Below, piece by piece: positions 1 to 64,000 of a stretch of DNA of 64,000 nt; positions within the stretch are counted from its first letter, which is position 1, and each line of letters opens with the position of its first letter. The notes under the pieces are model-generated. The model saw only the letters and a program-made list of their open reading frames with translations, was not told where the DNA came from and did no database searches. The translations under genes were made by a program, and so were the position numbers. This DNA is from Octadecabacter algicola (GTDB lineage: Bacteria; Pseudomonadota; Alphaproteobacteria; Rhodobacterales; Rhodobacteraceae): contig NZ_JAKGAR010000001.1 of assembly GCF_021532625.1 (NCBI RefSeq), positions 310,001-374,000 of the forward strand. Direction: 5' to 3'.

Positions 1-32
1 GCGGTTGCTGTGCTCAAGCGTTAAAGCAGATC

Positions 33-1199
33 CTAGTCTGGCACCTTCGCCAAGGCCCTTTGTGTCAGCGGGGGGCCAATGATCTCAAAGAAGATGGTCG
101 AGGCAACTGTGATGGCAAGAACGGCCTCACCGTGGTCTGGAAACCGTTCTGCGGCCACAATCGCCATGCCAACAGCCACACCAGCCTGGGGCATGAGAGC
201 GGCCCCAATATGGCGAACCTGTTCAACGGGCAGGCCCGCGAGCTTGGCACCAAAAGCTCCCGCAACCAGACGTGCTGTAAATCGCAGGATCACAAAGGCC
301 ACCCCGATAAGACCTGCCTTGAGCAGTTGTGACACGTCGAGTGACGCGCCTGCCATCACGAAGAATAATAACAGAAAAGGCCATTCGATGCTTTGTATGG
401 CGTGAAAGGCCCGTGTGTGGTGGGTTGCGAAATTTGCGATCACAGCACCGGTTGTCATGCCTGCGATCAGATAAGACACATCAAGCATCAACCCAATCCC
501 CGCCACCAGAAAGACCAGTCCGAGCGCTTCGATCAGGGTTGGTTCGCCCGGTTTGATGCGGCCCGACAAATATGCGCCTGGGACGCCGATCAAAACGCCC
601 AAAGCGACCGCGCCGCCAGTTTCCCACAGAGCGTCCAGTATCGCATGGCTGCCGTCGGTCGCTGTAATCAGCCCAGCGAGGGCCATCATAGCTGAGAACG
701 CCAGCAAGCCCCACGCATCATCAATTGCGACAATCCCCGTCAGAAGCCGCGTAAAGGCGTTTCTGCGCCCGCTTTCTTTGACGACATCCATTGTCGCCGC
801 AGGGTCCGTCGCTGTCGCAATACCACCAAGCAAAAGGGCCGTGACAATTGACGCACCGACAAGCCAAAGTCCCGCACTGACAAGGATCGCGGTGACGATG
901 ACAATAACGATCGAGACAATCACAATTGAACGTCCCTGAGCGGCCAACGTCGTCTTGTCCAAAGAGCCGCCCATCAAGAACGCCACCATCGTGAGCGCCG
1001 TGGGGGCTACGATTTCGTGGGCAGACCCGACGTCAAAGGGCAGAATATTCAACACGGGCGGGCCAAGCACGACACCGAGCAGGATTAACAACGTGACACG
1101 CGGCACATGAACAATGTGCCCAACCTTGTCGAGAGCAAGCCCCGCAAGGAACAAAATACCAATCGAAAGAAGGCCAATTTCAGGTGTCATAGAAAACAC
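33..1199 (-). CDS. Cation:proton antiporter, CPA2-type membrane domain
   Basis: A 388-residue, almost wholly hydrophobic protein with about 11-12 predicted membrane helices. It would exchange Na+ or K+ for protons across the inner membrane. The sequence shows a TDP motif (residues 131-133) and an Asp-Asp pair (160-161, in AIDDAWG), which correspond to the unwound-helix and ion-binding motifs of the CPA superfamily. There is no C-terminal NAD-binding (RCK/TrkA-N) or USP domain, so it is a membrane-only member. Another Met at residue 4 could also be the start. It is the last of three minus-strand genes, 22 bases after the lytic transglycosylase gene. The ion specificity cannot be read from the sequence. 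Confidence 0.85.
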   Translation of the reverse strand: MFSMTPEIGLLSIGILFLAGLALDKVGHIVHVPRVTLLILLGVVLGPPVLNILPFDVGSAHEIVAPTALTMVAFLMGGSLDKTTLAAQGRSIVIVSIVIVIVTAILVSAGLWLVGASIVTALLLGGIATATDPAATMDVVKESGRRNAFTRLLTGIVAIDDAWGLLAFSAMMALAGLITATDGSHAILDALWETGGAVALGVLIGVPGAYLSGRIKPGEPTLIEALGLVFLVAGIGLMLDVSYLIAGMTTGAVIANFATHHTRAFHAIQSIEWPFLLLFFVMAGASLDVSQLLKAGLIGVAFVILRFTARLVAGAFGAKLAGLPVEQVRHIGAALMPQAGVAVGMAIVAAERFPDHGEAVLAITVASTIFFEIIGPPLTQRALAKVPD

Positions 1200-1221
1200 T
1201 TACGCCTGCAGGCGTAAGGCT

Positions 1222-1707
1222 TCAAGCTGGGCAGTCGCGGCGAACTTCTCGGTCGCGAAGACCCGTTTCAACCAACATACAACGATCGCGAGCTTCGTAA
1301 TAGTAGCCCCGCGCATACCACATGACGGCGGTTTGTATGTCGCCGTTCGATAACAACCATGCTCCGCGCAGATAGCGGCCCGCATAAAGCAGGTTCGTTT
1401 CCGCATCGAGCAATCCGTTTGGTGGGCCCGAAAACCCCATCTGCCCAGCGGTTTCCGGTAAGATTTGCATAAGGCCGTAGTAGGGACCGTTGCGGGCCTC
1501 GGCGCGGTAGTCGCTTTCACGTTGGATGACGGCATGTAGCAACGCTTCGGGGATATCGTGGATCTCTGCGTATTTGATGACAAGTGCCCGCATTTGCGGC
1601 GTCTCGCCCGGGTTGAGGGCGATCTGGGGTGTTGGTTGTACCGGTTCAGTTCGGGGGGCACCGCAAGCGGCCAAAATGAGGATCAAGGTAAGTGCGATAG
1701 GTTTCAT
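1222..1707 (-). CDS. Lipoprotein lytic transglycosylase (SLT domain)
   Basis: Small murein lytic transglycosylase of about 161 residues that cleaves peptidoglycan glycan strands with formation of 1,6-anhydro ends. I chose the Met at 1707 because it begins a lipoprotein signal (MKPIALTLILILAAC) with a good lipobox (LAAC); a longer frame to 1761 would bury the signal peptide. The catalytic Glu lies in QRESDYRAEA and is followed by the typical GLMQILPETA segment and a C-terminal AVMWYARGYYY segment. It should act in the periplasm, anchored to a membrane. It sits between the TfoX-like gene and the antiporter gene on the same strand. Confidence 0.85.
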   Translation of the reverse strand: MKPIALTLILILAACGAPRTEPVQPTPQIALNPGETPQMRALVIKYAEIHDIPEALLHAVIQRESDYRAEARNGPYYGLMQILPETAGQMGFSGPPNGLLDAETNLLYAGRYLRGAWLLSNGDIQTAVMWYARGYYYEARDRCMLVETGLRDREVRRDCPA

Positions 1708-1766
1708 GGGACATCGGTAGCGCGGCCATCTTCGTTGATAAAGCTGTGTGGCGCAGGGCACGCGAC

Positions 1767-2093
1767 TTACCGCCGATCAATTAGTCCTATTTCATCCATG
1801 AAGGTATCGAGTTCGGACTTCTCAACGTTGAAATGCGCCGCCTTTAGAGCGTCGAATGTTTTGCGAAGCGCCTTCTTTTCCTCGCCTTGGCAATCGTTCC
1901 ACGGACGGCCTTGTAGGGCCATGTGCAACGCGTAATAGCCGATGAAATGGGGCCGGTTTCCGTTGCTTAGAAACTTTGCGTAGGCGGCATCAGCCCCCAT
2001 CTCGTGCAGGGCCTCGGCTGTCATGATGCCAGCCGCGTTATAAAGGGCTTCGGACGCGGGTCCGATATTACGAATGGTTGAGATTGCGGCCAT
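1767..2093 (-). CDS. TfoX C-terminal domain protein
   Basis: A 108-residue protein made of the TfoX/Sxy C-terminal domain only: IRNIGPASEALYNAAGI, then EALHEMGADAAYAKF, then YALHMALQGRPW. In Enterobacteria this domain is fused to an N-terminal TfoX domain in a competence regulator; here it stands alone. The open frame continues upstream to 2411, but that part is low in family resemblance, so the start is placed at the Met at 2093 just before the conserved domain. A matching stand-alone TfoX N-domain gene lies at 54939-55265. The biochemical role is unknown; helix-hairpin-helix-like nucleic-acid binding is a family-level guess. Confidence 0.7.
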   Translation of the reverse strand: MAAISTIRNIGPASEALYNAAGIMTAEALHEMGADAAYAKFLSNGNRPHFIGYYALHMALQGRPWNDCQGEEKKALRKTFDALKAAHFNVEKSELDTFMDEIGLIDRR

Positions 2094-2226
2094 CTCTGCA
2101 GAATAAACTGAGCACAGAAAAAGACCAGAGGCGCGGTGCGCGAAGTCCAATACTTTCGTTGGTCTGCCACCGCAGGCCATTGAGATAGCGCACCCAAAGG
2201 CGGGGAAGACGCGGTCCGCCACGGAT

Positions 2227-2343
2227 CTAAATGCTTGCGAAATCCTTGAATACGACAGGTTTTGGCGGGCCTGGACGTCTTCGCGTTCCGTTGGGGGACG
2301 GTCTTGGTGCCGCAGGGGGCGGTTTTGGTGTCTGGGTCGGCAT
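2227..2343 (-). CDS. Possible short proline-rich ORF with a strong ribosome binding site
   Basis: Reading the minus strand from 2343 gives a 38-codon ORF beginning MPTQTPKPPPAAPRPSP and ending at 2227. It is preceded by GAAGGAG seven bases before the ATG, one of the best Shine-Dalgarno sequences in this part of the window. The product is rich in Pro and Arg and I do not recognise it. It could be a real small gene or a translated leader for the TfoX-C gene 133 bases downstream. The case rests on the ribosome binding site alone. Confidence 0.3.
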   Translation of the reverse strand: MPTQTPKPPPAAPRPSPNGTRRRPGPPKPVVFKDFASI

Positions 2344-2695
2344 TTGGCCGCTCCTTCGTCTGGCTCAATATTAAATGGGCAATTGAGTGCGCCTCTATCC
2401 TTTGAAAGCAAAAGCTCTGGCTGGGTTAATGAAAGCTTATTGAAACGTTTGCGGCACCGTTGAGACGCTTTTGCGGCGGTATTGAAACGTCACAACGACG
2501 GGTTGCACCAAATTTGCAACATTTTTAAGCACCATTTGTTGAGAAAAGGAGATAAACACACCTGTTTCTTGCAGATTTTGGGGCAAGCTGTGGTGTTTTC
2601 ACAATATATCGTGTTATCCGTGCAGATATAGATATTGCGGGCTGCGATATCATTTTGGCCGTGGAGGACGGCCCTACGTCTTTTGGGGGAAAGAC
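2344..2695. other. AT-rich divergent intergenic region
   Basis: About 350 bases between the minus-strand group and the OmpA-like gene with no convincing protein gene. It is more AT-rich than its surroundings, especially 2510-2650, and probably holds divergent promoters. It contains the TTGArACG direct repeats listed separately. Confidence 0.4.
2440..2489 (+). repeat. Three TTGArACG direct repeats at about two helical turns
   Basis: TTGAAACG at 2440, TTGAGACG at 2460 and TTGAAACG at 2482 form direct repeats spaced 20 and 22 bases. The first two are each followed by a TTTGCGGC match at slightly different distance. This is the arrangement of a multi-site protein-binding region, but the binding protein is unknown. 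Confidence 0.4.
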
Positions 2696-3886
2696 ATGAA
2701 TTTTTTCAAACATCTACCTTGGGTTGCGCCGACTGCGGCGATTTTAGTAGTGGGATCCGGTTTTATGGATCGAATCGAACTAGGGTTTAGTAATCAGGAT
2801 GTCGATGTATACGGGGAGGCTGACGCCCCATTTGTGACAACAGAACAAGAAGACGATGCGATCGCCGCGCTGGCAGCAGTAACCGCGGCAACAACGCTAT
2901 CGCCTGTAGAAGAGCTTGAGAACGTGTCCGATACGCTGGCCGCAATGCTGGTCGAAGCTGACACTGCAGACGACGTTCAAGCAACCCGTTCGCAAGGAAT
3001 TGATCTAAGCGCCGTTCAAGAGGTTGAAATACAAGCGACGCCTGTTGCGGCGCCGACTACTCCTGTCACGACGGGGTTCTTCACGGCCGCCAAAGAGAAC
3101 CTCGCCCAAGCGACGTCTTGCGCAAACGATCTGCGCAATCTGGCGTCCCAGTCCAGGGTGTATTTCCCTAGCGGGGCCCTGAGTGGTGAATCTGCTGGGC
3201 TTGCTCAGGCGCGCCTTATCGGGACGATTGCGCAGCGCTGTCCAGGTGTGACCATTCAGGTGGAAGGGCATTCTGATCCATCAGGTGACTCTGTCGTTAA
3301 CCTACGTCTAAGCCAAGAACGGGCAGAGGCCGTGATTACCCGTGTCGCAGCGGCAGGGATCGATACATCCAAGATGGTTGCAATCGGCATGGGTGACGGG
3401 TTTCCGTCCGGTGTGACCGGTGCAGAAGATGCGGCCTATTATGACCGCCGCGTCGAATTTCGCATCATTGATACGCTCGAAACGGCTTTTGGTGCACAAC
3501 CGGTGCCGAATGCGGGCATTGTGACGGCCCGAGTGACCGAATGCGTGACCAACCTGCAAAAAGCCGCACAGGACACGTCGATCATTTATGCACCTGGGTC
3601 CGCTATTGTGTCCACGGATGCGATGGGGGCTGCGTTTGTTCTGGCTGAAATGGCGATGGACTGCCCCGAGGCACGTTTGCGCGTGATCGGTCAGCATGCG
3701 GACGAGTATGGTGGTGTCGAGGATGCAGCAACGGCCCGCTTACGGGCGATTGCGCTGATTTCTTCGATGGACAGCGCTGGTTTTGAAACATCTGAGATCA
3801 TCATGGTTGCGCCGTCAGGGCCGACACCTGTCGAAGGTCTTAGCAATGCGCGCGTCGATTTTGATGTGATCCTCGAAGAGCTATAG
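2696..3886 (+). CDS. OmpA family protein with two OmpA-like domains
   Basis: A 396-residue envelope protein. An N-terminal hydrophobic segment (about residues 8-24) serves as signal or anchor, then comes an acidic, Ala/Thr-rich linker to about residue 130. The first OmpA/MotB C-terminal domain spans about 150-260 and carries the peptidoglycan-binding pattern GHSDPSG ... LSQERAEAV. A second, weaker OmpA-like domain (about 285-396) keeps GQHADEYGG and RLRAIAL but lacks the usual Asn and LS residues, so it may not bind peptidoglycan in the same way. It likely links the outer envelope to the cell wall. A strong terminator follows 25 bases after the stop. Confidence 0.8.
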   Translation: MNFFKHLPWVAPTAAILVVGSGFMDRIELGFSNQDVDVYGEADAPFVTTEQEDDAIAALAAVTAATTLSPVEELENVSDTLAAMLVEADTADDVQATRSQGIDLSAVQEVEIQATPVAAPTTPVTTGFFTAAKENLAQATSCANDLRNLASQSRVYFPSGALSGESAGLAQARLIGTIAQRCPGVTIQVEGHSDPSGDSVVNLRLSQERAEAVITRVAAAGIDTSKMVAIGMGDGFPSGVTGAEDAAYYDRRVEFRIIDTLETAFGAQPVPNAGIVTARVTECVTNLQKAAQDTSIIYAPGSAIVSTDAMGAAFVLAEMAMDCPEARLRVIGQHADEYGGVEDAATARLRAIALISSMDSAGFETSEIIMVAPSGPTPVEGLSNARVDFDVILEEL

Positions 3887-3910
3887 CCGACCAAACCTAG
3901 TTGGTCTGTA

Positions 3911-3943
3911 AAAACGCCCGGCCAATTGGTCGGGCGTTTTCCT
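3911..3943 (+). terminator. Rho-independent terminator after the OmpA-like gene
   Basis: Perfect inverted repeat AAACGCCCG / CGGGCGTTT around a GCCAATTGGT loop, ending in a T-run. It closes the OmpA-family gene and separates it from the imelysin operon. Confidence 0.85.
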
Positions 3944-4072
3944 GTCTTTGGGTAGGGGCGTGGGGCAGGGTGAAAGAAAAACCTTTGCCTTTATAATGGG
4001 TTGTCAAGATTTAGTAGTTGAGTATTTTTATCGGGATTGACGGTTCTGACTAAATTTGTCAGGTATTGCCGC

Positions 4073-4567
4073 ATGAAGCATGAACCTGTTCCACGCGGCG
4101 GCGCACCTGTTGGCTATCTTGGCGAACTCAACACGATTGAGGCCAGTGCCATCATTTATTGGCGGCTCTGGGCAAGCGGTGCGGACGGGCAGCGTCGAGT
4201 GCAGTCTGACTTTAACACTGCCTTGGGCGAACGCGGCGGGTTTGAAGCCGTTGAGGCCCTCGCGCAAATGTTCGACCTTTGCGCCCGTCATGGTCGTCGC
4301 CCGTTTATGCGACACCATTTGGACTGCAAATGTATCGGTGCAGATGAAAGCTGTCTGGCAAACTTCATAGGATATGCTTCGGAGTGCCAAAGCGAAGATG
4401 CGGCTTTGCTCGCGTCGTTGATGGTTAATCCGAACTTATGCATGCCGTTGGCAGCAATGGCGCAGACGCTGGGCCTTGCGCTGCGTCGGATCGCGCTTTC
4501 GCCGCTGTCTGTGGCGGCAATTCAAGACCTACAAACAACAAATGAAACTCAAAAAACGATCCACTAA
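4073..4567 (+). CDS. Cys/His-rich small protein leading the imelysin operon
   Basis: A 164-residue protein I do not recognise. A TTG at 4037 would lengthen it, but the ATG at 4073 has an AGG about nine bases upstream and is preferred. There is no signal peptide or membrane segment, so it should be cytoplasmic. The middle holds a possible metal-binding cluster: C70, H73, H81, H82, C85, C87, C94 and C105, with the core HHLDCKCIGADESC. It ends nine bases before the imelysin gene, so the two are very likely co-transcribed. Given the iron-linked neighbours, an iron or redox sensor is one idea, but this is only inference. Confidence 0.7.
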   Translation: MKHEPVPRGGAPVGYLGELNTIEASAIIYWRLWASGADGQRRVQSDFNTALGERGGFEAVEALAQMFDLCARHGRRPFMRHHLDCKCIGADESCLANFIGYASECQSEDAALLASLMVNPNLCMPLAAMAQTLGLALRRIALSPLSVAAIQDLQTTNETQKTIH

Positions 4568-4576
4568 GGGACTGAC

Positions 4577-5836
4577 ATGAAAAACTTTCTACTGACAACG
4601 ACACTCTGCGTAACTGCGCCAGCTGTCTTCGCCCAAGCCCACGCGTCGGACGTGCTGACGACCTATTCCAACATCGCAGAGGCAGGTTATAAGGACAGCC
4701 TAACAACTGCGCAGACCTTGCAAGCGGCTGTTGATGCTCTCATCGCGGCCCCATCCGAGGCGAACCTGACTGCAGCCAAGGCCGCATGGCTTGCGGCGCG
4801 CGTGCCGTACCAACAGACCGAGGTCTTCCGGTTCGGCAACGCGATCGTGGACGACTGGGAAGGCAAAGTGAACGCATGGCCACTGGATGAGGGGCTGATT
4901 GATTACGTTGATGCGTCTTACGGTGGCCCAACAGATGGCAATGAATATGCCGTGCTTAACGTCATCGCGAACCCGACGTTCAAATTGTCTGGCGAAGACA
5001 TCGACGCCACCGAAATCACATCTGATTTCCTCGAAGGTCAATTGCATGAGGCCGACGGCGTTGAAGCAAACGTTGCCACTGGCTACCACGCGATTGAATT
5101 CCTTTTGTGGGGGCAAGACTTGAATGGTCACAGCGCTGGTGCGGGCAACCGTCCTTGGACAGATTACGCGGCGGGCGAAGATTGCACCAACGGCAACTGT
5201 GATCGCCGTGCGGATTACCTCAAGGCTGCTACTGAGCTTCTGGTGAGCGATCTTGATTGGATGGCTGGTCAGTGGAGCGAAGGTGGTGATGCGCGTGCAG
5301 CCGTTTTGGCCGACGATAACACGGGTATATCCATCATCCTGACCGGAATGGGATCGCTGTCTTACGGTGAAGTTGCTGGGGAACGTATGCGTCTTGGCGT
5401 CATGCTGAACGACCCAGAAGAAGAGCATTCCTGTTTTGCCGACAACACGCACAATGATCACTACTATGATGGTCTGGGCGTTCAGAACGTTTATCTGGGC
5501 AGCTACACGCGCATCGACGGGGCCGTCGTGTCTGGTGCATCCTTGGCCGATCTCGTTGCGGAACAGGACGTCGCATTGGACGGCGAAATGCAAACGAAAC
5601 TGTCAGCGACTATGCGCGAACTGGGCGACATCAAACACGCCGCGGAAGCAGGCTTTTCCTATGACATGATGCTCGAGGCGGGCAATGCGTCCGGTGAGGA
5701 TTTGATCATGGGCGGCGTGAATGCCTTCATCGACCAAACTCGTACAATCGAACGTGTCGTGGCTGCAATTGGTCTTGATGTGATTGGCATTGAAGGCTCA
5801 GATAGTCTTGATGATCCGGACGCCGTATTCCAGTAA
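4577..5836 (+). CDS. Imelysin family periplasmic protein
   Basis: A 419-residue secreted protein of the imelysin (insulin-cleaving metalloproteinase-like, IrpA/EfeO-related) family, which is linked to iron uptake. The signal peptide is MKNFLLTTTLCVTAPAVFAQA. The family's GxHxxE motif is intact as GYHAIE (H171, E174) and is followed by FLLWGQD. Cysteines near residues 196-202 (CTNGNC) may form a disulfide. Family members bind metal, and protease activity is disputed for many of them. It is the first of two imelysins flanking a di-heme oxidoreductase gene; a hairpin follows the stop codon. Confidence 0.88.
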   Translation: MKNFLLTTTLCVTAPAVFAQAHASDVLTTYSNIAEAGYKDSLTTAQTLQAAVDALIAAPSEANLTAAKAAWLAARVPYQQTEVFRFGNAIVDDWEGKVNAWPLDEGLIDYVDASYGGPTDGNEYAVLNVIANPTFKLSGEDIDATEITSDFLEGQLHEADGVEANVATGYHAIEFLLWGQDLNGHSAGAGNRPWTDYAAGEDCTNGNCDRRADYLKAATELLVSDLDWMAGQWSEGGDARAAVLADDNTGISIILTGMGSLSYGEVAGERMRLGVMLNDPEEEHSCFADNTHNDHYYDGLGVQNVYLGSYTRIDGAVVSGASLADLVAEQDVALDGEMQTKLSATMRELGDIKHAAEAGFSYDMMLEAGNASGEDLIMGGVNAFIDQTRTIERVVAAIGLDVIGIEGSDSLDDPDAVFQ

Positions 5837-5858
5837 TTGTCTGATTAGATTACAGAAC

Positions 5859-5898
5859 GGACATGCGCGGCATCTAGGTGTCGCGCATGTCCTATTTT
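5859..5898 (+). terminator. Hairpin with T-run between imelysin and oxidoreductase genes
   Basis: Eleven-base perfect stem GGACATGCGCG / CGCGCATGTCC with a 12-base loop, followed by TATTTT. It lies inside the presumed operon, so it may act as a partial terminator that lowers downstream expression relative to the first imelysin. Confidence 0.65.
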
Positions 5899-5918
5899 AA
5901 CTTGGATGCTCGCTTAAA

Positions 5919-7454
5919 ATGAAACCTCGTTCTCTTTATCTTGCTTTTATGGCGGTTCTGGCAGCACCATTTGCTTTGGCCGAAGCTGACCGATACGCGT
6001 CGATCTCGCAAGATTTTCACCTCAATGTTGTAGCACGCACACCGGCAGAACTAACGCGCATCGAGAATGTCTTGGCGCTGCCTGAAGATTTCAGCGTTCC
6101 GCAACGATTTGAGGATTTGTCAGCCGGTGCTGCAACCGTACGTGTGGTGCCCGATTCCAATGCGTTCAGCCAGCCGTCGGAAAACTTGTCGTTTGATGGT
6201 GAATTGTCATTTCGGGTGGGCAACGGGCTGTTCCGCAAAATCTGGGTTTCATCGCCGTCCTCAACGCTTGCTTCCGATGGTTTAGGGCCATTGTTCAATG
6301 CGCGGTCTTGCCAACGGTGCCACATCAAAGACGGGCGAGGGCACGTGCCCGAGGGCGACGACGACAACGCGATTTCAATGTTCTTGCGGATTTCGATCCC
6401 CGATGATGCGGCTGCCATTGCAGGCATCGAAGGGTATCACGGGACTGCGCCTGACCCGAATTACGGCGGCCAGCTGCAAGACTTTTCCTTGGCAGGAATC
6501 GCGGTGGAAAACAGGCTTGCGATTTCCTATGAAGAGATCGAAGTCTTTTTGGAGGGCGGAGAAAAAGCAAGCCTCAGGTCGCCGACCTATGAGGCTGCCG
6601 ATCTTGGATACGGCCCGCTGCACCCAGACGCAATGCTGTCCCCGCGCATCGCGCCACAAATGATTGGCCTTGGTCTTCTTGAGGCGATTGGCGCCGCTGA
6701 TATCTTGTCGTGGGCTGATCCGGATGACGTGGATGGGAATGGTATTTCGGGGCGACCAAATGTTGTTTGGTCACTTGAATATGACCGACCAATGCTGGGC
6801 CGTTTCGGGCTGAAAGCCGGGGAACCGACCGTCTTGTCACAATCGGCAGGTGCATTTGCTGGGGACATCGGGATTTCCACGCCCTTGCATCCCTCTGCCG
6901 CTGGCGATTGCACACCGGCCCAAACAGCCTGCCAGAATGCACCACATGGCGACGCCGATGTGCGTGGCTTTGAGGTTGATCAAGAGGGCCTGGATCTTGT
7001 GACGTTCTATAGCCGCAACCTTGGCGTGCCTGCGCGGCGCGACGTGGATGATCCGCTGGTTTTGCGTGGCAAAGAAGTGTTTTATTCGACAGGGTGTATC
7101 GACTGCCACCGACCGTCTTATGTGACCCAGCGCCTGACAGATCGCCCGGCCCAAAGCTTTCAGTTGATCTGGCCGTATACGGACATGTTGCTGCACGACA
7201 TGGGCAAAGGTTTGGCCGATAACCGCCCCGAAGCCGTCGCCAATGGGCAGGAATGGCGCACGCCGCCACTCTGGGGGATTGGGTTGACCGAACAGGTTTC
7301 GGGGCATACGCAATTTCTGCATGACGGTCGCGCGCGCTCATTGTTAGAAGCGGTGTTGTGGCATGGTGGTGAAGCCCAAGCCGCGCGGGATCGCGTGATT
7401 GAGATGCCACCCGAAGATCGCGCTGCTTTGATTACATTTTTGGAAAGCCTGTAG
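5919..7454 (+). CDS. Di-heme oxidoreductase (DUF1111, thiol oxidoreductase-like)
   Basis: A 511-residue exported c-type cytochrome. It has a signal peptide (to about residue 22) and two haem c attachment motifs, CQRCH at 131-135 and CIDCH at 393-397, as in the di-haem peroxidase-like DUF1111 family. It should act in the periplasm and pass electrons, but the substrate is unknown. The gene ends with TAG directly followed by the ATG of the second imelysin, so translation is probably coupled. The order imelysin / di-haem protein / imelysin / DUF1513 is, as I recall, a recurring iron-associated operon in Proteobacteria. Confidence 0.85.
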   Translation: MKPRSLYLAFMAVLAAPFALAEADRYASISQDFHLNVVARTPAELTRIENVLALPEDFSVPQRFEDLSAGAATVRVVPDSNAFSQPSENLSFDGELSFRVGNGLFRKIWVSSPSSTLASDGLGPLFNARSCQRCHIKDGRGHVPEGDDDNAISMFLRISIPDDAAAIAGIEGYHGTAPDPNYGGQLQDFSLAGIAVENRLAISYEEIEVFLEGGEKASLRSPTYEAADLGYGPLHPDAMLSPRIAPQMIGLGLLEAIGAADILSWADPDDVDGNGISGRPNVVWSLEYDRPMLGRFGLKAGEPTVLSQSAGAFAGDIGISTPLHPSAAGDCTPAQTACQNAPHGDADVRGFEVDQEGLDLVTFYSRNLGVPARRDVDDPLVLRGKEVFYSTGCIDCHRPSYVTQRLTDRPAQSFQLIWPYTDMLLHDMGKGLADNRPEAVANGQEWRTPPLWGIGLTEQVSGHTQFLHDGRARSLLEAVLWHGGEAQAARDRVIEMPPEDRAALITFLESL

Positions 7455-8423
7455 ATGAAAATCGCATACCCTGTCTTGCTTGCAACAACTTTGTTGACGC
7501 CTCTCGCCGTTGCAGCTGATCCGCGCGTCGAGGCCGTTCTGGATCAACATATTCTGCCAAGGTATCACGCCCTGACCGATGCGACTGCGGCACTCGCAAA
7601 CGCTGACGGCTGCGATGTCGTTGCTGAGTGGGAAGCTGCGACAGAGGCATGGATCGCCGTGTCTCATCTGCGGTTTGGCCCGTCTGAGGTCGACAACCGC
7701 GCGTTTTCCCTTGCGTTCTGGCCTGATCCGCGCGGATCGACCCCGACCGCGTTGATGACCCTATTGTCAGATGACGCTCCCGCAATTGCGGATGCGTCCG
7801 TGGCGGGGCGCGGGTTTTATGCGCTGGAGTATCTGCTGTTTGATGATGCGTTCAGCGACGTCGATGGGCGATGTGACTTAATCGCGGGTTTGGCACAGGA
7901 CGCCCATGCAACCGCCTATGCAATCGAAGCCGACTGGGTTGATCACTACGCCGATCTGCTGCGCACCACCGGCAATGACACCTACCGCAATGATACCGAA
8001 GCGTTGCAGCAGCTCTATGGTGCGATCACGGGGGGGCTGGATTTTGCGGTTACAAAACGGCTTGGCGTTCCCATGGGCACGTTCGAGCGTCCTCGGCCGC
8101 GTTTGGCCGAAATGCGGCGTTCAGGCAGGTCGTTGGACAATGTCGCGGTGGTTCTTGAAAGCCTTGAAGAAATGGCGCACCTGCTGTCTGGGGGCGATCC
8201 AGACGATGCCATCGCTCTAAAGTTCTATGCGGCACTTACGGCGTGGGACAGTGTTGCTGAGCTCGAAGGCGGCGCTGATTTTAGCATCGTCGCGGACCCG
8301 TTGGGCCGCTTTAAGGTCGAAGTCCTACAAAACCGGATCTCGGAGATCCGAACTTACCTGAGCGAAGACCTCGGCCCGAAGATCGGCGTCATTGAGGGTT
8401 TCAATGCGGATGATGGCGACTGA
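7455..8423 (+). CDS. Second imelysin-like protein with altered GxHxxE motif
   Basis: A 322-residue protein with a signal peptide (MKIAYPVLLATTLLTPLAVAA) and imelysin-type helical sequence. The metal-binding motif reads GFYALE, so the conserved His is replaced by Tyr (residue 122) while the Glu is kept. It therefore may not bind metal as the first imelysin does. It starts immediately after the di-haem gene and overlaps the DUF1513 gene by one base, so it is firmly part of the operon. The paired imelysins may have split catalytic or binding and structural roles; this is inference. Confidence 0.83.
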   Translation: MKIAYPVLLATTLLTPLAVAADPRVEAVLDQHILPRYHALTDATAALANADGCDVVAEWEAATEAWIAVSHLRFGPSEVDNRAFSLAFWPDPRGSTPTALMTLLSDDAPAIADASVAGRGFYALEYLLFDDAFSDVDGRCDLIAGLAQDAHATAYAIEADWVDHYADLLRTTGNDTYRNDTEALQQLYGAITGGLDFAVTKRLGVPMGTFERPRPRLAEMRRSGRSLDNVAVVLESLEEMAHLLSGGDPDDAIALKFYAALTAWDSVAELEGGADFSIVADPLGRFKVEVLQNRISEIRTYLSEDLGPKIGVIEGFNADDGD

Positions 8424-9490
8424 TGGCAACGCGGCGCGGTTTTCTTGCTGGGTTGATTGCGACGGGTCTAACGCCCGTTCCAACGTGGGCGGATGCGGGT
8501 AATCCGTCTTTCCTGTCTGCAGCCCGTACACCTGAGGGTGATTTCGTTCTAGCCGGCTTGGATGACATTGGCGCGATCCGGTTCTCCATTCCGTTGCCGA
8601 CTCGTGGCCATGCCGCTGCGGCCCATCCACACCGCCCAGAAGCCGTGGCATTTGCCCGAAGACCTGGGGTTTTTGCCGTGGTGCTTGATTGTCAAACCGG
8701 CGAGGTTCTTGCTAGGTTGGATAGCCCCGAAGGGCGCCATTTCTATGGTCATGGCACGTTTGATCCGTCTGGTGACCTCTTGTTCACGACGGAAAACGAT
8801 TATGAAGTAGGGCAAGGGCGTATTGGCATTTGGGATGCGCGCCGTGGCTACGTCAGGATAGGCGAGATCGCGTCACATGGTGTGGGCCCGCACGACCTGC
8901 GTTTGATGCCTGATGGATCATTGGTTGTTGCCAATGGTGGCATTGATACCCATCCGGCGTCTGGTCGCGAAAAGCTGAACATCCCAACGATGCAACCGAA
9001 CTTGTGCTATTTGGATTTGGACGGGCATTGCTATGAACACGTCACGCCATTCCACCACCATGCCAGCGTGCGACACCTGAGCATACGAGCCGATGGGATG
9101 GTTGGCGTTGCCATGCAATGGCAGGGCGAAGTACGCACATCGCCACCGCTTGTTGCGACCCATATGCGCGGTGAAGCGATGCGTGAATTGGGGGCAGGGC
9201 TGGACCTTGCGGGTTACGTGGGAAGTATCGATTTTTCGGGCGATGGAACGCGGCTTGCGGTGACATCACCACGCGCAGGCGTTGCGGCTGTCTTTGATAC
9301 CACCAATGGTGATCTGGTCCTTGCGATGGAAAACGATGACGTCTGCGGTATCGCTGCATCCAAAGGGGGCATGATGCTGACCAACGGGGGGGGGCGCGTG
9401 TTTGAGGCCCACCAAGATACGACTGAATTGGCCGTCCATGACCTGTCATGGGACAATCACCTGATCGCGATTCCGCAGGGACTGTCCTAA
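8423..9490 (+). CDS. DUF1513 beta-propeller-like exported protein
   Basis: A 355-residue protein with an N-terminal twin-arginine-like signal (TRRGFLAG ... TWADA), suggesting Tat export. The body has repeated blade-like segments such as GRIGIWDARRGYVRIGEI, GPHDLRLMPDGSLVVANGG and VGSIDFSGDGTRLAVTSP, matching the DUF1513 family. It is the last gene of the imelysin operon and overlaps the preceding stop codon. A run of nine G residues (9386-9394) lies in frame near the 3' end and could slip. The molecular role is unknown; co-occurrence with imelysins suggests a part in iron handling at the envelope. Confidence 0.82.
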   Translation: MATRRGFLAGLIATGLTPVPTWADAGNPSFLSAARTPEGDFVLAGLDDIGAIRFSIPLPTRGHAAAAHPHRPEAVAFARRPGVFAVVLDCQTGEVLARLDSPEGRHFYGHGTFDPSGDLLFTTENDYEVGQGRIGIWDARRGYVRIGEIASHGVGPHDLRLMPDGSLVVANGGIDTHPASGREKLNIPTMQPNLCYLDLDGHCYEHVTPFHHHASVRHLSIRADGMVGVAMQWQGEVRTSPPLVATHMRGEAMRELGAGLDLAGYVGSIDFSGDGTRLAVTSPRAGVAAVFDTTNGDLVLAMENDDVCGIAASKGGMMLTNGGGRVFEAHQDTTELAVHDLSWDNHLIAIPQGLS

Positions 9491-9593
9491 GCACCAATGC
9501 TTTGGGTTTGGTTCCCATTTCGACGCTTTCACATTAATGTCCGTCCATCACGATGACCTTGGCTTAATTGCCTTCTTCAAGACAGGACCACTC

Positions 9594-10388
9594 ATGCGAT
9601 CAGTTGCTTTGATAGGCTACGGTGCGATGGCACATTACGTTGCCATGCACCTTGAACAAAGCCCTTGGCAGGTTAGCCACTGCGTTATCCGACAGGGTCG
9701 TGAAAGCGCCGCACGGGACGCGGTTGGAGATGGGATTGCGTTTGTTCGCCACGCTGACGAAATAGACAAACTGCCTGACCTGGCTGTCGATTGCGCGGGT
9801 CATCTTGGATTGCAAGCACATGGTGCCGCGTTCTTGCGGAAAGGTGTTCCCGTGATCAGCGCGTCGCTTGGCGCTTTGGCCGATGATGATACCTACGTCG
9901 AACTGGAACAGGCCGCACAGGAAGGTGGCACAACACTGCAATTGGCCACTGGTGCAATCGGTGCTTTGGACGCCTTATCGGCCGCCAAGATCGGCGGGCT
10001 TGAGGCCGTTCAGTACACCGGCATTAAACCACCCGCGAGCTGGCGAGGAACGCCCGCTGAAACCGCTGGACACCTTGATGCGTTGGGTGAACCCTTGATC
10101 CATTTCGAAGGCAATGCACGCGATGCCGCGCTGCGTTATCCTAAAAACGCAAACGTTGCGGCTGCTGTGGCTTTGGCTGGGGTGGGGTTTGAGCAGACCC
10201 GCGTGCGTTTGATCGCTGATCCAAGCGCTGACGGTAACAGGCACGAAATCAGTGCTAAGGGCGCGTTTGGGGCCTTTGAATTCACCATCAATGGTGCCAG
10301 CCTTCCGGATACGCCGCGAACATCCGCACTTGCGGCGATGAGCGTGGTGGATCGCATCCTGCGTCAAAGTGCATACATCGTCATCTAG
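9594..10388 (+). CDS. nadX: L-aspartate dehydrogenase
   Basis: A 264-residue NAD(P)-dependent dehydrogenase of the aspartate dehydrogenase family, which converts L-aspartate to iminoaspartate or oxaloacetate and ammonia and may feed NAD synthesis. The N-terminus has the Rossmann motif GYGAMAHYV, and the C-terminal part has YPKNANVAAAVALAGVGF, typical of the family. The frame is open from 9537, but the ATG at 9594 lies just before the nucleotide-binding fold and has AGGA upstream, so it is preferred. It stands between the DUF1513 gene and the ABC transporter genes without clear operon linkage. Its true physiological role is not shown by the neighbours. Confidence 0.8.
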   Translation: MRSVALIGYGAMAHYVAMHLEQSPWQVSHCVIRQGRESAARDAVGDGIAFVRHADEIDKLPDLAVDCAGHLGLQAHGAAFLRKGVPVISASLGALADDDTYVELEQAAQEGGTTLQLATGAIGALDALSAAKIGGLEAVQYTGIKPPASWRGTPAETAGHLDALGEPLIHFEGNARDAALRYPKNANVAAAVALAGVGFEQTRVRLIADPSADGNRHEISAKGAFGAFEFTINGASLPDTPRTSALAAMSVVDRILRQSAYIVI

Positions 10389-10571
10389 GGCTGGGTGTCA
10401 TCGGCTGAGTTGACGGGCAGCACAAGAAATAAGCACATCTGAGTATTTTGATTAATTATTGGCGCAGTGCTGGATTTTTGCGCAGTGCGTAGGGCGCATG
10501 GTCTGGGAACCCGCCAACGTATTTGGCCTTCTTTGGTGCGAAGCTCTTACGCTCAAACCTGAGGACATCTA

Positions 10572-11579
10572 ATGAAATTCGAAAAAACACTGCTTGCTGC
10601 TTTTGCCGCAGTTCTAACCACCCCTGCACTGGCCGAAACTGAGATCCCATTTGCGCTGGACTGGAAATTCGAGGGGCCGTCTGCACCTTACTTCCATGCC
10701 TTGGATGCTGGTTACTTCGCCGATGCTGACCTGACAGTGACCATCAGCGAAGGGGCCGGTTCGCTGGACGCCATTCCAAAAGTTGCGACAGGCGCGTTCC
10801 CGATGGGTTTTGCGGACATCAACTCCTTGATGCGTTTCCTTGATCAGAACCCAGGCGCGCCAGTGACTGCTGTGATGATGGTCTATGACAAGCCGCCTTT
10901 TGCAGTTGTTGGGCGTCCATCATTGGGCGTGACCGAGCCATCTGACCTCGAAGGCAAAATCCTTGGCGCTCCACCCCCGGATGGCGCATGGGCACAGTTC
11001 CCAATCTTTGCGGCTGAAACCGGAATTGATGTTGACGCGATCACCGTTGAGCCTGTTGGTTTTCCAACGCGTGAGCCGATGCTTGCCGAAGGTAATGTCG
11101 CTGCGATCACGGGCTTTTCGTTCTCCTCAACATTGAACCTAAAGCGTTTGGGCATTGAGGACGACGACATCTCCGTGATGTTGATGGCGGATTACGGTGT
11201 GGACCTTTATGGAAACGCGATCATCGTCAACACAGAGTTTGCAGAGGCTAATCCAGAAGCTGTCACAGCGTTCCTTGGCGCAGTTGCCATGGGTTGGACA
11301 GATGCGATTGCCACCCCAGATGCGGCGATTGCGGCGCTGATGGAACGCAATCCTGCGGCCGACGCTGCACTCGAAACCGAGCGTTTGCAGATGGCAATCG
11401 ATGCCAATGTTCTAACAGATTACGTCATTGAAAACGGCATGGGTGGTATCGACGCGGACCGCATGGCCAACGCGATCGAGCAGACCAAATCGGTATATGA
11501 GTTCGAAAACGCGCCTGACGCCGCTCTCTATTTCGATCCGAGCTATCTGCCAACTGATGGCAGCTTGATGCTGCAATAA
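10572..11579 (+). CDS. ABC transporter substrate-binding protein, NMT1/THI5-like
   Basis: A 335-residue periplasmic binding protein with a clear signal peptide (MKFEKTLLAAFAAVLTTPALA). It shows family features of NMT1/SsuA-like proteins: FALDWKFEGPSAPYFHALDAGYFADADLTVTI, a serine-rich GAGSLDAIPKVATGAF loop and FADINSLM. Relatives bind thiamine precursors, taurine or aliphatic sulfonates, nitrate and similar small molecules; the substrate here cannot be assigned. It is followed by ATPase and permease genes. A GC-rich hairpin directly after the stop may favour higher expression of this subunit. Confidence 0.85.
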   Translation: MKFEKTLLAAFAAVLTTPALAETEIPFALDWKFEGPSAPYFHALDAGYFADADLTVTISEGAGSLDAIPKVATGAFPMGFADINSLMRFLDQNPGAPVTAVMMVYDKPPFAVVGRPSLGVTEPSDLEGKILGAPPPDGAWAQFPIFAAETGIDVDAITVEPVGFPTREPMLAEGNVAAITGFSFSSTLNLKRLGIEDDDISVMLMADYGVDLYGNAIIVNTEFAEANPEAVTAFLGAVAMGWTDAIATPDAAIAALMERNPAADAALETERLQMAIDANVLTDYVIENGMGGIDADRMANAIEQTKSVYEFENAPDAALYFDPSYLPTDGSLMLQ

Positions 11580-11587
11580 AAACTTGC

Positions 11588-11610
11588 GGGGTCGCCGTAG
11601 TGGCGGCCCC
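11588..11610 (+). other. GC-rich intercistronic hairpin
   Basis: Nine-base stem GGGGTCGCC / GGCGGCCCC (one G-T wobble) around GTAGT, between the binding-protein and ATPase genes. It has no T-run, so it is more likely an mRNA-stabilising or attenuating hairpin than a terminator. Confidence 0.5.
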
Positions 11611-11630
11611 CACACCCCGAAGGCAATCCC

Positions 11631-12422
11631 ATCGAAAATCTCATTGAAATTAAAGGTGCGCGGCACGCGTATCAGACGGCAAGCGGGCCTTTGCCTGTGC
11701 TTGACGGTCTGGATGTTGCGGTTCCCGCTGGCACTTTCGCAGCTGTCGTCGGCCCCTCTGGTTGCGGCAAGTCTACACTTACCAAATTGGTCGCAGGCCT
11801 AATGAAACCCGACGAGGGCGAAGTTTGGTTGCACGGCGAACGCGTCACGGGCCCCCGCAAAACTGTGGGAATGGCCTTTCAAAATCCGGTGCTGCTGGAA
11901 TGGCGTACCATTCTGGACAACGTGATCCTGCCGCTCGAAATCGTCGCGCCCAAGATGCCGACCAAAGACCGTACCGCCCGCGCGATGGACCTGCTTGAGA
12001 TGGTCGGGCTGTCGGGCTTTGAAAATAAACGTCCCTCTGAACTGTCAGGTGGCATGCGCCAACGGGCGTCCTTATGCCGTTCGATCGTGCATAAGCCCGA
12101 TGTGCTGATCCTTGATGAACCGTTTGGGGCGCTTGACGCATTTACCCGCGAAGATTTGTGGCAGACCATGCGCGACCTGCGTGCGGCTGAACCGTTCACC
12201 GTTGTCCTGATCACCCATGATCTGCGCGAGAGTGTTTTCCTTGGCGACCAAGTCATAGTTTTGTCTGGCCGTCCTGCACGCACGCAATTTGTGATGGACG
12301 TCGACCTTCCGGCGGATCGCACGCTGGACGTTTTGTTCACGCCAAAAGCCGCTGACATGCTGCATACCTTGCGTGACCAGATCAAGATTGCCCAAGGGCG
12401 CACCGAAGAGGGGAGCGCCTGA
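11631..12422 (+). CDS. ABC transporter ATP-binding protein with non-canonical start
   Basis: ATPase subunit of the TauB/SsuB/ThiZ type: Walker A GPSGCGKST, signature LSGGMRQRASL, Walker B VLILDEPFGALD and a following switch His in LITHD. The first ATG/GTG/TTG in frame is a TTG at 11691, yet family-like sequence (IEIKGARHAYQTASGP) lies upstream and the frame is open back to 11601. A GAAGG sequence lies seven bases before an ATC at 11631, so translation probably begins there on a rare codon, or the ATC is a mutation or sequencing error for ATG. The stop overlaps the permease start (TGATG). It energises import with the flanking subunits. Confidence 0.8.
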   Translation: MENLIEIKGARHAYQTASGPLPVLDGLDVAVPAGTFAAVVGPSGCGKSTLTKLVAGLMKPDEGEVWLHGERVTGPRKTVGMAFQNPVLLEWRTILDNVILPLEIVAPKMPTKDRTARAMDLLEMVGLSGFENKRPSELSGGMRQRASLCRSIVHKPDVLILDEPFGALDAFTREDLWQTMRDLRAAEPFTVVLITHDLRESVFLGDQVIVLSGRPARTQFVMDVDLPADRTLDVLFTPKAADMLHTLRDQIKIAQGRTEEGSA

Positions 12423-13180
12423 TGCTTTACAAAGTCGCGACACCTGTTTTGGCGATCCTTACGTTCCTCGGGTTGTGGGAACTGCTTGTCTGGGCCAACG
12501 ATTGGCCCAACTACAAAATGGCATCGCCGTCCGACCTTCCACCTGCGTTCTGGAAATACAAAGAACTGTTCTTAGTCATGGGGTGGCAAACGCTCTGGCG
12601 GACTGTTGTAGGGCTGCTTTTGGCCGTCGTCGTTGGCACGCTGATTGGTATGATTATTGGTTTTTCCAAGCTTGCACGCGATGCCCTTTATCCATTGCTT
12701 GTGGGCTTCAACGCCATCCCAAAGGCGACACTGGTGCCTGTCATCTCGCTCATCTTTATTGGTCAGCACGATTTCAACACCATTCTTATGGCGTTCATGA
12801 TTTCATTCTTTCCGATTGCTGTGTCGGTGGGTATTGGCCTTTCCACGCTTGAACCTGAATACCGCGACATTTTGCGTGCGCTTGGAGCCTCTCGGTTTAC
12901 GATCTTTCGCAAGATTGCTCTTCCCAAAACGCTGCCCGAATTCTTCGGCGCACTTAAGGTGTCTGCAACGTTGGCCTTTATCGGCACCAACCTTGTTGAG
13001 ATCGTAAGCCCGCACGGGCGCGGTTTGGGCGCGTTGTTCAAGTCAGGTGAGACAAACGGGGATTACCCATTGATGTTTGCGGTTCTGATCGCCTTGGCTG
13101 TGCTTGGCATCATGCTGTATTACGCTGTGATCTTCCTTGAGAAAACCTTTGCAGGCTGGGCCGATCGCGAAGGCACCTAA
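12422..13180 (+). CDS. ABC transporter permease, BPD type
   Basis: A 252-residue inner-membrane permease of the SsuC/TauC/ThiX type with about six helices. The cytoplasmic coupling (EAA) loop is visible as RALGASRFTIFRKIALPKTLPEFF. The start codon overlaps the ATPase stop by the TGATG arrangement, so translation is coupled. It completes a three-gene importer with the binding protein at 10572 and the ATPase at 11631. The substrate is unknown. No terminator is obvious downstream. Confidence 0.87.
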   Translation: MLYKVATPVLAILTFLGLWELLVWANDWPNYKMASPSDLPPAFWKYKELFLVMGWQTLWRTVVGLLLAVVVGTLIGMIIGFSKLARDALYPLLVGFNAIPKATLVPVISLIFIGQHDFNTILMAFMISFFPIAVSVGIGLSTLEPEYRDILRALGASRFTIFRKIALPKTLPEFFGALKVSATLAFIGTNLVEIVSPHGRGLGALFKSGETNGDYPLMFAVLIALAVLGIMLYYAVIFLEKTFAGWADREGT

Positions 13181-13556
13181 ATAAAAAGGCGTCAAGCCAG
13201 CGACGTTCTGCGACGAAAAATACGAGGGCCATGGCCAAACGATTTTCTGCGTTCCGGAGGAGCGTGGGTGTAGCCCACGAGCTTGAGATTGGGACTAGTC
13301 GCCCGCCTGATGAGCTGTGGGGCTTGGCTGTCTCTTGTGAAGATAGCCCGCAACAAAACAGACATTGTTGGCTGGGTGAATAGAGGGGAAACGGCCGTCA
13401 CAAGGGCGTCTCTTCGAGAAGAACGCTACAGTCCAAATGAAATTAGTGAGGCACGCTACTGTGCAATCTGTTGAGTGGCCAAATCACTATAGGACGCTGA
13501 AGAACATCGGATCAGATATCCGAATGTCCATATTATCAGTATCTTACGGTGTGAAT
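13181..13556. other. Intergenic stretch without a recognised gene
   Basis: About 375 bases between the permease gene and the Asn tRNA gene. A 50-codon plus-strand ORF (13231-13383, starting MAKRFSAFRRSVGVAHE) has GAGG close before its ATG, but I do not recognise the product. A small hairpin (GTGGG-TGTAG-CCCAC) lies inside it. It may be spurious. Nothing else is supported here. Confidence 0.3.
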
Positions 13557-13631
13557 TGGCTCCGGCGGTAGGGATCGAACCTACGACCAATTGATTAACA
13601 GTCAACTGCTCTACCGCTGAGCTACGCCGGA
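13557..13631 (-). tRNA. tRNA-Asn (GTT)
   Basis: A full cloverleaf can be read on the minus strand from TCCGGCGTAGCTCAG to the encoded CCA. The acceptor stem TCCGGCG pairs with CGCCGGA, the anticodon loop is CTGTTAA (anticodon GTT), and the T-loop is TTCGATC. Length is 75 bases with CCA. Confidence 0.95.
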
Positions 13632-13695
13632 AAACCTCGCACCGTATAGCCACAGCAATTCGGGGCGTCTAGAGGGTTTCGACGTTTTTTGTTGT

Positions 13696-14607
13696 CTATT
13701 TTAGCTCGAACTTTGTGGTGGCAGAAAGTTGGGGGTTTCCGGCGTCCAGCGGGGCCGCAATGTTGCGTGTTGTGAGGTCGATAAGGTGGGCCAGGACGTT
13801 GCGCTGCGCCATAGGAAAAAGGGCTGGGGCGACATCGGAATAGATTTGGCGGGTCAGTGTTTCTGGATCGGCGGGGGCGGGTTGTAGCGCCGCGATTATT
13901 TCGGCTTCGCGGGTTTTTCTATGTGCGATGAGGTCCGCAAGGCGGGATTGGGCATCGGGAATCGGCGCGCCGTGGCCGCAATAGGCGCGTTTGATGCCGG
14001 TTTGCGCCAACGCGGTGCAGGACGTCATAAAATCTGTCAGGTCCCCATCGGGCGGAGACACCAGCGACGACGCCCATCCCATCACGTGATCACCCGTAAA
14101 CCCCACATCGCCGCTGACAAAACAAAGGTGGTTGCCAAAGTGGCCCGGAGTGTGGCGCGCCGTGAGAGACCAGCCATCGCCATCGATCTTATCGCCATCC
14201 GACAAGGTTTGATTTGGTTGGAAATCGTGATCAACACCTTCGCCGCTTGCCATCTGGCCCGTGGTTGCCAGCGACTGCATAACGTCAGAACGCCCCGCGC
14301 TGCTGTCACCATAGGCCAGAATCGGTGCACCCGTGACCTCTGCTAGTGGCTTTGCGAGTGGAGAATGATCAAGGTGGCTGTGTGTTACTAGGATATGGCT
14401 GACAGGACGATCTGCAATCGCAGCCCGAAGGGCGCTAAGGTGGGTTTGATCCATTGGGCCGGGGTCAATAACGATGATGCTGTTTGTGCCCAGCAGATAC
14501 GTATTCGTGCCCCAATAGGTCATGGGCGACGGGTTGGGGGCCAGAACGCAGGCCAATCCGGGTTCAAGTGATACTGCTTTGCCTGCTGTGGGGCGGTTAT
14601 CTGTCAT
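13696..14607 (-). CDS. MBL fold metallo-hydrolase (LACTB2-like)
   Basis: A 303-residue metallo-beta-lactamase-fold hydrolase. The metal-binding motif THSHLDH is at residues 75-81 (H76, H78, D80, H81), with later metal ligands in TPGHFGNHLCF and GDHVMG. A C-terminal region after about residue 215 (ADLIAHRKTREAEIIAALQ ... IYSDV) resembles the winged-helix tail of LACTB2-like proteins, some of which are endoribonucleases. It is divergent from the sensor kinase gene 68 bases away. The substrate is not known, and detoxifying or RNA-processing roles are both possible. Confidence 0.82.
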   Translation of the reverse strand: MTDNRPTAGKAVSLEPGLACVLAPNPSPMTYWGTNTYLLGTNSIIVIDPGPMDQTHLSALRAAIADRPVSHILVTHSHLDHSPLAKPLAEVTGAPILAYGDSSAGRSDVMQSLATTGQMASGEGVDHDFQPNQTLSDGDKIDGDGWSLTARHTPGHFGNHLCFVSGDVGFTGDHVMGWASSLVSPPDGDLTDFMTSCTALAQTGIKRAYCGHGAPIPDAQSRLADLIAHRKTREAEIIAALQPAPADPETLTRQIYSDVAPALFPMAQRNVLAHLIDLTTRNIAAPLDAGNPQLSATTKFELK

Positions 14608-14675
14608 CGCGCGTTCCCTTGGCGGTCGTTTCCCAGTAGCAATAGGGCAATTAGCAATCGGAAGTAGCGTATCGC

Positions 14676-15992
14676 ATGTCTTTTAAGTGGCTCAAACGAT
14701 ATTTGCCGCGCAGCTTGTATGGGCGGGCCGCGCTGATTTTGATTCTTCCGGTGATTACGCTGCAATTGGGCATTTCTGTTGGCTTCATTCAACGTCATTT
14801 TGAACGCGTTACGACGCAGATGACAGAGTCCATCGTACTTGATTTGCGATACCTTCTTGAAACGGTGAATGCGGCTGGCACCTTGGAGGATGCGCAGACG
14901 GCAGGGGCGTCCATCGCAGACCCGCTTGAACTTACGATGGTGTTGCCCGCTACGGATTGGCCGGACCAAGGGATGCGTGATTGGTATGATCTAACAGGGC
15001 GTGTCGTTGAACGAACATTGCAGGAAAACCTAACGGGTCTAGGACCTGTAGTATTGCCTGATGGTCGCATTGTTCAGCTTTGGTTGGACACATCGCATGG
15101 CGATATGATGGTTGAATTTGAACGGGTTCGTGTGTCGGCGACAAACCCGCATCAGCTGTTGGTTTGGATGGTGGCACTTGGGGCGTTCATGACGCTTATT
15201 GCTTTTATATACCTACGTAATCAATTGCGTCCGATTACACGACTTGCGGCGGCGGCGACGGATTATGGTCGCGGACGCATTGTGCCGTACAACCCGTCAG
15301 GCGCAAACGAGGTCCGCGCTGCGGGGCATGCGTTCTTGGATATGCGAAACCGGATCGAACGCCAGACCCAAACCCGGACGATGATGTTGTCTGGTGTCAG
15401 TCATGATTTGCGCACCCCTTTGACCCGCTTGCGGTTGGGCCTTGGGTTGTTGGACGGGGACGAGGTCGAACCTTTGGTGCGCGATGTGGATGATATGGAA
15501 CACCTATTGAACGGGTTTCTGGATTTTGCACGCGGTGATGCGGAAGACGGGACAGAACCGACGGACCCGATCGCTCTAGCTGAATTGATTCTCTCGGATG
15601 CCAAACGCATGGGGCAGGCCGTCTATGCGGGCGAAATGAGCGGTGAAGCCACAGTGGATGTGCGCCCAATGGCGCTACGCCGCGCCGTGGAAAACCTGAT
15701 CGGGAATGCGCTGCGCTACGGGGCAGAAGCCCGCCTGAGCGTATCTCTCACGCCACGGGCGTTGGTCATATGTGTCGAAGACGACGGGCCCGGGATTCCA
15801 CCAGAACAGCGCGAAGATGCTGTGCGCCCGTTCACCCGGCTAGACCCCGCACGCAATCAAGATCGTGGATCTGGTGTAGGTCTCGGCCTTGCTATCGTTG
15901 AAGATATTGCACGGGCCCATGGCGGCGCGTTGCGATTGGGTGAAAGCGACGATTTAGGTGGATTAAAAGCTGAGATCGTTTTGGCGCGCTAA
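14676..15992 (+). CDS. EnvZ-like HAMP sensor histidine kinase, orphan
   Basis: A 438-residue inner-membrane sensor kinase. Membrane helices lie at about 17-38 and 163-181 and enclose a periplasmic sensing domain. A HAMP region follows, then a HisKA domain with phospho-acceptor H243 in GVSHDLRTPLTRLR. The ATPase domain shows the N-box ENLIGNALRYG, VEDDGPGIPPEQ and GVGLGLAIV. The H-box sequence is of the EnvZ type, so it may answer to osmotic or envelope signals; the signal itself cannot be read. No response regulator gene is adjacent. Confidence 0.88.
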   Translation: MSFKWLKRYLPRSLYGRAALILILPVITLQLGISVGFIQRHFERVTTQMTESIVLDLRYLLETVNAAGTLEDAQTAGASIADPLELTMVLPATDWPDQGMRDWYDLTGRVVERTLQENLTGLGPVVLPDGRIVQLWLDTSHGDMMVEFERVRVSATNPHQLLVWMVALGAFMTLIAFIYLRNQLRPITRLAAAATDYGRGRIVPYNPSGANEVRAAGHAFLDMRNRIERQTQTRTMMLSGVSHDLRTPLTRLRLGLGLLDGDEVEPLVRDVDDMEHLLNGFLDFARGDAEDGTEPTDPIALAELILSDAKRMGQAVYAGEMSGEATVDVRPMALRRAVENLIGNALRYGAEARLSVSLTPRALVICVEDDGPGIPPEQREDAVRPFTRLDPARNQDRGSGVGLGLAIVEDIARAHGGALRLGESDDLGGLKAEIVLAR

Positions 15993-16084
15993 ATTGCGGC
16001 CCGTTCGTGTGAGGGGAGGGTGATACGTTTGCTGTGCAAAAAAAGTTTTGCACTCTCATTCAAAAAGGCGCCGCTTTCTGAGTG

Positions 16085-16161
16085 TGGTAGGCCCGGCAGG
16101 ACTTGAACCCGCAACCAAAGCGTTATGAGCGCTCTGCTCTAACCAGTTGAGCTACAGGCCC
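16085..16161 (-). tRNA. tRNA with CAT anticodon (Met or Ile2)
   Basis: Minus-strand cloverleaf of 77 bases including the encoded CCA. The acceptor stem is GGGCCTG against CGGGCCT (G1-T72 wobble), the anticodon loop is CTCATAA and the T-loop is TTCAAGT. It is not the initiator, since the first pair is G-T and the anticodon stem lacks three G-C pairs next to the loop. C4-G69 and C5-G68 would fit an isoleucine tRNA modified by TilS, but elongator Met cannot be excluded by reading alone. Confidence 0.9.
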
Positions 16162-16276
16162 CCCAAGGCACGTGGTATCAGAGCGAACGGCACCGTCAAG
16201 TTCTGACACGCAAGTTGTCACTGGAAGATTGGGCGTAAACGGGCTAGGACGCGGGCGAGAATGACGGGGATGCACG

Positions 16277-17323
16277 ATGACTAAGAAAAATGGCCTGACT
16301 TACGCGGATGCTGGTGTTGATATTGACGCCGGAAATACCTTGGTAGAACGGATCAAACCTGCGGCGAAACGCACAAAGCGATCTGGCGTTATGGCCGGGC
16401 TTGGTGGATTCGGTGCGATGTTTGACCTAAAGGGTGCAGGATTCAGCGACCCGATCTTGGTTGGTGCAACAGACGGTGTTGGCACCAAATTGCGCATCGC
16501 CATTGATACAGGCAATGTCGATGGGGTCGGCATTGATCTGGTCGCAATGTGCGTGAATGATCTAGTGTGCCAAGGTGCAGAACCACTGTTTTTCCTAGAC
16601 TATTTCGCGACTGGTAAGCTGGAGCTCGATCAGGCGACACGGATTATCAATGGCATCGCCAAAGGCTGTGAGCTGTCTGGCTGTGCATTGATTGGCGGTG
16701 AAACTGCCGAGATGCCGGGCATGTACCCCGAGGGCGATTTCGACCTTGCGGGCTTTAGCGTTGGCGCGATGGAACGTGGGACGGATTTGCCTGCCGGTGT
16801 TGTTAAGGGCGATGTGTTGCTTGGCCTTGCGTCAAACGGTGTGCATTCCAACGGCTACAGCCTTGTGCGCAAAATTGTAGAACAGTCCGGCCTTGGCTGG
16901 GGTGATGCGTCACCGTTCAGCGATGGGACGTTGGGCGAAGCGCTGCTTGCGCCGACGACCTTGTATGTCAAAGGCTGTGTTTCTGCCTTGCGCGAGCCAA
17001 ACACTGTCCATGCTTTGGCCCACATCACGGGCGGTGGTTTGACAGAAAACCTGCCGCGCGTGCTGCCTGATGATTTGGGCGCTGACATAGATTTGGACGC
17101 TTGGGAGCTTTTGCCCGTGTTCAAGTGGCTGGCTGAGCAGGCGGGTCTTGAACAGAGCGAAATGCTTAAGACGTTTAACTGCGGACTGGGCATGGTAGCC
17201 GTCGTCACACCCGACAAGGTCGATGTGGCCCGTGTAATGTTTGCGATGGCGGGCCATGACGTATTTGAGATTGGTAAGATTTCTGAAGGCGAAGGCGTGC
17301 GTTATACAGGGTCGCTTCTGTGA
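16277..17323 (+). CDS. purM: Phosphoribosylformylglycinamidine cyclo-ligase
   Basis: A 348-residue AIR synthetase that closes the imidazole ring in the fifth step of purine synthesis, using ATP. Typical signatures are [37 protein letters not shown] and [15 protein letters not shown]. Length matches the family. It overlaps purN by four bases (GTGA), the usual purMN arrangement, so both are co-translated. The product passes to PurE/PurK outside the window, while purC, purS and purQ lie about 8.7-11 kb downstream. Confidence 0.97.
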
Positions 17324-17913
17324 AACGGGTCGCCATTCTAATTTCGGGTGGCGGATCCAACATGGTGGCGCTGGCGCAAAGCATGGTGGGTGACCATAAG
17401 GCGCGGCCTGTTCTGGTGCTTTCTAACGATCCTAGTGCGGGTGGCTTGACCAAAGCGCGTGACATGGGGATTGCCACAGCGGCAGTCGATCATCGGGAAT
17501 ATGGTAAAGATCGCAGTGCCTTCGAGGCTGTTCTTCAGGAAAAACTTGAAGAGGCGCAGCCCGATATCATTTGTCTTGCTGGCTTCATGCGTATTTTGAC
17601 CGAAGGGTTCACCGCGCAATACGAGGGACGGATGTTGAACATCCATCCATCTTTGTTGCCGAAGTACAAAGGACTTCACACCCACGCGCGTGCACTTGAG
17701 GCGGGTGACAAGGTGCACGGTTGCTCGGTTCACGAAGTGACGGCGGCCTTGGATGATGGTCCGGTGCTGGGCCAAGCTCAGATCAATGTTCTGCCAGATG
17801 ACACGCCGGAAACATTGGCGGCACGGCTTTTGCCGATGGAACATAAGCTTTATGTTGAGGTACTGCGCCGCTATGCGGCAGGCGATCGGTCCCTGCTGAA
17901 GATTTCGGGCTAA
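17320..17913 (+). CDS. purN: Phosphoribosylglycinamide formyltransferase
   Basis: A 197-residue GAR transformylase that uses 10-formyltetrahydrofolate in the third step of purine synthesis. It begins with GTG inside the purM stop codon. Visible motifs are the phosphate-binding ISGGGSNM loop and the catalytic [20 protein letters not shown] (Asn, His), followed by GCSVHEV and the DDGPVLGQA segment with the catalytic Asp. Cytoplasmic. Regulation is not evident beyond coupling to purM. Confidence 0.96.
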
Positions 17914-18210
17914 CACTTTCGCAGCAGTTAACCTGAGCCATGACGACCCTCGACATATCCGGAGGAGGACCAAGCGTTTCAACGTTAACCGCCGCCGAGG
18001 ACGCATGCCCAACTTTTTGATGTTCATCCCGCGAGAGAGCAACAATTCAAGAGTCGTAACATCCGACGGGCAAATCAATTCGTGCAAGACGGATTGTCGC
18101 CGCACTGTCGCGGATTTTGGCGGGGTATCGGCCTTTAACTTGGGGTCATGTTCCCTTACGGTTGTAGGATATGCGCGGCCTAGCTGCGCCAAAATACAGA
18201 AAAAGAAAAT

Positions 18211-19368
18211 ATGAAGACAATCACAACCACTGCCGATCTCGAGACATTCTGCAAAGAAGCCGCGAATTATCCGTATGTTACAGTCGACACAGAATTCTTA
18301 CGCGAACGTACGTATTATTCGAAGCTTTGCCTGATCCAACTGGCCTATATGGGAGACGGTAAGGACGATGCGGTCCTTGTTGATCCTTTAGCTGATGGTC
18401 TGGACCTTGCGCCGTTGTATGAGTTGTTTGAAGACGCGGGCGTTGTGAAAGTGTTCCATGCGGCACGCCAAGATCTAGAGATTTTTTATGTGGATCAAGG
18501 GATTATTCCTTCGCCGCTCTTTGATACTCAAGTTGCAGCAATGGTTTGTGGGTTTGGTGAACAGGCTGGCTATGAGACCTTGGTACGCAAGATCGCCAAA
18601 GACAGTGTCGACAAGTCATCGCGTTTTACGGATTGGTCCCGCCGTCCGTTGTCCGATGCCCAGAAAACATATGCCTTGGCAGACGTGACCCATCTTCGAG
18701 TGATTTATGAGTTCTTGTCCGACCAGCTCGATAAATCTGGCCGCAAGAAATGGGTCGCCGAAGAGATGGCCGTTCTGAATGATCCCGCGACCTATCAGGC
18801 GGACCCTGACAACGCGTGGAAGCGTGTAAAAACCCGTACAAACTCCGGGAAATTCCTTGCTATCGTACGAGAATTGGCGCGGTTTCGCGAAGGTTACGCT
18901 CAGTCACGTAACATCCCGCGCAATCGTGTGTTCAAAGACGATGCTTTGGTTGAACTTGCCTCGACCAAACCAGCCAGCGAGAAAGACCTCGGGCGGTCTC
19001 GTCTGTTGCTACGCGAAGCGCGGCGAGGGGAGATCGCTGAAGGGATTTTGACAGGTGTTAAAGCTGGACTGGCCGTGAAGCCAGAAGATCAGCCAAAGCC
19101 GGACGTGCGTCGCGAAAAATTGCAGGTTAATCCGGCGTTGGCCGACATGCTGCGGGTCTTGGTCAAGGCTAAGGCCGACAATGAGGGCGTGGCGCAAAAG
19201 CTTATTGCCACCAGTGCGGATTTGGATGCGCTTGCCGGTGGCATGCGCGATGTCGCGGCCTTGCGTGGTTGGCGCAAAGAAGTCTTCGGCACAGATGCTC
19301 TGCGTCTTTGCGACGGCGAGATTGGTCTCGCTGTTAAGGGCGAAAAGGTTGTGACCTTCGAAATCTAA
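18211..19368 (+). CDS. rnd: Ribonuclease D
   Basis: A 385-residue 3'-5' exoribonuclease that trims tRNA and other stable RNA 3' ends. The DEDD exonuclease motifs are visible: VDTEFLRERTYY (Asp/Glu), FHAARQDLEIF and the ExoIII segment YALADVTHL. An HRDC domain (about residues 205-290) follows, with KLIATSADLDALAG-type sequence near the C-terminus. It has an AT-rich upstream region from 18150. A small hairpin directly after the stop may terminate transcription towards the converging lipoprotein gene. Confidence 0.94.
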   Translation: MKTITTTADLETFCKEAANYPYVTVDTEFLRERTYYSKLCLIQLAYMGDGKDDAVLVDPLADGLDLAPLYELFEDAGVVKVFHAARQDLEIFYVDQGIIPSPLFDTQVAAMVCGFGEQAGYETLVRKIAKDSVDKSSRFTDWSRRPLSDAQKTYALADVTHLRVIYEFLSDQLDKSGRKKWVAEEMAVLNDPATYQADPDNAWKRVKTRTNSGKFLAIVRELARFREGYAQSRNIPRNRVFKDDALVELASTKPASEKDLGRSRLLLREARRGEIAEGILTGVKAGLAVKPEDQPKPDVRREKLQVNPALADMLRVLVKAKADNEGVAQKLIATSADLDALAGGMRDVAALRGWRKEVFGTDALRLCDGEIGLAVKGEKVVTFEI

Positions 19369-19374
19369 ACGCGA

Positions 19375-19863
19375 TTAGCGCCCGGATGTGCGGGCGTTTG
19401 TCTGCGCCTGTACTCGCACAGTGCGAATGCCGGAAAGATCTGCGCTATCAATCACATATGCAGCGCTAATCTGGCGCGAACGGGGGCTGCCCTGTGCCTC
19501 AAAGCCGGTTGGGGCTTGGGCGCGGAATTCCAAAGTTAAAACCCCATTGCTGACACCTGCATCGACCAGTTCGGCGTTGTAGTAACCTTGCGTTGGTGCG
19601 ATGCCCGTTGCGCGGACGATTGCGCCCGTTGCTGAGCGTTCAATGCGAAGCTCTGTGACGCTTTGCAGCAATGCGCGGCCATCAACAATAACTGTGCGTT
19701 TGCTTTCGGTCACCAATGGACGGATGTCTTGCGGGGCGCTGGCCTCTGTGACTTCGCGGCTATTGCCGAACCAATTGAATGGATTCATGCGGCTTTCGGA
19801 AAGCCGCGCACAGCCTGACAGTGTGATCAGAACAGCGACGCTAAGAAGTGGTGTGCGAAACAT
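19375..19863 (-). CDS. Conserved-looking lipoprotein of unknown function
   Basis: A 162-residue predicted lipoprotein: signal MFRTPLLSVAVLITLSGC with lipobox LSGC. The mature part contains MNPFNWFGNSREV and a beta-rich domain (VTELRIERSATGAIVRATG, NGVLTLEFRAQ). I do not recognise a named family. It converges on rnd with only six bases between the stops, and lies back-to-back with sufE. It should sit in the periplasmic face of a membrane. Confidence 0.75.
   Translation of the reverse strand: MFRTPLLSVAVLITLSGCARLSESRMNPFNWFGNSREVTEASAPQDIRPLVTESKRTVIVDGRALLQSVTELRIERSATGAIVRATGIAPTQGYYNAELVDAGVSNGVLTLEFRAQAPTGFEAQGSPRSRQISAAYVIDSADLSGIRTVRVQAQTNARTSGR
19379..19400 (+). terminator. Likely terminator for rnd, inside the lipoprotein gene 3' end
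   Basis: Six-base perfect stem CGCCCG / CGGGCG with a GATGTG loop followed by TTTG. It lies eleven bases after the rnd stop and overlaps the last codons of the converging lipoprotein gene. Confidence 0.5.
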
Positions 19864-19981
19864 TGTGGCCCCTTTGCCGAACGTGTTGGTCCTGAGTAGC
19901 CCAAAGAGACGCGCAAGAAAAGCGGGCTCTGGACGTTTGCGGGGTGGGAGCCTAAATCACGAATGAGAAGAGGAACGCACC

Positions 19982-20383
19982 ATGGCCACCGAAGCATTTG
20001 AAGAAATCGCCGAGACATTCGAATTCTTGGATGATTGGGAAGATCGTTATGCGCATGTGATCGAGATGGGCCGAGAGATGGCGCCGCTGGATGACGTATT
20101 CAAAGTGCCTGCAACGAAAGTCGATGGCTGTGCGTCGCAAGTATGGCTCGTGCCGTCTGTCGAGGATGGTGTTTTTACGTTTCAGGGCGCAAGTGATGCG
20201 ATGATCGTCAGCGGACTGATTGCGATTTTGCATGCGCTTTACAACGGGTTGCCTGTGGCTGAGGTCGCAGCAGTTGATGCGCGGGCTGAATTTGAACGGC
20301 TTGGGCTGAACGATCACCTGTCAGCACAGCGTTCCAATGGGTTACGCGCCATGATCGAGCGGATCCGATCCGTAACATCGTAA
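19982..20383 (+). CDS. sufE: Cysteine desulfuration protein SufE
   Basis: A 133-residue SufE family protein that accepts persulfide sulfur from the SufS cysteine desulfurase and passes it to the Suf scaffold for Fe-S cluster assembly. The acceptor Cys is C50 in KVDGCASQVW, the most conserved part of the family. It stands alone here, without sufS or sufBCD. Other Fe-S maturation genes (an IscA/SufA-type gene at 55270 and sufT at 57129) are elsewhere in the window. Confidence 0.93.
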   Translation: MATEAFEEIAETFEFLDDWEDRYAHVIEMGREMAPLDDVFKVPATKVDGCASQVWLVPSVEDGVFTFQGASDAMIVSGLIAILHALYNGLPVAEVAAVDARAEFERLGLNDHLSAQRSNGLRAMIERIRSVTS

Positions 20384-20404
20384 CAGGACGGTCGCTGTTT
20401 GCCT

Positions 20405-21040
20405 TTAGGTGAGCGAGCCGAGTGTCGTTTCTAGATCGCCGTAGCCCGTAAGGCGGCGTTCAAAGGCAAGTCCAAGACGTTCTGCGTGTTCTTTGGCTTT
20501 CTCGGTCAGGGCGGGATCATCGGTTTGGGCTTGGTAAATCAACGTCTTGTAGTTCCCGAAATACATATCGCGCAATTCAGGATGGCGATCCAACCCCAGC
20601 GGTTTAACGATGAAGGCATCGAACTGGCGTACAAGGAAATCGGTGAGGTAGAAGCAATCGATCTCGTCTGTTTTGGCGAACGCCTCATTGCCTTCAAAGA
20701 AAGAATAGCAGTGCGGGCCTGCGACCATCTCGACGCCAAGATCATCACATAATGATTGCAGTAGTCCGCCTGTCCCGCAGTCCGCGTAGACGACGAAGAT
20801 GTCGTCATAGTCGCTGCGAAATTTCAAAACGGCCTGTTCGACGGCGTTGGGGATCTTTTCAGGGTGAACGTGCAGGATCGCCGGAAGGCAGTGCAGGTCC
20901 ATATGGGACCAGCCATTCATCTTGATCAGGTCGAGGATTTCCCGGGCCAAGGCTCCGCAGGCTAGCAAAAGAATGCGACCTTTTCCCGTCGCCGGTAGGC
21001 CGTCTGTTGTCAGAGATTGATCGTTCAGCGGCTTATTCAT
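20405..21040 (-). CDS. DUF1638 family protein
   Basis: A 211-residue cytoplasmic protein matching the DUF1638 family: RILLLACGALAREI, LHCLPAILHVHPEKIP, FVVYADCGTGGLL and CYSFFEGNEAF. Conserved Cys and His residues suggest metal or cofactor handling. As I recall, family members often sit near corrinoid-dependent methyltransferase genes, and here a corrinoid protein gene is two genes away on the same strand. It overlaps the GST gene by eight bases. The function is unknown; a helper role in corrinoid methyl transfer is inference from context. Confidence 0.82.
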   Translation of the reverse strand: MNKPLNDQSLTTDGLPATGKGRILLLACGALAREILDLIKMNGWSHMDLHCLPAILHVHPEKIPNAVEQAVLKFRSDYDDIFVVYADCGTGGLLQSLCDDLGVEMVAGPHCYSFFEGNEAFAKTDEIDCFYLTDFLVRQFDAFIVKPLGLDRHPELRDMYFGNYKTLIYQAQTDDPALTEKAKEHAERLGLAFERRLTGYGDLETTLGSLT

Positions 21041-21638
21041 GGGCTTGTAAGATTCTGGCCACAGCAGGGCGGGATTTCATCGCGGCAAAATGCGCGGCGA
21101 GTTTTGGGAAGTTTTCGATATCGACCTTGTCTGCCGCGAGCCACCGACAGACGGAAACCATGTGAATGTCCGCAATCGAATATTCGTCAAGCAACCAACC
21201 GCTGTCGGGGAGTTGGCTTTCAAGATAAGCGCAACTCTCGGCCATGGTTTCTGGGACTTTGGCGACCATCGTCGCGTGTGCCGCGGGATCATCGGACCAA
21301 CGTGCGCCGCGAAACTTATGCGCGTGATTCACATGCATTGTGGATGCGAGATAGCTGAGCATTTCCCGCACGCGCGCCCGTTCGATAGGGGTGTCGGGCA
21401 TCAGGTTGCCGGAGAGCTCCGAGATGTATTCGAGGATCGCGGGCGTTTCCGTTAGAGGCCCAAAGTCGGTTATCAGAGCTGGGACACGCCCTTTGGGGTT
21501 CAGCGCGCGAAAGGGGGCTGCGTGTTGGTCACCGTCGGCAAAGCTGATCCAGCGTGTGTTGTAGGGCAGCCCTGCCTCTTCAAGGGCGATCTGGCTGGCG
21601 ACGGCAACAGTGCCTTTGGCTGCAAAGAGAGTGAGCAT
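21033..21638 (-). CDS. Glutathione S-transferase family protein
   Basis: A 201-residue GST-fold protein. The Met at 21638 begins the thioredoxin-like N-terminal domain (MLTLFAAKGTVAVASQIALEE); a longer frame to 21674 adds unrelated residues. The N-terminal domain includes NPKGRVPAL and LTETPAILEYI, the glutathione-binding loop with its cis-Pro and the Glu-Thr pair. The C-terminal helical domain contains WLLDEYSIADIHMV. It lies between the corrinoid protein and DUF1638 genes and overlaps the latter, so it may be part of the same transcript. The substrate is unknown. Confidence 0.85.
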   Translation of the reverse strand: MLTLFAAKGTVAVASQIALEEAGLPYNTRWISFADGDQHAAPFRALNPKGRVPALITDFGPLTETPAILEYISELSGNLMPDTPIERARVREMLSYLASTMHVNHAHKFRGARWSDDPAAHATMVAKVPETMAESCAYLESQLPDSGWLLDEYSIADIHMVSVCRWLAADKVDIENFPKLAAHFAAMKSRPAVARILQAHE

Positions 21639-21714
21639 ATCGAGTCTTTCAAATGAAAACGCGTTCGGCGGCATTGGGCCACCGAACGCGCATGTTCGTC
21701 AAGATTGACGCGTT

Positions 21715-22416
21715 TTAAGCGGTTGCACCCTGATTGTGCTTGCGCGCCATAAAGGTCTTCGCCGTTTCGACCGCGACCGCCGCATCACGACAATAAGCGT
21801 CAGCGCCGATGGCTTTGCCGAACTCTTCGTTCAATGGCGCGCCGCCGACCAACACTGTGTAGTCATCACGGATGCCTTTTTCGATCATCGTGTCGATGAC
21901 GACCTTCATGTAAGGCATGGTTGTCGTGAGAAGGGCGGACATGCCAAGGATGTCTGGCTGTTCTGTATCGATCGCGTCTAGATAGCTTTCAACGGCGTTG
22001 TTGATACCGAGGTCGACGACTTCAAACCCAGCGCCTTCCATCATCATGGAAACGAGGTTCTTGCCGATGTCGTGGATGTCTCCCTTAACCGTACCGATTA
22101 CCATCTTACCTACGCGTGGGGCGCCTGTTTCAGCTAGCAAAGGTTTCAGGATGTGCATCCCGCCTTTCATAGCGTTTGCGGCCAGCAGAACTTCTGGCAC
22201 GAACAGAATACCGTCGCGGAAGTCGTGGCCCACGATTGTCATACCACCAACAAGGGCCTGGGTCAGAATGTCGTAAGGCTGCCATTCGCGTTCCAGCAGA
22301 ATGTTGACGGCTTCTTCGATCTCTTCTTTCAGCCCATCGTAAAGGTCGTCGAACATTTGCGCGACAAGATCGTCGTCGTTCAATTCGCTCAAGATGATGT
22401 CGTCTTCTTCGGACAT
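21715..22416 (-). CDS. Corrinoid (B12-binding) methyltransferase protein
   Basis: A 233-residue cytoplasmic corrinoid protein. The N-terminal cap region (about 1-95) has the EALVGGMTIVGHDFRDGILFVPE-type helices, and the B12-binding domain has the lower axial ligand motif GDIHDIGKN with H115. It then continues with GMSALLTTTMPYMKVVI and VLVGGAPL. It resembles MtbC/MttC proteins and the B12 modules of MetH. With the homocysteine methyltransferase gene at 23658 it could form part of a split cobalamin-dependent methionine synthase, as reported for roseobacters. The alternative is methylamine or betaine demethylation. Confidence 0.9.
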   Translation of the reverse strand: MSEEDDIILSELNDDDLVAQMFDDLYDGLKEEIEEAVNILLEREWQPYDILTQALVGGMTIVGHDFRDGILFVPEVLLAANAMKGGMHILKPLLAETGAPRVGKMVIGTVKGDIHDIGKNLVSMMMEGAGFEVVDLGINNAVESYLDAIDTEQPDILGMSALLTTTMPYMKVVIDTMIEKGIRDDYTVLVGGAPLNEEFGKAIGADAYCRDAAVAVETAKTFMARKHNQGATA

Positions 22417-22581
22417 GTTGGAATCCTTTGTTGTCTACCCTGATTTGGGCTGAAACCGTCACTTTGGTCTGGACCGATTGCGACATTGAGTGCCCGTCAA
22501 ACGACGGCGATGCAAATGAATAGTTTGCGCCATCAATGTGAGGGGTGTTCATTTGTTCCGCTTTTGTTCTATATCTGGAGG

Positions 22582-23661
22582 ATGGTAGAGACTCAGGACT
22601 TACGACGGGGGCAAGCGCGCGGACGCGGGGCGATCAGCAATACAGTTGGTCGATTTGAACCCTATGCGCGGATTGCAGTCGATGATGGTTGGGACACCCC
22701 TGAAGAGGGCATGCTGCGCACCGAGGTTGCCGTTGAAGTGCCACGAAAGGTTATCACGCGAAACGCATCGCCTGACGTACCATTTGATCGATCGATTAAT
22801 CCGTATCGGGGATGCGAACACGGTTGCGTCTACTGTTTTGCACGGCCTGGTCATGCGTGGTTGGGGATGTCGCCTGGTCAAGACTTTGAGAGCCGCCTGA
22901 TCGCACGCCCAACAGCACCACAAGTTTTAGAAGACGAGTTGCGAAAGAAGTCATATCGGCCAGATGTTCTGGCAATAGGAACCTACACCGACCCGTATCA
23001 ACCGATTGAAAAGACGTATGGAATTATGCGTGGGATATTGCAAGTCTTGCGCGATTTTCACCATCCGGTCAGCATTGTCACCAAGGGAAGCTTGATCGAA
23101 CGCGACATTGATATCTTAAAAGAAATGGCCGCAGATGGTTTGGCGCGGGTTGGCGTGTCTGTCACAACGTTGGATCCGCAAATATCGAGAGCCATGGAAC
23201 CCCGCGTTCCAAGCCCCAAGCGGAGGCTTTTGATGATTGAGCGGCTGGCGGCGGCAGGCATACCTGTCACCGTTTCAGCAGCGCCTATGGTTCCGGCGTT
23301 AACGGATCATGAATTGGAATCGATTCTTAAGGCGGGAAAAGAGGCGGGGGCTACATCGGCGACAGCAATCATGCTGCGGCTTCCTCTTGAGGTCGCGCCG
23401 CTGTTTGAAGAATGGGCGCAGGTGCATTTCCCAGACCGCGCGAACCGGATCATGAACCGTGTACGCGAACTTCACGGTGGGAAGCTTTATGAAGCGGACT
23501 TCGGGACGCGGATGACAGGGCAGGGCATCTGGGCACAACAGATGAAGCAACGCTTAACCATCGCCCGTTCCCGTTACGGGTTGGACGGCGTGCGCATGCC
23601 ACTTCGGCGGGACCTGTTTTTAGTTCCGCCGCGCAAGGGCGACCAGATGAGCCTGTTTTAG
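22582..23661 (+). CDS. PA0069-type radical SAM protein
   Basis: About 359 residues. The radical SAM cluster motif is CEHGCVYC (C78, C82, C85 from this start), followed by the PA0069/SplB-like sequence FARPGHAWLG, IGTYTDPYQPIEK and SIVTKGSLIERD. The family is widespread, but its reaction is not known to me. The ATG at 22582 has GGAGG immediately adjacent, which is poorly spaced, and the frame is open back to 22486, so the true start is uncertain. It converges on the homocysteine methyltransferase gene, overlapping by four bases. Confidence 0.82.
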   Translation: MVETQDLRRGQARGRGAISNTVGRFEPYARIAVDDGWDTPEEGMLRTEVAVEVPRKVITRNASPDVPFDRSINPYRGCEHGCVYCFARPGHAWLGMSPGQDFESRLIARPTAPQVLEDELRKKSYRPDVLAIGTYTDPYQPIEKTYGIMRGILQVLRDFHHPVSIVTKGSLIERDIDILKEMAADGLARVGVSVTTLDPQISRAMEPRVPSPKRRLLMIERLAAAGIPVTVSAAPMVPALTDHELESILKAGKEAGATSATAIMLRLPLEVAPLFEEWAQVHFPDRANRIMNRVRELHGGKLYEADFGTRMTGQGIWAQQMKQRLTIARSRYGLDGVRMPLRRDLFLVPPRKGDQMSLF

Positions 23662-24671
23662 CTGCGACGACGTCCGCGACGTGGTGCACGGGTTGGGCCA
23701 CCTCCGTCTGTGCCGTCCGATTCCGAAGAAAACCCGCCAAGAGCTGCTGCAATCGCGTCTAACGTTGGGGCTGGGCCCTTGGGACGTGTTTCCAGTGCTT
23801 CGCGCATGGCGCGCAGGTGTTCTGGGGTCGTGCCACAGCAGCCGCCGATGATTGTCGCGCCACTGTCGCGCGCAAGGCAGGCGTAATCAGCCATCAGTTC
23901 CGGCGTGCCATCATAATGGATGTGGCCGTCAACGTATTTCGGGATGCCTGCGTTGCCTTTGGCAATGACTGGCTGTTCCGGGCCAGCGGCCTGAAAGCCA
24001 AGTACGGTACGCAAAAGATCGGATGACCCGACACCACAGTTCGCACCAAACGCCAGCGGCGCATTGGGCAGTTTGCCAACCAGTTTCACCAATTCGGCGC
24101 TGGTTAGTCCCATCATTGTACGACCCGCAGTGTCAAAGCTCATGGTGCCACACCATGGCATGTCGGCCAACGCAAAGGCGGCTGCTGCTGCTTTGAATTC
24201 TTCTGCAGCAGAGATCGTTTCGACCCAGCACACATCTGCGCCGCCTGCTTTCAGGCCTTCTGCTTGTTCGTGAAACATCTCGACAGCGGATTCAAAGGTA
24301 AGCGAGCCCATGGGCACCATGATGTCGCCCGTTGGTCCAACGGACCCGGCCACGACAACCTTGCGTCCGGATTTGTCTGCAACTTCGCGGGCAATCTCTG
24401 CGCCAGCTTTGTTGATCTCATGCACCTGCTTTTCGCCACCGTGCAATTTCAAGCGGGACGCGTTGCCGCCGAATGTATTGGTTAGGAAAATGTCCGAACC
24501 GGCATCCACGGCACCTTTGTAAAGGGCGGTGATACGGTCAACATGATCGAAGTTCCAGAATTCTGGTGCATCGCCTGATTGCAGCCCCATGTTGAACAGG
24601 GTCGTGCCAGTGGCGCCGTCGGCCAAAAGCCAATCACGTGTAGAAAGCAGTTCGCTGAGGGCGTTTGTCAT
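23658..24671 (-). CDS. bmt: Homocysteine S-methyltransferase (bmt-like)
   Basis: A 337-residue zinc-dependent homocysteine methyltransferase. Motifs are LLADGATGTTLF, NTFGGNASRL, the first zinc Cys in FGANCGVGSS and the zinc pair in IIGGCCGTTPEHL. The C-terminal tail is Gly/Arg-rich (ending RRGRRRS). Databases tend to call this family betaine-homocysteine methyltransferase, but it could equally be the homocysteine module of a split MetH that takes the methyl group from the corrinoid protein encoded 1.2 kb away. The gene directly upstream on the same strand is a decayed membrane-protein gene. Confidence 0.85.
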   Translation of the reverse strand: MTNALSELLSTRDWLLADGATGTTLFNMGLQSGDAPEFWNFDHVDRITALYKGAVDAGSDIFLTNTFGGNASRLKLHGGEKQVHEINKAGAEIAREVADKSGRKVVVAGSVGPTGDIMVPMGSLTFESAVEMFHEQAEGLKAGGADVCWVETISAAEEFKAAAAAFALADMPWCGTMSFDTAGRTMMGLTSAELVKLVGKLPNAPLAFGANCGVGSSDLLRTVLGFQAAGPEQPVIAKGNAGIPKYVDGHIHYDGTPELMADYACLARDSGATIIGGCCGTTPEHLRAMREALETRPKGPAPTLDAIAAALGGFSSESDGTDGGGPTRAPRRGRRRS

Positions 24672-24674
24672 GTT

Positions 24675-25377
24675 TCAGGGCTCCGTTGATGCGAGACTGC
24701 GCTTCGCACGGGGGGGCAATGGGTGCAATTGAATAATCTTCATCATGTCGCTGAATGGAATTGCAGTGAAAATCCGTTGTTGGATTTTTGGCGGAAAGTG
24801 CATGTGATCGGCAATCCGCGCCACCATGACTAACGCAGGTATAGCGACGATCCCCGCGAAGAAGATCGCGCCGTTTTGCATCAACCGCGCGGTTAACAAC
24901 TTAGACAGCGGCATCACCAAGGCACAAACAACGGCCAAGGCCGGCAAGAACGGAGGGCTTACGACGGCGGACAGGCGCAGAGCCTTGACCAGAGGCACGC
25001 TGGGACAGCAGCGACTGCGCACTGAATCCAAATGTTTGGGACAAAGCAATTGCCCTGATTCCAGCAGTGCTGGCGGCTTTGGGGCGCTGGCCTGTGTGCA
25101 AGATGGCCTGCATCAAGACATCATAGGTGCCTATGGCGCGAAAATTCCGCGCGGTAGGATCAGGCCGATGATCCATTGCAATGGCGCCGTTGCGCCAATG
25201 GCGGCCCAAACCAATACAAGATCGAGGCCCGAGATGTGTCGGAAAAAGAACGTTCCGGGCACGACCAATGCCGCAATGAGCAGAAGTTTTGGTATCACTA
25301 ATCCGGACTTTAGCGGTTCACCCCCCCCGTGCGAATAGGACCTGAGCGCGCTGCAGTTGTTGTCCTGAATTTTCCAT
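24675..25377 (-). pseudogene. Decayed gene for a multi-pass membrane protein
   Basis: Minus-strand translation from an ATG at 25377 begins MENSGQQLQRAQVLFARGG and then breaks at a run of eight G (25321-25328). In the next frame a clear hydrophobic sequence follows (PLKSGLVIPKLLLIAALVVP, then HISGLDLVLVWAAIG) until a TAG near 25140. A third frame then reads TYDVLMQAILHTGQRPKAAS, and later sequence (PALAVVCALVMPLSKLL, then FFAGIVAIPALVMVARIADH) returns to the second frame and stops at 24675. At least two frameshifts and a stop are therefore present. The pattern loosely recalls an MprF/UPF0104-type flippase domain, but that identity is weak. Confidence 0.65.
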
Positions 25378-25442
25378 CTACAGAACCGGCCTGGTTCGGG
25401 GGGGAGTCACCATGCTTGGGCTAGACGGTGTCGGATTTTGAA

Positions 25443-25479
25443 AAGGTAAAGGCCAAGGTGAAATCAATCACCTTGGCCT
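25443..25479 (-). terminator. Terminator after the DUF1476 gene
   Basis: Twelve-base perfect inverted repeat AGGCCAAGGTGA / TCACCTTGGCCT around a six-base loop. On the minus strand it is followed by TTTACCTTTT, so it fits a terminator for the gene ending at 25531. Confidence 0.75.
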
Positions 25480-25530
25480 AAGACATTGTTTAACTTTGAA
25501 GGGTATTTCCTTCAAATTGTTGGAGAAACC

Positions 25531-25845
25531 TTAGGCTTCGTCCATCAGCTGTGCTTTGGCTTCGGCCATGCACTCGGCCATTTTGGCACGGATCGCTGCT
25601 TCGTCTGCCAAGTGGCCAACATCGTTGAACAGCTTGCGGTAGACATCTTCGTGACCCGCTTCCTCAAAATCGGATTTGACCACTTCTTTGGCGTACTCAG
25701 CAGCGGCGTCCGCGTCTTTGCCAAGCAGTCCAGCAGCCCAAAGGCCAACCAGTTTGTTGCGGCGTGCGTCGGCCTTGAACTGCATTTCTGCGTCATGGGC
25801 GAATTTGTTTTCAAAAGCGTTTTCGCGGTCATCAAAGGTGGACAT
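25531..25845 (-). CDS. DUF1476 protein, F1-ATPase inhibitor zeta subunit-like
   Basis: A 104-residue soluble, helical and acidic protein of the DUF1476 family. In Paracoccus the family member is the zeta subunit that inhibits ATP hydrolysis by F1-ATPase. Family sequence is clear: MSTFDDRENAFENKFAHD, RRNKLVGLWAAGLLG and AKEVVKSDFEEAGHEDVYRK. The N-terminal segment is the part that inserts into F1 in the known protein. It is a single gene, closed by a strong terminator and divergent from purC, and would act in the cytoplasm on the ATP synthase. Confidence 0.93.
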   Translation of the reverse strand: MSTFDDRENAFENKFAHDAEMQFKADARRNKLVGLWAAGLLGKDADAAAEYAKEVVKSDFEEAGHEDVYRKLFNDVGHLADEAAIRAKMAECMAEAKAQLMDEA

Positions 25846-25995
25846 TGTCTGCTCCTCACAGGGAATGTTTCGTGTTCTCCCTAGATATGCCTCTCGCGAC
25901 GCTTGCCCGCAAGGGGGGCTTGGCTTATGACGCGCTCAAGTGGCCTTTACAGACACCTTTGATCCCCCAAGGGCAGGGCCAAGCAAGGAGACAGC

Positions 25996-26757
25996 ATGGC
26001 ACGTCGCAAACTGGTTTATGAAGGCAAGGCAAAGATCCTCTATGAAGGCACAGAGCCCGGGACGTTGATCCAGTACTTCAAAGACGATGCCACGGCGTTT
26101 AATGCTGAGAAAAAAGACGTGATTGACGGAAAAGGCGTGTTGAACAACCGCCTAAGCGAGTTTTTCATGCTTGGCTTGCAACGCATCGGTGTTCCGACCC
26201 ATTTCATCAAGCGCATCAACATGCGCGAACAGCTGATCCGTCAGGTCGAAATTATCCCGCTCGAAGTTATCGTGCGCAATTTTGCCGCAGGCACCATGGC
26301 CAAGCGTCTTGGCATGGAAGAAGGCACACCTTTGCCGCGCCCGATTGTGGAATTTTCCTACAAGGATGATTCTCTGGGCGATCCGCTGGTTCCAGAAGAA
26401 TACATCATTGCCTTTAACTGGGCCTCTCAGCAGGATCTGGATGATATCGTTGCGCTGGCTTTGCGGGTGAATGATTTCATGGCCGGTGTGATGCACGGTG
26501 TTGGTATCAAGCTGATCGATTTCAAAATCGAAATTGGTCGTGTTTGGGACAATGAATATATGCGTCTGGTCGTCGCCGACGAAATCAGCCCTGACAGCTG
26601 TCGCTTGTGGGACATTGAGACGGGCCGCAAGCTCGACAAAGATGTGTTCCGACGTGATCTAGGTGATTTGGCTGATGCCTATACGGAAGTCGCCAAACGT
26701 CTTGGCGTGCTGCCACAGAACGCACCACCGGCGTCCAAGCCGACGTTGATCAACTGA
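25996..26757 (+). CDS. purC: SAICAR synthase
   Basis: A 253-residue phosphoribosylaminoimidazole-succinocarboxamide synthase, which joins CAIR and aspartate with ATP in purine synthesis. Signatures include [44 protein letters not shown], the IDFKIEIGR segment and [15 protein letters not shown]. An AAGGAG ribosome binding site lies just before the ATG. It is followed by purS and purQ in the same direction, a common alphaproteobacterial order. Confidence 0.97.
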
Positions 26758-26815
26758 GTTAACTGAACGAATTGCGCTATTGCGCAAATGCCGAACGAAC
26801 AAAAGGAATTACCAT

Positions 26816-27046
26816 ATGAAAGCCCGTGTCCACGTGATGTTGAAAAACGGTGTTCTGGACCCGCAAGGGGCCGCGGTAAAACACGCGCTTGGCGCGATGG
26901 GTTTTGAAGGCGTCAACGGTGTGCGTCAGGGCAAGGTCATTGAACTTGAACTGGCGGACGGCACGACCGAAGCACAGATCGGTGAGATGTGTGAAAAGCT
27001 GCTCGCGAATACGGTGATCGAAAGCTACACCATTGAAACCGTTTAG
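26816..27046 (+). CDS. purS: Phosphoribosylformylglycinamidine synthase subunit PurS
   Basis: A 76-residue small subunit of the three-part FGAM synthase (PurS-PurQ-PurL), which bridges the glutaminase and synthetase. The sequence MKARVHVMLKNGVLDPQG and VRQGKVIELEL are typical. The ATG at 26816 has AAAAGGAA upstream and is preferred over a frame opening at 26780. Its last codons overlap the start of the next small gene. PurL is not in the window after purQ, so that gene lies elsewhere. Confidence 0.95.
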   Translation: MKARVHVMLKNGVLDPQGAAVKHALGAMGFEGVNGVRQGKVIELELADGTTEAQIGEMCEKLLANTVIESYTIETV

Positions 27047-27419
27047 GAATATTCTTGCTGCCGCAGTTCTTTTTGGGGCTGCTCCCGCCTGTGCAGAGGA
27101 TTATGCTGGGCGCCATATTGCCCTAAGCCAAGCGTTTCAGACTGAAATGGGCCGTACGATTGGTGGTGGGGCAGATATGACCATCTCTGCTGACATGCGT
27201 GCCCAAATGGTATGTGCGATCGGCCAGTTGGAACAGCGTCGCGGTGCTCAAACCGTAGAAGCCTATCTTCGCTGGTCCGCTTGGGCCGTAGACGAAGCTA
27301 AGCAACTCGACAGTATTGGTGGGTTTGGTTCGTTGATGTCTCAGGTCCATATTCGATCTGACATTGACCTAAACGACGACCTTGTGCCGATCACGCAAGC
27401 CTGCGGAATTGGCCTGTAA
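27033..27419 (+). CDS. Small secreted protein between purS and purQ
   Basis: A 128-residue protein of unknown family with a clear signal peptide (KPFRNILAAAVLFGAAPACA). The only start before it is TTG at 27033, which lies inside the last codons of purS in another frame, so the two genes overlap by 14 bases. The mature part is helical, with QMVCAIGQLEQRRGAQTVEAYLRWSAWA and two Cys residues that may pair. It is presumably co-transcribed with the purine genes, but nothing in it suggests a purine role. Confidence 0.65.
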   Translation: MKPFRNILAAAVLFGAAPACAEDYAGRHIALSQAFQTEMGRTIGGGADMTISADMRAQMVCAIGQLEQRRGAQTVEAYLRWSAWAVDEAKQLDSIGGFGSLMSQVHIRSDIDLNDDLVPITQACGIGL

Positions 27420-27491
27420 CTTTTATGGCCTTGTCTTATCGGACGGGGCACACACGTTAACTAACTTGCGATCAAACCTAGGAGATCGACC

Positions 27492-28160
27492 ATGAAAGCC
27501 GCTGTAATCCAATTCCCCGGATCCAACTGTGATCGCGATATGGCCGTTGCGCTGGAAAAGTCCGGCGCGGATGTTGAGGTTGTTTGGCACAAGGATGCCG
27601 CGTTGCCAAAAGGTGTTGATCTGGTCGCAATCCCGGGTGGGTTTTCATTTGGCGATTACCTGCGTTGTGGTGCGATTGCTGCGAACTCTCCGATTTGTAA
27701 CGCTGTGGTGGATCACGCCAACGCGGGCGGCTATGTTTTGGGCGTCTGTAATGGGTTTCAGGTCTTGACTGAAACAGGTTTGCTGCCGGGGGCTTTGTTG
27801 CGGAATGCAGGGTTAAAATACATCTGCCAAACCGTTGGTTTGAAAGTGGAAACATCAAATAGCGGCTACACTGAGGGCTACAACGCCGGTGCCGAAATCG
27901 GCATCCCGATCGCACACCACGACGGTAACTACTTTGCTGACGATGAAACGATCGCGCGTTTGCAGGGCGATGACCGCGTGGCTTTTACCTACACGGACAA
28001 TCCAAACGGTAGCCGAGCGGATATCGCCGGTATTCTGTCAGACAACCGCCGTGTGCTTGGCATGATGCCACACCCGGAACGCGCCTTTGAAGAAGCCCAT
28101 GGCAATACAGACGGTCAGCGTCTTTTTGCTGGTTTGATCGGCCAATTGACAACGGCCTAA
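27492..28160 (+). CDS. purQ: Phosphoribosylformylglycinamidine synthase subunit PurQ
   Basis: A 222-residue class I glutamine amidotransferase that supplies ammonia to PurL in the fourth step of purine synthesis. It starts [16 protein letters not shown]. The nucleophile is C86 in GVCNGFQ, and the His/Glu pair is in [23 protein letters not shown] is a family hallmark. It follows purC and purS in one direction, interrupted by the small secreted-protein gene. About 100 bases separate it from the next operon. Confidence 0.97.
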
Positions 28161-28259
28161 GCCAAGAGATGGACGGTGCATGTTGTGCACTGTAGTCTTA
28201 CCTGATGTAGCCGGGGCCGATGTTGTTTGGCCTCGACGTCGCAGGGGGTAATGTAAAAG

Positions 28260-29999
28260 GTGGCGGGACGATCCCGAATTTCGTTTGTTTGGTGGACGCG
28301 CGGTTTTGTAGTCGCGCTGATCCTGCTGGCTTGTACTGTTATCTACGTTTCTAACACTTTGCTCACGGAACGTTTTACTGAACGAACACGCAGCTCTGCT
28401 GAAGTGCGTTTGGCTTTGTATTCCGCCAACCTTTTGAGTGAGTTGCAGCGAAATTCGATTGTGCCGCAACTGTTGGCACGTGACCCTGCGTTAATCGGTG
28501 CGCTTAACTCCGGTGACTTCACACAATCAACGGCACGGCTGTTGTCCTTCGTGGATGAGATCGGCGCGGCTTCCTTGTTGATGATGGACACGGACGGGCG
28601 GGTCGTCGCTGCCACAGACCGTGAACGATTGGGCGAAAATCGCCGCGACCAAGAAGCGTTTGTTCAAGCGCTGCATTCGAATGCCACGACATTCACTGTA
28701 GATGAACGCGAAGAGGGCGGGTTCGATTTCAGCTACTCTCGTCGCATTGAAGACGGCGGTTTGGGCATCGGCGTTGTGTCGGTCGCTGTTGATTTGGCGA
28801 AACTTGAACGGTCTTGGGCAGGCATTTCGGACGCGGTTATGGTGCTCGACGCGGACGGCCGCGCGATCCTGGCAACAGAACCGAGATGGCGGGGCCGTAC
28901 CGAAGAAGAAGGGATTGCGCTTCTTGAACCGCAATCTGCTATCGAACGTGCGTTGCGTGGCGCGCCGGATTGGTCTGCTTTGCCCATCGACGCTTACCTG
29001 CGTGGGGACGGGGTCATGCGCCAAGAGGTACGCGTGCCGTTCCAAGGTTGGCAGGTTATTAGTTTCACCACGTTTCAGTCAGTGCGCGAACGGGTAAACG
29101 CGATCCTTGCGCTCGAAATCATGGGATTCGCTATTCTCTTGGCGGGGCTGTTTTGGTTCCTGTCGCGTAAATCCAACCTCGCGGCGCGCATGTTTCAGAT
29201 GGAATCGGCGGAGCTTCGCCAGTTGAATATCCGTCTGCAGCGAGAAGTTGCCGAACGAGAGAAGGTCGAAAAGGACCTTGAAGTGGCGGAACAAACGATG
29301 GCGCAAACCAGTAAACTGGCCGCCTTGGGCGAAATGTCTGCAGCGGTTAGTCATGAACTGAACCAGCCTCTTGCCGCGATGAAAACCTATCTGGCTGGGG
29401 CCCGCCTGTTGATTGCGCGCGAACGCCCCGAAGAAGCGGTTGTTGCTGTGGCGCGTATCGACAGCCTGATCGAACGCATGGGCGCCATTACCAAGCAGTT
29501 GAAATCCTATGCGCGAAAAGGGTCCGACAACCTCGAACCCGTTGATGTTAAGGACGCGGTGCTGTCTTCACTGTCGATGATGGAACCCCAGTTGCGCCAA
29601 CGTCAGGTGGCTATTACGCGCACTTTGCCTGATGGCCCTGTCATGGTTCACGGGGACCGCATGCGACTGGAACAGGTGATTATTAACCTGCTGCGCAATG
29701 CCTTGGACGCGACAAAAACCGCCAGTGAACCCCGTGTCGAAATCCTACTCGCCCAAGGGGATGTGGCGCGTCTGACGGTGCGGGATAATGGTTTAGGGAT
29801 TGAGGATTTGGACGAGCTGTTTGAGCCGTTCTACACCACAAAGCAGCCCGGTGACGGCACAGGTCTGGGGCTTGCTATCTCATCAGGGATCGTAAACGAC
29901 TTCGGCGGACGGCTCACCGCACGCAATTCTGATAAGGGCGGGGCTGTATTTGAGGTAGAACTGCCCATATTGGGTTCAGACATGGAAGCAGCGGAGTAA
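28260..29999 (+). CDS. DctB-like sensor histidine kinase (first copy)
   Basis: A 579-residue membrane kinase starting at GTG. Helices at about 12-32 and 283-302 flank a periplasmic double-Cache-type domain with the LARDPALIGALNSGDF and SYSRRIEDGGLGIGVVSVAVDLAKLE segments, as in DctB. A coiled-coil linker (316-350) leads to HisKA with H365 in MSAAVSHELNQPLAAMKTY. The ATPase domain has NLLRNALDATK, VRDNGLGI and GTGLGLAI. It pairs with the adjacent response regulator four bases downstream. A second DctB/DctD pair sits next to the dctPQM genes, so the ligand of this copy may differ. Confidence 0.85.
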   Translation: MAGRSRISFVWWTRGFVVALILLACTVIYVSNTLLTERFTERTRSSAEVRLALYSANLLSELQRNSIVPQLLARDPALIGALNSGDFTQSTARLLSFVDEIGAASLLMMDTDGRVVAATDRERLGENRRDQEAFVQALHSNATTFTVDEREEGGFDFSYSRRIEDGGLGIGVVSVAVDLAKLERSWAGISDAVMVLDADGRAILATEPRWRGRTEEEGIALLEPQSAIERALRGAPDWSALPIDAYLRGDGVMRQEVRVPFQGWQVISFTTFQSVRERVNAILALEIMGFAILLAGLFWFLSRKSNLAARMFQMESAELRQLNIRLQREVAEREKVEKDLEVAEQTMAQTSKLAALGEMSAAVSHELNQPLAAMKTYLAGARLLIARERPEEAVVAVARIDSLIERMGAITKQLKSYARKGSDNLEPVDVKDAVLSSLSMMEPQLRQRQVAITRTLPDGPVMVHGDRMRLEQVIINLLRNALDATKTASEPRVEILLAQGDVARLTVRDNGLGIEDLDELFEPFYTTKQPGDGTGLGLAISSGIVNDFGGRLTARNSDKGGAVFEVELPILGSDMEAAE

Positions 30000-30003
30000 C
30001 GCT

Positions 30004-31338
30004 ATGGCGCAAGCTATGAAAATCGCGATCGTTGATGACGAACAGGACATGCGGCAATCGATCAGCCAATGGCTGGCGTTGTCAGGATATGACACCGAAA
30101 CCTTCGCGAGCGCTGAGGACGCCCTTAAGGGGCTTGGTCAAGATTATCCGGGGATCGTTGTAAGTGACGTGAAAATGCCGGGCATGGACGGAATGCAGTT
30201 CCTGAAAAAGCTCAAGGGTGTTGATAGTTCTCTGCCGGTCATCATGATCACAGGCCACGGCGATGTGCCGATGGCTGTGGAGGCGATGCGCATCGGTGCG
30301 TTTGATTTCCTTGAAAAACCGTTCAACCCGGACCGCATGACTGAATTGGCCAAAAAGGCGACGGTTGCACGACGTCTGACACTGGATAACCGTGAACTGC
30401 GCCGTGAATTATCCGATGGCGGAGCTTTGTTGAAAAAGCTGATTGGCGCGTCACCTGTGATGGAGCGGCTCAAGGAAGACATCCTCGATCTGGGGCAGGC
30501 GGATGGCCATGTTCTGATCGAAGGCGAAACCGGTACGGGTAAAACGCTTGTTGCGCATGCTCTGCATGCTGTTGGGGCGCGGGCGAACAAGAAATTCGTG
30601 CTGATTTCCTGTGCCGCCTATGAAGACGACGCACTGGCGAAACGGTTGTTTGGACCAGCAGGGCAGGATGATCCGATACCCGCGATCGAAGAAGCCCGCG
30701 GTGGCACGTTGGTTCTGGAAGACATCGAAAGCCTGTCGGACACCAATCAGGCCCGCCTGACAACAGCGATTAACGATCAAGGCACGCCTGCGGAAACACG
30801 TATTGTAGCGATTTGTAACCTTCAGGACGAAGGCAAAACCTGCGAAAGTGAGCTGCGCGCAGATTTGTTTTACCGCCTTGCCGCTTTGCGGATGACGGTT
30901 CCGCCACTGCGGGCGCGGGGCGAAGATATCCTGACGCTATTTACCCGCCTCAGTGAACAATTCGCCGAAGAATACGGCTGCGAAGCACCAGAAGTCAGCG
31001 CACAGGAAGCAGCCCAGTTGTTGCAAGCGCCGTGGGCAGGCAATGTGCGTCAGCTTTATCACGTTGCAGAACGCGCCGTGCTTCAGAACCGTCGCGGGTC
31101 TGGGACCATTGCATCCTTGTTGATGAACGAGGACGACGAGGCACAGCCTGCCATCACCACTGAGGGCAAGCCGCTGAAAGAGTTCGTTGAAGCGTTCGAG
31201 CGGATGTTGATCGACAACACCATGCGCCGCCACAAGGGCAGCATCGTGAATGTAATGGATGAACTATGTCTGCCGCGCCGGACCCTGAACGAAAAGATGG
31301 CCAAATATGGCCTGCAAAGGTCTGATTACCTTGGCTAA
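30004..31338 (+). CDS. DctD-like response regulator lacking the GAFTGA motif (first copy)
   Basis: A 444-residue NtrC/DctD-type regulator. The receiver domain has D11, D12 and phospho-acceptor D55 in SDVKMPG; the AAA domain has Walker A GETGTGKT (174-181) and a Walker B-like TLVLED (Glu-Asp in swapped order). Arg fingers are present in LRADLFYRL, and a Fis-type helix-turn-helix closes the protein. Where sigma-54 activators have GAFTGA, this protein reads LFGPAGQDDP (215-224), so sigma-54 contact is probably lost, as known for NtrC of Rhodobacter capsulatus. It is translated four bases after its kinase. Confidence 0.85.
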   Translation: MAQAMKIAIVDDEQDMRQSISQWLALSGYDTETFASAEDALKGLGQDYPGIVVSDVKMPGMDGMQFLKKLKGVDSSLPVIMITGHGDVPMAVEAMRIGAFDFLEKPFNPDRMTELAKKATVARRLTLDNRELRRELSDGGALLKKLIGASPVMERLKEDILDLGQADGHVLIEGETGTGKTLVAHALHAVGARANKKFVLISCAAYEDDALAKRLFGPAGQDDPIPAIEEARGGTLVLEDIESLSDTNQARLTTAINDQGTPAETRIVAICNLQDEGKTCESELRADLFYRLAALRMTVPPLRARGEDILTLFTRLSEQFAEEYGCEAPEVSAQEAAQLLQAPWAGNVRQLYHVAERAVLQNRRGSGTIASLLMNEDDEAQPAITTEGKPLKEFVEAFERMLIDNTMRRHKGSIVNVMDELCLPRRTLNEKMAKYGLQRSDYLG

Positions 31339-32008
31339 CCCATTTGCAGCGCTGCTGTTTGATATGGATGGTTTGCTGCTCGACAGTGAACGAGAATTCA
31401 TGGGCGCTTTGGTTGAAATCGGGACCCCGTTGGGGTTTGAAGCCGAGGCGCTCGAGGCATTCTTTCTGACGCTTGTCGGCACATCGGCCGCGCAAACATC
31501 TTTGCGGTTGGCCGAATTCTTGCCTGCAAGCGTGGATGCTGTCGCGTTCGAAAAACAATGGCGCTTGGCTAATGCCGCCCGCAGGGTCGGACCTGTCCCG
31601 TTGCGACCACATGTAGGCCAAGTTCTGCCAGCCTTGGCGCGGGCAGGGCATCGCATGGCTGTCGTCACATCGACAAAACGTGCGCCCGCGCTTGAGCATC
31701 TCAAACATGCAGGACTGCTGTCTTACTTTGAACTTGTTGTTGCCGGGGATGAGGTAAGTGCAAACAAACCTGATCCTGCGCCATATGTACATGCGGCAGA
31801 GGCATTGGGTGTTGATCCGCGCAACTGTGCGGCATTTGAGGATAGCGACACTGGCACCCACGCGGCAGTAGCAGCGGGTTGCGTCACTACACAAATTCCT
31901 GATCTGCGTCCTGCAGGTTTGCCATTGCCCGACCTTGGTCAGCATATCGCACAAGACATGGTCGTGGCTTTGCAACAGATCCGAGTGCTCGATCACACGG
32001 TGGCTTAG
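31331..32008 (+). CDS. HAD family phosphatase
   Basis: About 225 residues of the haloacid dehalogenase superfamily, beta-phosphoglucomutase/phosphatase-like subgroup. Motif I is LLFDMDGLLLDSE (nucleophile Asp and the next Asp), motif II is VVTSTKRAP, and motif III/IV is KPDPAPYVHAAEALG with EDSDTG. The most compact start is a TTG at 31331 that overlaps the response regulator stop by eight bases; an ATG at 31307 is the alternative. It is likely co-transcribed with the two-component genes. The substrate is unknown, and phosphoglycolate- or sugar-phosphate-type activity is possible. Confidence 0.85.
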   Translation: MANPFAALLFDMDGLLLDSEREFMGALVEIGTPLGFEAEALEAFFLTLVGTSAAQTSLRLAEFLPASVDAVAFEKQWRLANAARRVGPVPLRPHVGQVLPALARAGHRMAVVTSTKRAPALEHLKHAGLLSYFELVVAGDEVSANKPDPAPYVHAAEALGVDPRNCAAFEDSDTGTHAAVAAGCVTTQIPDLRPAGLPLPDLGQHIAQDMVVALQQIRVLDHTVA

Positions 32009-32473
32009 TGGGTTTATTGCGCATTGGCAGCCTAAATCGTCACTCAATTCCAAGATGCCGCAGTTAGACATTGTAATGTGACCATGACCTCCCCTATGTA
32101 TGAGGGACGGGCGGTTGCCATGACGCTATGCGCAAAATCCCGGGAGTTTTTCTGTCTGCGGTTGCAGTGGTCCGATTTTATTAAATCCCTCCATCCCCGC
32201 GACAGACCGAAATTTGGCCCCTCGGGGTCACTTGAACAGCCCTCGTCGGTGTTGGAAATCCTATATCGCGGGGCCTTGAATGGGCCGTGTTTTCACGCGG
32301 TCGGAGACCAACGCGATGGATCGCGCGACACTGAATAGCGAGAAAGTGACGAACCCTTTGGTTCGCCCATCCGCCGTCGCGCATATCGCCTTTAATAATC
32401 ACGTATCTGGGACACAGATGCCCCTCGAGTTAACCTCTGGGGCACCGCCGTGCCGTGCGTGGAACAGGAATAT
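32009..32473 (+). other. Long rne leader with hairpins
   Basis: About 465 bases without a convincing gene before rne. It contains at least two hairpins: CGAACC-CTTT-GGTTCG at 32350-32365 and a larger one, TGCCCC ... GGGGCA, near 32417-32442, just upstream of the rne start. RNase E is known in E. coli to control its own mRNA through its 5' leader, so a regulatory leader is plausible here, but this is inference. Confidence 0.45.
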
Positions 32474-35245
32474 ATGGCTAAGAAAATGCTTATCGACGCC
32501 ACCCACGCGGAAGAAACCCGCGTTGTGGTGGTTGACGGAAACAAGGTCGAGGAATTCGACTTTGAAACCCAATCCCGCCGCCAGCTTGCCGGCAACATCT
32601 ATCTCGCAAAAGTAACACGGGTCGAACCATCGCTTCAGGCAGCGTTTGTTGACTATGGCGGCAACCGCCACGGTTTCCTTGCGTTTAACGAAATCCACCC
32701 AGACTACTACCAGATTCCGGTCGCCGACCGCGAAGCCCTGATGGCCGAAGAAAAAGCCTATGCCGAAGCAATGAAGGCCGAAGCGGAAGCCGAAGCTGAA
32801 AAGCCAAAGCGTTCGCGCCGTCGTCGTAAGCCCAAAGCGGCTGAGGTTGAGACCGAGACGCAAGATGCTGTCGCAACAGCAGAACCGGCTGACGCTGAAC
32901 CTGCGTTGGCGGAAGAGGACGTCGTGTCTGGTGACATCGCAGGCATGGAAACCATCGACATGGACCCTGAAGAGGGATCATCGCCAATGGAAACAGTCGC
33001 TGAGACGCCAGTGGAAGAACCCACTGACGATGATGACAGCGACGATGACGATGACACTGGCCCAGATGCGACTGCCAAAGATGATTCCATCGAAAGCGTT
33101 GCTGATGAGGATGAACGTGCAGACGTGCGTCCGGTTCGTAAGCCACGTCCAAAGCGCTACAAGATCCAAGAAGTTATCAAAGTCCGCCAAATCCTTTTGA
33201 TCCAAGTGGTCAAAGAAGAACGCGGCAACAAGGGTGCTGCCCTGACTACATACCTGTCTTTGGCGGGTCGTTACTGTGTTCTGATGCCAAACACCGCACG
33301 CGGTGGGGGCATCTCCCGCAAGATTACCAATGCCGCTGACCGAAAGAAACTCAAGGCGATTGCCAATGAGATGTCCGTCCCAGAAGGCGCAGGGCTGATC
33401 ATTCGCACCGCAGGCAGCCAACGCACCAAGACTGAAATCAAGCGCGACTACGAATACCTACAGCGCCTTTGGGAACAGATCCGCGAACTGACGTTGAAAT
33501 CTTCCGCCCCGGCGCAAATCTACGAAGAAGGCAACCTGATCAAACGTTCGATCCGTGACCTTTATTCTAAAGAGATCGACGAAGTGATCGTGGAAGGTGA
33601 GGCGGGCTACCGCACCGCCAAAGACTTCATGAAAATGATCATGCCGTCGCACGCTAAGAACGTGAAGCACTACCAAGAACAGATGCCGCTTTATGCGCGC
33701 CATCAGGTCGAAAGCTATCTGTCCGGCATGTTCAACCCGACAGTGCAATTACCCTCGGGTGGTTACATCGTCATCGGGATCACCGAAGCGCTTGTTGCGA
33801 TCGACGTGAACTCTGGCCGTGCGACCAAAGAAGGCAGCATTGAGCAGACAGCGACCAAGACCAACCTTGAAGCCGCCGCCGAAGTTGCACGCCAGCTTCG
33901 CCTGCGTGACTTGGCTGGTCTGATCGTGATCGACTTCATCGACATGGACGAGCGTAAGAACAACGCTGCCGTCGAAAAAATGATGAAGGACAAGCTCAAG
34001 ACGGATCGCGCCCGCATTCAGGTCGGTCGGATTTCCGGCTTTGGTTTGATGGAAATGTCGCGTCAGCGTTTGCGTCCAGGCATGTTGGAAAGCACCACAC
34101 AGGAATGCCCACATTGCCACGGCACAGGGCTTTTGCGCTCAGATGACAACGTCGCTTTGGGAATTCTTCGCCAGCTTGAAGAAGAGGGCGTGCGCGGTCG
34201 ATCCAAAGAAGTTCTGGTGAAAGCGCCTATCGCGATTGCCAACTACCTGATGAACCAGAAACGCGAACACATCGCACAGATCGAAGCACGTTATGGGCTG
34301 TCGGTTCGAATTGAATGTGATCCGCATCTGGTCTCGCCTGACTTCGCACTTGAGAAGTTCAAGACAGCGACACGGGTCGTTGAAGTCACAGCTCCTGCGG
34401 TGATTTCATCTGAAATGGCTGTTCTGGCTGATGTCGATGAGGCGGACGAGGACGCCGAAGGGCAGGAAACTAAAGAAACCGAAAGCACCTTTGATGGGGA
34501 TAGCGAGCAGCCGACCAAACGCCGTCGTCGTCGTCGTCGCCGTCGTCGTGGCGGCGCAGGAAACGCTGAGAACGCTGAGGCCAACGGTGAGAACACAGCA
34601 AACGGTGAAGACGCTGTTGCGGCGGATGCTGTTGCTGCGGAAGCTGCACCTGAGGGTGAGGTAACGGAAGCCGCTCCTGCAACGGAAGATGCGCCAAAGC
34701 CCAAACGTAAGCGCACACGCCGTAAGAAGACGGATGACGATGCCCCGAAAGAAGCCGTAGCGGCTGAAGAGGGCGCTGAAGCACCTGCTGAAGCTGCGCC
34801 AGAGGCAGAGGCGCCAGCGGATGCACCTGCTGAAAAGCCAAAGCGCACCCGCACGCGCCGCAAAAAGGTCGCCGAAACACCAGCCGAAGATGCCACACCA
34901 GCTGAGGCCGAAGCGAAAGCGGACGTTCCGGCCGAAGAAAAGGCACCTGCTGAAAAGCCAAAGCGCACCCGGGCCCGTAAAAAGCCTGCCGCCGCAGCGG
35001 CTGTGGATAGCGATGCAGTGGCCGATAAGGCAGAGGTAAGCGATGCCCCGAAAGAGGCAGAAGCCCCTAAAGAAGTAGGCGAAGCACCTGCTGAAAAGCC
35101 CGAACCCGTCGCGGCCGAAAAGCCAAAGCGCCGTCGCAAGACGACGTCAAAGGTTGCACCTGATCCTGTACCTGCACCCGAAGAGGCCGCAGCAGAGGAC
35201 GACAAGCCTAAGAAACGTGGCTGGTGGTCACTGGGTGGGCGTTAA
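32474..35245 (+). CDS. rne: Ribonuclease E
   Basis: A 923-residue endoribonuclease at the core of the RNA degradosome. The N-terminal catalytic part starts MAKKMLIDATHAEETRV. Its S1 domain (NIYLAKVTRVEPSLQAAFVDYG) is split by an acidic/basic insert of about 130 residues (about 95-225), as is typical of alphaproteobacteria, before KYKIQEVIKVRQ-like sequence resumes. The DNase I-like catalytic Asp lies in LVAIDVNSGR and the zinc-link is CPHCHGTG (C545, C548). The C-terminal 240 residues are low complexity, alternating KPKRTRTRRKK-type basic blocks with Ala/Glu/Pro stretches, a likely RNA- and partner-binding tail. A terminator follows. Confidence 0.96.
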   Translation: MAKKMLIDATHAEETRVVVVDGNKVEEFDFETQSRRQLAGNIYLAKVTRVEPSLQAAFVDYGGNRHGFLAFNEIHPDYYQIPVADREALMAEEKAYAEAMKAEAEAEAEKPKRSRRRRKPKAAEVETETQDAVATAEPADAEPALAEEDVVSGDIAGMETIDMDPEEGSSPMETVAETPVEEPTDDDDSDDDDDTGPDATAKDDSIESVADEDERADVRPVRKPRPKRYKIQEVIKVRQILLIQVVKEERGNKGAALTTYLSLAGRYCVLMPNTARGGGISRKITNAADRKKLKAIANEMSVPEGAGLIIRTAGSQRTKTEIKRDYEYLQRLWEQIRELTLKSSAPAQIYEEGNLIKRSIRDLYSKEIDEVIVEGEAGYRTAKDFMKMIMPSHAKNVKHYQEQMPLYARHQVESYLSGMFNPTVQLPSGGYIVIGITEALVAIDVNSGRATKEGSIEQTATKTNLEAAAEVARQLRLRDLAGLIVIDFIDMDERKNNAAVEKMMKDKLKTDRARIQVGRISGFGLMEMSRQRLRPGMLESTTQECPHCHGTGLLRSDDNVALGILRQLEEEGVRGRSKEVLVKAPIAIANYLMNQKREHIAQIEARYGLSVRIECDPHLVSPDFALEKFKTATRVVEVTAPAVISSEMAVLADVDEADEDAEGQETKETESTFDGDSEQPTKRRRRRRRRRRGGAGNAENAEANGENTANGEDAVAADAVAAEAAPEGEVTEAAPATEDAPKPKRKRTRRKKTDDDAPKEAVAAEEGAEAPAEAAPEAEAPADAPAEKPKRTRTRRKKVAETPAEDATPAEAEAKADVPAEEKAPAEKPKRTRARKKPAAAAAVDSDAVADKAEVSDAPKEAEAPKEVGEAPAEKPEPVAAEKPKRRRKTTSKVAPDPVPAPEEAAAEDDKPKKRGWWSLGGR

Positions 35246-35283
35246 TCTGTCACGTGAATATGATGCCTTAAGGCATTGAAATT

Positions 35284-35317
35284 AAAACGCCGCTCCAGAT
35301 TGGGGTGGCGTTTTTAT
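35284..35317 (+). terminator. Terminator after rne, probably bidirectional
   Basis: Stem AAAACGCC-GCTCC / GGGGTGGCGTTTT with loop AGATT and T-runs on both strands. It serves rne on the plus strand and, being flanked by A-runs, probably the TusA-like gene on the minus strand as well. Confidence 0.8.
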
Positions 35318-35532
35318 TTGCGTTCAATGATGTAAATTTGGAAGCCGTTTTCTTCCCGTTGAGATAGCAGCGCATGACCGGATTCAGCGCAAAAATGCGG
35401 GATGTCGATGACAGCGACTGGATCGTCAGCCCAGATGGTCAGTTGCGTTCCTACGTCCAAGCCACGCAAGACCTTTGCTAGCCGTAACACGGGCAGCGGG
35501 CACATCAATCCTCTGGCGTCCAATACTTCCAT
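35314..35532 (-). CDS. TusA family sulfurtransferase-like protein
   Basis: A 72-residue SirA/TusA/YedF-type protein: MEVLDARGLMCPLPVLRLAKVL with the sulfur-carrier Cys in the CPxP motif, followed by VGTQLTIWADDPVAVIDIPHFC. The frame is open to 35736, but the family domain begins at the Met at 35532, so the long N-terminal extension is discounted. Such proteins relay persulfide sulfur in tRNA thiolation or other sulfur-transfer pathways. It is divergent from ccdA, another thiol-related gene. The partner enzymes are not in the window. Confidence 0.85.
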   Translation of the reverse strand: MEVLDARGLMCPLPVLRLAKVLRGLDVGTQLTIWADDPVAVIDIPHFCAESGHALLSQREENGFQIYIIERK

Positions 35533-35665
35533 TCCAAAGATGTGCCGTGGCTTGGCCCAAATGTCCATGACGCCGCACCATTGATCCTTGCCATTGAAAT
35601 ACATTCCAACGCGGATGTGACATTTGGTGTCGTGACGCGGTTGAACGGTCACGCTAAGAGGAGAC

Positions 35666-36421
35666 ATGTTTGAGACAGAAACCTTCCTCGCCGCATCGCT
35701 TTTACCAGCGTTGATGATCGCCTTTTCGGCGGGCATTTTGTCATTCCTCAGCCCTTGCGTCTTGCCGATTGTGCCGCCGTATCTTGCCTATATGGGCGGT
35801 GTCAGCGTCACCGAGATGGAAGGCGATAAGGCGGCCCGCAGACGTGCCGTTGTGGCAGCGTTGTTCTTTGTGCTGGGTCTGTCGACGGTGTTCTTGATCC
35901 TTGGGGCCGGTGCATCTGCGCTTGGTCGCATGTTGGCGTCTTATCGCCCCTACATGGAGATCGCTGCAGGGATCGTTGTGATTATCTTTGGTTTGCACTT
36001 CATCGGGCTGTTTCGGTTGAAATTCCTTGATCGTGAAATGCGGGTTGAGGCCGGGGACCAAGGCGGGTCTGCGTTTGGGGCTTATTTCCTTGGTCTCGCG
36101 TTCGCATTTGGCTGGACGCCGTGCCTTGGTCCGATCCTGAGCGCCATTCTGAGCCTTGCTGGCAGCCAAGCTGATGTTGGCAAAGGCATTGTTTTGCTTG
36201 GTGTTTATGCAATGGGTCTTGGCGTACCGTTCCTGCTGGTCGCGGCATTCTTCCCGCAGATGAAACGCCCAATGGCTTGGATGAAACGCAACATGGGCGC
36301 AATTGAAAAGACCTCTGGTTTGCTGCTGATCGTTGTCGGACTGGCGATGGCCACTGGGTTCTTGTCCGTCTTTGCGTTCTGGTTGCTAGAGGCGCTTCCT
36401 ATTTTGCAGATATTTGGCTGA
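35666..36421 (+). CDS. ccdA: Cytochrome c biogenesis protein CcdA
   Basis: A 251-residue inner-membrane thiol transporter with about six helices. It moves reducing power from cytoplasmic thioredoxin to periplasmic thiol proteins used in cytochrome c maturation. The redox Cys pair is visible as C31 in LSPCVLPIVP and C152 in WTPCLGPIL, both followed by Pro as in the family. It matches the CcdA length. c-type cytochromes in the window include the di-haem oxidoreductase at 5919. Confidence 0.94.
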   Translation: MFETETFLAASLLPALMIAFSAGILSFLSPCVLPIVPPYLAYMGGVSVTEMEGDKAARRRAVVAALFFVLGLSTVFLILGAGASALGRMLASYRPYMEIAAGIVVIIFGLHFIGLFRLKFLDREMRVEAGDQGGSAFGAYFLGLAFAFGWTPCLGPILSAILSLAGSQADVGKGIVLLGVYAMGLGVPFLLVAAFFPQMKRPMAWMKRNMGAIEKTSGLLLIVVGLAMATGFLSVFAFWLLEALPILQIFG

Positions 36422-36473
36422 CATTGCCGCAAGCTCGCCGTAGGTTTTGTGTAACAACTTACGGGAGAGTTTT

Positions 36474-37139
36474 ATGCGGTTGGTTTTGGCGAGTGTGTTT
36501 GGTCTTTTGGCGTCGTCGGTGGCGGCTTGTCCTTTGATGGACAATGCTTCACATTCAGTCGCTCCCGCGTGGAAGGATTGTCCAGAGACCGCTGGAAATT
36601 TCAAATCGGGGCCAGATGGCGATGATGCGAGATTTCGCCAAATCATTCTGTCGAGCAATTCTGCAGCGGCGGTTCAGGCTGGCCTTGATGCAGGGGGGAA
36701 CCCAAATGTCCAAAGTGAGCATGGATCGCCAGCTTTTGTGGACTTGATCAACTTTGCGTCTTCAGACGATGAAGCCACGGTCGTTGAAATCCTTGAGGTT
36801 TTGGGTGCTGCAGGGGCTAATTTTTCAACCCCAGACAATCATGGAGACTTGGCCTTATCCAAAGCCGCAGGTGGCGGTGAGCTAGACACAGTTCGTGTTC
36901 TGCTGCGCTGGCGGGCTGACCCGAATGGGCTCAACACTTACAATCGCACGCCATTGTTTGAGACAGTGTTTGGACGCTGTTCGCCCGATGTCGGCCGAAT
37001 GTTGATCCAGAACGGCGCGCGCATTGATGTCATGCCGCAAGACCAGATCGAGCGGATGTTTAATGAAGCTGCCGAGACCTGCACCAATGGGAGGGGGCGT
37101 GCATACGTTCGTGAGCTTGAAACGCTAGCTGGTCGCTAA
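36474..37139 (+). CDS. Exported ankyrin-repeat protein
   Basis: A 221-residue protein with an N-terminal signal (MRLVLASVFGLLASSVAAC). The VAAC could be a lipobox or an ordinary signal peptidase site followed by a disulfide Cys. The mature part has ankyrin-like repeats, for example VQAGLDAGGNPNVQSEHGSPA, NHGDLALSKAAGGGELDTVR and LLRWRADPNGLNTYNRTPL. It has a good ribosome binding site (GGGAGAG). Ankyrin repeats bind other proteins; the partner is unknown. It sits between ccdA and a membrane hydrolase gene. Confidence 0.75.
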   Translation: MRLVLASVFGLLASSVAACPLMDNASHSVAPAWKDCPETAGNFKSGPDGDDARFRQIILSSNSAAAVQAGLDAGGNPNVQSEHGSPAFVDLINFASSDDEATVVEILEVLGAAGANFSTPDNHGDLALSKAAGGGELDTVRVLLRWRADPNGLNTYNRTPLFETVFGRCSPDVGRMLIQNGARIDVMPQDQIERMFNEAAETCTNGRGRAYVRELETLAGR

Positions 37140-37200
37140 GGTTTTCTTATTTCTGCCCGAATTTTTGGTATAGTAGTCCCAAACCAGAGGCAGAAGAGCA

Positions 37201-38526
37201 ATGGAACAGGCAGAGCAATCAGTCGAAAACCGTCAGGTTAAGCGTCGGCGTGTGTTTTACATTCCGGGATATGACCCGATCCACCCGCGCCGCTACCGCG
37301 AATTGTACCGCACGGAGTCCAAGGCGCAGGCTGAGATTTCGGGCTATGATATCGGTATTGCGCCCAAACAGGGTGAAAACTACGGCTGGCGTGTTGAATC
37401 CCGTATGGATGGCCAGTCCGTTGATGCCGAAGTTGAAGTACTGGTGTGGTCTGACATCGTGCGTGACTCGATGGCGTCATCAATCCCTGCGACCTACCTG
37501 CAACTTTTGCGAACCGCGTGGACCTACATAACGACAGGGGCTTTGCGCCGGTTGATGTGGCTCCGCAAAGGGCCTGTGATTGCGGCGCTCTATCCGGTTG
37601 GAATGCTGATCTTACAGTTCTTGTTGGCGCTTCTTGCGGGATATGTTGCTGCCCGCGTGTTGGGATGGGCGTTGGATTTGATCGGGGGGGGCATGATGGC
37701 CTTGCTCGGGAACCCTGGTGACCTTGATTTTACGATCTTCACGGCGGGCAGAAGAGTGGCGCTGTTAATCCTAGCCATTTGGGTGATTGGCTATGTGTTG
37801 CGATGGTTTAAATCAAAAGACAGTAAGTTTTTTGCTTACTATCTGATGCATGACTACGCCTATTCCGCACAGTGGAAAGGGGCCAATCCACCCGAATTAG
37901 AAGACCGTATGGCTGACTTTCGCGGAGCCATTGGTGAAGCTTTGGAAAGTGATCTTGATGAGGTCCTCGTTGTCGGGCACTCGTCAGGGGCACATCTGGC
38001 GGTGTCGATCCTTGCCGATTTGATCCGCGAAGGCGGTGTGCCCAAGGCTGGCCCTACGTTAGGGTTTTTGAGCCTCGGGCAGGTGGTGCCAATGTTGAGT
38101 TTTCTGCCAAAGGCCGACCGTTTGCGGGCTGACCTGCACTTTCTATCCACCCGTGACGAATTGGCTTGGGTCGATGTGACTGCCCCCGGTGACGGCTGCG
38201 CATTTGCGCTTTGTGATCCTGTTGCGGTGTCTGGCGTTGCGCCAGAGGGCCATAAGTGGCCGTTGGTGATATCAGCCGCGTTTACTCAGACTCTTAGCCC
38301 AGAACGCTGGAAAGAGCTGCGGTGGAAATTCTTCCGCCTGCATTTCCAGTATCTTTGTGCGTTTGATCGGGTAGGGGACTACGACTATTTCCGCATCACG
38401 GCAGGGCCGATGACACTCGCTGATCGGTTCCGTGATCGCGCGCCGTCCAAATCGCGCATTGACGTTGCGGCCTCCAAGTTTACCAGTATGTCTCATGATC
38501 CCGCCGAAGCCCCCGTCGCGTCCTGA
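37201..38526 (+). CDS. Membrane-anchored alpha/beta hydrolase of unknown substrate
   Basis: A 441-residue protein with hydrophobic helices at about 121-155 and 180-203 set between two soluble parts. The N-terminal part has RRVFYIPGYDPIHPRRY, which looks like an oxyanion-hole strand (GYDP). The C-terminal part has the nucleophile elbow GHSSG with S261 and later Asp and His candidates. The hydrolase fold thus appears to be interrupted by a membrane hairpin. It overlaps the cytochrome P450 gene by 32 bases, so the two are co-translated and may act on the same lipid-like substrate; this is inference. A run of eight G lies in frame at 37684-37691. Confidence 0.7.
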   Translation: MEQAEQSVENRQVKRRRVFYIPGYDPIHPRRYRELYRTESKAQAEISGYDIGIAPKQGENYGWRVESRMDGQSVDAEVEVLVWSDIVRDSMASSIPATYLQLLRTAWTYITTGALRRLMWLRKGPVIAALYPVGMLILQFLLALLAGYVAARVLGWALDLIGGGMMALLGNPGDLDFTIFTAGRRVALLILAIWVIGYVLRWFKSKDSKFFAYYLMHDYAYSAQWKGANPPELEDRMADFRGAIGEALESDLDEVLVVGHSSGAHLAVSILADLIREGGVPKAGPTLGFLSLGQVVPMLSFLPKADRLRADLHFLSTRDELAWVDVTAPGDGCAFALCDPVAVSGVAPEGHKWPLVISAAFTQTLSPERWKELRWKFFRLHFQYLCAFDRVGDYDYFRITAGPMTLADRFRDRAPSKSRIDVAASKFTSMSHDPAEAPVAS

Positions 38527-39838
38527 GAAAGTATCGCTTTGGCGATATCTGAAACTGTTCCGGCAGGACATCTTGTCGGCGCAACCCGCAAAGCTTTACC
38601 GTGCGTGGATGGCTGAGTTTAAGACGCCGTTTTTTCGCAGCTATTTGGCCAACGATCCTGAACTGGTGAAACGCGTTCTAAAGGATCGGCCCGACGATTT
38701 TCCTAAGTCTGATCGCATTGGCGCAGGGTTGCGCCCCTTGCTTGGTAATTCTGTGTTCTTGACCAATGGTGAGGCTTGGAAACGCCAGCGACGTATCATT
38801 GACCCTGCGTTTGAGGGCGGTCGTCTGCGTGAGGTCTATCCAGCTATGTATGCCGCAGGGGAGGCCGCCGTGGCCCGAATGGCGGCCAACACGGGCGTTC
38901 AGGATGTTGAACCCGAAACCAGCCATGCTGCGGCTGACGTGATTTTCCGGACCTTGTTTTCGATCCCGATCGAAGATGAAACTGCCAACGCCGTGTTCGA
39001 GAAATTCCGCGACCATCAGCGCACGCAACCGATCTTGAACCTTGCAGCATTCATTCCTGGGCCACGTTGGATGCCACGGTTCTTTAAACGCGCGACCAAG
39101 GACACCGCGGCCGATATTCGTGGCCTTATCACTGGGCTGACAGAGCGCCGCATGGTCGAGATTAAGGCGGGCACAGCGCCCGATGATCTGGCGACCAAAA
39201 TCATGACGACCGCTGATCCCGAAACAGGTGAGACTTTCAGCACAGACGAAATGGTTGATCAGGTCGCGATTTTCTTTTTAGCAGGGCACGAAACCTCGGC
39301 CTCTGCGCTGGCGTGGACGTTCTATTTGATGGCGATGTTCCCTGAGTGGCAGGAGAAGGTCGCTGCAGAGGCGCAGGAGGTGTCTGCGGACTTCGCAAGC
39401 GTATCAAAGCTGCGCACGTCCCGTGATGTGTTTCGCGAAGCGCTTCGGCTTTATCCGCCTGTTCCAATGATGGTGCGCGAAACGACCTGTCCCGAAACCT
39501 TGCGCGGGCGGAATGCGCCCAAAGGCAGTCAAATTGTTCTGAGCCCTTGGCATCTGCACCGCCACGAACGGCTGTGGGATAGGCCTGACGACTTTGACCC
39601 AACACGATGGGGCACAGAGAACGGCAAGGCCTGCCAACGGGATGCTTACATTCCGTTTTCCGCCGGACCGCGGGTGTGTACGGGGGCTGGGTTTGCGATG
39701 GTCGAAGGGGCTTTGTTGCTTTCAATGCTTGTGCGGCGGTTCAAGTTTGAGCTGACGGATCGCACGCCGGTTCCGGTAGCGCATTTGACGGTTCGCTCTA
39801 AGGACGGCATTTGGCTGAACGTCACTGAACGTCACTGA
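38495..39838 (+). CDS. Cytochrome P450
   Basis: A 447-residue P450 monooxygenase. The I-helix oxygen-binding motif is AGHETSASAL, the K-helix motif is FREALRLYPP (ExxR), and the haem-binding loop is FSAGPRVCTGAGFAM with the axial Cys. The start at 38495 lies inside the preceding hydrolase gene; a longer frame to 38432 adds no family sequence. There is no membrane anchor, as expected of a bacterial enzyme. The redox partners are not nearby. The last codons and stop are built from a 10-bp tandem repeat. The substrate is unknown. Confidence 0.92.
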   Translation: MIPPKPPSRPEKVSLWRYLKLFRQDILSAQPAKLYRAWMAEFKTPFFRSYLANDPELVKRVLKDRPDDFPKSDRIGAGLRPLLGNSVFLTNGEAWKRQRRIIDPAFEGGRLREVYPAMYAAGEAAVARMAANTGVQDVEPETSHAAADVIFRTLFSIPIEDETANAVFEKFRDHQRTQPILNLAAFIPGPRWMPRFFKRATKDTAADIRGLITGLTERRMVEIKAGTAPDDLATKIMTTADPETGETFSTDEMVDQVAIFFLAGHETSASALAWTFYLMAMFPEWQEKVAAEAQEVSADFASVSKLRTSRDVFREALRLYPPVPMMVRETTCPETLRGRNAPKGSQIVLSPWHLHRHERLWDRPDDFDPTRWGTENGKACQRDAYIPFSAGPRVCTGAGFAMVEGALLLSMLVRRFKFELTDRTPVPVAHLTVRSKDGIWLNVTERH

Positions 39839-39840
39839 AC
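39815..39840 (+). repeat. 10-bp tandem repeat forming the P450 C-terminus and stop
   Basis: CTGAACGTCA is present twice in tandem and followed by a third partial copy (CTGAAC). Because the unit is 10 bases, each copy is read in a different frame, giving Asn-Val-Thr-Glu-Arg-His and then the TGA stop. Confidence 0.85.
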
Positions 39841-40121
39841 CGAATTGAAATCCGTAGGTGAGAATCACTTCATCGTTGACTGTTTCGCTGATAATCGTCG
39901 AACTAATTCAGGATTGTCACATCCTAGTAAACAGCCTTAGCACGTCAATTTAGAAATGAGACAAAAGTTTGGCGCGAGGCATTCAGGTAAATGCAATCCA
40001 TTTCAATGACTTAGGTCTTGCGAATGGTCGAGTAGGGGCAATTGTGGCCGATTTGCCCTATTTCGGGCGGGGTCGGTTTACGGTAATTTAATGACGTGGG
40101 GGCTTCGAAAGGATCATTGCG

Positions 40122-40406
40122 ATGATGATTGCGAAGCCAAAAAATATCTCTTCGTTCATGCCTTCGGGTGTTGTGAACGCTATGCGGTCGTATTTTGCGC
40201 CGACTGAGGCCGTCGATTATTCTGCGTCGGAGCTATCGGTGCGGGCATCATCGAAGGTTTCTGCACCTGCTCGGGAAACGTCTGGCGACAGAGCGCGGTA
40301 TGAACGTTTACTTGAAAAAGAACTCGACCAGCAGCATCTGACTGCGGTTGAGCGCGAAGACACTGACATGTTGGACCGCGTTCGTGCTGCTCTCTATGAG
40401 GAATGA
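40122..40406 (+). CDS. Small hypothetical protein
   Basis: A 94-residue protein I do not recognise. It starts at a double ATG preceded by AAAGGA at a good distance. The C-terminal half is charged and helical (ARYERLLEKELDQQHLTAVEREDTDMLDRVRAALYEE), the N-terminal half Ser/Ala-rich. No signal peptide or membrane segment is seen. It converges on the RHH gene, overlapping its 3' end by 13 bases. About 280 bases upstream are gene-free. Confidence 0.55.
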   Translation: MMIAKPKNISSFMPSGVVNAMRSYFAPTEAVDYSASELSVRASSKVSAPARETSGDRARYERLLEKELDQQHLTAVEREDTDMLDRVRAALYEE

Positions 40407-40615
40407 TCCTTTAGGGTGTTCAACACGAACACCCTGATCGCTGAGGCAAGGCCCACGTCTCCGCGGGCCTCGTCAATCTTGATTGCCAATCCGTTTAACG
40501 TTTGGTCGCGCTCCGATGCGATCCGGCGAAACTCATCCCAAAACTCAGGCTCCAAAGAGACCGAAGTGCGGTGGCCCCGTAACGTCACTGAATGTTTGAC
40601 AGGGCGGGTGCTCAT
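40394..40615 (-). CDS. Ribbon-helix-helix domain protein
   Basis: A 73-residue protein with the RHH pattern: a short strand (KHSVTLRGHRTSVSLEP) followed by two helices (EFWDEFRRIASERDQTLNGLAIKIDE and LASAIRVFVLNTLK). RHH proteins bind DNA as dimers. It overlaps the DUF4169 gene through ATGA, and that gene overlaps fumC in the same way, so the three are one translation-coupled unit. The target is unknown; regulation of the local operon is possible. Confidence 0.8.
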   Translation of the reverse strand: MSTRPVKHSVTLRGHRTSVSLEPEFWDEFRRIASERDQTLNGLAIKIDEARGDVGLASAIRVFVLNTLKDHSS

Positions 40616-40791
40616 TCGTCTTCGAATTTTTGCTGATCTAGGTGCCGCTGTAGCGCAGTCTCTCGGGCGGCTTCGGCCAGTCTCTCGGCTTTGGTCCGCC
40701 CGAATTTGCGCGCGTTTTGGTCAGCCTCAAGCTTTTTCGCCGTGAGATCGCGATCTTTGCGGAATTTGTTGAGGTTGACTATTTCGCTCAT
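40612..40791 (-). CDS. DUF4169 family small protein
   Basis: A 59-residue highly charged protein, [20 protein letters not shown] onward, ending in [10 protein letters not shown]. The start [12 protein letters not shown] and the [14 protein letters not shown] segment match the DUF4169 family, which in Rhodobacterales sits between fumC and an RHH gene. Its ATG overlaps the fumC TGA and its TGA overlaps the RHH ATG, both as ATGA. No function is known to me. Its high charge and helical character suggest a nucleic acid- or protein-binding helper, but this is only a guess. Confidence 0.85.
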
Positions 40792-42179
40792 TTTGGGCCG
40801 ATCATGTCTTCTGGGCGCACAACGCGGTCAAAGGTTTCTTCGTCAACAAAGCCAAGCGCGACAGCTTCTTCACGAAGGGTCGTGCCGTTCTTATGGGCTG
40901 TCTTGGCGACCTTAGTTGCGTTGTCGTATCCGATTTCAGGGGCCAGTGCTGTTACCAGCATCAGCGATTCCTTCATCAGCTTGTCGATGCGTGCTTCGTT
41001 AGCTTGTGTGCCAGCCAGCATACGGTCCGTAAAGCTGTCGGTGACGTCGCCGAGCAGCTGCATCGACTGCAGGAGGTTGTAGGACATCATCGGGTTGTAG
41101 ACGTTCAATTCAAAGTGCCCCTGTGAGCCTGCGAAACCGATAGCCGCGTCGTTGCCCATGATGTGGGCGCATACTTGCGTCATGGCTTCGGCTTGTGTCG
41201 GGTTCACTTTCCCCGGCATGATGGAGGAACCAGGTTCGTTTTCTGGCAGGATCAATTCACCCAGTCCAGAACGTGGACCGGAGCCCAAGAAGCGCATGTC
41301 GTTGGCGATTTTGTAGCACGCCATTGCTGTGGTTTTGATCGCGCCAGACATGAACACCATGGCGTCATGTGCGGCAAGGGCTTCGAATTTGTTCGGTGCA
41401 GTGACAAACGGCAGGCCCGTGATTTTGGCCATGTTCGCTGCAACCGTTGTGTCCCAACCTTTGTCGGTGTTCAGACCTGTGCCAACGGCCGTGCCGCCTT
41501 GTGCCAGTTCATAGATGCCGGGCAGGGCCATCTTGATGCGTTCGATCCCGTTGCGGATCTGTTTGGCGTAACCGGAAAATTCCTGACCCAATGTCAGCGG
41601 TGTCGCGTCTTGCGTGTGGGTCCGGCCGATCTTGATGATATCTTTGAACTGCTCGGCTTTGTTTTCCAGCTCGGCCGCAAACTTCTCAAGACCAGGAAGC
41701 ATTACGTCGCGTGCTGTCATTGCTGCCGCGATGTGCATGGCAGTGGGGAAGGTGTCGTTGGATGACTGGCCCATGTTGCAGTGATCATTTGGGTGAACTG
41801 GTTCTTTGGAACCGATCACACCGCCAAGGATTTCAATCGCACGGTTCGAGATGACCTCGTTTGAGTTCATGTTGGATTGCGTGCCAGACCCTGTCTGCCA
41901 AACAACCAGCGGGAAATGATCGTCAAGCTTGCCATCGATCACTTCGCCAGCCGCTTCGATCATCGCATCCGCCAGTTTCGCGTCCAGTTTGCCAGATGCT
42001 TTGTTGGCCATCGCACAGGCTTGCTTGATCACACCAAGGGCGCGCACGATCGCAACAGGCTGTTTTTCCCAACCAATCGGAAAGTTCATCAAGGAACGCT
42101 GTGTTTGCGCACCCCAGTAACGGTCTGATTGAACCTCAAGAGGGCCAAAGCTGTCGGTTTCTGTGCGTGTATCGGTCAT
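40788..42179 (-). CDS. fumC: Class II fumarate hydratase
   Basis: A 463-residue fumarase that interconverts fumarate and malate in the TCA cycle; class II enzymes need no Fe-S cluster. Signatures are [36 protein letters not shown]-type substrate sequence (here [17 protein letters not shown]) and the signature loop [15 protein letters not shown]. Length is as expected. It is followed by coupled DUF4169 and RHH genes. It would process the C4-dicarboxylates imported by the DctPQM system at 49-53 kb. Confidence 0.97.
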
Positions 42180-42265
42180 GGTGCGTCCTTGCAGAATTGT
42201 CAGTATACGGTTGTATGCCGTTTATCGCCACGCGTGGCGCGGGGCAACTGCGCAATCGCCGCAGG

Positions 42266-42751
42266 TTATTTCCGGAATTTATCCAAGCTGACGACTTCGG
42301 CATCTTGATGGGGTTTGTCTTCTGGTTCGGCCATGACTTCCATCGGGGCTTCGGGGGCGTCGTCTTGATCGTCGTCATCGTCTTCTTCTTCCTGTGATTC
42401 AAACCGAAGGCCGAATTCCACAGAAGGATCAACGAAGGTCTTGATGGCGTCATAAGGCACATAAAGAGGTTCAGGCGCGTCACCAAAGGACAGCGTGATC
42501 GAGAACCCTTGGTCCGTCACCTCAAGGCTGTCGTATTGGTGCTGGATCACGATTGTCATCTCACCCGGGTAGCGGTCAGACAGCCAATCGGCGATCTCAA
42601 CGTCGGGGTGCATGGTGTCAAACGTGATGAAGAAGTGGTGATTGCCCGGCAATCCCTTGTCTGCAACATCGGTCAAAACCTCGAGGATCAGCCCGCGCAT
42701 CGCTTTGTGCATCAGGTTACCGTAATCAATGGTTTGGTTTGGGTCAGACAC
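42266..42751 (-). CDS. sspB: ClpXP adaptor SspB, alphaproteobacterial type
   Basis: About 161 residues. SspB tethers ssrA-tagged and other substrates to ClpXP for degradation. The core is IDYGNLMHKAMRGLILEVL, ITFDTMHPDVEIADWL and ITLSFGDAPEPLYVPYDAIKTF. A very acidic linker (EEEDDDDDQDD) leads to a C-terminal ClpX-binding tail (AEVVSLDKFRK). I prefer the GTG at 42751, which has CGGAGA upstream and leaves a compact N-terminus; an ATG at 42787 has no visible ribosome binding site. It lies upstream of fumC on the same strand. Confidence 0.9.
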   Translation of the reverse strand: MSDPNQTIDYGNLMHKAMRGLILEVLTDVADKGLPGNHHFFITFDTMHPDVEIADWLSDRYPGEMTIVIQHQYDSLEVTDQGFSITLSFGDAPEPLYVPYDAIKTFVDPSVEFGLRFESQEEEDDDDDQDDAPEAPMEVMAEPEDKPHQDAEVVSLDKFRK

Positions 42752-42860
42752 GGGCAGCGTTCTCCGAAGTAAATCCGCCTTTAGCATACGAGATTCGGGG
42801 GAGGATTAAAGGGGCGGTTTGACCTTTCGGCAAGTTATGCCGCCCCTTTATCGGATGTGC

Positions 42861-44099
42861 TCAAAGAGCCATCGAAATCACGATACTCGCGAGCGCCATT
42901 ACTCCAAGCGTCGGGATCATTGGCAGTTTACGATTCAAGAGCAAGAAAGCAGCCAGTGCGGTCAATGCGGCCGCTGCCACGTTGAAGGACGCCCAGTCAG
43001 GGGACAGTGTTCTGAAAAGCCCCGACGTGGTGGCGACTTGATCAAACATCACATGGGCGGCAAACCAAACGGACAGATTTGCGATTACGCCTACAACAGC
43101 CGCAGTGATCGCCGCTAGTCCAGCACGAATACGTGGATACCCGTCGAGCCAGTCGATGAGGGGTGCCCCCGCAAAGATCCAGATAAAACAGGGGACGAAA
43201 GTGACCCAAAGCGTCATCAAGCCAGCTAATAGACCCAACGGCCAGCCCGCTTGGGCAATGCCAGCCAATATCCCGACGAATTCTGTAACCAAGATCAGAG
43301 GTCCGGGGGTAGTTTCTGCAAGGCCTAAGGCGTCAATCATTTGTGCCGTGCTCAGCCAGCCGTGATCTGTCACCACCGCTTGGGTCATGTAAGCAAGGAC
43401 GGCGTACGCGCCGCCAAATGTCACCAGCGCGAGTTTTGAGAAGAACAGCCCTAGTGCGAGCAGGAACGTTGCACCCGCCGCCCATGAGGCTAGCAAAGGC
43501 AACCCCCATAGAACCCCACCAATAGCGATAGGGGTGATGGAACGGCGCCACGGCAGTGCTGTCTTGATTGTGCTGTGATCCGAACACGTCAGCGCACCAT
43601 ATCCCGCAGCCAGAACGATCACCAAAGGAAACGGCAGGTTAAACAGGAACAGCGCAAAGAATGCGAGAACTGCGATAATGCGGTGGTCGCGCTGTCCCAA
43701 CGCACGGCCCAACAGTTTTAGGATTGCCTGCACAACGATAATAATGACCGCCGCTTTGATCCCGAGGAACGCAGCCTGAACCAACGGTAAGGCCCCAAAT
43801 GACGCATAGGCAAAGGCCAGAATGGCGATCAACAAAGCGCCAGGTAGGACAAACAATCCCCCGGCTATTAGACCTCCACGGATGCCGTTCAGTTTCCAGC
43901 CTGCATAGGTAGCTAGTTGCATGGCCTCAGGTCCTGGCAGCATCATACAGAATGATAATGCCTTCAGGAAATCGTCTTGAGATAAAAGTGGGCGGTCATC
44001 CACCAGTTCTTTTTGCATGAGGGCGATTTGGGCGGCAGGCCCACCAAAGGACAAACAGCCGATGCGTCCAAAGACGCGCAACATTTCGGCGGTGGTCAT
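42861..44099 (-). CDS. chrA: Chromate transporter ChrA
   Basis: A 413-residue inner-membrane chromate efflux protein with two homologous CHR domains. Family motifs include FGRIGCLSFGGPAAQIALM and MMLPGPEAMQLATYAGW in the first half, and TFGGAYAVLAYMTQ and AETTPGPLILVTEFVG in the second. The Met at 44099 gives the normal N-terminus and overlaps the ChrB-like gene by ATGA. A long frame to 44150 is discounted. Together with the upstream gene it forms a two-gene chromate resistance operon. Confidence 0.93.
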   Translation of the reverse strand: MTTAEMLRVFGRIGCLSFGGPAAQIALMQKELVDDRPLLSQDDFLKALSFCMMLPGPEAMQLATYAGWKLNGIRGGLIAGGLFVLPGALLIAILAFAYASFGALPLVQAAFLGIKAAVIIIVVQAILKLLGRALGQRDHRIIAVLAFFALFLFNLPFPLVIVLAAGYGALTCSDHSTIKTALPWRRSITPIAIGGVLWGLPLLASWAAGATFLLALGLFFSKLALVTFGGAYAVLAYMTQAVVTDHGWLSTAQMIDALGLAETTPGPLILVTEFVGILAGIAQAGWPLGLLAGLMTLWVTFVPCFIWIFAGAPLIDWLDGYPRIRAGLAAITAAVVGVIANLSVWFAAHVMFDQVATTSGLFRTLSPDWASFNVAAAALTALAAFLLLNRKLPMIPTLGVMALASIVISMAL

Positions 44100-44893
44100 G
44101 GTGTGTCCTGCATGCTGGCGTGGGTTTCTTTTACGCCATCGCGCGCCCACCGATATAGTGCATCATAGAGTGGTAATGCGGCGTCCAGTTGGGCGTGATC
44201 GTCACGATACATGCGCGACAGTCCAACGGACACGGCCAGCAGTCCAGCGGCTTGCGCCATGTCATCGCGTCCCGTGTCGGCAGCGCGCACAACTTGTGCA
44301 AGGCGGTCCAGCGGAGCCGTGCGCAATTCGAACAGGTCAAGCATCGCATCAAATGTGCAGTGGTCGCCTTTGTGGGTCAGGGCAACGTCAGGAATATCAA
44401 AAGGCGTTGCACCAAATCGTTCCGCTACACCGGCAACTTGGTCCGGGGCCACAAACATAAATTCCGCCTGCGGGTTCACAAATCGACGGATCAGCCACGG
44501 GCAGGCGATACGGTCGATCTTGGGGCGGTGGCGTGTGACCCAAAGATTGCTTGCAGGCAGGGCGGCAAAGGGTAGTCGCGGAGCATCTTCGGTGTCCCGC
44601 CAGCCATACATACCGCCGCTCAAGTACTGCGCATCAATCCCGCGCGCGCGCAGGTGCGATGTTAGGCCTTGGCTTAGCTTAAGACCCTTCTGACAGGACA
44701 CCACACAGGGGCGCCCATCAAGACGAAGGATCAATCCGTCAATGTCGGTATGCGGGTGTTTGATTGAACCAGGGATAAGGTGAGGGTCATCTGCAAAATC
44801 ATCATCAATGCAGATATCTACAATCACGGGCGCATCGGGTAGGCCAATAAGGCGGAGCAGTTGTTTGCAGGTGATTTCGTTTGGGGCAGCCAT
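44096..44893 (-). CDS. Rhodanese-like plus ChrB C-domain chromate resistance protein
   Basis: A 265-residue two-domain protein. The N-terminal part (about 1-105) is rhodanese-like with VVSCQKGLKLSQGLTSHLRARG, where the Cys could be the active residue. The C-terminal part (about 117-265) is the ChrB C-terminal domain: WVTRHRPKIDRIACPWLIRRFVNP and HKGDHCTFDAMLDLF. The regulatory N-terminal domain of classical ChrB is absent. It overlaps chrA by four bases (ATGA) and has a GAAAGGAAG ribosome binding site. It probably supports chromate tolerance, but its exact biochemical role is not established here. Confidence 0.87.
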   Translation of the reverse strand: MAAPNEITCKQLLRLIGLPDAPVIVDICIDDDFADDPHLIPGSIKHPHTDIDGLILRLDGRPCVVSCQKGLKLSQGLTSHLRARGIDAQYLSGGMYGWRDTEDAPRLPFAALPASNLWVTRHRPKIDRIACPWLIRRFVNPQAEFMFVAPDQVAGVAERFGATPFDIPDVALTHKGDHCTFDAMLDLFELRTAPLDRLAQVVRAADTGRDDMAQAAGLLAVSVGLSRMYRDDHAQLDAALPLYDALYRWARDGVKETHASMQDTP

Positions 44894-44998
44894 AGCGCAT
44901 GCTTCCTTTCGGTGAACATGCGAACCTTCGGCCTAAGCCTTACGGGGGTGTTCGCGGTGCGCCCCATACCCCGTTTGTGCCGTGGTCTGGGGCGAGGG

Positions 44999-46162
44999 TC
45001 AAGTCGTGACGCGCAATGCCTCTAAACCGTGGAAATGATAGGTGTCGCCATAGAGCGGCGCATCAGACAAGGCCAGATTAGGACAACGATCGAACAACAC
45101 CTTTAGTGCCACACGCAATTCCAGTCGCGCCAGTGGGGCGCCGACACAGAAGTGGATACCGCCGCCAAAGGCGACGTTGACCGGACCTTTGCGGGTTGGA
45201 TCGAAGATCTCTGGGTCAGGGTAGGGTGCTGGATCACGATTGGCCGCACCAAGAAGGCACTTCACCGTATCGCCGCGTTTAAAGGCGTGACCGAACAGCT
45301 CACAATCCTCGATCACGTAGCGGTCAAACATATGTAGAGGCGGATCAAACCGCAGCGCTTCTTCGACCACGGTGTCATCTATCGTCTTGATGTCACGTTC
45401 CAGCAGAGTTTTTACGGCGTTGCCCATCGTATGCACCGTGGCTTCATGGCCTGCATTGAGCAAAAGGATGCAAGTGGTGATAAGTTCATCGGTGCTGAGT
45501 TTTTCACCGCCTTCTTCTGCGGCAATCAGATGGGACATCAAATCATCGGCCGGGGCTTTGCGTTTCTCATCTACATAGGATCGCATGAACGCCACAAAGC
45601 TTTCCGTTGCGGCAATAGCACGATCTTCAACGGCGCGGGTGCGCCCTGAGACATACATGGCCACCATCGCATTTGACCACGCCAAAAGATCATCCGCCCG
45701 CGTTTCCGGAACCCCCAGCAGGCGGGCGATGATTATGACGGGAACGGTGCGAGCATAAGCGTCGAGGAGGTCAAATTCACCGCTTGGAAAGGCGTCGATC
45801 AATTGATGGCACAGCGTTTCAATCTCTGGTTCCAGCTCGGCGATGCGACGCGATGTAAACGCCCGCAGGACCAAACCGCGCAACCTTGTGTGACGGGGCG
45901 GGTTCAGTTCCAGCATTGAGTGCGCTTCGACCGCATAAAACGGCGCGAGGTGTTCTGGGATGTCAGGCGCGAATTCGGACGGAATTTCCCGCCCAAGGCG
46001 TTTGTCTTTTAGGCAGGCCGCGACAGCGGCATGGGACACGGCACACACCGCGTTATAGTCGTCCCAATAGACCAAATCACCAAAGCTGCGTGCGTGATCA
46101 TAGAACGCATAGGGGGTCTGAACAAAAGATGGGTCCGTCGGGGATTGGGATAAACGTTGCAT
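44999..46162 (-). CDS. Cytochrome P450 (second)
   Basis: A 387-residue soluble P450. I-helix LLLNAGHEATVHTMGN, K-helix VVEEALRFDPP (ExxR) and haem loop FGGGIHFCVGAPLARLEL with the axial Cys are all present. It belongs to the bacterial class that receives electrons from ferredoxin. A frame to 46192 exists, but the Met at 46162 gives a typical N-terminus (MQRLSQSPTDPSFVQTPYAFYDH). It is divergent from the dct locus, 59 bases from the dctB start used here. Substrate and redox partners are unknown, and it is distinct from the P450 at 38495. Confidence 0.92.
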   Translation of the reverse strand: MQRLSQSPTDPSFVQTPYAFYDHARSFGDLVYWDDYNAVCAVSHAAVAACLKDKRLGREIPSEFAPDIPEHLAPFYAVEAHSMLELNPPRHTRLRGLVLRAFTSRRIAELEPEIETLCHQLIDAFPSGEFDLLDAYARTVPVIIIARLLGVPETRADDLLAWSNAMVAMYVSGRTRAVEDRAIAATESFVAFMRSYVDEKRKAPADDLMSHLIAAEEGGEKLSTDELITTCILLLNAGHEATVHTMGNAVKTLLERDIKTIDDTVVEEALRFDPPLHMFDRYVIEDCELFGHAFKRGDTVKCLLGAANRDPAPYPDPEIFDPTRKGPVNVAFGGGIHFCVGAPLARLELRVALKVLFDRCPNLALSDAPLYGDTYHFHGLEALRVTT

Positions 46163-46221
46163 ATGGCGTTGATGGCGATGGCCACTGGTCAATGCAAGCG
46201 CAGCTTCGTAAATTGGCCGCT

Positions 46222-47997
46222 ATGTTGAACGCATTGCAAACACGTATCGTCGCGATCGCGATCTTTTTGGCGGCAGTTGCTGGTTTTTCAGCCGCTGTGG
46301 GTGTGTTTGGCTATATGTCCGCGCTTGATCAGTTGGAACAGCGTGGCCAATCCGATCTTGCCTTGGCGTCTGACCGTTTGACGGGGGAACTTCAGCGGTA
46401 TCGCGAATTGGCGGTCCTTATGGCCGATCATCCCGTTGTTGCTGCGACTGTTATGGGGAATCCGGATGGTGCGGCTGACCTGTTGCGCCGCACCGCTGAT
46501 AAAACAGGGAGCTTGGATATTCTGATCGTGTCAGGGGACGGGACTGAACTGTCGTCTGCCACAGACGGGGACCCAATTTTCCATGGTGCGTTGCCATATT
46601 TCGAACGGGCCAAAGACGGTGCGATGGGGGTCTATCATCTGGTCCACGATCGCTATGATCAACGCACATTTCTATTTGCGGCGCCTGTCTTCTCGGAAGA
46701 AGGTCCTGTCTTGGGTGCGGTGGTCGTCGTCGTGAACGTGGATGCGGTTGAAGCCGTCTGGAGGGGCGCGAACCCAACGGTGTTCTTTACTGACGACCTT
46801 GGGGTGACGTTCATTTCCAACCGCTCTGAACTGGTCTTTTCAGCGCGTGATGTAGATGTCGTTCCGCGGACAACGTCCGCCGAGTATTCTTCAGAGATTT
46901 TGAAACCGTTCATGACCCACAGCGTGAGCGAATGGACGGGGTTACCTTTGTGGTCCGTGCAGGATCAACCTTATGTTCCTGAAACCGCGCTCCATCTTTC
47001 ACTTTCTTTGCCTGTGATCCAGATGACTGGTGAGGCGTTGTTGAACGTCGCGCCCGCCCGCACGCTTGCGTCGCTACAGGCGGGGGTGGCGGCTGCGATC
47101 TGTCTTGCGTTTGGGGCGATGCTGTTTTTTGCAACAGAACGACGTCGCACCTTGGCTGAAGCCAACGCCCAACTTGAAAGCGCCGTAGCGGAACGGACCG
47201 TTGAGCTGTCCGATATCAACGCGCAGTTGCGACAAGAAGTGAGCGAACGCATCGCCACGGAGGCGCAACTGACCAAGGCACAAAGCGACCTTGTACAGGC
47301 GGGTAAACTTAGCGCGTTGGGCGAAATGTCGGCTGGGATCAGTCATGAATTGAACCAGCCCTTAATGGCTATTCGTAGCTATGCAGAGAACGCTGAAGCA
47401 TTCCTAGAACGCGGGAAAACCGATGTTGCGGGGCAAAATTTGAGTCGTATCGCGGAACTGTCACGCCGCATGGGGCGCATTATCCGCAACCTGCGCGCCT
47501 TTGCGAAACAAGAAAGCGAAGGGCTGACCGATGTTGACCTTGGCGGCGTTATTTCCGCGGTGTTGGAGATTACCGAAGCACGCACTAAAGCCAGCAATGT
47601 CACGATTGAATGGGTTCCACCCGCTCGGCCGATCATTGTGCGTGGTGGCGAAGTTCGCTTACAGCAAGTTGTTCTCAACTTAGTCAGCAACGCTATGGAT
47701 GCCATGGAAGGGCAATCACAACCCCAGCGCATTGAGATCGACATCGACACCGTTGACGGGCGGGTTGAACTGTACGTTCGCGATTCCGGCCCTGGATTGG
47801 ATGAACCGGACCGAATTTTCGACCCGTTTTATTCAACCAAACAAGTAAGCCAAGATGGCATGGGACTGGGCCTGTCTATTTCCTACGGGCTGGTGCAAAG
47901 CTTTGGCGGAATGATCCGTGGGCGAAACCATCCGCGTGGCGGGGCTGTGTTTACGGTCACGCTTGATCCAAGCAATAGCGCCGAGGTGGCTGCATGA
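46222..47997 (+). CDS. dctB: C4-dicarboxylate sensor histidine kinase DctB
   Basis: About 591 residues. A first helix (about 8-28) and a second one (about 288-308) enclose a periplasmic double-Cache domain (ALDQLEQRGQSDLALASDRL, RYRELAVLMADHPVVAATVM). A coiled coil leads to HisKA with H375 in MSAGISHELNQPLMAIRSY, then NLVSNAMDAME, VRDSGPGL and GMGLGLSI. The start is uncertain: ATG at 46192 or 46222, neither with a strong ribosome binding site; the much longer open frame overlaps the divergent P450 and is discounted. It overlaps dctD by ATGA. It should sense succinate, fumarate or malate and drive the transporter genes downstream. Confidence 0.9.
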   Translation: MLNALQTRIVAIAIFLAAVAGFSAAVGVFGYMSALDQLEQRGQSDLALASDRLTGELQRYRELAVLMADHPVVAATVMGNPDGAADLLRRTADKTGSLDILIVSGDGTELSSATDGDPIFHGALPYFERAKDGAMGVYHLVHDRYDQRTFLFAAPVFSEEGPVLGAVVVVVNVDAVEAVWRGANPTVFFTDDLGVTFISNRSELVFSARDVDVVPRTTSAEYSSEILKPFMTHSVSEWTGLPLWSVQDQPYVPETALHLSLSLPVIQMTGEALLNVAPARTLASLQAGVAAAICLAFGAMLFFATERRRTLAEANAQLESAVAERTVELSDINAQLRQEVSERIATEAQLTKAQSDLVQAGKLSALGEMSAGISHELNQPLMAIRSYAENAEAFLERGKTDVAGQNLSRIAELSRRMGRIIRNLRAFAKQESEGLTDVDLGGVISAVLEITEARTKASNVTIEWVPPARPIIVRGGEVRLQQVVLNLVSNAMDAMEGQSQPQRIEIDIDTVDGRVELYVRDSGPGLDEPDRIFDPFYSTKQVSQDGMGLGLSISYGLVQSFGGMIRGRNHPRGGAVFTVTLDPSNSAEVAA

Positions 47998-49232
47998 ACC
48001 AACATGTTTTAATCGTTGACGATGAACGCGACGTGCGCGAGGCGTTGGGGCAGACAATCGAGCTGGCCGATCTTGTCCCTGTGCGGGCAGGTTCATTCGT
48101 TGAGGCAAAGGACCATATCGTTCCTAGTTTTGATGGTGTGATCATTACCGACATACGGATGCCCGGCCGTGATGGGTTCCATTTGCTGGACTATGTCCGC
48201 CAGATCGATCCCGATCTTCCAGTGATCCTTTTGACGGGCGAAGGCGATATCCCTATGGCCGTCAAAGCCATGTCGGAAGGGGCTTATGGTTTTCTTGAAA
48301 AGCCGTGTGGTGCCAAGGAACTACTGGCGGTGGTTCAAAAGGCGATACATGCGCGTTCCTTGGTGATTGAAAACCGCCGTCTCAAGGTAGAGCTGAACCA
48401 AGGGGATGCGGCTGCACGTATGTTGGTCGGGGTGTCTCAGGCGGCATCTGATCTGCGCAACAGTGCACGCGCGGTCGCGCGCGCCAGTGCAGAAGTGTTG
48501 ATTACAGGTGAACCGGGCACAGGCACGCCCAAGATTGCCGAGGTTATTCACCTGTTGTCTGGCGCATCTAACCGACCATTTGTGAAACGACCTGCGGCAC
48601 AACTGTCAGCGGACGCGCTTTTGGCTGCAATCGAAGAGGCGGAGTCAGGGACCCTTTATTTGGATGAGGTCACGGCACTTGCGCCATCCGTTCAGTTTGC
48701 ATTGCTTGAAACATTGGAAACAGGAAGCACCGTTCGCGTTCTTGCGGGTACAACACGAGATATCCAAGACGAAGTCGAGCAGGGGCGGTTTAGCACGGAT
48801 CTGTTTTACCGCCTCGACCTGATGCGGGTCCACATTCCTGCGCTGCGCGATCGACCAGAGGATATTCCAGTCCTGTTCCGGCACTATGTTGGGCTGGCCT
48901 GTGAGCAGGCGAACCTGCCCGTACCCGAGATCAATCAGGGCGTCATTGCTGGCTTGATGGCGCAGGATTGGCCTGGCAACGCACGTGGGCTGATGAACGC
49001 TGCGATGCGGTTCTCTATGGGGATGGGAGAAGATGCAGTTTCAACCAGCGGGGATCAACAGATCGGGTTGGCGGAACAATTGGCACAAGTTGAACGGTCT
49101 CTTTTGATTGAGGCGTTGCAACGGGCCGGCGGTCGATCTGGCGAAGCGGCCGCAACGCTTAAGCTGCCGCGCAAGACATTCTATGACAAACTGGCACGTC
49201 ACAGCATTAAGCCCGAGACCTACCGTAGTTAA
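47994..49232 (+). CDS. dctD: DctD response regulator with degenerate AAA domain
   Basis: A 412-residue DctD-type regulator. The receiver has D9, D10 and phospho-acceptor D53 in TDIRMPG. In the AAA domain Walker A reads GEPGTGTP (172-179): the essential Lys is Thr. The GAFTGA loop is missing altogether, while Walker B (TLYLDEV) and the LFYRLDLMRV segment remain. A Fis-type helix-turn-helix (SGEAAATLKLPRKTFYDKLA) ends the protein. It thus probably binds DNA in response to phosphorylation but does not remodel sigma-54 polymerase by ATP hydrolysis. It directly precedes a perfect dyad and the dctPQM genes. Confidence 0.9.
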   Translation: MNQHVLIVDDERDVREALGQTIELADLVPVRAGSFVEAKDHIVPSFDGVIITDIRMPGRDGFHLLDYVRQIDPDLPVILLTGEGDIPMAVKAMSEGAYGFLEKPCGAKELLAVVQKAIHARSLVIENRRLKVELNQGDAAARMLVGVSQAASDLRNSARAVARASAEVLITGEPGTGTPKIAEVIHLLSGASNRPFVKRPAAQLSADALLAAIEEAESGTLYLDEVTALAPSVQFALLETLETGSTVRVLAGTTRDIQDEVEQGRFSTDLFYRLDLMRVHIPALRDRPEDIPVLFRHYVGLACEQANLPVPEINQGVIAGLMAQDWPGNARGLMNAAMRFSMGMGEDAVSTSGDQQIGLAEQLAQVERSLLIEALQRAGGRSGEAAATLKLPRKTFYDKLARHSIKPETYRS

Positions 49233-49235
49233 GAT

Positions 49236-49253
49236 GTGTGGAAAACCACACAG
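49236..49253. promoter_or_regulatory. Candidate DctD operator upstream of dctP
   Basis: Perfect 7-base dyad TGTGTGGAAAACCACACA immediately after the dctD stop. It has the same form as DctD sites as I remember them from rhizobia (TGTG-rich dyad around an A/T core). It lies about 190 bases before dctP, a normal distance for an upstream activator site. Binding is inferred. Confidence 0.55.
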
Positions 49254-49256
49254 TTG

Positions 49257-49284
49257 GCGGTAACATACATGTGAGATACCGCCC
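49257..49284. promoter_or_regulatory. Second inverted repeat in the dctP control region
   Basis: GGCGGTA at 49257 and TACCGCC at 49278 form a 7-base inverted repeat with a 14-base spacer, next to the TGTGTGG dyad. It could be another regulator site or an RNA hairpin; it has no T-run. Confidence 0.4.
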
Positions 49285-49446
49285 GCACGATGGATTTCAA
49301 TAGATCACGCGCCTTCTTTTTAGTTTTAAAACAAAGATTTGCATGAATATTGTGAAACTTGGTTTGGTATGGGCGAAAAATCGCCTCTTATACCGGCGTG
49401 GTCCACCCGGGAGGGGTGAACCGATTAATTTTATGGGAGGAAACCA

Positions 49447-50457
49447 ATGAAGTTTCTCATGAACGCAGTATCAGTTGCTGCTTTGACATTGACTGCTGGT
49501 GTTGCAGCTGCGGACACAGCAGGCTGTGATGACGGCGAAATCGTTGTAAAATTCAGCCACGTTACAAACACTGACCGTCACCCTAAAGGTATTGCGGCGT
49601 CCCTGTTGCAGGAACGCGTAAACGCCGAAATGGACGGTGTGATGTGCATGGAAGTGTTCCCACAGTCATCCCTTTATAACGATGACCAAGTTCTTGAAGC
49701 GATGCTTCAGGGTGATGTTCAGCTTGCGGCACCTTCCTTGTCCAAGTTCGAAGCCTTCACACGTCAGTTCCGCATTTTCGATCTGCCATTCATGTTCACA
49801 AACATCGAAGCTGTAGATGCGTTCCAAGCGTCCGACGCGGGGCAGGCAATGCTCGATTCCATGCAACGTCGTGGTCTTCAGGGCCTTGGCTACTGGCACA
49901 ATGGCATGAAGCAGATGTCTGCAAACGTTCCATTGGCTTTGCCAACTGACGCTGACGGTCTCAAGTTCCGTGTCCAAAACTCTGACGTTCTTGTTGCTCA
50001 GATGGAAGCAATGGGCGCATCCCCACAGCCAATGGCGTTTTCCGAGGTTTACGGCGCACTGCAAACTGGTGTTGTGGACGGTCAGGAAAACACATGGTCC
50101 AACGTTTGGGGTCAGAAGTTCTTTGAAGTTCAGGACGGCGTTACTGAAACCAACCACGGCATCATCGACTACCTTGTCGTGACATCCGTTGATTGGCTGG
50201 ACGGCCTTGAGCCAGAAGTCCGTGACCAGTTCCTGACAATTCTTGGCGAAGTGACTGAAACACGTAACGCTGAAGCGTTTGCGGTGAACGAAGAAGCCAA
50301 GGCGTCTATCCTTGAAGCTGGCGGCACAATTCTTGAGCTAACAGACGAGCAGCGTGCGGCATGGGTTGAAACCATGCGTCCTGTTTGGGACCAGTTCGTT
50401 GACGACGTAGGTCAAGAAAACATCGACGCAGCGCAAGCGATTAACGCTGCTCTGTAA
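49447..50457 (+). CDS. dctP: TRAP transporter substrate-binding protein DctP
   Basis: A 336-residue periplasmic binding protein with signal peptide MKFLMNAVSVAALTLTAGVAAA. Typical DctP segments are IVVKFSHVTNTDRHPKG, LFDLPFMF-like IFDLPFMFTN, GYWHNGMKQMSAN and the substrate-clamping Arg in GLKFRVQNSDV, then EVYGALQTGVVDGQENTWSN. It binds C4-dicarboxylates by analogy with DctP and hands them to DctQM. The ribosome binding site GGGAGG is strong. Two hairpins follow it, which should make it more abundant than the membrane subunits. Confidence 0.94.
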   Translation: MKFLMNAVSVAALTLTAGVAAADTAGCDDGEIVVKFSHVTNTDRHPKGIAASLLQERVNAEMDGVMCMEVFPQSSLYNDDQVLEAMLQGDVQLAAPSLSKFEAFTRQFRIFDLPFMFTNIEAVDAFQASDAGQAMLDSMQRRGLQGLGYWHNGMKQMSANVPLALPTDADGLKFRVQNSDVLVAQMEAMGASPQPMAFSEVYGALQTGVVDGQENTWSNVWGQKFFEVQDGVTETNHGIIDYLVVTSVDWLDGLEPEVRDQFLTILGEVTETRNAEAFAVNEEAKASILEAGGTILELTDEQRAAWVETMRPVWDQFVDDVGQENIDAAQAINAAL

Positions 50458-50462
50458 GGAAT

Positions 50463-50496
50463 GAGGTGGTGCGCGTTCCGGACGGAACGACGCCTC
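50463..50496 (+). other. mRNA hairpin after dctP
   Basis: Inner stem CGTTCC-GGAC-GGAACG enclosed by a GAGG / CCTC outer stem, directly after the dctP stop. It lacks a T-run and probably protects the dctP mRNA 3' end. Confidence 0.6.
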
Positions 50497-50516
50497 ACTG
50501 ACCATTCCACGTAATT

Positions 50517-50547
50517 GGGCCGGCTACTTTAGTGGCCGGCCCTTTCT
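50517..50547 (+). terminator. Attenuator-type terminator between dctP and dctQ
   Basis: Eight-base perfect stem GGGCCGGC / GCCGGCCC around a 10-base loop, then TTTCT, ending 20 bases before dctQ. It would stop part of the transcription after dctP, which suits the need for excess binding protein in TRAP systems. Confidence 0.75.
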
Positions 50548-50566
50548 AAAACATGAGGGGGACAGC

Positions 50567-51304
50567 ATGTCCGGTGCATTTCAGCCCAAGGGGCGTTTGG
50601 GTGCTATTGTTCACAACATCGAAGAAAGCTTGATCGCGTTATTGCTGGGGTTGATGACCCTTGTGACGTTTATCAATGTTGTGATGCGCTATGGCTTTAA
50701 CAGCCAGTTGATTTGGGGGCTTGAGGTTACACTCATCCTATTTGCTTGGTTGGTTTTGTTTGGCATCGCTTACGGGTTTAAGGTCGTCAGCCACTTGGGC
50801 GTCGATGCGGTTATCAACCTTGCGAGCCCTTCGGGTAAAAAGATCCTAGGGATCATCGCGGCGGCGGCATGCATTCTTTATGCGGCACTGCTGATGAAGG
50901 GTGCTTGGGATTACTGGGCACCGTTCGCGGGGCTTGATGCGACAACGGGGCGGGTTTTTCCAGGCATCGTGGCGGCCGAAGAGGGCGCTGGTTTCTTTGG
51001 CCTGACATTTGCGGATGGCATCTTTGCCAATTCACGCGATCAAGGCTGGTACGAAACCGACCACGTGCCAATCCCATTTGCGCAGACGTGGCTTGAGAAC
51101 ACGTTCAATCTTGGGGAGGCTTATGAGAAGCTCCCTCGCTTTATCCCTTACGCTATGTTGCCGTTTGCCGTTGGCTTGATGTTGTACCGGTTGGTTCAAC
51201 TGATGGTGCGCCTTGTGCGCGGTGAGATCGATTCACTGATCGTCAGCCACGAAGCCGAGGATGCAGTAGAAGACGCAGGCGCCAGCCTGTCCAAGGAGAC
51301 TTAA
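50567..51304 (+). CDS. dctQ: TRAP transporter small permease DctQ, enlarged
   Basis: A 245-residue inner-membrane subunit with four helices; the first pair is ESLIALLLGLMTLVTFINVVMRYGF and WGLEVTLILFAWLVLFGIAYG. It is longer than the usual 160-220 residues: about 60 extra residues (about 120-185, ATTGRVFPG to LGEAYEKLP) lie before the last helix. It pairs with DctM as the transport core and is two bases from it. A similar enlargement in DctM suggests the two insertions may contact each other; that is inference. Confidence 0.9.
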   Translation: MSGAFQPKGRLGAIVHNIEESLIALLLGLMTLVTFINVVMRYGFNSQLIWGLEVTLILFAWLVLFGIAYGFKVVSHLGVDAVINLASPSGKKILGIIAAAACILYAALLMKGAWDYWAPFAGLDATTGRVFPGIVAAEEGAGFFGLTFADGIFANSRDQGWYETDHVPIPFAQTWLENTFNLGEAYEKLPRFIPYAMLPFAVGLMLYRLVQLMVRLVRGEIDSLIVSHEAEDAVEDAGASLSKET

Positions 51305-51306
51305 TC

Positions 51307-53118
51307 ATGGATGTCGCAATTCTTTTCGGCATGGTCATTGCCTTGCTGGCAATTGGCGTGCCTATCGCGGTGGCGTTGGGGCTTTCGTCCACACTGTTCT
51401 TGTTGGCGTTTTCTGACAGTTCTTTGGCGTCTATCGCCCAGAGCATGTATCAGGCGATGGCGGGGCACTACACGCTTTTGGCGATCCCGTTCTTCATTCT
51501 AGCCTCGTCGTTTATGTCGACGGGTGGGGTGGCGCGCCGCATCATCGAGTTCGCCATCGCCGTAATCGGCCATGTGCGCGGCGGTTTGGCGATTGCGGGT
51601 GTTCTGGCCTGTATGTTGTTTGCTGCCTTGTCAGGGTCATCCCCAGCGACTGTTGTCGCGGTCGGGTCGATCGTAATCGCGGGCATGGTCAAATCCGGCT
51701 ATTCCAAAGACTTCGCCGCTGGCGTTATCTGTAACGCGGGTACGCTGGGTATCCTGATCCCACCGTCTATCGTGATGGTTGTTTATGCGTCCGCGACGGA
51801 TGTGTCCGTGGGTCGGATGTTTCTTGCTGGTGTGATTCCGGGCCTGTTGGCAGGCATCATGTTGATGGTGACAATCTATGTCATTGCCCGCGTGAAAAAC
51901 CTGCCAAAGGGCGAATGGCTGGGCTTCGAGCAAGTATTCTCCACGATCTTAGATGCGTCATGGGGCCTGTTCTTGATGGTCGTGATCCTTGGCGGCATCT
52001 ACGGTGGTGTGTTTACACCGACCGAAGCGGCTGCAATTGCATCTATCTACGCCTTTATCGTTTCGATCTTTATCTACCGCGATATGGGGCCGCTGAAGGG
52101 TAAGTCTTGGTTGCCTGAAAGTGACGCTGACCTTGGTCTGCTTGGCCTGCGGGTGTGGGGCTTCACGTTGGTGACGTTCATCCTGTATGCGATTGGGTGT
52201 TTCATGTTCGGGGCACCGATGTGGATCGCATTCGCGGCCGCAGGTGTGTTCTTTGTCGTCGCATTGATTTTGGCAATGCTGATGTCCAAGGCGGTTCCTG
52301 CGGGGCAGGGCATGAATCTTGCATTTATTGCAGTGGCACTATTGGGCGTGGTTCCGATGATCTATGCGATCTTCAAGGTTATCGCGTCTGATGCGACGGT
52401 GTTGTTTGCGCTTATCCAATCCCTTGGTGCAGTATTTATTCTGCTTCTTCCGCCTGCGGTGTTTACGTTCTCATTGGTGCGCGGTGCGCAGCGGTTGGAT
52501 CATGCAGGCGGCAGTTTTGGGCAGTCGATGATTGTTGGTGGGCGTAACCTTGTGCGCGCGAACGTCGAGAACGTGATTTATGCGATCCCGTCGCTGTTTC
52601 ACCGCGATACGAAGGCGACCTTGCTTGAGGCCGGTAAGTTGACCATCATGCTGATGTTCATCATCGCAAACGCTTTGATCTTGAAACATGTTCTTACGGA
52701 CGAACAGATCCCGCAGCACATCACTGAGGCCATGTTGGCGGCAGGATTAGGGCCGATCACGTTCCTGATTATCGTAAACATCATTCTGTTGATTGGTGGT
52801 CAGTTCATGGAACCATCAGGATTGATTGTGATCGTTGCACCGTTGGTGTTCCCAATTGCAATTCAGCTGGGCATTGATCCGATCCACCTTGGAATCATTA
52901 TGGTGGTGAACATGGAAATCGGGATGATTACACCGCCTGTTGGTTTGAACCTGTTCGTGACATCTGGCGTTGCCAATATGTCCATGATGCGGGTTGTTCG
53001 TGCGGCGTTGCCATTCTTGGCCGTGTTGTTCGTGTTCTTGATCATGGTGACCTACATTCCGTGGCTTTCCACGATGTTGCCAACGGCCTATATGGGGCCC
53101 GAGATTATCACCAACTGA
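51307..53118 (+). CDS. dctM: TRAP transporter large permease DctM, enlarged
   Basis: A 603-residue inner-membrane subunit that couples Na+ entry to C4-dicarboxylate uptake. The two typical halves are present: AIPFFILASSFMSTGGVARRIIEF, GSSPATVVAVGSI and TPTEAAAIASIYA in the first, and LTIMLMFIIANALILKHVLTDE, GQFMEPSGLIVIVAPLVFPIA and ITPPVGLNLFV in the second. Between them (about residues 261-433) lies an insert of about 170 residues with several extra hydrophobic segments, making the protein much longer than the usual 430. It is the last gene of the dct operon and ends at a strong terminator. Confidence 0.93.
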   Translation: MDVAILFGMVIALLAIGVPIAVALGLSSTLFLLAFSDSSLASIAQSMYQAMAGHYTLLAIPFFILASSFMSTGGVARRIIEFAIAVIGHVRGGLAIAGVLACMLFAALSGSSPATVVAVGSIVIAGMVKSGYSKDFAAGVICNAGTLGILIPPSIVMVVYASATDVSVGRMFLAGVIPGLLAGIMLMVTIYVIARVKNLPKGEWLGFEQVFSTILDASWGLFLMVVILGGIYGGVFTPTEAAAIASIYAFIVSIFIYRDMGPLKGKSWLPESDADLGLLGLRVWGFTLVTFILYAIGCFMFGAPMWIAFAAAGVFFVVALILAMLMSKAVPAGQGMNLAFIAVALLGVVPMIYAIFKVIASDATVLFALIQSLGAVFILLLPPAVFTFSLVRGAQRLDHAGGSFGQSMIVGGRNLVRANVENVIYAIPSLFHRDTKATLLEAGKLTIMLMFIIANALILKHVLTDEQIPQHITEAMLAAGLGPITFLIIVNIILLIGGQFMEPSGLIVIVAPLVFPIAIQLGIDPIHLGIIMVVNMEIGMITPPVGLNLFVTSGVANMSMMRVVRAALPFLAVLFVFLIMVTYIPWLSTMLPTAYMGPEIITN

Positions 53119-53160
53119 TCCAAAGGTGCGCTTCCGCGCGCCCTTGATCCTGAAAACTGA

Positions 53161-53195
53161 AAAGCGACGCCACATGGTTGGGGCGTCGCTTTTTG
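53161..53195 (+). terminator. Terminator after dctM, shared with tpiA
   Basis: Eleven-base perfect stem AAAGCGACGCC / GGCGTCGCTTT with T-run on the plus strand and TTTTCAGTTTT on the minus strand, between the converging dctM and tpiA genes. It is likely bidirectional. Confidence 0.85.
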
Positions 53196-53223
53196 TTTGG
53201 GTCGTTGGCTGTCTTAGTGCGCG

Positions 53224-53958
53224 TTAGGCGCTAGCCTCGAGGGCCGTAATGATCGGGGAGAAGTCCGTAGCCTTAAGGGATGCACCGCCAACAAGCGCAC
53301 CATCCACGTTGGCCAACGCAAAAATTTCATCCGCGTTTGAGGCCTTTACCGAGCCGCCGTAAAGAAGACGCATGGCGCTGCCCTCGGCCCCGAAACGGGC
53401 TTCAAGGTGGACACGAAGGGCTGCGTGAACCGCACTGATTTCCTCGGCAGTTGGGGTCAGGCCTGTGCCAATCGCCCAGATCGGCTCGTAAGCGATTGTA
53501 GTTGTTTCAGCCGTCGCCGCGTCCGGGATGGATTGATCCATCTGCGCACGTAGAATGTCGAGGGTTTCACCTGCGCGATACTGGGCTTCGCTTTCCCCGA
53601 TACAAATGATGACATGCAAGCCCGCGTTCCAGCCAGCGGTGGCTTTTGATGCGATTAATGCGTCGTCTTCATTGTGGTCAGTTCGGCGTTCAGAGTGCCC
53701 AGTAATGACGTAAGTCGCGCCAGTGTCCGCGATCATCGCCGCCGAGATGTCGCCAGTGTACGCCCCTGAGGAGGACGGATGACAGTCTTCGCCGCCGATG
53801 CTGAGGCCCGTGTCGGCCATTCGGCTAAGAAGCGTCGCGGGACCACAGATCACCACATCAACAGATGCATCTCCATGTTGATCCGCCAAGGCGTTCAGTT
53901 GCGGCAGGTCCGCACTGGTGCCGTTCATTTTCCAATTTCCTGCAACAAGTTTGCGCAT
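53224..53958 (-). CDS. tpiA: Triose-phosphate isomerase
   Basis: A 244-residue TIM-barrel enzyme interconverting dihydroxyacetone phosphate and glyceraldehyde 3-phosphate. Start MRKLVAGNWKMNG (with catalytic Lys) at 53958 has a GGGGAGAG ribosome binding site; the longer frame to 54147 is discounted. The catalytic His and Glu are in ITGHSERR and AYEPIWAIGTG. The phosphate loop LLYGGSVKASNADE is intact. It is divergent from the 2-oxoglutarate oxygenase gene, 65 bases away. Confidence 0.97.
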   Translation of the reverse strand: MRKLVAGNWKMNGTSADLPQLNALADQHGDASVDVVICGPATLLSRMADTGLSIGGEDCHPSSSGAYTGDISAAMIADTGATYVITGHSERRTDHNEDDALIASKATAGWNAGLHVIICIGESEAQYRAGETLDILRAQMDQSIPDAATAETTTIAYEPIWAIGTGLTPTAEEISAVHAALRVHLEARFGAEGSAMRLLYGGSVKASNADEIFALANVDGALVGGASLKATDFSPIITALEASA

Positions 53959-54023
53959 CTCACTCTCCCCATTCTGTTTGTCATGATGTAGCAAGCCGCA
54001 AGCAAAGACGAAAGGGCAGGCCC

Positions 54024-54935
54024 GTGACCGAGACATCAATCCCCAGAATAGACGCAGAGGCATTTCTTGCCGGAGATTTGGCTGTGATCGAAGAGGTCCG
54101 CGTGGCCGCAAAGGAAATTGGGTTTTTGACGCTGTACAACACGCCAATTCCGACCGCTGACATTGCCGAGGTTTTTGCGACCTATGCTGCGTTCTTCAAG
54201 CAACCCGCGGCGCAAAAAGAAGCGGTTAATATGGCGAACACGGGGTCCAACCGCGGGTGGGGCGCTGCTGGATCAGAACAAGTCGATCCGGATGCAAACC
54301 CTGATTACAAGCAGGTGTTTGATTGCGGATTTGAGGTTAAGGGCTCGGACCTGCCAAGCTATGCGCCGAATTTGTGGCCTGATGAACCGGCAGAATTCAA
54401 GGTCATCATCGAGAACTACTACGCCCGTGCATTGGCATTTGCGGGTGATCTTTTGGCGGCGCTTGCTGGCGCAATTGGCGAAGACGCAGGTTACTTCAAA
54501 GAACAGTTCGATCAGCCCATGGCTTTGCTGCGCGGGAATTATTACCCGCCACGTCCGGCTGATGCGGGCGCAAAGGACTTCGGGATCGCAACACACACGG
54601 ATTACGGCTGCCTTACGCTTTTGGCGATGGACGGCACACCGGGTCTCGAGGTGCGCAAACGGGGCGGGGGCTGGTATCCTGTGTCTGCACCTGTTGGTGA
54701 GTTTGTGATCAACTTCGGCGAGATGTTAGAAATGTGGACCCAAAAACGCGTTGTCGCCACACCGCACCGCGTGATTGGTGGAACGCAGGAACGCCTTTCT
54801 ATCCCGATGTTCTTCAACCCGAATGCCGATACCAACGTCGCGCCGGCTGGTTCCGGAGAGGTCATTCGTGCAGTTGATCATTTACAAAAGCGGTTCGATG
54901 AAACCTACCTGCACTTACAAGATGACGACGACTAG
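54024..54935 (+). CDS. 2-oxoglutarate/Fe(II) oxygenase, isopenicillin N synthase-like
   Basis: A 303-residue non-haem iron oxygenase. The iron ligands are H191 and D193 (THTDYG) and H248 (TPHRV); the 2-oxoglutarate-binding Arg is R257 in QERLSIPMFFNPN. The N-terminal DIOX_N-like domain (IPRIDAEAFL ... EIGFLTLYNTPIP) is present. I chose the GTG at 54024, which has GAAAGGG upstream; the longer frame overlaps tpiA. Members hydroxylate or desaturate small molecules; the substrate here is unknown. It converges on the TfoX N-domain gene with three bases between them. Confidence 0.88.
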   Translation: MTETSIPRIDAEAFLAGDLAVIEEVRVAAKEIGFLTLYNTPIPTADIAEVFATYAAFFKQPAAQKEAVNMANTGSNRGWGAAGSEQVDPDANPDYKQVFDCGFEVKGSDLPSYAPNLWPDEPAEFKVIIENYYARALAFAGDLLAALAGAIGEDAGYFKEQFDQPMALLRGNYYPPRPADAGAKDFGIATHTDYGCLTLLAMDGTPGLEVRKRGGGWYPVSAPVGEFVINFGEMLEMWTQKRVVATPHRVIGGTQERLSIPMFFNPNADTNVAPAGSGEVIRAVDHLQKRFDETYLHLQDDDD

Positions 54936-54938
54936 ACG

Positions 54939-55265
54939 TTAAAGAAACGTGAGGGCGCGTCGCGCAAGATCGCAGGCTTCTTCAGGGTCATCCAGCGCGC
55001 TGTCTGGCAGTTTCCAATAGGGCATCGCCGTGGGTTTCGCTGCGCCGTCTCGCTGATAGGTCCAACGGGTTAGACGCATGGCATCAAGCGTGTCTTTGAA
55101 CGCGCCATCGCCTTTGATCATGACGCCGAAATCCGAATGCACGATCGCAAAGATGGTGCCCTCAGAATAAAGGCACAGCCCGCCCATCATTTTACGCGTT
55201 GTAAGAGGGCCAAGTCCCGAGAAAAGATCAGTCGCGAATTGGATGTCTTCCTCGGATACGGCCAT
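54939..55265 (-). CDS. TfoX/Sxy N-terminal domain protein
   Basis: A 108-residue protein formed of the TfoX N-terminal domain only: DIQFATDLFSGLGPLTTRKMMGGLCLYSEGTIFAIV, then the KGDGAFKD and YWKLPDSALDDPEEACDLARRAL segments. The Met at 55265 fits the domain; the longer frame to 55388 runs into the IscA/SufA-type gene. The matching TfoX C-domain is a separate gene at 1767-2093. It lies four bases after the IscA/SufA-type gene on the same strand, so they are likely co-transcribed. The role in alphaproteobacteria is unclear; a competence link should not be assumed. Confidence 0.85.
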   Translation of the reverse strand: MAVSEEDIQFATDLFSGLGPLTTRKMMGGLCLYSEGTIFAIVHSDFGVMIKGDGAFKDTLDAMRLTRWTYQRDGAAKPTAMPYWKLPDSALDDPEEACDLARRALTFL

Positions 55266-55269
55266 ATTG

Positions 55270-55635
55270 TTATCCGTTAGGGACGAGGCTGTCGTCGAAC
55301 TTGATTGATTCACCGCAGCCGCATGCCTCGGAGACATTGGGGTTTTTGAACTTGAAACCCGCTTCCAAAAGGCTGACTTCGTAATCAATCTCAGTGCCGA
55401 ACAGGAACATTTGTGCCATTGGCGCGATCATCACGCGCGCGCCTTCTTGTTCGACAACTTCGTCAAGGGGATCTACGTCGCTGACGTATTCCATGGTGTA
55501 TTCCATGCCAGCACAGCCGCCTTTTTTGACGCCAATGCGCAATCCTTGCGTGCCGTCTTTTGCCATAAGTTTGGCGATCTGTGTGGCGGCTTTGTCAGTA
55601 ATCGTGACAGCTTGTTTTCCGGGAATGCCGAACAT
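55270..55635 (-). CDS. HesB/IscA/SufA family iron-sulfur assembly protein
   Basis: A 121-residue A-type Fe-S carrier with the three conserved Cys residues: C41 in KKGGCAGMEY and C105/C107 in ACGCGES. It carries assembled clusters from the scaffold to target proteins. The start MFGIPGKQAVTITDKAATQI is preceded by AAGGAGA. It fits with SufE (19982) and SufT (57129) elsewhere in the window. IscA, SufA or ErpA cannot be told apart by reading alone. Confidence 0.93.
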   Translation of the reverse strand: MFGIPGKQAVTITDKAATQIAKLMAKDGTQGLRIGVKKGGCAGMEYTMEYVSDVDPLDEVVEQEGARVMIAPMAQMFLFGTEIDYEVSLLEAGFKFKNPNVSEACGCGESIKFDDSLVPNG

Positions 55636-55680
55636 GCGCGGTCTCCTTTGGGTTCAATTTAGGGCGCGGCGCGCGTTATC

Positions 55681-56379
55681 TCAAGAGGGCGGAAGCAGGG
55701 TTAGGGCATATTGGGTGAGCAGGGCCGCACAAATGGCCCAGCCAAACGAGGCCAATGTGCCGATAATAACATATTCTGCCGTGCGTTGATCGCGCGACGC
55801 GGTGCCAAATCGCAGTACAGATTTCGCCCCTACAAGAAAGCCCACGCCAAGGGGCAGGCCGGTGAGGATGAACACGAAGATCAGCCCACGTTCCAGCAGA
55901 CCAATTTGGCGCCCGCCGTCACGTAACCCGTTGTTGCGGATGCGCATGCTGTGGGGTTTCATCAACAAGGCGACTGTGTGTTGCCCCGCGATGAGCGTCA
56001 CGATGGCACCGGTTGCTATAATCATCGCGGGCAATGCCTGCGGGTAGGCGGCCCACTGGCCCGTTGCCCAAAGCTGGGGGGCATAGAAGGCGACTGCGGC
56101 TATTGTGACGACATGTGCGGCCTGATCGACGGCAAAGGCCGTCATGCCGCGGAAATTCCCGTTGGTTTTGATGCAATCGATAACAGCATGGGCGGCCGTC
56201 AATGCCAAGATTTCGGGGGCGGTTAAGTGCCCTGTTGCCGCTTGTGCCGTGGCCAACACCAGAGCGGCGTGTAACAGCATGACGCCCCCGTGGCGTTTGT
56301 GTTTGACCATCGCACCGGTTTGCAGAACGAAGTCGGCCAAGACGTGGGCGAACAGGAGGGCGGTGAAGGTTTCTATCAT
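55681..56379 (-). CDS. DUF3307 membrane protein
   Basis: A 232-residue inner-membrane protein with about six helices. The N-terminal part is typical of DUF3307: ALLFAHVLADFVLQTGAMVKHKR, LLHAALVLATAQ and AAHAVIDCIK, with conserved His and Asp residues inside the membrane. The start overlaps the SatD-like gene stop by ATGA, so both are translated together. DUF3307 proteins are often paired with SatD-like proteins, as I recall, but neither function is established. The pair appears to be controlled by the repeats upstream of the SatD-like gene. Confidence 0.85.
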   Translation of the reverse strand: MIETFTALLFAHVLADFVLQTGAMVKHKRHGGVMLLHAALVLATAQAATGHLTAPEILALTAAHAVIDCIKTNGNFRGMTAFAVDQAAHVVTIAAVAFYAPQLWATGQWAAYPQALPAMIIATGAIVTLIAGQHTVALLMKPHSMRIRNNGLRDGGRQIGLLERGLIFVFILTGLPLGVGFLVGAKSVLRFGTASRDQRTAEYVIIGTLASFGWAICAALLTQYALTLLPPS

Positions 56380-57026
56380 TGGCGGCTTTCCTCTTCACTC
56401 ACTCTGATAGCCTCAAGCAAAAACCGTGAACGAGCGCCGTCTAGTGACTTTTTTACGGATTGGCGTGACTTGCCGATTGTCTTAGCGAGAGACGTATAAG
56501 TTAATTCCTCGGACGTTCGTAGTACTTTTGAAATGTCGGCCGCTTGAGTTGGCGTCCAATCAAATGAAAGTCCATCGGCCAAAGTTAGTGCCGCATGGTT
56601 TGGGCCATGGTCGCTATGAGCCCATCGAAAAGCGCTTGTTTTATTTTCTCTGATTTCTTCTAGTAACGCACCAGAGGCCTTGAAAGCGGGACCAGTGATT
56701 TGGTTTAAGTCGGCTCCGTTCAAGAGAGGCCATGTCGCCTCATGCGTGGTGGCGACCGCCATGTAGCTATCAAAACCTGTACCGAGTCCTCGCAACACCG
56801 CTCTAAACAAAAGAACCGTTCTTAGTGTGAAAGACGAATTAGTAAGAGCGACTTGCCAACCATCTCCTCTGTGGGGGGAAAAGTGTAGCGGTGCGTTCTG
56901 CAACCTCGCTATGTCGTCTGCGGCATTGGATAAATGGAGGCTAGCTCGTTCTAGTTCAGATTGCGATAGTTGACTGGAATTTACCAAGTCGCCTGTAATA
57001 ACTGTGGATGCAATTGTTGGGTTCAT
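56376..57026 (-). CDS. SatD-like protein with C-terminal helix-turn-helix
   Basis: A 216-residue protein. The N-terminal part (TIASTVITGDLVNSSQLSQSELERA, SPHRGDGWQVAL, LLFRAVLRGLG) follows the SatD family pattern, which looks like a nucleotide-cyclase-like fold without clear catalytic residues. The C-terminus (LTYTSLAKTIGKSRQSVKKSLDGAR) is a likely DNA-binding helix-turn-helix. Base composition is visibly more AT-rich than its neighbours, with more TTA, AGT and TCT codons, hinting at transfer. Directly upstream of the start lie four related inverted repeats, so autoregulation of this gene and the coupled DUF3307 gene is a strong hypothesis. Confidence 0.75.
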   Translation of the reverse strand: MNPTIASTVITGDLVNSSQLSQSELERASLHLSNAADDIARLQNAPLHFSPHRGDGWQVALTNSSFTLRTVLLFRAVLRGLGTGFDSYMAVATTHEATWPLLNGADLNQITGPAFKASGALLEEIRENKTSAFRWAHSDHGPNHAALTLADGLSFDWTPTQAADISKVLRTSEELTYTSLAKTIGKSRQSVKKSLDGARSRFLLEAIRVSEEESRQ

Positions 57027-57127
57027 GCAGCCACAATAGCGTGCAGACGTAATAATGCAACTAATTTAGGTTGCTTTTTGAATTATGCACCCATTTTAGG
57101 GTGCTAAATGCAAGCTAAATGGCTTGC
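57027..57127. promoter_or_regulatory. Array of four 18-bp inverted-repeat operators
   Basis: Four 18-bp elements of the form GCAnnC-N6-GnnTGC: GCAGCCACAATAGCGTGC (57027), GCAACTAATTTAGGTTGC (57057), GCACCCATTTTAGGGTGC (57087) and GCAAGCTAAATGGCTTGC (57110). The first three start exactly 30 bases apart; the fourth is 23 bases further and is degenerate in the core but perfectly symmetrical. The array occupies the whole gap between the SatD-like start codon and the sufT stop, including the likely promoter. This looks like a cooperative operator for the SatD-like helix-turn-helix protein. Confidence 0.7.
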
Positions 57128-57128
57128 C

Positions 57129-57503
57129 CTACATGAACCCCAGTTCAAGGCGCGCTTCGTCTGACATCATCTCCATGCCCCATTGGGGTTCCCAGACCAG
57201 TTCGACATCTACTGTTTTGACGCCCGCCAGCGGTTCGATTGCTTCGGCGACCCAACCCGGCATTTCGCCCGCAACAGGACAACCCGGCGCGGTCAGGGAC
57301 ATGAGAACCTTAACTTCGTTCTCGTCATTGACCTGGATTGTATAGATCAACCCAAGGTCCAGAATATTTACTGGGATTTCAGGGTCATAGACCGTGCGAC
57401 ATGCTTCGACAATGTTGTCATAAAGCGGGTGATCTGTGCTCGATGGCTGGATCAGGGGTGTGCCTTCCATTGGTTCGGACTGAGGCGCGGTTTGATCGGT
57501 CAT
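57129..57503 (-). CDS. sufT: SufT/DUF59 iron-sulfur maturation factor
   Basis: A 124-residue protein of the MIP18/DUF59 family as found with Suf systems. Core motifs are IVEACRTVYDPEIPVNILDLGLIY, SLTAPGCPVAGEMP with the conserved Cys, and VELVWEPQWGMEMMSDEARLELG. The N-terminal 25 residues are a flexible extension. SufT helps mature Fe-S proteins under high demand in other bacteria. It stands alone, upstream of the SatD-like/DUF3307 pair on the minus strand. Confidence 0.9.
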   Translation of the reverse strand: MTDQTAPQSEPMEGTPLIQPSSTDHPLYDNIVEACRTVYDPEIPVNILDLGLIYTIQVNDENEVKVLMSLTAPGCPVAGEMPGWVAEAIEPLAGVKTVDVELVWEPQWGMEMMSDEARLELGFM

Positions 57504-59447
<1,944 letters not shown>

Positions 59448-59765
59448 CAGTTCACGCCCTAAAACCAGACGATTTTGGCATTTATCCCCAGTTTTGACAG
59501 ATTGCTGCCTTGCAGCGACCACGCCACGCTGGGGGCGTAGCGTTAACATCAAGACCGCGTGCCATCCGGATGTTCCGCACCGTCTGGGTGAGAACTACAG
59601 GAATCGCATTATTCATTTACCGTTTTTCATCAAATGTTCCGCAGCCAAGAGATGAACTCTGGTAGTTTGTTGACATAGCACAACCAGCGTTGGGTGCCCG
59701 CAAGGTGGGGTGGGGATTTTCTCGGTTAGCGCGCCCATGGGAAAAACGATCCTCTTGAATGCCTA
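59448..59765. other. Gene-free stretch carrying repeat copy A
   Basis: About 320 bases between the tgt-coupled gene and the terminator of the VPLPA-CTERM gene. Apart from the 46-bp repeat at 59482-59527 I see no gene or recognisable RNA. Confidence 0.4.
59482..59527. repeat. 46-bp repeat, copy A
   Basis: A 46-bp sequence starting TTATCCCCAGTTTTGACAG that recurs at 60754-60799 in direct orientation with two mismatches by eye. It contains a small hairpin, GCTGC-CTT-GCAGC. The two copies enclose the VPLPA-CTERM gene. It may be a dispersed intergenic repeat or a footprint of insertion by recombination. Confidence 0.85.
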
Positions 59766-59798
59766 AATGAAAAGAGGCGTCGTAAAACGACGCCTCTT
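59766..59798 (-). terminator. Terminator of the VPLPA-CTERM gene
   Basis: Twelve-base perfect stem AAGAGGCGTCGT / ACGACGCCTCTT with a 3-base loop, followed on the minus strand by TTCATTT. It lies 23 bases after the stop of the VPLPA-CTERM gene. Confidence 0.85.
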
Positions 59799-59821
59799 CA
59801 CATGAATTTCGTTATTAAGAC

Positions 59822-60475
59822 TTAAGCTGTCTTGCGACGTCGTGAGACCATCAAGCCACCGATCCCGCTGAGAAGCAACAGGCCGCCGGCTGGAAGTGGA
59901 ACCGCAGAAACTGACAATGGATCGTCGTTCAAAGAAAACGCACGGGCCGGTGAATAAGTCCTCCAATTGTCAAAGCTACCGCCATTCGACTCTGCGGTTC
60001 CGTCACTTGTAGAAGACGTTACCCAGTACAGGTCATCTCGGTCGAAATTTGTTGAAAGGTGGATGCCGAACCAATAATCAGTGGCACCCAGCGCTGAAAA
60101 CGTAGACGCAAGATCAAAATCGATTGCAAAGACATTGCTGCCGAACCCTGTGGTGATGCCAGTGTCAGTTACAGCGCCAACCGTCGCCGCGCCATTTGCG
60201 ACAATTGAATCAGGTGAACCTGCGAGATCGTCGAAAACCCAGTAATCGAATGCACCATCCCACACAGAAAGGTCGGTACCATATGCCGCGACAAAAACTG
60301 AGCCCCCAGTAATGTCGGAGTCAGCCGCCAGATTAAAGCTACTGGATTGAACCCATTGGGTCGTTTCATTTCCGGACGGGCTTGCGGCCACGTCGTTTTG
60401 ATACAATGTGGCTGCCTGTGAAGTAGCAGCTGTTAGTGCAAGTGCGGCAGAAGCCACAATCGTAGAAATCTTCAT
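59822..60475 (-). CDS. VPLPA-CTERM sorting domain protein
   Basis: A 217-residue exported protein. It has a signal peptide (MKISTIVASAALALTAATSQA), a beta-rich Ser/Asp/Gly domain of about 160 residues, and a C-terminal sorting signal: VPLPAGG, a hydrophobic helix (LLLLSGIGGLMV) and a basic end (SRRRKTA). This is the VPLPA form of PEP-CTERM signals handled by exosortase-like enzymes, which attach or release proteins at the cell surface. No exosortase is in the window. The gene has its own AT-rich promoter region and terminator and is flanked by the 46-bp repeats. The function of the domain is unknown. Confidence 0.88.
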   Translation of the reverse strand: MKISTIVASAALALTAATSQAATLYQNDVAASPSGNETTQWVQSSSFNLAADSDITGGSVFVAAYGTDLSVWDGAFDYWVFDDLAGSPDSIVANGAATVGAVTDTGITTGFGSNVFAIDFDLASTFSALGATDYWFGIHLSTNFDRDDLYWVTSSTSDGTAESNGGSFDNWRTYSPARAFSLNDDPLSVSAVPLPAGGLLLLSGIGGLMVSRRRKTA

Positions 60476-60680
60476 TGAATAATCCCCTAATATTATTTTC
60501 TATTTTCGTTAATTGAGGAAAGAGTAGGCGGATTAGTGCCGTTGGTCAATTTTCGAATAGGAATTTTCCATATTAGCTAAAGATTAACGATGATTGTTTC
60601 TCGATGTAGGACGATGCACAATTGGTGGGATTATTGTTGATCAACTAGGGTGTGATAAGGTGGAGCGTCTTCCTAAATCT

Positions 60681-60697
60681 ACAGGATTCGAACCTGC
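60681..60697 (-). other. tRNA T-arm-like remnant
   Basis: Minus-strand sequence GCAGG-TTCGAAT-CCTGT forms a five-pair stem with the canonical seven-base T-loop. The rest of a tRNA cloverleaf is not seen around it. It may be a leftover 3' tRNA end from an integration event, or chance. Confidence 0.35.
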
Positions 60698-60753
60698 GCC
60701 AAGCTGCCGGTGAAAGAACATGGCGTGCGGGCACATTCTGAACAATTCCCCAG

Positions 60754-60799
60754 TTATCCCCAATTTTGACGGATTGCTGCCTTGCAGCGACCACGCCAC
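60754..60799. repeat. 46-bp repeat, copy B
   Basis: Second copy of the 46-bp repeat at 59482-59527, in the same orientation, starting TTATCCCCAATTTTGACGG. It lies between the VPLPA-CTERM gene promoter side and the lon promoter. Confidence 0.85.
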
Positions 60800-60833
60800 A
60801 CAGGCAAAGTGTTGTGAACCTGAAACGGTGTTG

Positions 60834-60867
60834 GTTGAAAGCGGGCGAAAGACCCCCACATCTATAA
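60834..60867 (+). promoter_or_regulatory. Candidate heat-shock (RpoH) promoter of lon
   Basis: GTTGAAA at 60834 and CCCCACATCTATAA from 60854, with 13 bases between them, resemble the sigma-32 -35 (CTTGAAA) and -10 (CCCCATnTA) elements. It is 70 bases before the lon start. lon is a heat-shock gene in many Proteobacteria. The match is by eye. Confidence 0.5.
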
Positions 60868-60936
60868 GCCGAGACCGGAGATCAGTGCGTTGCCTACAAT
60901 TAGGGATCGCTGATCTTGCTAACAAAGGAAAAGAGC

Positions 60937-63348
60937 ATGCAAGAACCTTTGAGTTCATCCTATCCCGTCCTGCCATTGCGCGACATCGTTGTGTTTCCAC
61001 ACATGATCGTGCCGCTGTTCGTGGGCCGCGAAAAGTCGGTCAGCGCACTGGAAGAAGTCATGCAGGACGACAAGCAAATCCTGCTGTCCAGCCAGATTGA
61101 TCCGGCGGAAGACGATCCAAGCCAAGATGGAATTTACAAAGCAGGCGTGCTGGCCAATGTGCTGCAACTGTTAAAATTGCCAGACGGCACAGTGAAAGTG
61201 TTGGTCGAAGGTATTGCGCGTGTGCGCATCACAGAATTCCATGAGAATGAGAACTATTTCGAGGCATCGGCAGAGTACCTGACCGAGATGCCCGGTGATA
61301 TGACCACAATCGAGGCACTGACCCGTTCTGTGTCCAAGGAATTCACCCGCTACGCAAAAGTGAAAAAGAACGTCCCTGAAGAAGCCCTGTCTGCGGTATC
61401 TGAGGCGACGGAGCCTGCGAAACTCGCGGATTTGGTTGCTGGCCACCTCGGAATTGAGGTCGAGCAGCGTCAGGAATTGCTTGAGACGTTGTCGATTTCG
61501 GAACGTTTGGAAAAAGTGTTTGGCCTGATGCAGGGCGAAATGTCTGTTCTGCAGGTCGAGAAAAAGATCAAGACCCGCGTGAAAACCCAGATGGAGCGCA
61601 CGCAACGCGAATACTATTTGAATGAGCAGATGAAGGCCATTCAGAAGGAACTTGGCGACGGCGAAGAGGGCGAGGGCGAAATGGCCGAGCTTGAGGCCAA
61701 AATCGCTGAGACTAAACTGTCCAAAGAAGCGCAGGAAAAGGTCGACGGTGAGCTTAAAAAACTCAAGAACATGTCGCCGATGTCCGCCGAAGCTACAGTC
61801 GTGCGCAACTACCTAGACTGGATCTTGTCCATCCCGTGGAACAAGAAGTCCCGCACCAAAAAGGACCTAGGCAAGGCCGAGGCGATTTTGGACGATGATC
61901 ACTATGGCCTTGAAAAGGTTAAAGAACGCATTGTTGAATACCTTGCCGTGCAACAGCGCAGCCAAAAGCTGAAGGGGCCGATCATGTGCCTCGTCGGCCC
62001 TCCTGGTGTGGGTAAGACATCGCTCGGTAAATCTGTGGCCAAGGCAACGGGGCGTGAGTTTATTCGTATTTCACTTGGTGGCGTGCGTGATGAATCCGAA
62101 ATCCGTGGTCACCGCCGGACGTACATCGGCTCTATGCCGGGTAAGATCATTCAGGCGCTGAAAAAGGCGAAAACCACAAACCCGCTTATCTTGCTCGATG
62201 AGATCGACAAGATGGGTCAGGATTTCCGTGGCGACCCTGCATCCGCGATGCTTGAGGTGCTTGATCCGGAACAGAACGGCACATTCGTGGATCACTACTT
62301 GGAGGTCGAGTATGACCTGTCCAACGTGATGTTCCTGACCACTTCGAACTCCTACAACATGCCGGGCCCATTGCTGGACCGGATGGAGATCATCCCGTTG
62401 TCTGGTTACACAGAGGACGAAAAGCGTGAAATTGCGAAGCAGCACTTGCTTGAGAAAGTGATGAAAAATCATGGCCTTAAGGCTAAGGAATTCACACTCG
62501 AAGACTCTGCGTTGACGTCCATGATCCGGTATTACACTCGCGAAGCTGGCGTGCGGAACCTTGAGCGTGAGATCGCAAAGGTTGCCCGTAAGGCTGTGAC
62601 AAAGCTGGTGAAGAAAGAAGCTGAGACGATTGTCGTTAATGAGGACAACATCGAAGATTTCTTAGGCGTCAAAAAGCATCGCTTTGGCCTAGCTGAAGAG
62701 AGCGATCAGGTCGGCGTCGTTACGGGGCTTGCCTACACATCTGTTGGCGGTGAGCTTTTGAATATCGAAGCGCTGCGACTGCCGGGCAAAGGCCGTATGA
62801 AGACAACTGGTAAGCTTGGCGATGTGATGAAAGAATCCATCGACGCAGCGTCCAGCTATGTGCGTTCGATCAGCCCGCAGATCGGGGTGAAGCCGCCTGC
62901 GTTTGATAAGTTGGACATCCACGTTCACGTGCCTGACGGTGCTACACCAAAAGATGGTCCATCTGCCGGTCTGGCGATGGTCACTGCGATCGTGTCTGTT
63001 CTGACAAAGATCCCAGTGCGCAAAGACATCGCCATGACGGGTGAAGTGACCCTGCGCGGCAATGCGTCAGCCATCGGTGGCCTGAAAGAGAAACTCTTGG
63101 CGGCTCTGCGGGGCGGTATCAAAACGGTGCTTATCCCAGAAGAGAACGTAAAAGATTTGGCCGACATTCCGGACAATGTGAAAGAAGGGCTGGAGATTAT
63201 TCCCGTCACGCACGTCACAGAAGTCTTGGAGCATGCGCTTGTTTCATCACCAAAGGCGGTTGAGTGGGACCAAGAGGCAGAGGATGCAGCTGCAGCTGAA
63301 GCCGCCTTACGCGCTCGTGATGGTGGGGCAGGGGCAACAGCCCACTAA
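60937..63348 (+). CDS. lon: ATP-dependent protease Lon
   Basis: An 803-residue Lon protease. It degrades misfolded and selected regulatory proteins in the cytoplasm. The N-terminal substrate domain begins MQEPLSSSYPVLPLRDIVVFP. The AAA domain has Walker A GPPGVGKT (354-361) and Walker B with D421/E422 in LLDEIDKM. The protease dyad is S676 in KDGPSAG and K719 in GGLKEKLL. The ATG at 60937 has AAAGGA upstream and gives the normal N-terminus. It ends in a 20-bp terminator stem, and a heat-shock-type promoter is upstream. HU follows, as in many genomes, where the two genes are neighbours. Confidence 0.97.
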   Translation: MQEPLSSSYPVLPLRDIVVFPHMIVPLFVGREKSVSALEEVMQDDKQILLSSQIDPAEDDPSQDGIYKAGVLANVLQLLKLPDGTVKVLVEGIARVRITEFHENENYFEASAEYLTEMPGDMTTIEALTRSVSKEFTRYAKVKKNVPEEALSAVSEATEPAKLADLVAGHLGIEVEQRQELLETLSISERLEKVFGLMQGEMSVLQVEKKIKTRVKTQMERTQREYYLNEQMKAIQKELGDGEEGEGEMAELEAKIAETKLSKEAQEKVDGELKKLKNMSPMSAEATVVRNYLDWILSIPWNKKSRTKKDLGKAEAILDDDHYGLEKVKERIVEYLAVQQRSQKLKGPIMCLVGPPGVGKTSLGKSVAKATGREFIRISLGGVRDESEIRGHRRTYIGSMPGKIIQALKKAKTTNPLILLDEIDKMGQDFRGDPASAMLEVLDPEQNGTFVDHYLEVEYDLSNVMFLTTSNSYNMPGPLLDRMEIIPLSGYTEDEKREIAKQHLLEKVMKNHGLKAKEFTLEDSALTSMIRYYTREAGVRNLEREIAKVARKAVTKLVKKEAETIVVNEDNIEDFLGVKKHRFGLAEESDQVGVVTGLAYTSVGGELLNIEALRLPGKGRMKTTGKLGDVMKESIDAASSYVRSISPQIGVKPPAFDKLDIHVHVPDGATPKDGPSAGLAMVTAIVSVLTKIPVRKDIAMTGEVTLRGNASAIGGLKEKLLAALRGGIKTVLIPEENVKDLADIPDNVKEGLEIIPVTHVTEVLEHALVSSPKAVEWDQEAEDAAAAEAALRARDGGAGATAH

Positions 63349-63365
63349 TGAACGTTCAATTGTAA

Positions 63366-63409
63366 AACCAAGAAGGGCGCCTGAGGTTTCTCAGGCGCCC
63401 TTCTTGGTT
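63366..63409 (+). terminator. Very strong terminator after lon
   Basis: Twenty-base perfect stem from AACCAAGAAGGGCGCC to its complement around a GTTT loop. It lies between lon and the converging small-peptide gene and probably works in both directions, although the T-runs are short. Confidence 0.8.
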
Positions 63410-63426
63410 GGTAAGGCTTGAGTCGC

Positions 63427-63615
63427 TTAGTTGGAAGCTACTGCGACCAAGGCTGCGAAAATCATAATCGGCAGGAGCTGTGGACTGCTGGATGACGTTT
63501 CAGTTTCCTGAACGATGGTGAGTGGCTCCATCGTAGGTTCGCTCATACCGCCGGCAGTGGCGCTCAGTGTTGTTGCTGCGGAAAGCAGAGCAGCGGTTGC
63601 AAAATTTTTAATCAT
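63427..63615 (-). CDS. Small secreted or membrane peptide
   Basis: A 62-residue protein with a signal peptide (MIKNFATAALLSAATTLSATAGG), a short acidic middle (MSEPTMEP ... TETSSSS) and a hydrophobic C-terminus (LLPIMIFAALVAVA). The ribosome binding site AAGGGGA is good. After signal removal it would be a peptide of about 40 residues with one membrane segment. Similar small ORFs are common in Rhodobacterales as I recall, but the function is unknown. Confidence 0.7.
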   Translation of the reverse strand: MIKNFATAALLSAATTLSATAGGMSEPTMEPLTIVQETETSSSSPQLLPIMIFAALVAVASN

Positions 63616-63805
63616 AGTAACATCCCCTTAAAATGCGCTTTATTTGTCTTGGTTTTTGCGGATCGGGTCAAGCGACACGGTACATAGGGCGCGGCAATAG
63701 CGCCGCAATGACCACTTTTCGAAAGAATTCCCATGGGATTAACGTGATTTGCAGGTTACTGTTTCTCAAATGGCCACAATCAAGTGGCTTTGATCGGAGA
63801 GAGCA

Positions 63806-64000
63806 ATGGCCACCCGCAGCACAAAAACCACGACCCCAAAGGCAAAAACAACGACGAAAACAGCCGCCGTTAAAACGACGACTAAGACGGCAACGGCTAA
63901 AGCTGTTACAAAGCCAGCGACGACAAAGGCGACGATTGTTGAATCCGTAACGCCTGTTGTAACTGCGACCCCAATCAAAAAGCCCGAGCTGATTGACCGT
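63806..64000 (+). CDS. HU-family DNA-binding protein, N-terminal part (runs off window)
   Basis: The first 65 codons of a gene cut by the window end. It starts MATRSTKTTTPKAKTTTKTA after a GGAGAG ribosome binding site and continues as a Lys/Thr/Ala-rich arm, then TPIKKPELIDR, where the HU/IHF fold begins. The unusual arm is like the basic tails of HU-type proteins in this order and would bind DNA. Because the HU body is outside the window, the family call rests on the arm, the KPELIDR start and the position after lon. Confidence 0.7.
   Translation, partial: MATRSTKTTTPKAKTTTKTAAVKTTTKTATAKAVTKPATTKATIVESVTPVVTATPIKKPELIDR

Follow-up and report, generated by a model that had tools for sequence, protein, structure and literature searches.

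What reads the inverted repeats in front of a satD-like gene of Octadecabacter algicola, and to what effect? The window, the whole stretch of 64,000 nucleotides analysed here, contains this gene (56376-57026, minus strand) as the second of four on the minus strand, for which a Pfam search of the window gave the order DUF59 (PF01883), satD-like (no Pfam match at E<=1), DUF3307 (PF11750) and HesB (PF01521). The DUF59 / FeS_assembly_P gene (57129-57503, minus strand) is the upstream neighbour, context outside the module, and the HesB-type Fe-S biosynthesis gene (55270-55635, minus strand) is the downstream neighbour, likewise context. The satD-like product is a putative autorepressor, with a class III cyclase-like N-terminal domain and a C-terminal helix-turn-helix (HTH). 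The stop codon of its gene overlaps the start codon of the DUF3307 membrane protein gene (55681-56379, minus strand) as ATGA, and the downstream protein passes the DUF3307 (PF11750) model with 57.6 bits versus a cut-off of 23. The translational coupling of the two genes, claimed in an earlier note on this DNA, is upheld by the overlap, by this match and by the loci of relatives. From the stop codon of the DUF59 gene to the ATG of the satD-like gene there are 102 nt, and four 18-bp elements fill this region, as the note had said.

We confirmed all four elements at the positions given earlier, 57027, 57057, 57087 and 57110. Their starts are spaced by 30, 30 and 23 bp; the interval of 30 bases described for the first three was accurate. 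On the minus strand, the putative operator O1 (57027-57044, GCAGCCACAATAGCGTGC) is centred at -9 from the ATG and abuts the start codon; it is a weak palindrome with a -10-like TATTGT core. O2 (57057-57074, GCAACTAATTTAGGTTGC), centred at -39, is proposed as an operator from its symmetry and from orthologous sites, and O3 (57087-57104, GCACCCATTTTAGGGTGC), centred at -69, has perfect six-base arms and was found by genome pattern searches too. The fourth palindrome (57110-57127, GCAAGCTAAATGGCTTGC), centred at -92, is present as reported, with 6 of 7 outer pairs, but it is atypical: it lies 23 bp from O3, carries arms of another operator class (GCAAGC) and is an uncertain member of the array. 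A 23-bp step accounts for 2 of 128 steps among the relatives' loci, the window's own included.

Symmetrical outer pairs number 4, 5, 6 and 6 of 7 in elements 1-4, or 21 of 28 in total. Four non-overlapping scoring windows reaching at least 21 were obtained in 49 of 5000 dinucleotide shuffles; symmetry by itself is therefore about a 1% event, and the finding owes its firmness to the common arms and to the orthologues. Over the region as a whole, the highest total for four windows is 22, a value reached by 1/2000 and 7/5000 shuffles in two runs, and four copies of GCA-n12-TGC, a motif picked after the sequence had been viewed, never occurred in one shuffle (0/5000). Because only 4/7 of its outer pairs match, element 1 alone fails as a palindrome, and its standing rests on orthologues. 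On the plus strand, opposite to the genes, element 2 (57057-57074) and the T5 behind it are scored as a hairpin resembling a terminator, which is probably incidental.

The satD-like gene is present in 84 of 394 genomes of the window's family. A profile from a 28-row alignment matched 107/394 family genomes at E<=1e-3, and the 84 that reached E<=1.2e-47 were counted as members; an initial single-protein search of 149 family genomes had detected the gene in 28. A sample of the class yielded matches at E<=1e-10 in 3/385 genomes, all three from the window's own family, so the close subfamily looks family-restricted; a first scan of the collection with the single window protein found no relatives. 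The 84 loci share their neighbours to a large extent (DUF3307 gene in 82, HesB in 78, DUF59 in 76). The site searches covered 82 loci; in G226 and G330 no start could be placed by the GD motif rule, and both were left out. The satD-like gene of G330 (L117) lacks both GD motifs and a DUF3307 neighbour and apparently belongs to a decaying module.

The earlier note had proposed looking for the repeats at orthologous loci. They were found there, and its reading was not refuted by this test: a class-based scan of the sequence before satD gave 202 sites in 74 of the 82 loci, with at least two sites in 70 and at least three in 42. Control scans gave 9 sites in reversed upstream sequence (82 loci), 10 inside satD (82 loci) and 2 on the DUF59 side (81 loci). 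The operator classes had been defined after viewing the same loci, and we therefore repeated the search without classes; a palindromic 18-mer now counted if it had A at position 3 and a second such site stood 28-30 bp from it. Such chained sites occur before satD in 50/82 loci, in the satD-DUF3307 gap in 14/82 and in either place in 58/82, versus 0/82 in each of two controls. The class scan found no upstream site in 8/82 loci, and under the stricter class-free rule 24/82 had no chained pair before satD or before DUF3307. Four of the eight loci without upstream class sites (G055, G206, G294 and G317) have a chained pair before DUF3307, and in G294 three ACAGCC-type sites stand there at 29-bp steps. 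Class sites are found in the satD-DUF3307 gap in 15/20 loci where the gap exceeds 40 nt versus 3/45 where it is shorter (gap size was settled in 65 loci and could not be determined in 17/82). Since the array lies before DUF3307 in some relatives, the membrane gene would be at least as much a target as satD.

Spacing of the sites is narrow. Neighbouring sites in the class scan are 28-30 bp apart in 117 of 128 pairs, with a mode of 29 bp outside the window's operator class (76/100) and of 30 bp inside it (21/28). The helical repeat of DNA is 10.5 bp per turn, and at this value 29-30 bp amounts to 2.76-2.86 turns. Strict three-turn phasing on one face of the DNA, as read from the window at first, had to be rejected: the spacing mode is 29-30 bp, about 2.8 turns, and the last step in the window is 23 bp.

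The elements also follow the gene pair in its absence. A chained palindrome pair after DUF59 was found in 0/20 genomes that do not carry the gene; in 13 of these 20, HesB lies within 200 nt after DUF59, and a genome of the same genus, G145, has a bare 27-nt gap. As the sites are absent from non-carriers, the module appears to come and go together with its elements. Strict pattern searches of 8 + 7 genomes found stacked sites at the satD locus only, with patterns that weaker sites elsewhere would escape. Off-locus matches to the strict pattern versus its reverse numbered 20 versus 12 in the 8 genomes and 8 versus 14 in the 7 genomes (28 versus 26 in total).

Operators read by the SatD-like protein are expected to change with the residues that contact them. 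An AlphaFold model (pLDDT 91.9, pTM 0.90) contains an HTH whose predicted recognition helix spans residues 188-197 (56436-56465, minus strand), in agreement with the C-terminal HTH proposed earlier, and three residues, R188, Q189 and K193, co-vary with operator bases. The half-site types encountered are GCAAG, TCAAG, GAAAG, GGAAG, ACA- and GCANCC. Across 56 genomes with chained sites, R188 pairs with G1 in 41/41 cases and a non-Arg residue with A or T in 15/15; Q188 pairs with A1 in 5/5. Two genomes, G344 and G273, were excluded, their HTH being missing or altered. When class-scan sites are taken instead, the residue-188 rule is broken by 1 of 71 genomes (G331, Q with G). With a tree computed from N-terminal sequence, the HTH left out, the Pagel test favoured dependent evolution of residue 188 and base 1 (LR 29.7, p 5.6e-6), and ten control residues gave p 0.17-0.98. 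Independent switches are few (four for base 1), and a pairwise sign test therefore cannot reach 0.05.

For base 5, K193 is associated with C5 (tree-corrected p 0.002); the window protein has K193, and C5 is present in O2 and O3. This base is less securely assigned, because K186, S194 and Y88 likewise gave p 0.023, and Y88, which lies outside the HTH, had the top raw z-score. We rejected K186 as the reader of base 5, though not decisively, since G189 and G311 have C5 and K193 without K186 (p 0.023 versus 0.002). A further association was found at residue 189 in 44 other SatD relatives, taken from 45 with arrays after leaving out L212, which has no HTH residues: R or H at this position occurs with G2 in 24/26 cases and other residues with G2 in 1/18 (p 9e-5, in a test that is somewhat liberal, as 3/8 control residues reached p 0.03-0.05). 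Distant SatDs depart from the residue-188 code, with R188 paired to A1 in 5/5 (Bacteroidota) and Q188 to T1 in 3/3. Overall, co-variation of the elements with HTH residues is supported by the aligned sequences, as expected of operators that the SatD-like protein would read, and the elements are very probably operators of this protein itself.

If so, where do the sites lie relative to the promoter? A candidate -10 hexamer, TATTGT, can be read inside O1 (57033-57038, minus strand), and a candidate -35 hexamer, TTGCAT, would lie at the edge of O2 (57055-57060, minus strand), 16 bp from the -10. Both window hexamers are weak, and a consensus promoter scan of the window scored no promoter. The same geometry recurs in relatives: the proximal site is centred at -8 to -14 from the ATG in 44 loci (the window's weak O1 counted by hand), and these have T-12 in 31 cases, A-11 in 32, T-10 in 26, T-35 in 29 and T-34 in 30. 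In the class scan, the proximal sites of orthologues are centred at -8 to -13. Site positions 9-11 read TAT or TAA in 33/58 proximal versus 8/136 distal sites. An SD-like motif is seen in 6/44 proximal-site loci versus 18/38 others, and in 8/9 of the loci whose proximal site is 27-33 nt from the ATG. The palindromic sites thus overlie the putative promoter of the regulator's own gene. In our reading, O1 sits on the -10 and O2 covers the -35, and transcripts would be leaderless where O1 abuts the ATG. Because the proximal operator carries a -10-like core beside the ATG, autorepression of a mostly leaderless promoter appears likeliest.

By profile comparison the window protein is a remote SatD. 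Profile-profile alignment (hhalign) matched it to SatD (PF16264) with a probability of 99.6 over 198 columns, against a profile of four reference proteins found in 299 phylum genomes, three above the Pfam cut-off and one below. The SatD assignment of the earlier note is thereby sustained, though the Pfam model misses the protein: the model has no match to it at E<=1 and none over the cut-off in 7 subfamily genomes. The N-terminal part, approximately residues 4-140 (end approximate; 56607-57017, minus strand), resembles nucleotidyl cyclases, as judged by a profile match to Ma1120 (positions 4-98) and by Foldseek. In the PDB, the sequence profile of the window subfamily matched Ma1120 (E 6e-4) and that of the SatD references matched Rv1900c (E 8e-5; entered under the name lipJ), both class III cyclases. 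When the model was searched with Foldseek, the top places went to GGDEF and class III cyclases (best E 6e-4, TM 0.44/0.58). All 50 Foldseek matches listed are cyclase or GGDEF proteins, with moderate TM of 0.30-0.44 by query length. We conclude that the domain is predicted to have a cyclase fold. Its two GD aspartates, D13 and D55, are aligned with Ma1120 D positions and we take them to be metal-site aspartates; they are invariant in 28/28 sequences, and in 82/82 and 80/80 of sets partly selected on GD motifs. At position 120, R is found in 52/82 sequences and A in the window protein; R is found at 119 in 80/80 broad relatives, and either position is a candidate counterpart of the catalytic Arg. 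Neither of the two window proteins was matched at E<=0.1 by PADLOC models of Pycsar and other anti-phage systems, and the matches to relatives were weak (E 0.001-0.06).

Are the array and the membrane partner found beyond the family? From a collection scan we analysed the best 80 of 386 SatD relatives, so the sample leans to the near kin of the query. They are mostly from alphaproteobacteria, with Pseudomonas, Bordetella and Achromobacter, and 18 come from Armatimonadetes, Bacteroidota, Chlorobiaceae and Solibacteraceae. A motif-free search found similar upstream palindromes 28-30 bp apart in 45/80 of these best-scoring relatives, versus 0/80 in a coding control, with a sharp peak at 29 bp; this figure comes from one of four thresholds, the others giving 27, 48 and 51 of 80 versus 0, 2 and 3 in the control. 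No phased palindromes were found upstream in the other 35 of the best 80. Phased palindromes are present at 7 of the 18 non-proteobacterial loci. Five Bacteroidota loci (L222, L229, L231, L232 and L237) have AT-rich palindromes, AAATAAT...ATTATTT and similar, at a 29-bp step, and spacing thus outlasts operator sequence. At one further locus (L158, G785), a more distant SatD relative is followed by a DUF3307 protein, and the palindromes upstream extend over a longer 22-28 bp and are spaced by 28 bp.

The partner is shared in part. In the DUF3307 protein of the window, the C-terminal half (55702-55926, minus strand) is a membrane domain, here called LER (GxxIGxLER...AAKSxxRF...EYxxxGTxxS), that is common to SatD partners in the other sampled lineages, where a small membrane protein encoded after satD consists of this domain alone. 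It is encoded after satD in 78 of the best 80 relatives (two of the 80 partner loci are also in the training set of the LER model), and the other two loci end before any downstream ORF is visible. None of the Pfam and NCBIfam models matches the LER domain in the partner proteins scanned, and both short partners scanned lack the DUF3307 domain proper. A phage collection searched with the DUF3307 protein gave no match. These comparisons suggest that what counts for SatD in the DUF3307 protein is its unannotated C-terminal domain. The small self-regulated SatD-DUF3307 membrane system of the earlier note holds in outline, with an array that is conserved and co-varies with the HTH, but the array sometimes stands before DUF3307 and the shared partner is the LER domain. 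The finding is genuine and larger than first stated: the array is conserved along with the two genes and recurs in several phyla.

Taken as a whole, these results are best explained, with high probability in our judgement, by a tandem operator array that the SatD-like protein would read and through which it would repress the satD-DUF3307 operon. SatD dimers would bind the 18-bp palindromes via the C-terminal HTH, with a recognition helix from R188, and would line up next to one another every 29-30 bp. The nearest site would cover the -10 of a promoter whose transcript start is at or beside the ATG, and the next site the -35. SatD bound over both -10 and -35 would repress the operon, a case of negative autoregulation. 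Dimerisation and sensing, possibly of a nucleotide or a metal, are probably the task of the N-terminal cyclase-like domain, and the membrane protein may be the effector or a partner that relieves repression. Presence, conservation, spacing and promoter overlap of the elements were computed directly, as were HTH co-variation, the confinement of stacked sites to this locus across the searched genomes, the fold and the recurrent membrane partner. From them binding by SatD is well supported, if indirectly, and repression is likely, judged by site position; sensing and the role of the membrane partner are conjecture.

The same data bear on other readings. The module is flanked by Fe-S genes, DUF59 (in 76/84 loci) and HesB (in 78/84), as one would expect if the elements were bound by some regulator other than SatD, such as an iron or iron-sulphur regulator of these flanking genes, with SatD as a bystander. 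However, there are no sites after DUF59 in 20/20 non-carriers, the sites shift to the satD-DUF3307 gap in some lineages, the operator bases track SatD HTH residues, and sites occur at SatD loci elsewhere, where the retrieved flanks of 84 loci showed neither a DUF59 nor a HesB gene. We consider a separate Fe-S regulator improbable and, with non-carriers lacking sites and distant SatD flanks lacking DUF59 and HesB, rejected regulation tied to the Fe-S neighbours. It is harder still to credit that the inverted repeats act as RNA hairpins, as attenuator or stability elements in a DUF59-satD read-through transcript. Each element could fold into a short hairpin, and element 2 is terminator-like, but on the plus strand; moreover, similar arms are repeated within a genome, the spacing is fixed at 29-30 bp, the arm bases track HTH residues, and O1 overlaps the promoter core beside the start codon.

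A further possibility concerns not the reader but the sign of its action: SatD may bind the array and activate the operon, or an oligomerising switch may repress or activate according to its state. Sites at about -69 and about -98 could recruit polymerase, and a sensing domain would permit two states. The nearest sites, however, overlie the -10 and -35, the classic position of a repressor, and we regard activation or a dual switch as unlikely. We thus retain autorepression by SatD from a tandem array as the preferred explanation.

The name SatD (secretion, acid tolerance) stems from streptococci, and satD is described as accessory yet seemingly essential in transposon screens of S. mutans (matched excerpts of PMC11323703). 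Excerpts matched in our literature search also mention the 'SatD family' (PMC10326533) and DUF3307 (PMC8504454). Among the matches listed, in a literature from which subscription journals were mostly outside reach, nothing was found on SatD operators, DNA binding or a regulatory role, and the excerpts searched give neither the SatD nor the DUF3307 family an established function. SatD would now gain a concrete, testable job as a sequence-specific autoregulator, together with an outline residue-to-base code, a promoter architecture and a near-invariable membrane partner. Sequence comparison suggests that members of the SatD family are self-controlling gene switches paired with a membrane protein. 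A bolder view, which we put forward tentatively and rate as possible rather than probable, is that SatD is a widespread ligand-gated repressor, in which a nucleotidyl-cyclase-like domain that binds or makes a nucleotide controls an HTH self-assembling on a 29-bp-stepped array. Its sole conserved output would be itself and an obligate small membrane protein of an unnamed domain, a self-contained membrane surveillance module present in several phyla and with a recognition code readable from sequence.

How does this putative switch compare with known systems? It is like SatD proteins of PF16264 in its two-domain layout, in the domain of its membrane partner and in the palindromes 28-29 bp apart upstream (four reference loci), although the window protein escapes the Pfam model. 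With class III cyclases (Ma1120, Rv1900c) and GGDEF proteins it shares the predicted N-terminal fold and the two aspartates aligned to Ma1120 D positions; unlike class III cyclases, it has the putative cyclase domain fused to a DNA-binding HTH. The C-terminal residues resemble the MarR-type winged HTH of AdcR and ZitR in a weak sequence match (E 0.01-0.2), but this match is limited to the HTH region and the N-terminal domain is unlike that of MarR-type regulators. One-component autorepressors with several tandem operators place a local operator array over their own promoter, as here. The SatD-like protein differs from them in an array stepped by 29-30 bp with up to about five sites, in a conserved membrane partner and in a cyclase-like N-terminal domain.
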